From IMG/VR virus record IMGVR_UViG_3300044846_003939, positions 1 through 27,938 of that record: a DNA stretch of 27,938 nt. One strand, 5' to 3'. Made by a program: the position numbers and the translations under genes. The notes under the pieces were generated by a model, which did no database searches, was not told the origin of the DNA, and saw only the letters and a program-made list of their open reading frames with translations. Origin of the DNA: a virus. Every line of letters begins with the position of its first letter. Within the stretch, counting starts at the first letter, position 1. Below are positions 1 to 27,938 of the stretch, in pieces.

Positions 1-152
1 GGATAATTGGTAAGAATTATGGAATATATCGGTCAAGCATTTTTAGCGGTCATTACAGGACTTATCACCTTTGTCTTGGGTAGAGAAAGGGGAAAAAAAG
101 AAAACGACAATCTACACTTAAAAAACCTTGAGGACTCAATTAACATCTATAA
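1..152. repeat. Terminal direct repeat, left copy (circular closure)
   Basis: Positions 1-152 are repeated at 27787-27938 with a single difference (C at 112, T at 27898). The repeat begins inside the last codons of the connector gene and runs into the following membrane-protein gene, so joining the ends restores both genes. This is what a circular or circularly permuted genome of about 27,786 bp gives on assembly. A true terminal redundancy is possible but not needed. Confidence 0.93.
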
Positions 153-318
153 ACAGATCATAGATGATTTAAGATTGGAAATAACGACTTTGGGAACGAG
201 GGTTAAGGATTTACAAACAAAGGTAGATGAACTGATGGTTGAGAACAAAAAACTAAAAGATTTAATGATGGATCACGATGCCAATACCAAAACCAGAACA
301 AGGAGAAAAACAGTATAA
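19..318 (+). CDS. Small membrane-anchored coiled-coil protein (holin- or spanin-like topology)
   Basis: This is a 99-residue protein. Residues 3-21 (YIGQAFLAVITGLITFVLG) form one hydrophobic N-terminal segment. It is followed by a charged heptad-rich region (about residues 28-85, with many Lys, Glu, Leu and Ile) typical of a coiled coil, and a basic tail (TKTRTRRKTV). ATG at 19 is chosen because it lies 5 bases after the connector stop (11-13 here, 27797-27799 in the other copy); an upstream TTG at 7 would overlap that stop. A single N-terminal anchor plus coiled coil resembles inner-membrane spanins and some small holins, but no family was recognised. Its place as the second-last gene of the late operon fits a lysis or virion-assembly role. 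The function is unproven. Confidence 0.75.
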   Translation: MEYIGQAFLAVITGLITFVLGRERGKKENDNLHLKNLEDSINIYKQIIDDLRLEITTLGTRVKDLQTKVDELMVENKKLKDLMMDHDANTKTRTRRKTV

Positions 319-418
319 GTATGTGTCTCGCTGTTTGGAGGTCACCACAAAAGAATTCCCCCGTGCTCAAGCCATCGCAATTTGTCTTGGAAACTGGAGA
401 AACAGGAACAAATCTTAA
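278..418 (+). CDS. 46-residue stand-alone head-protein module
   Basis: A short reading frame starts at ATG 278 inside the preceding gene (41-bp overlap, different frame) and ends at TAA 416-418. The product begins MPIPKPEQGEKQYKYVSRCL and ends with an EFPR-QAIAIC-W pattern followed by basic residues. A PxPxxGExxxxFxxRC ... EFPxxxxxxAIC...W signature is familiar as a small module fused to phage portal, prohead-protease or minor head proteins. Here it stands alone at the end of the late operon. The match to that pattern, more than its length, supports a real gene. Its stop shares the palindrome TTAA (415-418) with the stop of the opposing gene. Probably head-associated, exact role unknown. Confidence 0.68.
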   Translation: MPIPKPEQGEKQYKYVSRCLEVTTKEFPRAQAIAICLGNWRNRNKS

Positions 419-696
419 GGGTTAAACTCCTTACCATACTTTTCTTTCATACGAACCAAAAATTGACTATAGACGGAGTTTTCCTCAAGGTTGGATAGAT
501 CGTATCCCCAATTGGTTAAAATCTCGTTAGAGTGGATCTTTTGGATATATACGGTCAAAGCAGACCCTTTATATCCTTGACTCAAACACTCTTTACAGGT
601 CATCGTGTATGGTTGTTTGATACTCGTTCGTTTTGTGTATTCTGTTAGGGGTTTTTTGACTCCACATACAGGACAAATTTTTTCTGTAGTTTCCAT
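415..696 (-). CDS. Zinc-ribbon protein, only minus-strand gene
   Basis: The 93-residue product begins METTEKICPVCGVKKPL and has two Cys pairs, CPVC (residues 8-11) and CKEC about 25 residues later, with a KPLTEYTKR stretch between them. This C-x2-C ... C-x2-C layout with a 'KPL-E-Y' core is the zinc-ribbon found at the N terminus of many phage HNH nucleases and as stand-alone small proteins. No HNH residues follow, so a nuclease call is not supported. ATG at 696 is preferred to a TTG two codons upstream (702). The gene is convergent with the late operon, and late transcripts that reach the terminator at 818-849 would cross it in antisense. A 12-bp palindrome (704-715) lies just upstream of its start. 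Confidence 0.75.
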   Translation of the reverse strand: METTEKICPVCGVKKPLTEYTKRTSIKQPYTMTCKECLSQGYKGSALTVYIQKIHSNEILTNWGYDLSNLEENSVYSQFLVRMKEKYGKEFNP

Positions 697-703
697 ACAC
701 AAT

Positions 704-715
704 AACTATATAGTT
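704..715. promoter_or_regulatory. Perfect 12-bp palindrome upstream of the minus-strand gene
   Basis: AACTATATAGTT is self-complementary and lies 8 bp upstream of the ATG at 696 on the minus strand. This is a plausible place for an operator, but AT-rich palindromes of this size also arise by chance. No clear TAnnTTTG promoter was found for this gene. Confidence 0.25.
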
Positions 716-817
716 TTTATATTTAGTTGTGAAGGGGAGTGGGTGTTATTTTTTTTTTACAAGCGTCCAAACTAACTTATTTTTTCACCCATAGCCCCTT
801 TTTTAGTTTTTAGAGAG

Positions 818-849
818 ATCAGGATTAGAAATAGTCCTGATTTTTTTTT
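818..849 (+). terminator. Rho-independent terminator, + strand (end of late transcription)
   Basis: ATCAGGA (818-824) pairs perfectly with TCCTGAT (835-841) around a 10-base loop, followed by T at 841-849. The T run lies only on the + side, so it stops + transcription. It is the first terminator seen after the late operon crosses the circle junction. Late messages ending here would include the antisense of the 415-696 gene. Confidence 0.8.
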
Positions 850-857
850 ATACCCAA

Positions 858-889
858 TTTGACTTTTCCCAAAATCATACTATTTATTG
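858..889 (+). promoter_or_regulatory. Promoter upstream of the structured non-coding region
   Basis: TTTG at 858-861 and TATTTATT at 881-888 are separated by 19 bp, close to the Bacteroidota -33/-7 layout. The upstream part TTGACTTTTCC (859-869), one base, then AAAA is shared with the promoter at 5510-5541, as is TATTTAT. The first open reading frame downstream starts 360 bases later, so the primary product is probably an untranslated RNA. Confidence 0.6.
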
Positions 890-892
890 ATA

Positions 893-1135
893 AGTCAGTT
901 GGGACGCTGGTTCATTAAACGGCACCTGGCAACTGATTAGATAAATGATCTACCAGGGGGACAACCAAAGATCAAACCGAGAACAAAGAGAGAACGGTGG
1001 TTAAGGACTGATAGGGGTTCGTAAGTTGCTCTCAAGGTATAACACCTAATCTTGTTATACTCTGGCTCAATCAAGGGGCTTAAGGGTTCTAACCTGTGTA
1101 ACAACAGGACTAGACTAACCCTGACTAATCAAGGG
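893..1135 (+). ncRNA. Candidate structured non-coding RNA
   Basis: I see no convincing reading frame between 697 and 1251; apart from the terminator and promoter noted, this is what that 555-base stretch holds. From 893 on, several helices can be drawn by eye: 894-901 with 930-937 (one G-U); 925-929 with 953-957; 938-942 with 948-952; 963-966 with 999-1002 and 976-979 with 995-998; 1037-1044 with 1053-1060 (8 perfect pairs); 1083-1088 with 1117-1122 enclosing 1093-1097 with 1104-1108. The first two cross, giving a possible pseudoknot. No tRNA, hammerhead or group I core was recognised. No T-run terminator closes it before the AT-rich stretch. A regulatory RNA or a replication-primer RNA are both possible. 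Confidence 0.5.
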
Positions 1136-1251
1136 ATTATATTAGAGTATCTAGTTAAGTATTAAGTAGTTAAATAAATTTACTATATGAATTTGATTAT
1201 ATGGATATTCATTAGTATATTTTAACTATAAATCTAAAAACTAAATTTATT
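1136..1251. other. AT-rich intergenic stretch
   Basis: About 115 bases are overwhelmingly A and T (for example ATTATATTAGAG, TTAAATAAATTTACTATATG) and hold no gene. The promoter of the 1252 gene lies at its right end. Lying just after a structured RNA in a genome without recognisable replication genes, it is a candidate DNA-unwinding region of an origin. That is inference: no iterons or DnaA boxes were identified. Confidence 0.3.
1192..1223 (+). promoter_or_regulatory. Promoter of the 1252 gene
   Basis: TTTG (1192-1195), a 20-bp spacer and TATATTTT (1216-1223) match the Bacteroidota TTTG / TAnnTTTG arrangement with one mismatch in the -7 box. The ATG follows 28 bases later after an A-rich leader. 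Confidence 0.55.
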
Positions 1252-1512
1252 ATGGACGCAAAAAGATCACAAAATCAAAATAGACAAATTATTACTCAAT
1301 CACAACTTAAATTTGTTATGGATTGGGGATCATTAAACAATAAGAAACTAACACTTAAGGAAATTGTTGCTATTACAAATGTAATGGTAGATTATGTAGA
1401 GCACGGGTATAGTAAAGAAATAGGTGAAAGATTAGAAAAAATTGAGGATCACCTAAACAATAAAGTATATCCAATCAAGGATAGTGTAAGTTTTAATATC
1501 AAGGGGGAATAA
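1252..1512 (+). CDS. Hypothetical small early protein
   Basis: The 86-residue protein starts MDAKRSQNQNRQIITQSQL. It is predicted mostly helical, with a hydrophobic stretch LTLKEIVAITNVMVDYV near residues 44-58 and a charged C-terminal half (KEIGERLEKIEDHLNNK). No family was recognised. The DNA is more AT-rich than its neighbours. It has its own promoter (1192-1223), and its last codons form the left arm of a terminator (1501-1527), so it is probably expressed as a single-gene unit. Position and size suggest an early function, perhaps a regulator or inhibitor of a host process, but nothing in the sequence identifies one. Confidence 0.7.
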   Translation: MDAKRSQNQNRQIITQSQLKFVMDWGSLNNKKLTLKEIVAITNVMVDYVEHGYSKEIGERLEKIEDHLNNKVYPIKDSVSFNIKGE

Positions 1513-1527
1513 CACCCCCTTTTTTTT
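1501..1527 (+). terminator. Terminator overlapping the 1252 gene's stop and abutting the next start
   Basis: AAGGGGG (1501-1507) pairs perfectly with CCCCCTT (1515-1521) around a 7-base loop that contains the TAA stop (1510-1512). T runs from 1520 to 1527, and the next gene's ATG is at 1528. With no promoter visible between them, the 1528 gene depends on read-through, so this may act as an attenuator. Confidence 0.85.
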
Positions 1528-1755
1528 ATGAAAATAGTTAAACTAACTGAATACCAAAAGGAGGATTTGGGAATACTGATCCAAGAGATTACCCCTGAAG
1601 CCAGGGCTGATCTATTTTCCAAGTTCATTAACGGGTGTGTGTATGAAAGATCCATAAAGGTCTATAGGTATTGGCTATGGGCGTCACCTGATCTTACGGA
1701 TCTACGGGACTACTATTACTATGCGATGATAAAACAGGAAAAAGATTTGTTGTAG
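1528..1755 (+). CDS. Hypothetical small early protein
   Basis: A 75-residue protein beginning MKIVKLTEYQKEDLGILIQE. It is rich in aromatic residues in its second half (VYRYWLWAS, DYYYYAM), which suggests a compact helical protein that packs against a partner. No family was recognised. Its ATG directly follows the T run of the terminator at 1501-1527 and there is no leader, so expression should be low or controlled by read-through. A promoter for the next gene starts right after its stop. Confidence 0.6.
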   Translation: MKIVKLTEYQKEDLGILIQEITPEARADLFSKFINGCVYERSIKVYRYWLWASPDLTDLRDYYYYAMIKQEKDLL

Positions 1756-1757
1756 GT

Positions 1758-1789
1758 ATTGTGGGATTAGAAATCCTGTTGTATCTTTG
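1758..1789 (+). promoter_or_regulatory. Promoter of the 1811 gene
   Basis: A perfect TAnnTTTG box (TATCTTTG, 1782-1789) lies 20 bp after ATTG (1758-1761). Transcription should begin about 20 bases before the ATG at 1811; the leader contains TCCCGTTA (1801-1808), a 7/8 match to the shared early leader. Confidence 0.65.
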
Positions 1790-1810
1790 TCCTGTTAAAA
1801 TCCCGTTAAG

Positions 1811-2074
1811 ATGAAAAACTACCAAACATTAGAGGAGTTAGAGAAGGAGTATATCCCTAACACCAACAACATATCCACCAACGCTGACTGGATCGGTGTT
1901 AGTTGGTATTACTACAAATGGACGAAGGTTCGTGGTATTCAGGTTACACCGATGGTTGATGTATCCAACTTTTCCTACTACCTACGATTTGATCCTGGTT
2001 CAGTAGAGGAATACAAGATCTACGATGAGATCTGTGAGGAATACGGAAATCCTGATTGGATACGGTTGTCCTAA
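1811..2074 (+). CDS. Hypothetical small early protein
   Basis: An 87-residue acidic protein, MKNYQTLEELEKEYIPNT at the start and NPDWIRLS at the end. It is rich in Tyr and Trp (WIGVSWYYYKW; FSYYLRFDPGS). No family was recognised. It has its own promoter (1758-1789). Its stop (TAA, 2072-2074) is followed immediately by the next promoter's -33 box at 2075-2078, so each gene here appears to be a separate transcription unit. Confidence 0.68.
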   Translation: MKNYQTLEELEKEYIPNTNNISTNADWIGVSWYYYKWTKVRGIQVTPMVDVSNFSYYLRFDPGSVEEYKIYDEICEEYGNPDWIRLS

Positions 2075-2105
2075 TTTGCCATATCCAAAATCTTTCTTAT
2101 ATTTG
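2075..2105 (+). promoter_or_regulatory. Promoter of the 2110 gene
   Basis: TTTG (2075-2078), a 19-bp spacer containing TCCAAAA, and a perfect TATATTTG (2098-2105). The ATG at 2110 is only 4 bases after the -7 box, so the transcript would be leaderless or nearly so if that ATG is used. Confidence 0.7.
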
Positions 2106-2109
2106 TGGT

Positions 2110-2637
2110 ATGATAAAGTTGATGAGAACCCCTACGAGCGATGAATATGGACTTATGGTGCCCACCATATTTGAGGGCTTAAGGAGCCTAAAGAAAATAA
2201 CCGAACCTAGAAAGGGTAGGAGTAAGTTAAAAGAGTTTGTTGGACGAGGGATCAGGTATTATACCGAGATGAAGGCTCCAAAACTATACTCAACCGAAGC
2301 CCTGAACTTTTGTTTGGATCGTGGTATTGATCTACGGACATTACCTTTAAGGAACTATTCCAAAATAGTTGGGGGTGATAAGAACCGACCCAATTTAGTT
2401 TTGGAACATACATACCCGATAGGAGCGTTTATTGAGGATATATTACGAATACCAGAGGATAGATGGAGTTACAAAATGGTAATGTCTCACTCCATTTGTT
2501 TCATAACCCGTGAGGAGGACGACAAACTCAACGAGAAGGGGTATAAGAGTAAAAGACCTGGTAGTTGGATGCGGTGTTACAAGGAGTGTGGTATTGATTA
2601 CCACTTTTTTACCGAGTTGGACTCCGTTTATCTTTGA
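2110..2637 (+). CDS. Hypothetical protein with an EHTYPI / ITREEDDKLN pattern
   Basis: This is a 175-residue basic protein starting MIKLMRTPTSDEYGLMV. The central LVLEHTYPIGAFIEDIL and the later SICFITREEDDKLN are spaced like the 'EH-P ... I-T-EE--KL' core of some small phage and restriction-associated HNH-like proteins, but a full HNH motif is not visible and no function is assigned. A longer frame opens at 2056, inside the previous gene, but the promoter at 2075-2105 rules that start out. ATG 2110 gives an almost leaderless message, and ATG 2122 (MRTPTSDEYG) is the alternative. It ends VYL-stop; those codons spell TATCTTTGA, a second -7-like box (2629-2636). Confidence 0.72.
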   Translation: MIKLMRTPTSDEYGLMVPTIFEGLRSLKKITEPRKGRSKLKEFVGRGIRYYTEMKAPKLYSTEALNFCLDRGIDLRTLPLRNYSKIVGGDKNRPNLVLEHTYPIGAFIEDILRIPEDRWSYKMVMSHSICFITREEDDKLNEKGYKSKRPGSWMRCYKECGIDYHFFTELDSVYL

Positions 2638-2648
2638 TCAAAAAAAAA

Positions 2649-2680
2649 TTTGGCAGTTCCAAAAATCCTTTTTACCTTTG
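2649..2680 (+). promoter_or_regulatory. Promoter of the 2709 gene
   Basis: TTTG (2649-2652), a 20-bp spacer beginning GCAGTTCCAAAA, and a perfect TACCTTTG (2673-2680). The spacer start matches the promoters at 2976 and 3746. Confidence 0.72.
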
Positions 2681-2708
2681 TTGTCTAATCTAAAAACTAA
2701 AACCTGTT

Positions 2709-2975
2709 ATGACTCAAGAACAACTTGATCTACTTTCCCAACTTAATACTTGGGACTTACTTAACTATATCCGTGAAGACCGAGAAATCGTGATCTTTGG
2801 TGATGTAATGACCCGTGAGGATATTGGGGGTTACTTGGAGGTGGAATTCACCGATGAAAAGTGGGAAACCTTCCAATTCCTTTGTTTTAACAAACTTTCT
2901 AATGAGTGTCACACCGAGGCTTGTCTCTGGGTGGTTAAAGATATGTTGGACGATAAGTTTGACGAGGAGGAATAA
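2709..2975 (+). CDS. Hypothetical acidic early protein
   Basis: An 88-residue, strongly acidic protein (MTQEQLDLLSQLNTWDLLNY at the start, DMLDDKFDEEE at the end). It contains two Cys (FLCFNK, TEACLW). The acidity and size resemble phage proteins that mimic DNA or bind host proteins, but no family was recognised and this is only a resemblance. Its leader reads ACCTGTTATG, a one-base (G-U compatible) variant of the shared early leader. The next promoter begins right at its stop codon. Confidence 0.68.
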   Translation: MTQEQLDLLSQLNTWDLLNYIREDREIVIFGDVMTREDIGGYLEVEFTDEKWETFQFLCFNKLSNECHTEACLWVVKDMLDDKFDEEE

Positions 2976-3007
2976 TTTGTTAGTTCCAAAATCCCGCCGT
3001 AAGTTTG
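2976..3007 (+). promoter_or_regulatory. Promoter of the 3029-3311 pair
   Basis: TTTG (2976-2979), a 20-bp spacer beginning TTAGTTCCAAAA, and a perfect TAAGTTTG (3000-3007). The first 16 bases are the same as in the promoter at 3746. Confidence 0.75.
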
Positions 3008-3028
3008 TAGTGTTAAAAAAAACCCGTT

Positions 3029-3289
3029 ATGAAAAAGACCACTTACTTTGTCCCTGATGTCCGTGATGCCTTCATCACCAACCTACCAAAAGGAGCCGTT
3101 GTTAAAGTCCTGATGAAAGGTCGGGACACCTACAACGAGATCCATTTTACCACCAAGCGTCAAGCCCGAGAATACCTCCGCTGGTTACAGGGTGATCCAA
3201 AGCACCCGATCCACAAGGTCAAGTTAGAACTTGCACAGATGCGAGGTGAGTGGGTCGTAACCGATGTGATCCAAGATTATTCTTTCTAA
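3029..3289 (+). CDS. Hypothetical basic early protein
   Basis: An 86-residue basic protein, MKKTTYFVPDVRDAFITNLP at the start and VTDVIQDYSF at the end. The middle, FTTKRQAREYLRWLQGD, is a likely surface helix rich in Arg. No family was recognised. The start is fixed by the shared leader ACCCGTTATG (3022-3031), 22 bases after a strong promoter. The following gene has the same leader but no promoter of its own in the 21-base gap, so the two are probably co-transcribed. Confidence 0.7.
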   Translation: MKKTTYFVPDVRDAFITNLPKGAVVKVLMKGRDTYNEIHFTTKRQAREYLRWLQGDPKHPIHKVKLELAQMRGEWVVTDVIQDYSF

Positions 3290-3310
3290 TCCTTAAACTA
3301 AAAACCCGTT

Positions 3311-3778
3311 ATGAAAAAGTTTAACAAGTATGGAGCCGACCACCTTAACCCGATGAGTAAGCCGTGGGGAAATCGTGTAATGGTTAAACGAGAAATCAGG
3401 GATCATCTTTCCAAAGTGTTCTTACAGGACAAGAATAAGGGTTTAGATCCTATGTATTACTATCACCATCAAGCAGATCAAGTTATGGCGATGGACGCCT
3501 TCTATCAAATGACCTCACAAGTTCAGGCATTTCGTCAAAATGGAGTGTATCTACGGGATCATATTGTCCTGACTAATCAAGGGTGGTGTGGGTATGATAA
3601 GGTAAATCTACTTATCTACTCAAATGATTTAGACCAAGAACACATTAGTTCTGGTTTTGATCCTCTGGCATTCGGGTTTGACTATATGGTCGGTAGAAAC
3701 GACCTGATCTATGTGAAACTTGGCGAACTAAATTCTTTTGAGAGATTTGTTAGTTCCAAAAAACCGCAGTATCTTTGA
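3311..3778 (+). CDS. Hypothetical early protein
   Basis: A 155-residue protein, MKKFNKYGADHLNPMSKPWG at the start. It has a His/Tyr-rich stretch (MYYYHHQADQV, near residues 48-58) and a C-terminal half of mixed strand and helix character (IYSNDLDQEHISSGFDPLAFGFDYMVG). No family was recognised. The leader is ACCCGTTATG (3304-3313). Its last 11 codons carry the promoter of the next gene: the -7 box TATCTTTG (3770-3777) overlaps the TGA stop (3776-3778). An internal 16-mer (3568-3583) is identical to the end of the non-coding RNA at 1120-1135. Confidence 0.72.
   Translation: MKKFNKYGADHLNPMSKPWGNRVMVKREIRDHLSKVFLQDKNKGLDPMYYYHHQADQVMAMDAFYQMTSQVQAFRQNGVYLRDHIVLTNQGWCGYDKVNLLIYSNDLDQEHISSGFDPLAFGFDYMVGRNDLIYVKLGELNSFERFVSSKKPQYL
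3746..3777 (+). promoter_or_regulatory. Promoter of the envelope-protein cassette, inside the upstream gene
   Basis: TTTG (3746-3749), a 20-bp spacer beginning TTAGTTCCAAAA, and a perfect TATCTTTG (3770-3777). It lies wholly within the 3' end of the 3311 gene and drives the 3802 and 4265 genes. Confidence 0.75.
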
Positions 3779-3801
3779 CTCACTAATCTAAAAAACCCGT
3801 T

Positions 3802-4251
3802 ATGAAAACCCTGTTATTATCTTTGTCCCTTGTCGTAGGATCAACCCTTATGGGTCAAGAGATCCAAAGTTTCACGAGTAAAACCATTTGGGCTCAACCC
3901 CAAATAGGCTCCCCAATAAAGAGTTTGGAGGTCTCTAGTGGTGGTGTGGTTGTATTTCTATACCGAGACCAACAATACACCTATGTTGATGATTATGGGT
4001 CGTTCTCGTTCAGTAATCTAACCGAGGCTGAAACATTTTTCCTCAAGATCAAGGAACTCTTTAATCAACCCTACACGAAGGGGGACTATGTGTTTTTCCA
4101 AACCGATCAAGTAAGAGTAAGTCGTGTCCCGTCTATGTTGGGTATTAAGGTCAGTCGTGTATCACAGGGTAGTAAATACACCTACCTTGAGGAATACATC
4201 GTCAATAGGATCATTACCAATATCCAAGAGATCAAGAACCAACAATCCTAA
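3802..4251 (+). CDS. Secreted protein with N-terminal signal peptide
   Basis: The 149-residue product starts MKTLLLSLSLVVGSTLMGQE, a classical signal peptide. Cleavage is likely after LMG (residue 18), the usual flavobacterial form ending just before Gln. The mature part (about 131 residues) has alternating hydrophobic strands (VVVFLYRDQQYTYVDDYGSF) and no Cys, and would act in the periplasm or outside the cell. No family was recognised. It has the shared leader ACCCGTTATG and its own promoter, and a lipoprotein gene follows 13 bases later. A phage gene encoding an exported soluble protein suggests envelope modification, superinfection exclusion or a lysis role. Confidence 0.72.
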   Translation: MKTLLLSLSLVVGSTLMGQEIQSFTSKTIWAQPQIGSPIKSLEVSSGGVVVFLYRDQQYTYVDDYGSFSFSNLTEAETFFLKIKELFNQPYTKGDYVFFQTDQVRVSRVPSMLGIKVSRVSQGSKYTYLEEYIVNRIITNIQEIKNQQS

Positions 4252-4264
4252 TACCTTAACTGAA

Positions 4265-4600
4265 ATGCCTACACACCTTTCTATCACCCTCACAGTCCTT
4301 TTCATTATCCTAATGTCCTCGTGCCAGTCACGAATGGATAAACTCCAAGAAAGTCACGACGAGTTAGACAAAGAGTGGTATTCCTTATGGGAACAACTGG
4401 ATCAAAACGACAGTATCAGGGAACACTATGTAGAAACTATGGAGGCTAAAAATCCAAAGTTTATGAGTTTGACTGATCCAACATATCAGGAACTATACAA
4501 TAAGTCCGTAACACTCTTAACGATGATTGATCGTAACCAAAAGAAACGAACTGAAATCGTAGAACTGATGAAAGATATTGAGTTGGGTTTGGTGGAATAG
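4265..4600 (+). CDS. Lipoprotein (111 residues)
   Basis: The start MPTHLSITLTVLFIILMSSC is a lipoprotein signal: a hydrophobic core and a lipobox-like LMSSC with the lipidated Cys at residue 20. The mature part is charged and helical (MDKLQESHDELDKEWYSLWE; KKRTEIVELMKDIELGLVE), compatible with a coiled coil. ATG 4265 is chosen because it gives a complete signal; the longer frame opening at 4124 runs through the upstream gene. A lipoprotein with a helical body could be an outer-membrane spanin or an exclusion lipoprotein, and neither is proven. It is probably co-transcribed with 3802. Its last codons contain the -33 box of the next promoter. Confidence 0.7.
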   Translation: MPTHLSITLTVLFIILMSSCQSRMDKLQESHDELDKEWYSLWEQLDQNDSIREHYVETMEAKNPKFMSLTDPTYQELYNKSVTLLTMIDRNQKKRTEIVELMKDIELGLVE

Positions 4601-4619
4601 ATATTCCGCCTTACCTTTA
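4588..4619 (+). promoter_or_regulatory. Promoter of the 4644 gene
   Basis: TTTG (4588-4591), a 20-bp spacer and TACCTTTA (4612-4619), one mismatch to TAnnTTTG. It overlaps the 3' end of the lipoprotein gene and lacks the TTCCAAAA spacer motif of the others. Confidence 0.55.
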
Positions 4620-4643
4620 CCTCAACAAATAAAAAAACCCGTT

Positions 4644-5381
4644 ATGAAAAACCTGTTATTACCCCTTGTGCTACTAGTTGGCTCCTTAAGCACCCAAGCA
4701 CAAACCATTTTTACTGAACTCAATATTCGTGGTGAGTCAATCGGTATAGAGTTGATGAATAGGAAAAATCAGGGTGTCTATTTCACCGTAGGGAGCAACC
4801 TGATCCTAAAGTCCCTAAAACTGCCAGAGATTACAAGCGAGGTGACGATTGATGATTTTTACTCAAGTGTAAGTTGGTATGGTGAGAACGGAGCATATCT
4901 ACCATCACTACCACCAGAACTGATCTTTACTAGTCCTGAATGGGGTAATGTCTTGATAGAAAGTGGATATTATGTTTCCACTTTTGAGATGACTACCTAT
5001 TGGAAATACTATCATCACGACTGGTTCGCAGTTGGGGGGATTATCCCTGTAGGTAAAGACAGGATCAGGATAGGTGTTGGTCTATGGACTAAAATAATCA
5101 CAGGGGAACAGGATTACCGATTTATGGAACAAAGAGGTAATGTGTCTAAATATTGGGATAGTTGGGAGGTAATAGGAAACGACCAAAACCTATTCGTAGT
5201 GGAATATACCCCAAGATTTAAGGACATACAGGTAACAACACCGATCTACGATAAGATCACCCGTCTTAACATAAATGCCTCCTATGTGTTTAGGTTATGG
5301 GGTGACTCACGAGATCCCAAAGATTTAAGTATTGGTATAAACGCCAATACCATAACTGTAGGACTACATTATCCCCTTTAA
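4644..5381 (+). CDS. Probable outer-membrane beta-barrel protein
   Basis: This 245-residue protein has a signal peptide (MKNLLLPLVLLVGSLSTQAQ; likely cleavage after QA, residue 19). The mature part has many alternating polar/aromatic strands (GVYFTVGSNLIL; RIRIGVGLWTKII; RLNINASYVFRLWG; SIGINANTITVGLHYPL), as expected for a small barrel of 8-10 strands in the outer membrane. The last strand ends in Leu rather than Phe. No named family was recognised. The start is fixed by the leader ACCCGTTATG (4637-4646); the longer frame from 4578 lacks a signal. It follows a secreted protein and a lipoprotein, making a three-gene envelope cassette. It may block or replace a receptor (superinfection exclusion), which is inference. 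Confidence 0.72.
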   Translation: MKNLLLPLVLLVGSLSTQAQTIFTELNIRGESIGIELMNRKNQGVYFTVGSNLILKSLKLPEITSEVTIDDFYSSVSWYGENGAYLPSLPPELIFTSPEWGNVLIESGYYVSTFEMTTYWKYYHHDWFAVGGIIPVGKDRIRIGVGLWTKIITGEQDYRFMEQRGNVSKYWDSWEVIGNDQNLFVVEYTPRFKDIQVTTPIYDKITRLNINASYVFRLWGDSRDPKDLSIGINANTITVGLHYPL

Positions 5382-5410
5382 GAGTCAAAATCCGTTTTAC
5401 CTTTTTTCTA

Positions 5411-5485
5411 AAAAAATCCTTTGATTAGTTTGTAACGGGTCTAATCAAGGGTAAATGACCTCACCAGAGATGGTGGGGTTTTTTT
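5411..5485 (+). ncRNA. Candidate small RNA with anti-leader hairpin
   Basis: Between the 4644 gene and the late promoter lies an 11-bp stem, CCTTTGATTAG (5418-5428) with CTAATCAAGGG (5441-5451), with one G-U pair. Its 12-base loop is TTTGTAACGGGT (5429-5440), and an intrinsic terminator follows at 5458-5485. The loop is complementary over all 12 bases (10 Watson-Crick, 2 G-U) to ACCCGTTATGAA, the leader and start codon of the genes at 3029, 3311, 3802 and 4644. The transcript could start from a weak promoter (TACCTTTT, 5398-5405) or be processed from the 4644 message. The structure is seen directly; the RNA and its function are inferred. Confidence 0.55.
5458..5485 (+). terminator. Rho-independent terminator ending the early region
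   Basis: ACCTCACC (5458-5465) pairs with GGTGGGGT (5472-5479), with one G-U, around a 6-base loop, followed by T to 5485. It separates the early genes from the late promoter. Confidence 0.85.
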
Positions 5486-5509
5486 ATTATGTTAAGTTCC
5501 ACCTCCAAG

Positions 5510-5541
5510 ATTGACTTTTCCTAAAAATGGTAATATTTATG
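5510..5541 (+). promoter_or_regulatory. Promoter of the late operon
   Basis: ATTG (5510-5513), a 20-bp spacer and TATTTATG (5534-5541). TTGACTTTTCC, one base, AAAA and TATTTAT are shared with the promoter at 858-889. It lies just after the early terminator and 17 bases before the first late start codon. Confidence 0.62.
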
Positions 5542-5557
5542 TAGTAAAGGGGAATTT

Positions 5558-6061
5558 GTGCGGACAACTAAAGAGTGGTTGGAACATAACTATAATGACT
5601 TAAGAGATATGGTATTAAAGATCATTAAGGACGACCAAAACATAGATGATTTTTACCACCATATTTTAGAGGACATATTGGTTAAACAATCCAAGATGGA
5701 TACTTTACCTGATAATGAAAAAAAATATTATTTCATCAGGATCGTAAAAAATCAGTATTACTCTAAAACGAGTCCATATTATTACCGATACAAAAAATCA
5801 CAGATCAAACGAGAGGATTTGGATACAAACCTAAACGAGATCCCTGATGATGTATCCCCCACTTTACCTGATATGGATTGGGTTAAAAATGAACTCAAAA
5901 ATCTTGACTGGTATGAACGGGAATTGTTCCTCTTATATATGGAGTTGGGAACGATGACGAAAGTGTCTAAAAAGACAACTATACCCCTTAATACGGTGTC
6001 TCGTCAGGTAGGGAACATAAAACAACATTTAAGAACAAGGTGGTATGCCCAAATTGGATAA
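5558..6061 (+). CDS. Sigma-70-like transcription factor
   Basis: The 167-residue protein has a C-terminal segment (about residues 108-160, WVKNELKNLDWYERELFLLY ... TKVSKKTTIPLNTVSRQVGNIKQHLR) that reads as sigma region 4: a helix, then a helix-turn-helix that would contact the -33 box. The N-terminal half (DDQNIDDFYHHILEDIL; YYFIRIVKNQYYS) resembles a reduced region 2 of ECF-type sigma factors. It starts with GTG at 5558, the only initiator close to the promoter at 5510-5541; the next ATG (5609) would remove part of region 2. As the first late gene it could redirect host RNA polymerase to late genes. Small sigma-like proteins of this kind are common beside terminase genes in Bacteroidota phages, and some may act in packaging rather than transcription. 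Confidence 0.72.
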   Translation: MRTTKEWLEHNYNDLRDMVLKIIKDDQNIDDFYHHILEDILVKQSKMDTLPDNEKKYYFIRIVKNQYYSKTSPYYYRYKKSQIKREDLDTNLNEIPDDVSPTLPDMDWVKNELKNLDWYERELFLLYMELGTMTKVSKKTTIPLNTVSRQVGNIKQHLRTRWYAQIG

Positions 6062-6281
6062 ACAAAAGGTCAAAATGATAAAGACCCTTTTACTTACAGG
6101 TGCGGTCACTCATAAAGAACTCGCAGAGTTAATGGGGGTCACACGAAGCACAATAACACGGATCGCCACGGGTCAAAGGTGGGGTGATGTTGTTGTTGAT
6201 AAACCCGAAAAAGTTAAACGATTAATTTATTTGGAATATGAGCCAGACGAAGATTGGTTTTTGCGAAACCTGTTCCAATAA
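6045..6281 (+). CDS. Helix-turn-helix DNA-binding protein
   Basis: A 78-residue protein with a clear HTH at about residues 17-45: TLLLTGAVTHKELAELMGV followed by TRSTITRIATGQRWGDV. The pattern 'LL-G-----ELA---GV--STI--I--G--W' is that of small phage HTH proteins beside the terminase genes. The start overlaps the sigma-like gene by 17 bp in another frame, so the two are translationally linked. It probably binds phage DNA, either at a promoter or at the packaging site. Its neighbourhood (sigma-like, TerS, ribbon-helix-helix) makes either role plausible. Confidence 0.75.
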   Translation: MPKLDKQKVKMIKTLLLTGAVTHKELAELMGVTRSTITRIATGQRWGDVVVDKPEKVKRLIYLEYEPDEDWFLRNLFQ

Positions 6282-6300
6282 ACCAGAGATCACATTAGGT

Positions 6301-6504
6301 ATGGAAAATTTTACATTAGAGGAACTTAAAAAGGCTTACGATAGGTCTAATCAGTCCCGATACACAAACGAGGAGCAGGCGTGGTTCTATAACCTCTATA
6401 ACAGGGTATTTAACACCACAAGAGAACCTGGCTGTGGTAAGTGCTTTGCGACGGTAAGAAAACAACTCGTAGCGAGGTATAAAAACTTGGCAGGATTAGA
6501 ATAA
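6301..6504 (+). CDS. Small CGKC-motif protein
   Basis: A 67-residue protein, MENFTLEELKKAYDRSNQSR at the start, with a helical N-terminal part and GCGKCFATVRKQLVARYKNL near the C terminus. The CxxC pair could bind metal or form a disulfide. ATG 6301 follows the upstream stop by 19 bases; a start at 6238 would overlap the HTH gene by 44 bp and adds a poorly folded segment, so it is disfavoured. Small proteins with a '-GCGKC/S----' C-terminal motif occur next to terminases in Bacteroidota phages, with function unknown to me. The stop overlaps the TerS start by one base. Confidence 0.62.
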   Translation: MENFTLEELKKAYDRSNQSRYTNEEQAWFYNLYNRVFNTTREPGCGKCFATVRKQLVARYKNLAGLE

Positions 6505-6905
6505 TGGAACGAAGGAAAGATGTGGATATATTCCACCATTATCAAACTGATATTCCAAAGATTTTGGACGAACATTTGTCGTTCAGGGAGTATGCGGAAT
6601 ATTGTAGAAAACAACACAAATTATCACAGAGGGTGTGTTCTCAAAACTGGCAGGGTATGTGGGAAATAATCCGTGAGAAATTTGTGTTGGAAAAAGACAA
6701 ACTCGTTTCTAAACACCTAAATCGTTATTGGGATCTATACGACCGAGCAATCACCCAAAGGGATCTAACCAACGCTCGTCAGGCTCTTAACGACATCGCA
6801 AAATTACAGGGTCTTTATGAACCCGATAAACTAGAGGTTAAACAGGACACCATCATAGAGTTTAAGTTTGGTGGTGACGATACGGATACGACAGATGAAG
6901 TATAA
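6504..6905 (+). CDS. terS: Terminase small subunit (putative)
   Basis: The 133-residue protein precedes the large subunit, separated only by a 56-residue gene. Its N-terminal half is helical (KILDEHLSFREYAEYCRKQH), consistent with the DNA-binding part. The middle (LYDRAITQRDLTNARQALND) forms the central oligomerisation helices, and the acidic C-terminal tail (DTIIEFKFGGDDTDTTDEV) would contact the large subunit. The stretch ARQALNDIAKLQGLYEPDKL is typical of small terminase subunits. It would recognise phage DNA and start packaging. The assignment rests on position, size and this pattern. Confidence 0.72.
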   Translation: MERRKDVDIFHHYQTDIPKILDEHLSFREYAEYCRKQHKLSQRVCSQNWQGMWEIIREKFVLEKDKLVSKHLNRYWDLYDRAITQRDLTNARQALNDIAKLQGLYEPDKLEVKQDTIIEFKFGGDDTDTTDEV

Positions 6906-7065
6906 ACAGACCCAAAATGGTAAGGAATATGTGTATGAATACAAAATGGTATTCCTTAAACCCGACACACATAAAAGGTTATTAAAATACAAACGATATA
7001 ACCATAAATCTATCAACGATATTGTAAGTCAGTTGATAAGTTTTTACGAGGATCAACATAAATGA
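6895..7065 (+). CDS. Ribbon-helix-helix-like protein, 56 residues
   Basis: The protein starts MKYKQTQNGKEYVYEYKMVF. It contains a strand-like MVFLKPDTHKRLLKYKRY followed by HKSINDIVSQLISFYEDQHK, matching the 'V-L-PDTH--L---K-----SINDIV--LI--Y' pattern of small ribbon-helix-helix proteins, which bind DNA as dimers. ATG 6895 overlaps the TerS end by 11 bp; a GTG at 6868 would lengthen the overlap without adding recognisable sequence. Its stop TGA overlaps the terminase ATG (ATGA). It may regulate the late operon or assist packaging. Confidence 0.62.
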   Translation: MKYKQTQNGKEYVYEYKMVFLKPDTHKRLLKYKRYNHKSINDIVSQLISFYEDQHK

Positions 7066-8288
7066 TTGTAAAAGGATTTACCCCCCATAAACATCAAAAA
7101 AAGGTCATCAAGGAAATAGAAAATCCTGATGTAAAATATGTGGTTTTAACAACGGGTCGTCAGTATGGTAAAACCATATTGGCGCAGAACCTTTTGTTAA
7201 AATGGGGCTTAACGAACCCTAAAAGCGTATTGATGTGGGTAAGTCCTGTATATAGTCAAAGTAGAAAAGTGTTTCAGGATCTAATAAAGGCAATCCAACA
7301 CACGGATCTATTGGAGGAAATAAATAAAACCAACCTAACAATCAAATTCATCAACGGTAGTGTGATCCATTTTAAGAGTGCTGAAAGGGCTGACTCACTA
7401 CGAGGTATGACCCTAAACTATTTGATTATTGATGAGGCGGCATTTATCAAAGATAATGTATGGAATTTGGTATTAAAACCTACGATTTTGGTGAAAGGTA
7501 AAAAGGTATTATTCATATCAACCCCCAAAGGAAAAAACTACCTGTATGGACTAGCGATGAGGGGGCTTGACGATGACCAGAAACAATACAAATGGATCAA
7601 GGGGACTAGTTACGATACACCCTATATTTCACCACAGGAGTTGGACGAGGCGAGAAACACCTTACCAGAGGAAATCTACAAACAGGAAATAATGGGTGAG
7701 TTTATAGATAGTGGGGGTGAGGTCTTTAAGCACCTTGATAAGTTCTGTGTATTGACTCATTTTACCCCCAAGATACAAGGGATCAAATATTATGCGGGGG
7801 TGGATTTCGGTAGGCAGAACGACTACACGGCTCTAACGATTTTTGACGATAAGGGAAATGTCGTTTATGCGTGGAGGGAACGACAGAAGCCGTGGAAAGA
7901 GATTTTGGATCATCTAGTAATCAAACTAAAAGAATACGAGGCACAGGTTCAGGTGGAGGTAAATAGTATCGGTGATGTCTTATACGAGGAGTTGGAAAAG
8001 AAATGGAATAAAGTAGAACCATTTATCACCACCAACACAAGTAAAAGTGAAATCATAGAGGAGTTGATCTATGGGTTAAACGAGGGGGAAATCAAACTAC
8101 CGACCAAAGAGGTTTATGCCCCCCTGTATAACGAAATGGGTTCATATTCGTATGAATATTCACTAAAGACACGAAAGGTCAAATACGGAGCAATTGAGGG
8201 GGCACACGATGATACGGTTATGTCCCTGGCGATTGCCTACAACACATTTAAGAAAAGAAAATCCAAAGGGACTTATTATGTCTATTAG
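7062..8288 (+). CDS. terL: Terminase large subunit
   Basis: This 408-residue packaging motor and nuclease has all expected parts. The Walker A motif is GRQYGKT (residues 32-38), Walker B is YLIIDEA (120-126), and the coupling motif is FISTP (151-155). The RNase H-like nuclease domain starts at AGVDFGRQNDYTAL (245-258, Asp248), continues with VEVNSIGDV (298-306, Glu299), and ends with AHDDTVMSLA (381-390, Asp383/Asp384). It pumps DNA into the prohead through the portal and cuts the concatemer. The length is somewhat short for the family but no motif is missing. It overlaps the RHH gene by 4 bp. The portal gene is unusually far away, about 18 kb downstream. Confidence 0.95.
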   Translation: MIVKGFTPHKHQKKVIKEIENPDVKYVVLTTGRQYGKTILAQNLLLKWGLTNPKSVLMWVSPVYSQSRKVFQDLIKAIQHTDLLEEINKTNLTIKFINGSVIHFKSAERADSLRGMTLNYLIIDEAAFIKDNVWNLVLKPTILVKGKKVLFISTPKGKNYLYGLAMRGLDDDQKQYKWIKGTSYDTPYISPQELDEARNTLPEEIYKQEIMGEFIDSGGEVFKHLDKFCVLTHFTPKIQGIKYYAGVDFGRQNDYTALTIFDDKGNVVYAWRERQKPWKEILDHLVIKLKEYEAQVQVEVNSIGDVLYEELEKKWNKVEPFITTNTSKSEIIEELIYGLNEGEIKLPTKEVYAPLYNEMGSYSYEYSLKTRKVKYGAIEGAHDDTVMSLAIAYNTFKKRKSKGTYYVY

Positions 8289-8325
8289 GATAAAATAAAA
8301 ACTATTAAAAATGATATTTTAGATT

Positions 8326-9024
8326 ATGGAGAAAACCATTATAGAATACGGTGGGGTGGATTATGAAATCACCGAACCAACTATACACCTTTGGAACAAA
8401 TTGGCTCTGCTTAAAGATTTGGAAACAAACGAGGAATTCGCAATCACCCTGATTAGTTTGACTACGGGGTTAGATCGTGAGGAAATTAATAAGGCTGATT
8501 GGTTCAGTATCGTTCAGGCGAGCGAGGCGTTAAGTGAATTCCTACTAAACCAAGCCAACAAGTTCCATTATGAGTTTGAATTCCAAGATCAAAAATATCG
8601 GTTCATAGACCTTAATAATCTAACCTTTGGGGAGTTTATAGATATTGATGAGTTCTTACGCCAGACCCCCTTAAAAAAACAAACTGAACTACATTTTTTG
8701 ATGGCTCTGTTGTATCGTGAGGTTGATGAAAACGGAAACCTTACACCATACGATGCCTCCAAGTTAGAGGACAGGGCAAACAAGTTTAAATTTCTATCAA
8801 TCAAATACCTCAACGGTGCTCTGGTTTTTTTTTCAATTTTAGAAACCATATTGTTAAAAAATACCCCCTTGTCTTTGGTGAGGAAGGTGAAGTGGAAAAT
8901 GAAAAAGATAGTCAAAACAATTTCACAACATTTTGGAGGTGGTATTCGGCAATCTATTTTCTGGCTGGAGGGGATATACTTAAATTTAACAAGGTTGGTG
9001 AAACGCCCCTTACGCAAGCACTAA
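8326..9024 (+). CDS. Tail-assembly-chaperone-like protein, zero-frame form
   Basis: Without frameshifting, translation continues to TAA at 9024 and gives 232 residues. The first 179 are shared with the long form. The last 53 (from [18 protein letters not shown] on) are basic and lack the composition of the rest, which suggests they are tolerated or are an artefact rather than a selected domain. In known G/GT systems the short form is the abundant product and has no special C-terminal extension. Confidence 0.5.
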   Translation: MEKTIIEYGGVDYEITEPTIHLWNKLALLKDLETNEEFAITLISLTTGLDREEINKADWFSIVQASEALSEFLLNQANKFHYEFEFQDQKYRFIDLNNLTFGEFIDIDEFLRQTPLKKQTELHFLMALLYREVDENGNLTPYDASKLEDRANKFKFLSIKYLNGALVFFSILETILLKNTPLSLVRKVKWKMKKIVKTISQHFGGGIRQSIFWLEGIYLNLTRLVKRPLRKH

Positions 9025-9104
9025 ATTTCTTGACCTACACCTATGACCTTGAGAGAGAAAAAAACCGACAGATAAAAAAACTTACAAATGGCTCAATACT
9101 ATAA
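8326..9104 (+). CDS. Tail-assembly-chaperone-like protein, long form by -1 frameshift
   Basis: The first 179 codons (8326-8862) encode [20 protein letters not shown] ... [19 protein letters not shown], a domain resembling tail assembly chaperones. After the A-run at 8856-8861 the sensible sequence moves to the -1 frame: [18 protein letters not shown], then [19 protein letters not shown] and a stop at 9102-9104. That tail is acidic and well composed, while the zero-frame tail is a very basic random-looking sequence. A slip at A-AAA-AAT (8856-8862) gives a product of about 259 residues, as in the gpG/gpGT arrangement of many siphoviruses. A base-calling error in the A-run is the main alternative. 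Unusually, the gene lies far from the tape measure. Confidence 0.6.
8856..8862 (+). other. Putative -1 ribosomal slippery heptamer
   Basis: A-AAA-AAT fits X-XXY-YYZ in the zero frame (tta aaa aat). A second candidate, a run of nine T at 8825-8833, lies upstream of where the protein sequence still makes sense in the zero frame, so it is less likely. No strong downstream stem was found by eye. Confidence 0.45.
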
Positions 9105-9837
9105 TCTAAAAAACATACTTGATGACCTGAAATTAATTCAGCGCCAGCACAAGATGTTAAACTCATTTGGAACGGGGGATATTACACAACTTATTTACCT
9201 CACTCAAGACAACGATAAGAAACCAAATACGAGTTGGGCAGCACCGATTTACCCTCTACTTTATGTAATCCCCCAACAGATACAAAGGGAGGAAAATTTT
9301 GTGACCTATAATCTATCGGTAATCTGTGCGGACAAACTCAATACCAAAAACTTTGAAAACGAAATTGATGCCTCAAGTGATACGGCACAGATCTTAAGTG
9401 ATGTCCTTGCGCAATTCAAATATTCGGTGACGACAAGTCAGGGAAATTATTACTCAAAATACGACCTGAACTTACCCTCGTCTATGAACTATTTTAGTGA
9501 GCGGTATGACGATATTTTGGTGGGTTGGACTATGAACCTACAGGTGATCGTTAGTGATCCATTAAATAGATGTTTGGCTCCTTTTGATCCGTTCCCTGTG
9601 ACCCCAAGTAATACTCCAACGAATACACCGACCCCAACGATCACTCAAACGAATACACCGACCCCAACGATCACTCCAAGTATCACACCGACCTTTACAC
9701 CAACCCCAAGTATAACACCAACCTACACACCAACACATACACCGACGCCTACGCCCCCAACTGAATATTATATTTTAGATGAGACAGGGGATATATTAGA
9801 AACCGAAGGTGGAGATCTAATAGAATACGAACATTAA
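9088..9837 (+). CDS. Tail-terminator-like protein with Thr-Pro linker and C-terminal tag
   Basis: The 249-residue protein has two parts. Residues 1-170 ([20 protein letters not shown] ... [20 protein letters not shown]) have the length and strand-helix character of tail terminator or tail completion proteins. Residues about 171-223 are a low-complexity Thr-Pro repeat ([17 protein letters not shown] ...), encoded in part by a 30-bp tandem repeat. The last 24 residues ([20 protein letters not shown]...) are a small acidic module seen at the C termini of marine phage structural proteins. A linker plus tag on a tail-terminator-like protein would project outward from the virion and could bind host glycans. 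Its start overlaps the frameshifted gene's end by 17 bp. Confidence 0.62.
9618..9676 (+). repeat. 30-bp tandem repeat coding for Thr-Pro linker
   Basis: 29 identical bases at 9618-9646 and 9648-9676 (period 30) give two copies of a ten-residue Thr-Pro-Asn unit. Such units expand and contract by slippage or recombination. Confidence 0.85.
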
Positions 9838-9851
9838 AAAAAACAACACAA

Positions 9852-10856
9852 ATGGCAAACAGAAAAATTAGTCAATTAACAGGAACGACAACCACGACTG
9901 TAAATGATTATTTTATTAAAAATAATAGTGGTGAAACTGAAACCAATAAGGTTCAGGTTAAGAACGCTATTGGACTCACCAACGGATCGGGTGCCAATAG
10001 TATAAAATCGGCATCATTTTTAACAGCAGTCCCCGCAGATGTATCGGGACTAAATGCTGTGGGAATTGGTAATGATTGTGAGGCTCGTGCGGACTATTCC
10101 ACGGCACTTGGATTTAGAGCAGAGGTCTTTGACTCCATTAGAGAATACGGAACGGCAATCGGTGCGAACACTAGGGTCGCTCAATACTCAACTCACATAG
10201 GATCAGGTGGTTCTGCGGTGGGGGCAGAGTGCTTTGCGGGTGGATACAACACACAGGTTTCAGGTAGTAGAGCGGTTGGTTTAGGATACGACAACAGGGC
10301 TCAAGGCTCACCATCAGTCGCAATAGGTGATCGGGTTACGGCATCAGCAAATTTTAGTATAGGTATTGGATCAAGTCTAAATGCCAGCGCAGCGAGCGCG
10401 ATATGTATTGGTGATCAAAACACAGCATCAGCAGTGGGAGCCGTGGCAATTGGAAATAATGTTGATTCCACACACATAAACGCAGTAGGTCTAAATGTGG
10501 ATACATCTTTCTCATCCACAACTCACACTAATCACATTTTTACTAAAGGTTCTAGAGGTATTCAGGCAAGTAGTAAATCAGGTAATATTACCATAGATGG
10601 TGAGGACACAAATATCGGTAGAACAACCACCACACTCGCATCAAATATATCGGTCACTTTTACAAACTTAAGAGACGGATTTACCTATGAAATTTTCTTT
10701 AGTTCCAGTAGTTTTGATGTAACAAGTGTTGTATCAACAGGACTTACACAAAGATATTCAGGAGGATCACAACTTTCTATAAGTGGATCAACACGCGCTC
10801 GTTGGGAGTGTATTAGAGTTGGGACTCAACTTTACATAAATCAAACATTATATTAA
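9852..10856 (+). CDS. Tail fibre with YadA-like head repeats
   Basis: This is a 334-residue protein. After an N-terminal attachment part (MANRKISQLTGTTTTTVNDY), residues about 65-217 are a series of 14-18-residue repeats with the pattern 'AVGIG---A-A--STALG--A', for example NAVGIGNDCEARADYSTALG, GTAIGANTRV, RAVGLGYDNRAQGSPSVAIG and GAVAIGNN. This is the left-handed beta-roll of trimeric autotransporter (YadA-type) heads, so the protein is probably a trimer. Residues 240-334 form a beta-rich C-terminal domain (ITIDGEDTNIGRTTTTLASN). It is a strong candidate for a receptor-binding or adhesion fibre. It follows the tail-terminator-like gene and precedes neck proteins. Confidence 0.75.
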   Translation: MANRKISQLTGTTTTTVNDYFIKNNSGETETNKVQVKNAIGLTNGSGANSIKSASFLTAVPADVSGLNAVGIGNDCEARADYSTALGFRAEVFDSIREYGTAIGANTRVAQYSTHIGSGGSAVGAECFAGGYNTQVSGSRAVGLGYDNRAQGSPSVAIGDRVTASANFSIGIGSSLNASAASAICIGDQNTASAVGAVAIGNNVDSTHINAVGLNVDTSFSSTTHTNHIFTKGSRGIQASSKSGNITIDGEDTNIGRTTTTLASNISVTFTNLRDGFTYEIFFSSSSFDVTSVVSTGLTQRYSGGSQLSISGSTRARWECIRVGTQLYINQTLY

Positions 10857-10860
10857 AAAA

Positions 10861-11091
10861 ATGAAAATACAAATTAAACCTGTAGTTAGAGAACTTACGA
10901 TACTCAATATCGTTGGTGTAAATGTATCGTTAGACAACTCTGCGATCGTTTCAGTTTCACTTATGAGTGAGGATAATATCAGTCAATCTTTTACCCTTTA
11001 TATGGACGCACAGACCTACGCAAATTGGGGCTCAACGGACTCTTATGTGGTGGATTGGGTGATGGCTCAACTTGGACTACAACCTGCGTAA
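10861..11091 (+). CDS. Hypothetical small virion-region protein
   Basis: A 76-residue protein, MKIQIKPVVRELTILNIVGV at the start, mainly beta-strand in its first half (VNVSLDNSAIVSVSLMSED) and helical at the end (YVVDWVMAQLGLQPA). It lies 4 bases after the fibre gene and 5 bases before the gp10-like gene, so it is translated as part of the tail block. It is too short for a tail tube. It may be a fibre chaperone or a small tip protein, with no direct evidence. Confidence 0.65.
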   Translation: MKIQIKPVVRELTILNIVGVNVSLDNSAIVSVSLMSEDNISQSFTLYMDAQTYANWGSTDSYVVDWVMAQLGLQPA

Positions 11092-11096
11092 AATAG

Positions 11097-11633
11097 ATGG
11101 ACGAGGAGTTGTTAAAATATTGGGGTAATCTGTGGGTTCAGGAGTTAAGAAAACAACTTGAGACCAAAAAGTTCGCTTACGCGCCAGGTTTTAACAATCA
11201 AAGAGGATCACAAGGACTAGCAGATAAAATCGCATCAGGGGGCTTAAGGGACTCTATAGAAGCGAGGTTTCCTGGTTCGGGGGTTTTTGAGTTATATATG
11301 AACTCCTATTGGAGGTATGTAAATGATGGTGTCCCCCCTTCGTCAAAATATCCTAAAAAAGGTTATATATCCAACGGCGGAACAAGTCCGTTTATCACAG
11401 CACTTTTATCGTGGATTGAGAATAGATTTGGTATAACGGGTAAAGACGCTTTGGGTATGGCTTTTGGCATCCGTCAAAATATATGGAAATTTGGTGTTGC
11501 TCCATCATATTTCTATAGTGATGCTGTTGAGGAACTTATACCAAAAATGGAGGAAGAATTTGGTGAAAGTTATTTTGATATTTTAGAGCAGTTGATCGTC
11601 CAAAGAGTAATAAGAGATACAAACCTACAATAA
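11097..11633 (+). CDS. Head-tail joining / neck protein (HK97 gp10-like)
   Basis: The 178-residue protein begins with a helix (MDEELLKYWGNLWVQELRKQ). The middle pattern GGLRDSIEARFPGSGVFELY followed by MNSYWRYVNDGVPPSSKYPK is that of gp10-type neck proteins ('-L--SI----------Y--YV--G--P--P'). FITALLSWIENRFGI and AFGIRQNIWKFGVAPSYFYS also fit ('I--WI--R--------AF-I---I---G--P--F'). Such proteins connect the head connector to the tail tube. It overlaps the next gene by one base. Confidence 0.6.
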   Translation: MDEELLKYWGNLWVQELRKQLETKKFAYAPGFNNQRGSQGLADKIASGGLRDSIEARFPGSGVFELYMNSYWRYVNDGVPPSSKYPKKGYISNGGTSPFITALLSWIENRFGITGKDALGMAFGIRQNIWKFGVAPSYFYSDAVEELIPKMEEEFGESYFDILEQLIVQRVIRDTNLQ

Positions 11634-13507
11634 TGTCTTTAACAATATTTCAGTCCCCACTACAACTAACACCTGTGAATGCTTACCATACCTACACGGT
11701 CGGGTCAAGCCTTTCAGGCACCACAGATTTTAGATATGTTGTTGATGTATGGGTAAATCCATTTCAGTCAAACGCACAGAAGGTCGCTCGGTTAAGAGTT
11801 CAACCAAATTCATCAGGTAGAGGTGTTTTTAATATTGAGGACATTTTACAATCGTATATAAGGGGTAATATACGAAGCGAGACGAACCAAATTCTATCGG
11901 GATATACCAACACCCCATCGTTTAATCCAAACGGGTTTATACCCAATATTTCGGGGGTCAGTTTTTCTAATCAGTTTAACACCGATCCTCAATATCAAGA
12001 ACTTTTACACATAGCGGACTATCGTGTTTTATTTGGGGAACAATACACCAATATTTCAGGGACAACCACCTTAACGATCCCAACAGATCCGTCATTACCC
12101 TTAACATCATTTTCAGCGAGTTTATCTTTATCGTTTGCGGCTTATGCGGGTGATCCAAATACTATAAATTGGAATTTTGTAGATGCCAACATAAGAAACT
12201 ATGGTATTGTAAGTGCTTCGGGTTGGACTTATATACACACCACATCAATAGGAGGTTTCGTGGCATCAGGATCGGGTGTAACTGATGGATTTAACTATAC
12301 CCCCGTTTCACAACCTAATATCGGTGATATAGTTTTGGTGACGGAGGTTTATTCAGGAACACAATACAGAGCGGTATGGGGAACTGAACCAGGTTTTACG
12401 GGTTTCACAGGGACTTATTTAAGACAGAACAACGCAGCGAATTCAATATTCCAACCTGAACCCATTACGATCTATCCTGGCGTTCAAAATAACAAGACAA
12501 ATTTTAACTACAACGGACTATTAAATAGTCAAACAAATAACCCCGATGGTTCTAATAACTTTAAGTTTTATCAAGGGTATAAATTCCAAAATTCAACGGT
12601 AAGAAACACTAATCAACCAGGTCAGTTTTTATCTATTTTTGGTGGTGATAAAAGGTTAGAGAGTTTTAACTCTTATTTAACCACGCCTTCCTTTACGGCA
12701 CCTGTTCGTCATAGAAATCATCACTACAAATGTCCCCTTTTAATATCTGGCTTTTGGACTAACTTGGGAACATACACTAATAACATATTGGGATTAACCA
12801 TCGGGGGTTCATCTAGCCTAACGGGCTCACACGATTTTAAGACCTATTTACCGATCAATAATAGTATCAACCCCAACGGAATACAAGATCCTAAATACAG
12901 GATTTTTTACGCAAACCTACAACCCTATATCAGTCAGTATGGATTACAGAAATTGTCCGTTTGGGGCACAACGAGCTCATCAAGCCCCTATAACTACACG
13001 GGTAATAGTAAGACCGAAGCGGTGGTTTATGATATTTACGGGGACGATTGTTTGAGTGATCCTATACATTTTGTTTGGTTGTCGTCAAACGGGTCATTTG
13101 ATACATACACATTTGATAGAAAAAATCAAAGAACCCTCAACGCAGATCGTAAAACCTATGCTCAAGGGGGCATAAGAAACAATAGTATTTTTAATCCCTT
13201 TGATTACCAACAAAGAAAGGTAATTTATGATACAGATTATACGGAATTGGTGACCGCACAATCCAATTGGGTTGATGAAAACGACACAAATATCATAGAG
13301 GATATGTTCTCAAGTAGTCAGGTTTGGCTCATTAGGGATTATGATTATGTATATAATGGAACACCACAAAATATCACCCCATATATGATCCCTGTTGTGG
13401 TTTCTAATGGATCATTTGACGAGTATAAAAAACGATACAACAAACTATTCCAATATACCTTCACCTTTGAGTATAACCCATTCCAAACATATAGAACCAC
13501 TTTGTAA
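11633..13507 (+). CDS. Large tail / baseplate structural protein
   Basis: A 624-residue protein, MSLTIFQSPLQLTPVNAYHT at the start, rich in Ser, Thr, Asn and Tyr and predicted almost wholly beta. The N-terminal segment (RYVVDVWVNPFQSNAQKVAR; LRVQPNSSGRGVFNIEDILQ) is a pattern seen in baseplate or distal-tail proteins of Bacteroidota phages. The C-terminal part (FDEYKKRYNKLFQYTFTFEY) is also typical. It overlaps the next gene by one base, and the two are probably partners in the tail tip. No catalytic motif was seen. Confidence 0.58.
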   Translation: MSLTIFQSPLQLTPVNAYHTYTVGSSLSGTTDFRYVVDVWVNPFQSNAQKVARLRVQPNSSGRGVFNIEDILQSYIRGNIRSETNQILSGYTNTPSFNPNGFIPNISGVSFSNQFNTDPQYQELLHIADYRVLFGEQYTNISGTTTLTIPTDPSLPLTSFSASLSLSFAAYAGDPNTINWNFVDANIRNYGIVSASGWTYIHTTSIGGFVASGSGVTDGFNYTPVSQPNIGDIVLVTEVYSGTQYRAVWGTEPGFTGFTGTYLRQNNAANSIFQPEPITIYPGVQNNKTNFNYNGLLNSQTNNPDGSNNFKFYQGYKFQNSTVRNTNQPGQFLSIFGGDKRLESFNSYLTTPSFTAPVRHRNHHYKCPLLISGFWTNLGTYTNNILGLTIGGSSSLTGSHDFKTYLPINNSINPNGIQDPKYRIFYANLQPYISQYGLQKLSVWGTTSSSSPYNYTGNSKTEAVVYDIYGDDCLSDPIHFVWLSSNGSFDTYTFDRKNQRTLNADRKTYAQGGIRNNSIFNPFDYQQRKVIYDTDYTELVTAQSNWVDENDTNIIEDMFSSSQVWLIRDYDYVYNGTPQNITPYMIPVVVSNGSFDEYKKRYNKLFQYTFTFEYNPFQTYRTTL

Positions 13508-16500
13508 TGCTCCAACTACGAGTCACGGTAAATAACCAAATCAAATATGTAGATCTATATGGTGACGAGCAGATCACCCTTGATTATTCGTTTGCGGAGA
13601 TACAACAGATCACCACAAAAAACTCACCATTTACCAAAAGTTTTAGCGTTCCAGGTAGTAAGAATAACAACGATATATTCCAACACTACTACGACCCAAA
13701 TGTGGTGATAAATACCTACGATGTTAGGGACATTATCCCCGCTGTTTTAATGGAAAATGGGTATGAACTTATGGAGGGTAATATCAGGTTGGAATCGGTA
13801 GTCCAAACCAAGACCGAAGTGGTATATGAAATAACCTTTTATTCCACCGTAGGAACACTTATTTCCAACTTGGGTAATAAGGTATTGGCAGAGATAGATT
13901 ATAGTGAATTAGACCACCCTTATTCGTTGTCTGCGGTCACAGATACGCTCTACGATAATGACTTTACCACATCGGGTATGTCCCCCTATACCTATATGCT
14001 CGCGCAGTATGGTTATGACTACGACAACAACAAAGATATTATATCAGGATCAACACCGATTATTGATTACAGGGGGGGTTCTACTTTAGGGTATTTTGAT
14101 AATCCTGGCACCCCCTTAAGATACTACTATCTTAAACCCGCAATTCAGGTCAAATGGTTATACAACAAAATCTTTAGTGAAGCGGGATTTAAGTTAAATA
14201 GTGATTTCTTTGATACGGCTTATTTTAATCGGTATTATCTACCCCTAACCTTCACAACGGATTCACTTTATCTTAACCAAGCAATTAAACCTCAATACGA
14301 CTTTCTAAACTCAAGTCAGCCGTCAGGAACACCCATATCTTATTCGGCGTTTTCTTGGACGAATTTAGCCGTTGGACCAGCCTTTCCGTTAAACTTAAAC
14401 AGGATAGAACAAATCACCGTTGGAAACAACAATATCAACGCTCAATCCTTCGGTAATAAATCCTTCGTTGTGCCAGAGGACGGGGTATATCGTTTGAGTA
14501 TAACTTGGGGTGGTTTTGCGGAATACACAGGATCAACCGCAACGACCTTGACCGCCTTCGCAAAATTATTCCTAAATCAAATAGAGCAAGGTGGTCCAAA
14601 CGGAACTACTGGCACCACTAATTTTGACGCAGCACAGATCACTTTTTCTGGTGCGGGTGCTTGGTTTGAGAACTACACATTTTATACCTTTTTATCTACA
14701 TCGTGGTTTTATGCAGTTGATGTATTTATGGCGACAACCGCAGGTAGGATCATAACTAACTATATAAAGTTTGAGATTTTAGATGGACCTAGATTGGTCG
14801 TTGGTGATGTAGATTTAGGTCAGGAATTACCCCCAACAGAGGTGCGGCAAATTGACTTTATTTCTGCGGTCAATAAGAGGTTAAATCTAATGGTCGTTCC
14901 TGATCCTGATGAGCCTAAAGCGCTTCGTGTTGAGCCTGTGATTGATTATATGGGTAAAGGTGAAACTTTGGATTGGACTTACAAGTTAGACAGGAATAGT
15001 CCAATCAAATACGAACCGACAACGAACTATGTAAATGGGACATTTTATTTTACCTCAAGTAGAGACGAGGATTATGGTAATACGGAATTTACAAAGATCA
15101 CCAACAATCAGTATGGATCACAATACATCAATCTTTTAACTGATTACAAGAACGAACAGACCACATTTGAGGATATGTTCGGTAATCCTGTAGATGATGT
15201 CTTAAATAACTTGGGAGCCCCTAATGTGACGATCCCTATTTACTACATTACAAGGGAGGAAAACAACGAGGGAACACCTGAATATTTTTACAATAGTAGA
15301 AAGACCGTTCCTCGTATGGTATTTAGGGGGATCAACCTGCCAGCAAAAACGGTGGGATTTTATATTGATGGATCAGGTATTACCTACACCAATAATTTCT
15401 ACATAGATACTCAACTCGTAGATATGTTCCCGATGTATAACCGATTTACGACATATCCCTTCGGTTTATCGGGCTTTACGCACGCTGTGAATTACAACAA
15501 GAGACAAAGGTTTAATATAACCGAATTTGATTTCTCGTGTTATGAGGATCTATACGATGTTTATTGGAGTGATTATACAGAGGATTTGGTGAGTGAAGAA
15601 AACAGGGTTTTAACGGGTAGATTTTACCTACACCCTGAAGATGTTTCCCAACTTAAAGGTAATGAAAGAATTTTGGTTGATGGAAACTATTATAGGATCA
15701 ATAAAATCAAAGGTCTCAACCTAAATGCCAAGTCATTAGTAAATGTTGAATTAATCAAAATAACCGAGAGTTATGAACCTCACCGTATAAGATATTTCAC
15801 TTTAGAAAATTGTGATGACCCGAACGATAAAATCTACACCAATACGGACTTAAACTATACGATCTATGCGTATGTGAATAAAAGGGTTAGAGTTGGTGAG
15901 AATTGTTATACCATACTAAAAGATGAGTATGTGCCAGGTAGAACCTATGAGAAAATTATTGTCCCATTTAGAAACGATAGTTTCCAACCACTTTTTTATG
16001 ACGATTGTGGGTGTTCTGCCTTTAGTGACGATGTATTCATTTATAGAGAATTTGATTGTCCTGTATTACAACCACAAGGACCAGTCACGGGTGGAACGGA
16101 ATACTACTATTACATTATAGAAAACTGCTTCACCGCTCAACAACAACTCGCAAGATCTTACACTTATTATCCACCAGGAACGAGCGTAAGGATCGCAGGA
16201 TTTAATGTGTGTTATTTTGTCGTTGCAATCGTCAATATTATCAACTCAAACGACATAACAAATTCGTATGTAGATTGTGAGACCTGCCAAAACGATCTAC
16301 CTACACCAACTCCAACAAGAACGGTCACTCCTACACCTACACCGACAACCACACCTGGCTTGTGTAACTGTAGAAACTATTTTATACAAAGTGATTTACC
16401 CTATGCGGAGGTATTTTATTATATTGATTGTGATACTCAAATTTATACACCATATTACTTGGGGGCTTATCAAGGCACGGTCATTTGTGCTTGCGAGAAT

Positions 16501-16935
16501 AGTATATCGGCGGGCAGCGGAATTAACTACCAAGACGAAGGACCGTGTGGATCAATAACACCCACACCAACTAGAACTCCAACGGTGACTCCATCGGTTA
16601 CAAGTTCTTTACCTTTAGTGACCCCAACTGTGACCCCAACCAAGACAAAAACACCGACACCTACGAGGACTAAAACTCCTACACCGACACCTAGTCCTGT
16701 TGAGTATTATTATTTCGTTAGAGAGGTAGTAAATTGCACAACGGGCTCTGTGTCTGGTCCAACATATATCGTTAAATCTACGATCAGTTTAAGTATTGGA
16801 ACTTTTGTAAATGTTTCATACCTCGCATCGTCAAATTGTGCGTGGAGGATCACAGGTTTTACATCAGGAACTTACTATGACGACATAGTTACTGGAGACT
16901 GTGGTAATTTCTTACCTGTGGGTTGTTGTTGTTAA
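13507..16935 (+). CDS. Tail tip / hub protein with tandem Cys modules and Thr-Pro linkers
   Basis: This 1142-residue protein is the largest in the genome. Its N terminus (DLYGDEQITLDYSFAEIQQI ... NSPFTKSFSVPGSKNNNDIF) matches hub or tip proteins that precede the tape measure in Bacteroidota phages, and it extends to about residue 750 with a beta-rich body. From about residue 755 there are several Cys-containing modules of 60-80 residues, each starting with an aromatic strand (RIRYFTLENC; EYYYYIIENC; EYYYFVREVVNC) and carrying an internal Cys strand (VGENCYTI; GFNVCYFV; ASSNCAWRI). Thr-Pro linkers at about residues 931-951 and 1016-1063 separate the later ones. It ends in GCCC. The modules probably form exposed host-binding domains. 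Confidence 0.62.
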   Translation: MLQLRVTVNNQIKYVDLYGDEQITLDYSFAEIQQITTKNSPFTKSFSVPGSKNNNDIFQHYYDPNVVINTYDVRDIIPAVLMENGYELMEGNIRLESVVQTKTEVVYEITFYSTVGTLISNLGNKVLAEIDYSELDHPYSLSAVTDTLYDNDFTTSGMSPYTYMLAQYGYDYDNNKDIISGSTPIIDYRGGSTLGYFDNPGTPLRYYYLKPAIQVKWLYNKIFSEAGFKLNSDFFDTAYFNRYYLPLTFTTDSLYLNQAIKPQYDFLNSSQPSGTPISYSAFSWTNLAVGPAFPLNLNRIEQITVGNNNINAQSFGNKSFVVPEDGVYRLSITWGGFAEYTGSTATTLTAFAKLFLNQIEQGGPNGTTGTTNFDAAQITFSGAGAWFENYTFYTFLSTSWFYAVDVFMATTAGRIITNYIKFEILDGPRLVVGDVDLGQELPPTEVRQIDFISAVNKRLNLMVVPDPDEPKALRVEPVIDYMGKGETLDWTYKLDRNSPIKYEPTTNYVNGTFYFTSSRDEDYGNTEFTKITNNQYGSQYINLLTDYKNEQTTFEDMFGNPVDDVLNNLGAPNVTIPIYYITREENNEGTPEYFYNSRKTVPRMVFRGINLPAKTVGFYIDGSGITYTNNFYIDTQLVDMFPMYNRFTTYPFGLSGFTHAVNYNKRQRFNITEFDFSCYEDLYDVYWSDYTEDLVSEENRVLTGRFYLHPEDVSQLKGNERILVDGNYYRINKIKGLNLNAKSLVNVELIKITESYEPHRIRYFTLENCDDPNDKIYTNTDLNYTIYAYVNKRVRVGENCYTILKDEYVPGRTYEKIIVPFRNDSFQPLFYDDCGCSAFSDDVFIYREFDCPVLQPQGPVTGGTEYYYYIIENCFTAQQQLARSYTYYPPGTSVRIAGFNVCYFVVAIVNIINSNDITNSYVDCETCQNDLPTPTPTRTVTPTPTPTTTPGLCNCRNYFIQSDLPYAEVFYYIDCDTQIYTPYYLGAYQGTVICACENSISAGSGINYQDEGPCGSITPTPTRTPTVTPSVTSSLPLVTPTVTPTKTKTPTPTRTKTPTPTPSPVEYYYFVREVVNCTTGSVSGPTYIVKSTISLSIGTFVNVSYLASSNCAWRITGFTSGTYYDDIVTGDCGNFLPVGCCC

Positions 16936-16952
16936 ATATATTTTAAATTGAG

Positions 16953-19046
16953 ATGGCAGAAAAGGAATTAGTATTTAAGGTAAAAGTCGTAAATGAATCG
17001 GGGCAGGTTGTAGAAAAAACCGCTACGAGTTTTAAGGACTTAAACCAGTCAGTTTCCACACTAAAAACCGAGTTGGATAAGACCGATTTGGGTAGTGAAA
17101 AATTTAAAGAACTACAAAAGGAACTAAAAAAAAGTGAGGGTGCTTTAGAGGACGCACGAAATAAAACTACGCCCCTCCTACAACGATTAGGAGAGATGCC
17201 AGGTGTTATTGGAACGGCAGCCCAATCCGTTAAAGGTTTAGGTCAATCTTTTCAGGTTCTAATTGCCAACCCAATAGGGGCTTTAATTGCTGGTTTGGTG
17301 GCGGCTTTTACCCTCGTCACAAAAGCAATTAACTCAACGGAGGAGGGACAGTTTAAATTCAACCAAGCAATATCGGCATTTACGGGTCTTTTAGACCCTG
17401 TAATCAAACTTGTCGGTAAGTTGGGGGTATTACTTATTGACGGAGTTTTGGCGGGAATAAACGCAGTCCAAAAGGGGCTTGAAGCGCTCGGGTTTGAGTC
17501 GTTTGCCGAGGCTAGTAAGGACGCAGAAAATCTAACCGAAAGTATAAATAAGGTTGAGGAGGCTGAAGGTGACCTTGCCGTGGCTCGTGCTCAACAGAAT
17601 AAATCGTTGGCAGAGGCTCGGGAGATCATCGCAGATACTAATGTGTCGTTAGAGGACAGAAAAAAGGCTCTTAAGGAGGTAAAAAAGAGTGAGGAGGATC
17701 TCGCACAAAGGGAGGTTGAATTAGCAAAGCAGAGGTTAGCAAACACCCGTGAGCAGTTAAGGCTTCGTGGGGCTAGTAAAGAGGCGTTGGACGCAGAGGA
17801 AGCCGCCCTGATCCAACTGGCAAACACGGAACAACAACAGGCGGCGATCCGTAGAAAAAATATTAAGGCGGAACAGGCATTAGAAAGGGAAACCGAGGCT
17901 CAAAGAAAAGCCGCTGCGGAGGAGGAAAAAAAGCGTCGTGAGGATAGAAAGAGAGCGGCAGAGGAGGCATTTAAGTTTGAGCAGGCGTTAGATCTACAAC
18001 TTATCCAAGACAAGTTTGAGAGGGATAAGGCTATTTTGGAAATAGAGAAAAAAAGTCAGTTGGACGCTCTCAAAAATCTTAAGGTAAGTCGTGAAAAAAG
18101 GGCTGAATTAGAACTACAGATCCAACAAGTATTCCAACAAAAACTCACCGACCTTGAGGCTCAAAAGACCAAGGCTGACGAGGACAAAGCCAAGGCTGAT
18201 GCCGACAAAGCCAAGGCGGATGCGGATAAGAAACTGGCGGCTCAAAAGGCGAATTTAGATGCTGAAATAGAACTCGCTATGATGAAGGACGAAAAAGACC
18301 TTCAGTTACTACAGGAAAAACTGACTGCGAGGTTGGAGTTAGAACTACAAAACGAGGAACTAACAGAGGCTCAAAGAACTCTTATTAGAGAGAAGTATGC
18401 CCAACAGATAGTAGGTATTGAGAAAGCGGTTACGGACGCTAAAAAAGATGAGGTAAGGAAACGAATTGCAGAGGATATAGCAGAGGTTCAGTCGGCAGCC
18501 AATACCGCAGGTGATTTGGCGAGTATTTTTGGAGAGGAAACCGCAGCGGGTAAGGCAGCCGCAACGGCTCAAGCACTCCTAAACACTTATGCGGGTGCTG
18601 CGGCGGCGTTAAATGATGAAACAATCCCGAATACTTTTGCGAGAATTGTGGCGGCTGTGGCGATCGTCGCTGCGGGTTTAAGACAGGTAAAACAGATAAA
18701 CGCCACCCCCACCAACATACCAAAAAAAGCGGCAGGTGGATTTATTACAGGTCAGGGGTCATCTACGAGTGATAATATCCCTGTTATGTTAAGTAATGGT
18801 GAGTTTGTGATGAACGCAGCCTCTACACAGATGTTCGCACCTGTGTTGGAAAGTATGAACCTATTAGGTCAAAATTTATCTACAGCACGGGGGGTAAATA
18901 ATGCGTCCATAGATGGAGCGCAACGAGCCCTAATTAGCACTTTAGGCTCCCAAAATAGTAGTCCTATCAGGGCTTATGTTTTGAGTGATGAAGTATCAAC
19001 CCAAACCGCATTTGATCGTAAGATCCAAACGAGAAGCACCTTGTAA
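16953..19046 (+). CDS. Tape measure protein
   Basis: The 697-residue protein has the standard layout. A helical N terminus is followed by hydrophobic segments (about residues 103-123, LIANPIGALIAGLVAAFTLV, and 145-170), a long charged coiled coil (about 185-500, Lys/Glu/Ala-rich, including a twofold DKAKADA repeat encoded at 18183-18224), and the C-terminal signature GFITGQGSSTSDNIPVMLSN with GEFVMNAAS (about 594-625). It sets tail length and may help DNA cross the envelope. At roughly 0.15 nm per residue the tail would be near 100 nm, which supports a siphovirus. In most siphoviruses the chaperone pair lies just upstream, but here it is 8 kb away. Confidence 0.9.
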   Translation: MAEKELVFKVKVVNESGQVVEKTATSFKDLNQSVSTLKTELDKTDLGSEKFKELQKELKKSEGALEDARNKTTPLLQRLGEMPGVIGTAAQSVKGLGQSFQVLIANPIGALIAGLVAAFTLVTKAINSTEEGQFKFNQAISAFTGLLDPVIKLVGKLGVLLIDGVLAGINAVQKGLEALGFESFAEASKDAENLTESINKVEEAEGDLAVARAQQNKSLAEAREIIADTNVSLEDRKKALKEVKKSEEDLAQREVELAKQRLANTREQLRLRGASKEALDAEEAALIQLANTEQQQAAIRRKNIKAEQALERETEAQRKAAAEEEKKRREDRKRAAEEAFKFEQALDLQLIQDKFERDKAILEIEKKSQLDALKNLKVSREKRAELELQIQQVFQQKLTDLEAQKTKADEDKAKADADKAKADADKKLAAQKANLDAEIELAMMKDEKDLQLLQEKLTARLELELQNEELTEAQRTLIREKYAQQIVGIEKAVTDAKKDEVRKRIAEDIAEVQSAANTAGDLASIFGEETAAGKAAATAQALLNTYAGAAAALNDETIPNTFARIVAAVAIVAAGLRQVKQINATPTNIPKKAAGGFITGQGSSTSDNIPVMLSNGEFVMNAASTQMFAPVLESMNLLGQNLSTARGVNNASIDGAQRALISTLGSQNSSPIRAYVLSDEVSTQTAFDRKIQTRSTL

Positions 19047-19061
19047 AATATATTTAATAAT

Positions 19062-21140
19062 ATGAGAATAGTAGAATTACTGATTGACGATATTGACGGA
19101 GGGGTAGATGGAATTGCTCTTGTGGAACAACCTGCTCACGAATCAACTTGGCTTATGTTTAAGAACGAAAACCCATACTTTTATGTAAATGAATTGGGGG
19201 AGGAAAAGTCACAAGAATTAGCATACCTTTTGGGTGAGTTGGCACAGACAGAGGAGGAGTTATTGGCTCTTGGGTATGAGATCTATGAGGTCAAGGAAAT
19301 TGACGAAAAAATGAGACAGGAATTCGCACAAGGTCGGGTTGATGTTTCTGTTCCAACTGAATATGGTAATGTAAGGATCATTAGTGATCCAAATGAGACT
19401 GGTGGAGACCCTTTGGGTGGTGATTTGATTAGATACAAATATGTTGGACCTAGAGACAGCAAAAACAGGGACTTTTGTAGGATTATGTTGGAACAAAATA
19501 GGGTCTTTAGAAAAGAGGATATTTTGGAAATGGGTAATGTAACTGCGAACCCCCAATTTGGGAACTACTCAATATGGGAATTTAGGGGTTCGTATAACTG
19601 TCGTCACAGGTTCGTTCAGGTGACCTATAGACCCAAAGAGGGTGAAAGGATCTTAAACGATGCTGCGGTAAGGAGAGGTCGTATTTCTACGGACGAAATC
19701 CCACAAGTCCCAACACAAACTTTAGTTTATGCCGAGGCGTTAGAAAGAAACTATCTAATGGAGCAGTTAAGGAGAGCGGCAGAGCGTGGAATTTATGTGA
19801 CCCCTGCGGGTGGTATTGACTCGTTAGACCTGGCTACATTACGGGTGGCGGCTCAAGGATTAGGTATAGAATACACACAATTTTCCGCAGTAAGTAGTAA
19901 GTTAGAAAAACAACTAAAAATGTCCTGTGATGACTTTAATAAGTCGTATAAAAATAAGGTTGGATATGGATTAAAACTTAAAACCCTAATGGAGGTCTAT
20001 AATAGGGGCTTAAGGGCGTATAAAAAATCCAAGGCAAGCCTATTCGGTCAAAATAGTCCAACACAATTCGCTTTGGCACGGGTCAAGGCGTTCATTTATC
20101 TAATGATTGAGGGACAACCACAACACAACGCTTACACACAGGACTACGACCTATTACCCCTTGAGCACCCTATTAGTAAAATGAAATCCAAATTTGCGGT
20201 CATAGATGTTATAGACAATATCCCCGTGTTTAATAATCGTCAAGATGCGGAAAAAATGGCGGAGTTATTGGGTTGTGAGGGTTCGCATAGTATGATGATG
20301 GGGAACAGAGAGGTCTTTATGCCGTGTTTAGAACACGAATTCGCATCGTATGATGATTACCCCCAAGCGGCACGAGAAAACGCCTGTAAGGTCTTAAGAT
20401 GGATTGACGAGCACGGTAGGGACGAGGTTTCAGGTATGGAACTTACGGGTCTGGCACGAGCCAATCAGTTATGTAATGGAGAACCTTTAAGCGAGGAGAC
20501 CATCGCCAGAATGGCTGCGTTTGAGAGACACAGAGAAAATAGTAAGATTAGTCCTGAATTTGAGGGGACGCCTTGGAAAGATAAGGGATATGTTGCGTGG
20601 CTCGCTTGGGGGGGAGACGAAGGGATCGCCTACGCACAAAGAAAGTTACAACAGATCAGGGAGGAAATGGATTTAGATGTGAGCGCTTTAAGCCCCTATA
20701 TAGATCAATCAGGAACGACCGTTCCAAGTCAGTTTAGTTATGACGAGGAAAAAATGGAAATAACGGGGGCGGCTATGATCCCCAATAAATTCATAATTCG
20801 TAGAGATCATCAAGGGTTCTACTATGTGTATTTCACGGAGGAAACGATCCTAAAATTATCCCAAAGATTTCTTAAAGAAATAAAACAGGGTGAGGTTCTT
20901 AATATTGAGCACACCCCAAAGAAAGCAGAGGACTCATACATTACCGAAAGTTGGGTTATTGTAGATCCAACGACCGATAAGAGTTATGCGTTGGGTTTAG
21001 AATATCCAAAAGGGACTTGGATGCTCACCGTCAAGATAGAAAATCCTGAACTATGGAAAGATATTAAGATGGGTAAATACAAAGGATTTTCCGCTGAGGG
21101 GTATTTTTTGGAAAAATTGATATTTAAGAATATAAAATAA
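19062..21140 (+). CDS. Head morphogenesis protein fused to XkdF-type prohead protease
   Basis: A 692-residue multidomain protein. Residues 1-30 (IDDIDGGVDGIALVEQPAHE) are a start motif common to phage proteins of this type. Residues about 121-190 (DLIRYKYVGPRDSKNRDFCR ... YSIWEFRGSYNCRHRF) match the C-terminal Cys/His region of Mu gpF-like minor head proteins. Residues 289-372 and 378-426 are two further small modules. Residues about 431-533 (YPQAARENACKVLRW ... ARANQLCNGEPLSEETIARM ... WGGDEGIAYAQRKL) are a module often fused to head proteins. Residues about 560-685 match the XkdF family (Peptidase_S78_2), with His617 (NIEHT) and Ser677 (GFSAEG) as candidate catalytic residues. It precedes the scaffold and capsid genes. 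Confidence 0.78.
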   Translation: MRIVELLIDDIDGGVDGIALVEQPAHESTWLMFKNENPYFYVNELGEEKSQELAYLLGELAQTEEELLALGYEIYEVKEIDEKMRQEFAQGRVDVSVPTEYGNVRIISDPNETGGDPLGGDLIRYKYVGPRDSKNRDFCRIMLEQNRVFRKEDILEMGNVTANPQFGNYSIWEFRGSYNCRHRFVQVTYRPKEGERILNDAAVRRGRISTDEIPQVPTQTLVYAEALERNYLMEQLRRAAERGIYVTPAGGIDSLDLATLRVAAQGLGIEYTQFSAVSSKLEKQLKMSCDDFNKSYKNKVGYGLKLKTLMEVYNRGLRAYKKSKASLFGQNSPTQFALARVKAFIYLMIEGQPQHNAYTQDYDLLPLEHPISKMKSKFAVIDVIDNIPVFNNRQDAEKMAELLGCEGSHSMMMGNREVFMPCLEHEFASYDDYPQAARENACKVLRWIDEHGRDEVSGMELTGLARANQLCNGEPLSEETIARMAAFERHRENSKISPEFEGTPWKDKGYVAWLAWGGDEGIAYAQRKLQQIREEMDLDVSALSPYIDQSGTTVPSQFSYDEEKMEITGAAMIPNKFIIRRDHQGFYYVYFTEETILKLSQRFLKEIKQGEVLNIEHTPKKAEDSYITESWVIVDPTTDKSYALGLEYPKGTWMLTVKIENPELWKDIKMGKYKGFSAEGYFLEKLIFKNIK

Positions 21141-21158
21141 ACAAACTTTTTTAACACT

Positions 21159-21902
21159 ATGACGAAAGAGGAAATCAAAAACAGAATTTCACTCCTACTT
21201 GGATCACAATACCAATTTGCGTCTTACAAAACAGAACAAGGTGTAGAACTTAAAGTTGAGGGAGAATCTCTTGTATTAGAGACCCCTATTTATGTCGTTA
21301 CACCTGAAGGTGAATTACCCGCACCTGAAGGAGAATTTGTATTAGATAATGGTATGAAGGTGAAAGTAGAGGACGGTATGGTAAAAGAAATCTATACTGA
21401 AGGTGAAGCACCTGTTCTAGAGGAAACCGTGCCCGAGGCGATGGCGGAAGCCACCTTGGCAGACGGAACAAAAATCACTAACGATCAACCTGAAAATGTT
21501 GGTTTTGAGGTGGGACAAGTTGTCTATGTTATTACAGAAAATGGAAAAGAATTAGCCCCAACAGGAGACCATATTTTGGAATCTGGCGAGGTGGTTACGC
21601 TTGACGAAAATTCGGTAATAACTGGCATCAAGAAACCCGACGAGCCAGGAGAAGGTAGTTTGGTAGAAAATAAAAAGGCAACGATGGAGGAAATTGTAGA
21701 TGAAATGATGACCGCTCTTGGTATGATCTCTAAAAAAATGGAGGAGATGAAAAAAGAGCAGGAGGAAATGAAATCTAAATTCAACAAGTTTTCAGCAGAA
21801 CCTGCCTCAACGAAAATCTACGATGCGAAAAACGCATCACCTGTTAAATCTGTATCATCAAGAGCAGAAAACATAATGAAAATGAGACAAATGATGTCTT
21901 AA
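21159..21902 (+). CDS. Scaffold-like capsid assembly protein
   Basis: A 247-residue acidic protein between the protease and major capsid genes, the usual place for a scaffold. Residues 30-165 hold two beta-hairpin repeats with the pattern 'P-G---L--G--V-V--G-V--I' (PEGEFVLDNGMKVKVEDGMV; PTGDHILESGEVVTLDENSV). A coiled coil follows (about 175-215, MEEIVDEMMTALGMISKKME then KKEQEEMKSKFNKF), and then a basic Met-rich tail (SRAENIMKMRQMMS) that may bind capsid subunits. Scaffolds guide shell assembly and are removed by the protease. Confidence 0.68.
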   Translation: MTKEEIKNRISLLLGSQYQFASYKTEQGVELKVEGESLVLETPIYVVTPEGELPAPEGEFVLDNGMKVKVEDGMVKEIYTEGEAPVLEETVPEAMAEATLADGTKITNDQPENVGFEVGQVVYVITENGKELAPTGDHILESGEVVTLDENSVITGIKKPDEPGEGSLVENKKATMEEIVDEMMTALGMISKKMEEMKKEQEEMKSKFNKFSAEPASTKIYDAKNASPVKSVSSRAENIMKMRQMMS

Positions 21903-21929
21903 AAAAAAATAAATAAAAACACAAAAAAG

Positions 21930-22901
21930 ATGAAAAATAATAACTTGAAAAAAAGTTCGTTTTCACTAGACCTTTCAGGACTATCTACCTACACAGATGA
22001 ACTTGGTGGATTGTTACTTGCTGAAGCGGTTACGAAAGCAAAAACTATGGAAGTAGGTTATGTGCAAAGTGGTATCAAAGGAACACAGGCAATCAACCTT
22101 TTATCCTCAAACTTGGCAGTCCAAAACGCAGGATCTTGTGGTTGGACTCAATCAGGAACAACTATCTTTACGCAGCGTGATATTTCGGTATGTCCTTACG
22201 CTGTAAAAGAGGATATTTGTTTGGATCAACTAAACAATTTTTGGGCAGGACAACTCCTAAATGCAGGATCTTACAACGAGGAAATTCCAGCATCTTTGGG
22301 TGAGGCAATTGCTAAACTAAAAGTGGAGCAAATCGCAAAATTTGTTGATGATAAACTTTGGAACGCTCTACCCGCATCGTCAGGTGGAACTGACTGTTTC
22401 GTAGGATTTTACTACTTGTTTGGAGACACAGTTCCTTCAGCAGAACAGGTAAATTTCGTAACTAGTCCAACGACCGCATTTACACCATCAAATATGTTAC
22501 AAATTGTAGATGAGGTAATCGCTACGATCCCCGATGCTCTACAAGAGGACACCGATTTAATTGTGATGATGTCTCTTGGAAATTACAGAAAATACACGAT
22601 CGGTCTTCGTCAGGCAAATTATTTCCATTTTGGCACAGAAACTGCTGAAGCAGGAACAGAATTTATCACTTTCCACCCTGGCACAAATATCCGTGTAATT
22701 GGTTTAGGATCAATCAGCGGAAATCGTGTTGTGGCTGGTAAGACAAGCGAACTCGTTTGTGGAACTGACCTTATGGACGAACAGGAAAAATTAGACATCT
22801 ACTACTCTAGAGATTTTGATACAACCCGTATCCTCGCTAAATTCAAAGTAGGTGCTCAAATTCCTTTCCCTCAAAACTGGGTTTCTAACAATCTCGCTTA
22901 A
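21930..22901 (+). CDS. Major capsid protein
   Basis: A 323-residue protein directly after the scaffold-like gene. Features expected of an HK97-fold shell protein are a long helix region (EIPASLGEAIAKLKVEQIAK), a large central domain (DALQEDTDLIVMMSLGNYRK) and a C-terminal strand block (YYSRDFDTTRILAKFKVGAQ). The N terminus (KSSFSLDLSGLSTYTDELGG) is short, so a separate cleaved scaffold segment inside this protein is unlikely. Its leader is strikingly A-rich (21900-21929: A-runs with AAATAAATAAAAACAC) and unstructured, as is usual for strongly expressed Bacteroidota genes. Six Cys residues, including GSCGW, VCPY, DICL and TDCF, are unusual for a capsid protein. Confidence 0.82.
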   Translation: MKNNNLKKSSFSLDLSGLSTYTDELGGLLLAEAVTKAKTMEVGYVQSGIKGTQAINLLSSNLAVQNAGSCGWTQSGTTIFTQRDISVCPYAVKEDICLDQLNNFWAGQLLNAGSYNEEIPASLGEAIAKLKVEQIAKFVDDKLWNALPASSGGTDCFVGFYYLFGDTVPSAEQVNFVTSPTTAFTPSNMLQIVDEVIATIPDALQEDTDLIVMMSLGNYRKYTIGLRQANYFHFGTETAEAGTEFITFHPGTNIRVIGLGSISGNRVVAGKTSELVCGTDLMDEQEKLDIYYSRDFDTTRILAKFKVGAQIPFPQNWVSNNLA

Positions 22902-22933
22902 GACATAAACTATTAAAATAAAATCATAAAAAG

Positions 22934-23485
22934 ATGAGTTACTCAAGTTGTTATACTACAGCGTCTATAAACCTTGGCTGTGCCGCTAATGTCGGTGGAA
23001 TTGCCAAAGCGTATGTAGTAAGTGGAGAACTCACAGGTGCTACATTTAATTCTGCTCAACAGATCACGGGAACATCCGCTACTTCAGGAGCACAGTTATA
23101 CACTTTTGAGGTCCAAAAACAGACATCATCTTTGACTGAAACATTTAATAATTCGTTGGAAAACGGCACTCTATTCTATCAACAGGATTTAGCACTCGTA
23201 TTCCACAAAATGTCTCAAGATAAGAGAAATCAACTAAAACTAATAAGTCAATCTCGTGGATTACAGGTTTTCGCAGAAGACAACAACGGAACTATTTGGT
23301 TCTTGGGTGGTATTTCTGGTGAAGCACTTTCGGGAGGTTACTTGTCGGCTGGAACAGGGTCTTCAGGAACGGCGTTTGGTGACAGTAACCAATACGGAAT
23401 TACACTATCGTTCTTTAGTAAAGATCCTATGACTACTTTAGGATCACCGCTCGCATCAGTATTCGGCGGAACAATCAATCCATAA
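22934..23485 (+). CDS. Probable tail tube or other major virion protein
   Basis: A 183-residue protein, MSYSSCYTTASINLGCAANV at the start. The early segment VGGIAKAYVVSG, the middle TFEVQKQTSSLTETFNNSLE, and the end GDSNQYGITLSFFSKDPM resemble a tail tube or similar ring-forming protein ('-GGIK--Y', 'QTSSLTE', 'G----Y-LTF---E'). Its A-rich leader matches that of the capsid gene, which suggests high expression, and it is followed at once by a strong terminator (23502-23529). If this is the tube, it is separated from the tape measure by the head genes. Confidence 0.5.
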   Translation: MSYSSCYTTASINLGCAANVGGIAKAYVVSGELTGATFNSAQQITGTSATSGAQLYTFEVQKQTSSLTETFNNSLENGTLFYQQDLALVFHKMSQDKRNQLKLISQSRGLQVFAEDNNGTIWFLGGISGEALSGGYLSAGTGSSGTAFGDSNQYGITLSFFSKDPMTTLGSPLASVFGGTINP

Positions 23486-23501
23486 AAAAACTATTTTTAA
23501 T

Positions 23502-23529
23502 CAGGGGGGTAAAACCCCCTGGTTTTTTT
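23502..23529 (+). terminator. Strong terminator after the capsid block
   Basis: CAGGGGG (23502-23508) pairs perfectly with CCCCCTG (23515-23521) around a 6-base loop, followed by G and seven T (23523-23529). The next gene starts 16 bases later without a visible promoter, so it depends on partial read-through. This would keep the level of the capsid block above that of the following adhesin and portal genes. Confidence 0.88.
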
Positions 23530-23545
23530 CTTGCCAAAAAAATAT

Positions 23546-24601
23546 ATGAAAAGAGGTTCGGGTAAAATCACTTGGGGTCATTTAGGTAAAATAAAGACAT
23601 ATAAACACGCTTTACAGACCGAACGACCCAATCTATCAGCAGAGGATAGAAAACGCATCATAAGTCAAAAAATGACCCCCTACGACAGCACTAACTTAAA
23701 TGTTAAGGTTGTCTTTGCGGGAGCGGCGTATCTATCAGGTGATACAACCCCTACTCCAACTCCATCACCAACTCCAACCCCCGCAGTATTAAACTGTGAT
23801 TGGAGTGGAATAACCGCACAATTTGGATATAACACGAACGATTGGAGTGATTGCCAACTTGTCCCTGTTGTAAGTCCATCTGTGACCCCCACAAATACCA
23901 TTACTCCATCGGTTACAAGGACGCCTTCGGTCACTCCAACACATACACCGACACCTAGTCCATCACAACCAGGAACATCAGGGGTTATTGATTATTTTGA
24001 CGCCGCATATTATGACGGTGATGGTGATTGGGAATCACTAACGACAGATAAGAGATTTAGATTAGTAAATTCCCCAACCAAAATAACTGATTTTTCAGGT
24101 ATGATTAGTTTTGACGGGGTTGATGATTATGGTATATCAAATGCCAACATAATCCCAAATACCTCTGCGTGGTCTATAGAGTTTTGGTATAGATTTAATA
24201 GTGCTTCGTGTTCTTATGTAAATAATCATTTACTCACAGATGGTAAGGCAGGAAGTGATACACAAAATTACGTTGATTCTAGAGATTGTTTTGGGAATGC
24301 CAACTGGTTTTTTAACTCTGTAAGTGATGCGCCAGGTGTGAATTACGGTGTATCAGTTCCTGCTCAAGTTGTATATACCTTTAGTGGTGGAACTGTAGAG
24401 GTATTCTTAAACGGTGTGAATAAATATTCCAATAGTGGATATACTTACACTTGGAGTGCGAACAGATTGACGATGCTGACGACCTCTGCCGCCAATAAAC
24501 CCGCAGCAGATTTTGGTATTATTAGAACCTACGGATACAAACTTACATCTACAGATGTCTTAAATAACTTTAATCAATTTAAATCTCGTTTTGGATTATG
24601 A
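23546..24601 (+). CDS. Virion adhesin with Thr-Pro linkers and LamG-like domain
   Basis: A 351-residue protein. Residues 1-60 are a basic N-terminal part (MKRGSGKITWGHLGKIKTYK ... PYDSTNLNVKVVFAGAAYLSG), presumably the virion anchor. Thr-Pro linkers at about 66-82 and 108-141 flank a short Cys-containing segment (NCDWSGITAQFGYNTNDWSD). Residues about 148-351 are a concanavalin-like (LamG/laminin-G-3) domain: FSGMISFDGVDDYGISN, SAWSIEFWYRFNS, VYTFSGGTVEVFLNGV and DFGIIRTYGYKL. Such domains bind sugars. ATG 23546 is chosen over TTG 23531, which would start at the edge of the terminator. The stop overlaps the next start (ATGA). Confidence 0.72.
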   Translation: MKRGSGKITWGHLGKIKTYKHALQTERPNLSAEDRKRIISQKMTPYDSTNLNVKVVFAGAAYLSGDTTPTPTPSPTPTPAVLNCDWSGITAQFGYNTNDWSDCQLVPVVSPSVTPTNTITPSVTRTPSVTPTHTPTPSPSQPGTSGVIDYFDAAYYDGDGDWESLTTDKRFRLVNSPTKITDFSGMISFDGVDDYGISNANIIPNTSAWSIEFWYRFNSASCSYVNNHLLTDGKAGSDTQNYVDSRDCFGNANWFFNSVSDAPGVNYGVSVPAQVVYTFSGGTVEVFLNGVNKYSNSGYTYTWSANRLTMLTTSAANKPAADFGIIRTYGYKLTSTDVLNNFNQFKSRFGL

Positions 24602-24858
24602 AATATGTAATCTTTTTATTTAGTGAAGTAGATAAAATCAACTTTAACGAGGTATTAAATACCGATCCTGAATCACTCCGTGTAAGTTTGGAGGGTAAAT
24701 CAATCATCAAGTATATTGGTGAGATGCCAGAGTCAGTTAAAAACCTTAAATGGAAAAGTGCCGAATACACGCACGAGGAAATAATCCATATTATATATAC
24801 GGAGGCAGAGTGGATTGTCCCCGTAGAAAACATAACCGAAAACACACCATTAAATTAA
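24598..24858 (+). CDS. Hypothetical small protein, coupled to the adhesin gene
   Basis: An 86-residue protein, MKYVIFLFSEVDKINFNEVL at the start. It reads like a small alpha/beta domain with strands MKYVIFLFSEV and SLRVSLEGKSIIKYI and an acidic C-terminal half (EEIIHIIYTEAEWIVPVENI). No family was recognised. Its ATGA overlap with the adhesin gene means translation is coupled, so it may be an assembly chaperone for that fibre, as is common for small genes directly after phage adhesins. That is inference from position. Confidence 0.65.
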   Translation: MKYVIFLFSEVDKINFNEVLNTDPESLRVSLEGKSIIKYIGEMPESVKNLKWKSAEYTHEEIIHIIYTEAEWIVPVENITENTPLN

Positions 24859-24864
24859 ACCGAT

Positions 24865-25662
24865 ATGAGTAGTTTATCATCATTACAAATCAATCAATCC
24901 TATCAGGGATTATTAAAACTTGCGGACAGCACCACAGGTATTACCCAAACATTACAATCAGTTCAGGACGGATTAGGTAATGATACGGGTATTAAGTTGG
25001 CACAAGATTTTTTCAGCGCTCCTTCTGTTTTGTCCTATAAACCTCTTGGGAGATCTACAGGTGGTAATGGTATTGCTACGGGTGGGGGATCGGCTTTTGT
25101 TACGGGATCTGTAAATAAACTTTACGGAAACTTTTTCTACGAGCAGGACAACGCATCTTACACAGGAATAACTTTCCGTGTTGGAACTGTAACCTCAACG
25201 GCAGACGAAATTAATATGGCGTTTTATACTGTAGAACAGACAGGTCAATATGGTATTGCTCCAAAGGATTTGATAATGTCGGGAATTACTTTAGATGCTG
25301 CGGATTTGGCGGCTACGGGTTTGGTTACAAAAGCGCTTCCTTCTACACTTACTTTTCCTCACCCTGGCGCGTATTGTTTGATGTTGTATGGAACTAATCC
25401 TGGTAGTGTGAATCCAACTGCGAGATTGACCGCACCTGCTGAAGTAGCCCTCCAAATGGGTATGTTAAGTATGATGTATGGTTTTGTTCCTTCTGTTGAT
25501 GGTAGTGCGGCTCAAAATCCTTATTATGGAGCAAATACGGAATCTACATCAGTTTATTACAGCACAAACGCACCATTTGTAACCTCATTTACACCCTCAA
25601 CCATAGCAGCAACGGCTCAATCCACTATAATCTCTATGGCTGGTTTTATTTTAAGAAAATAA
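24865..25662 (+). CDS. Virion structural protein of unknown role
   Basis: A 265-residue protein starting MSSLSSLQINQSYQGLLKLA. It is rich in Gly, Ser, Thr and Ala, predicted beta, with no signal peptide. The N-terminal 'QSYQGLLKLAD--TGIT--LQ-V-DGLGN-TGIKLAQDFF' layout is like that of small tail or head fibre proteins, in which a short anchor precedes a beta domain. The rest (YGNFFYEQDNASYTGITFRV; PHPGAYCLMLYG) suggests a jelly-roll type domain. It lies between the adhesin and portal genes. No catalytic motif was seen. Confidence 0.58.
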   Translation: MSSLSSLQINQSYQGLLKLADSTTGITQTLQSVQDGLGNDTGIKLAQDFFSAPSVLSYKPLGRSTGGNGIATGGGSAFVTGSVNKLYGNFFYEQDNASYTGITFRVGTVTSTADEINMAFYTVEQTGQYGIAPKDLIMSGITLDAADLAATGLVTKALPSTLTFPHPGAYCLMLYGTNPGSVNPTARLTAPAEVALQMGMLSMMYGFVPSVDGSAAQNPYYGANTESTSVYYSTNAPFVTSFTPSTIAATAQSTIISMAGFILRK

Positions 25663-26093
25663 TGTTATACATTAAAAGAGGACAAACCAATAATATATCA
25701 GTCACCCTGACGCAGAATTCTTTGCCAGGGTTTCCGTATTATTTGTTTTCTTTTGAGAACATTTTATCAAAAGACACAATCACATTTTTTCCGCAAAATA
25801 TTACAACGGCATCAAGTCGGTATGATGAGTTTAGATTTGTGGAAACTGATACACCATTAACGGGACAAACTCCTCCACAAGTGACTTTCCTATACGAGGG
25901 GGATTACTATTATACGGTATATCAAATGGGATCAACGGGCTCAACTAATCCTTCTAACTCTATTGGTGTGGTAGAACAAGGTAGAGCCCTCGTATCAGGG
26001 GATACGATAGGGGTTTTCTATACCCAATTTATTAGCGATAATGAGAATAATAACAATATTATTTTCCTGTCTAGTCAAGAAGATAGAACATAA
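25662..26093 (+). CDS. Hypothetical virion accessory protein
   Basis: A 143-residue protein, MLYIKRGQTNNISVTLTQNS at the start, overlapping the previous stop by one base. The first 110 residues are beta-rich (YYLFSFENILSKDTITFFPQ; YDEFRFVET; YEGDYYYTVYQMG), as in a small Ig-like or jelly-roll domain. The segment 'VEQGRALVSGD' near residue 106 is a motif I associate with a frequent accessory gene of Bacteroidota siphoviruses beside head genes. The role is unknown; decoration or fibre attachment is possible. Confidence 0.6.
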   Translation: MLYIKRGQTNNISVTLTQNSLPGFPYYLFSFENILSKDTITFFPQNITTASSRYDEFRFVETDTPLTGQTPPQVTFLYEGDYYYTVYQMGSTGSTNPSNSIGVVEQGRALVSGDTIGVFYTQFISDNENNNNIIFLSSQEDRT

Positions 26094-26127
26094 CCTCACC
26101 CCACGACATATTTATATTTAGAAATAG

Positions 26128-27207
26128 ATGAAAACGGAAATAAAGCAGTTCAATTTTGAGACAGTCCAACTACCCACATTTGAGGAGGTCGTAAAAAATA
26201 AAGATTGGGTTTTTTGGGGCGGCGATAATTTGTGGGCTCAACACTCCGTAGATCTGTATAACTATTCATCAATCAATAGAGCGTGTATAAACGCTAAAAG
26301 AGATGGTGTTTGGGGTAAGCAGATGTTGATTGACGGGGTTGATGCTTCGTTGGTTATGGCAAATTCAAGTCAAAGTGTTCGTGAGGTCTATAAGAACGCC
26401 GCTTTGGATATGGTTTTACATAACGGATTTTCGTTAAATACTATTTTAAGAAACGATCGGGAAGGTATTAGTGAGTTTTACCATATTGACCTAACCAAAA
26501 TTCGTTCAGGTAAGGTTGATGATTTTGACTATGTAAGAAACTATTGGTATAGTAGTGATTGGTCTAACATCAAAAACTACAAACCTCGTGAGATCCCCTC
26601 ATTTAACCTAAATGACGAAATACCAAGTCAGGTATGGTTTTACAAAAATTATTCACCTACGCAGTCCTATTACCCCATTAACGATTGGATTGGATCAAGG
26701 ATTGCTGTTGAGACCGACATCAACATTAAAAACTTTCACTTAAACAACCTCCAAAACGGATTTTTCCCAAGTGCTCTATTGAGTATGAATAATGGTATTC
26801 CAAGTGAGGAGGAGCGTGAGCAGGTGTATCGTCACCTTTTAGAAAAATACTCATCGTCCAACAATAGTGGAAAGTTAATTTTGACCTTTAGCGAGTCCAA
26901 AGAAAATGAACCAACTTTTACACCATTAAACTTAAATAATAGTGATGGGTTTTATGCGGTGTTGGACGAGCAGATCCGTAATACGATTTTAACAGGTCAT
27001 AGGATCACGAACCCCCTTTTAATTGGGGTAATGGTGCCAGGACAATTGGGATCAAAAGATCAAATCATAGAGGGTCACGCACACTTTCTAGCCACGGTGA
27101 TTAAACCCATACAGGAACAACTTATTAAGGAGTTTGAGAAAATCTTATTTTTAAGAGACAAAAAACAACACGAGATCACCATAATTCAAAACGATATAAT
27201 ATTGTAA
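26128..27207 (+). CDS. Portal protein
   Basis: A 359-residue protein of the type that forms the dodecameric ring at the head vertex. Recognisable parts are the N-terminal clip and wing start (LYNYSSINRACINAKRDGVW), AALDMVLHNGFSLNTILRND, the stretch YYPINDWIGSRIAVETDINI followed by FHLNNLQNGFFPSALLSMNN, and the C-terminal helices (YAVLDEQIRNTILTGHRITN; LATVIKPIQEQLIKEFEKIL). It is short compared with typical portals (400-500 residues), having a small C-terminal barrel or none. It is followed 4 bases later by the connector gene, a normal pairing, but it is far downstream of the capsid and about 18 kb after the large terminase gene, an unusual order. Confidence 0.82.
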   Translation: MKTEIKQFNFETVQLPTFEEVVKNKDWVFWGGDNLWAQHSVDLYNYSSINRACINAKRDGVWGKQMLIDGVDASLVMANSSQSVREVYKNAALDMVLHNGFSLNTILRNDREGISEFYHIDLTKIRSGKVDDFDYVRNYWYSSDWSNIKNYKPREIPSFNLNDEIPSQVWFYKNYSPTQSYYPINDWIGSRIAVETDINIKNFHLNNLQNGFFPSALLSMNNGIPSEEEREQVYRHLLEKYSSSNNSGKLILTFSESKENEPTFTPLNLNNSDGFYAVLDEQIRNTILTGHRITNPLLIGVMVPGQLGSKDQIIEGHAHFLATVIKPIQEQLIKEFEKILFLRDKKQHEITIIQNDIIL

Positions 27208-27211
27208 AATA

Positions 27212-27799
27212 ATGGGTGTTTTATTAGTTAGTTCAGCCAAAATTAAAGCCTTCAGTCAGTTAAACGAGGGGGTTGATGACGCCCTGCTTCTTGCTGGCGT
27301 CCAAATCAGTCAGGATATAGGTTTGCAGACCCTTTTGGGGACGAAATTTTACAATCATATTTTATCAGCCGCATCAGGTAATACCCTATCCAACCAAGAG
27401 AACATTTTGGTTCAGGAATATATCCAACCTTATCTTATTTGGAGAGGGGTTTGGGAAAGTATGGGAACGATGTATTATCGTATGATGAATAAGAGTATTA
27501 TTGTTGGTAATACAGAACAGGGAAACGCCACGGATAAAAGTGGATTTATTTACCTACGGAATATCCACAAAGATAGGTATGAGTTCTATGCGCAGCGTTT
27601 AATGGATTATATCCAATACAGACCTGGTGATTTTCCTGATTACTTTTCCAACTCAACTTTGGACGGTATGTTCCCAAGTAAAGAAAACTATTTTTCAGGA
27701 ATTCATATTGGACCAGGCAGTCCTCGTAGATTACCTGTTCCTGGTATTAAAGGTTGGGCTGATCCAACTGGTCCAAGTTGTTGTGTGGATAATTGGTAA
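27212..27799 (+). CDS. Head-tail connector (adaptor) protein
   Basis: A 195-residue protein directly after the portal. Its helical core (VDDALLLAGVQISQDIGLQT ... LLGTKFYNHILSA ... NILVQEYIQPYLIWRGVWES ... IHKDRYEFYAQRLMDYIQYR) matches the 'Q----LG--LY--L ... I-PYL-W------ ... Y---L--YL' pattern of adaptor proteins in Bacteroidota phages. The C-terminal 50 residues are Gly/Pro-rich (HIGPGSPRRLPVPGIKGWAD) and extended, and probably reach onto neighbouring subunits or the tail. The stop lies in the terminal repeat (27797-27799, equal to 11-13). Confidence 0.68.
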   Translation: MGVLLVSSAKIKAFSQLNEGVDDALLLAGVQISQDIGLQTLLGTKFYNHILSAASGNTLSNQENILVQEYIQPYLIWRGVWESMGTMYYRMMNKSIIVGNTEQGNATDKSGFIYLRNIHKDRYEFYAQRLMDYIQYRPGDFPDYFSNSTLDGMFPSKENYFSGIHIGPGSPRRLPVPGIKGWADPTGPSCCVDNW

Positions 27800-27938
27800 G
27801 AATTATGGAATATATCGGTCAAGCATTTTTAGCGGTCATTACAGGACTTATCACCTTTGTCTTGGGTAGAGAAAGGGGAAAAAAAGAAAACGACAATTTA
27901 CACTTAAAAAACCTTGAGGACTCAATTAACATCTATAA
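27787..27938. repeat. Terminal direct repeat, right copy
   Basis: Identical to 1-152 except T at 27898 where 112 has C. The change is the first base of a Leu codon (TTA for CTA), so it is silent. A silent variant between copies fits real strain variation better than random error. Confidence 0.93.
27805..27938 (+). CDS. Partial second copy of the membrane-anchored coiled-coil gene
   Basis: This is the first 44 codons of the gene at 19-318, cut by the end of the window. It is the same gene seen twice because of the terminal overlap, not a paralogue. It shows the true context of that gene: five bases after the connector stop. Confidence 0.9.
   Translation, partial: MEYIGQAFLAVITGLITFVLGRERGKKENDNLHLKNLEDSINIY

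Follow-up and report, generated by a model that had tools for sequence, protein, structure and literature searches.

Antisense RNAs that phages direct against their own genes usually have one target and are encoded opposite to it. The sar RNA of phage P22 is organized in two stem-loops, the second of which serves as terminator, and its single target, which overlaps sar itself, is bound at the ribosome-binding site. In the antisense RNA of IS10, RNA-OUT, a hairpin loop begins pairing with the 5' end of the mRNA and the translation start is covered; RNA-OUT is encoded opposite its single target, with which it shares extended complementarity. To our knowledge, the small-RNA biology of the Bacteroidota has barely been explored. 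P22 sar, a phage-encoded RNA of 68/69 nt, pairs with the phage ant mRNA and inhibits the synthesis of its product, and VpdS of phage VP882 as well as PreS of lambda are phage-encoded RNAs that act in trans and depend on Hfq, with the host gene dnaN being the target of PreS (PMC12197685). Among Bacteroides, in which no evident Hfq or ProQ is known, GibS of Bacteroides thetaiotaomicron represses by pairing across start codons, with more than one mRNA as target (PMC7366714).

The locus described here belongs to a viral contig 27,938 bases long, which is referred to as the window. Since its end (27787-27938) repeats its start (1-151), the genome is probably complete and circular or circularly permuted, with a size of about 27.8 kb. 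Besides a large terminase and a sigma-like protein, numerous small proteins of unknown kind are encoded. The early genes are preceded by promoters of the Bacteroidota type (TTTG-N19/20-TAnnTTTG), from which we infer that the host is a Bacteroidota bacterium. In a collection of isolated phages, the contig had no match at the DNA level, and the sigma-like gene, gene 21930 and gene 3311 had none at the protein level; the sigma-like gene was not found in bacterial genomes. Searches with the terminase and the sigma-like protein provided about 140 contigs as relatives, none of them close.

Hairpin and terminator downstream of the last early gene

The element under study is located in the 3' UTR of gene 4644, the last of the early genes. 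The following features of this part of the window are relevant:

5398..5405, plus strand, weak -7 box of early type, TACCTTTT, preceding the hairpin (direct repeat D5; alignment)
5411..5485, plus strand, candidate small RNA of about 75 nt with putative ends (fold z -5.45)
5418..5451, plus strand, stem-loop with 11 pairs (5418-5428 with 5441-5451), 10 of them Watson-Crick and one G-U
5429..5440, plus strand, 12-nt loop TTTGTAACGGGT, complementary to early leaders
5457..5486, plus strand, intrinsic terminator (stem 5457-5480 with 10 pairs, five of them G-C; 4-nt loop; T run)
5511..5541, plus strand, promoter-like element of the TATATTTAT type ahead of the sigma-like gene, recurring there in relatives
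5558-6061, sigma-like protein gene (PHROG 1740, E 6e-7)
6045-6281, small gene with HTH-like sequence
7062-8288, large terminase gene

Stem, loop and terminator were all located where the original prediction had placed them, and their fold was far better than that of shuffled sequences. The 79-nt unit of hairpin and terminator reached -29.1 kcal/mol (z -5.45 against shuffles), while the hairpin by itself had a z of -4.69. Four weak pairs within the loop are added in the predicted optimum, and an open 12-nt loop costs just 0.8 kcal/mol. The terminator stem at 5457-5480 headed the list in a terminator scan. When positions 1-9000 were compared with Rfam (cmscan, E up to 1), the element matched no family, and a tRNA scan returned nothing of relevance.

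Elsewhere in the window, a noncoding stretch of nearly 400 nt (860-1250) opens with the element TTTGACTTTTCCCAAAATCATACTATTTATTG, which is similar to the element TTGACTTTTCCTAAAAATGGTAATATTTATG upstream of the sigma gene. The structure predicted for its part 893-1165, which contains CTAATCAAGGG as does the hairpin in its 3' arm, is ordinary (z -1.29).

Complementarity of the loop to early-gene leaders

All 12 bases of the loop pair with ACCCGTTATGAA (10 Watson-Crick and two G-U pairs), and the complementarity to leader and start codon that had been claimed for four genes is exact, ACCCGTTATGAA being present without change at each of the first four sites below. The candidate targets and their pairing with the loop are:

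3022..3033, plus strand, leader and start codon of gene 3029 (12/12 pairs, -14.9 kcal/mol)
3304..3315, plus strand, leader and start codon of gene 3311 (12/12 pairs, -14.9 kcal/mol)
3795..3806, plus strand, leader and start codon of gene 3802 (12/12 pairs, -14.9 kcal/mol)
4637..4648, plus strand, leader and start codon of gene 4644 (12/12 pairs, -14.9 kcal/mol)
2702..2712, plus strand, leader and start codon of gene 2709, ACCTGTTATGA (11 pairs, -11.7 kcal/mol)
1802..1808, plus strand, CCCGTTA within the gene 1811 leader, TCCCGTTAAGATG, as a possible target (7 pairs, -10.3 kcal/mol)

The G-U-compatible match at gene 2709 is real but spans 11 bases, not the eight originally given, and gene 1811 with its seven-base core match CCCGTTA was added here as a sixth candidate.

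A search of both strands revealed the loop as the sole other 12/12 match, the leaders' own complements aside. Such matches are expected 0.05 times per genome by order-1 Markov simulation and 0.10 times analytically, and about 0.0015 times inside a hairpin loop, calculated over about 170 hairpin loops with stems of at least 9 pairs. Shuffled loops, the control suggested along with the original prediction, equaled the observed pairing in just 0.05% of cases (0.0005). Prediction of the interaction across 38 gene starts, likewise suggested at the outset, ranked six early genes as the best six by pairing energy (3029, 3311, 3802, 4644, 2709 and 1811; -14.9 to -10.3 kcal/mol), with a clear gap to the seventh-ranked start at -6.4 kcal/mol. 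Loop-pairing sites of -12 to -10 kcal/mol are present within coding regions as well, so that specificity for gene starts rests mainly on the four perfect sites. Structure and complementarity are both real, and chance is a very unlikely source of them; complementarity beyond chance to several target starts is what is expected of a trans-acting antisense RNA. Two loop bases deviate from the exact reverse complement, and in both cases pairing is kept via G-U. The 12 pairs cannot all coexist in an intact 12-nt loop and would require partial opening of the stem or a shorter kissing complex; loop contacts of this type lie outside what co-folding of RNA and leader can represent.

The likeness of the leaders to each other is due to repeated promoter-leader cassettes, of which they are copies (direct repeats D1 and D3; alignment), while gene 3311 has the leader and no clear promoter box or cassette of its own. 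All six targets carry G or C at -6, compared to one of the 26 other genes (p 8e-6, a value that is partly circular as the targets were picked by motif). Initiation in Flavobacterium johnsoniae profits from A at -3 and -6, and pairing or structure near the start codon is accompanied by lower translation (PMC6847099). The retention in six genes of a leader that is costly for translation, with G or C at -6, suggests that another constraint acts on this leader.

Corresponding regions in related contigs

Many of the closer relatives exhibit a stem-loop directly before a terminator and the TATATTTAT element, upstream of the sigma gene, and in four of them (L009, L019, L099 and L011) a similar box is also found ahead of the hairpin. 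The stems and loops of the relatives are wholly unlike those of the window, and the nearest contig containing the region (L007, terminase 78%) has the terminator but no such stem-loop. In several relatives, homologs of the window gene at 1252-1512 are found a short distance ahead of the sigma-like gene, and the gene order of the window thus differs from theirs.

Covariation was assessed by pairing the loops of each contig with its own leaders; shuffled loops and the leaders of other contigs served as controls. Among 27 hairpin-terminator loops from this and related contigs, the window ranked first in the comparison of own with foreign leaders (p 0.0025); L100 and L127 had p values of 0.0075 each and L011 was marginal at 0.05. 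Own-leader pairing was not significant for L010, L011 (shuffle test), L019, L025, L098, L104, L108 and others, and for L020 it was at most borderline (p 0.043 with shuffles and 0.33 with foreign leaders). The mild surplus of low p values in a test of 49 UTRs (seven below 0.05) could be accounted for by shared base composition. At the distances of the available relatives, the nearest with the region having a terminase identity of 78%, covariation of loop and target was not seen. The same leader was present in other contigs as single chance copies only, and searching the relatives with the reverse complement of their own shared leader did not reveal a second hairpin of this kind.

Some individual matches in relatives were considered and rejected. 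The nominal match in L100 involves a weak stem and is located partly within another predicted stem. AGGTC plus TTGGTTTT against AACAAGACCTATGAAAACCAA in L020 is convincing by eye and failed the foreign-leader control, while the long apparent match in L140 (-23 kcal/mol by stacking) consists of a GTT repeat whose order is wrong for the shared leader of that contig.

The recurrence of stem-loop and terminator upstream of the sigma gene with unrelated stems and loops, most of the latter lacking a match to their own leaders, is consistent with a hairpin that merely stabilizes the 3' UTR of gene 4644 ahead of the terminator, the loop match being coincidental. Yet a 12/12 match coinciding exactly with the loop is expected only about 0.0015 times, and we consider this explanation unlikely, if the best of the alternatives.

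Several other patterns were observed among the related contigs. A loop motif near CTCCCATTAT on differing stems is found near terminators in L009 (185), L019, L099 (542), L011 (2094), L131 (4658), L137 (228), L071 (929), L044 (2592), L098 (3653), L139 and L147 (minus strand), and several of these stem-loops are preceded by a TATATTTA-type box. The complement of this loop resembles ATGGGA(G) gene starts in L011 (2718) and L098 (8465), both homologs of window gene 6045, as well as in L137 (4436), with none of the single matches being significant. The early-gene 3' UTR of L100 (4641-4722) has TGTGTCATAGT just ahead of the terminator, which is complementary to three early-gene starts (ACTATGACAC, ACTATGACA and ACTATGA). 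In the distant L162 (terminase 34%), positions 4615-7228 contain a run of small genes, each with one promoter-leader cassette (TTCGTATATTCACGTATAAT ... AAAAGTTATG); one of these genes starts with MKKFNKYG, as does window gene 3311, and has a similar leader.

Proposed origin and action of the RNA, and known systems

Upstream of the hairpin, CAAAATCCGTTTTACCTTTT is similar to the promoter of gene 2709 in the alignment, and the box TACCTTTT is the best, though weak, candidate for a promoter of the hairpin RNA itself. With a matrix derived from six early promoters it ranked 18th of 27,753 plus-strand positions, with a score of 5.6 compared to 12-31 for the early promoters (leave-one-out), and 27 minus-strand positions scored equally. 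The RNA may originate from this early-type promoter or, equally, constitute the 3' portion of the mRNA of gene 4644, since the hairpin begins 36 nt after the stop codon of that gene.

The element had been proposed to act as an early-to-late switch from a position ahead of the late promoter. A TATATTTAT-type element does recur upstream of the sigma-like gene in relatives, its late identity being presumed, whereas the timing of the switch was not supported: the weak promoter evidence is early-like and the element belongs to the 3' UTR of gene 4644, before the terminator, which argues for an RNA made together with the early genes. With such expression, delayed feedback would fit better than a late-expressed switch.

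The nearness of the hairpin to the stop codon of gene 4644 would also suit action in cis, in which the loop pairs with the leader at the 5' end of its own mRNA and the other matches reflect the copied promoter-leader cassette, as the D1 and D3 copies might indicate. However, the same loop would be free to act on the identical leaders of other mRNAs, and gene 3311 retains its leader without a clear promoter cassette, and we regard cis action as clearly improbable. Least probable is a role of ACCCGTTA as a DNA or RNA binding site for a phage or host protein, with copies in the early leaders, an inverted copy ahead of the sigma gene and an incidental hairpin, for although this 8-mer is repeated in the leaders and inverted at 5433-5440 and the gene at 6045-6281 has HTH-like sequence, exact copies also occur within genes on the minus strand (1629, 11434 and 15611), the pairing runs on through the start codon, the two deviating bases keep RNA pairing yet would break a DNA repeat, and the inverted copy falls exactly in the hairpin loop.

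Our preferred reading, to which we assign a probability of about 0.55, is an antisense RNA of about 75 nt that acts in trans, is made with the early genes and blocks translation of up to six of them. Of the original proposal, this retains an RNA that blocks several early genes, antisense action being the best explanation of the improbable match, extends it to six genes and abandons the switch. What follows on transcription, intracellular pairing, repression and timing is inferred. Produced alongside the early genes, be it from the weak early-type promoter ahead of it or as the last, terminated part of the gene-4644 transcript, the RNA would expose UUUGUAACGGGU in the loop of its hairpin. First contact would probably be made between UAACGGG of the loop and CCCGUUA of the leader, and the pairing would then cover leader and start codon of the early genes and prevent ribosome loading. 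As the RNA accumulates, it would turn down genes 1811, 2709, 3029, 3311, 3802 and 4644 jointly, as a delayed negative feedback on the early region.

More tentatively, the early genes might form an RNA regulon, in which six genes retain the costly leader with CCCGTT ahead of ATG as docking site for one loop and a single small RNA stops the early programme; relatives might share this layout with different loops, including the recurrent CTCCCATTAT loop. If this is true, one loop for the leader of six genes would represent a compact control of the whole early programme.

By analogy, the element may work like P22 sar or GibS, a resemblance that does not amount to demonstrated membership in any family. 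Like VpdS and PreS, the candidate would be phage-encoded and act in trans, while those RNAs depend on Hfq and PreS targets the host gene dnaN. IS10 RNA-OUT also uses a hairpin loop as the start of pairing and covers a translation start, but does so opposite its single target and with extended complementarity. Like P22 sar, the candidate would be a phage-encoded RNA with phage mRNA as target; however, sar overlaps its target, whereas 5418-5451 is located 0.8-3.6 kb from its candidate targets, up to six in number, on the same strand. GibS is encoded on the host chromosome and has its seed in a long single-stranded 5' part, while the matching segment of the candidate is a hairpin loop; in both cases an RNA of the Bacteroidota would pair with the start codons of multiple mRNAs.
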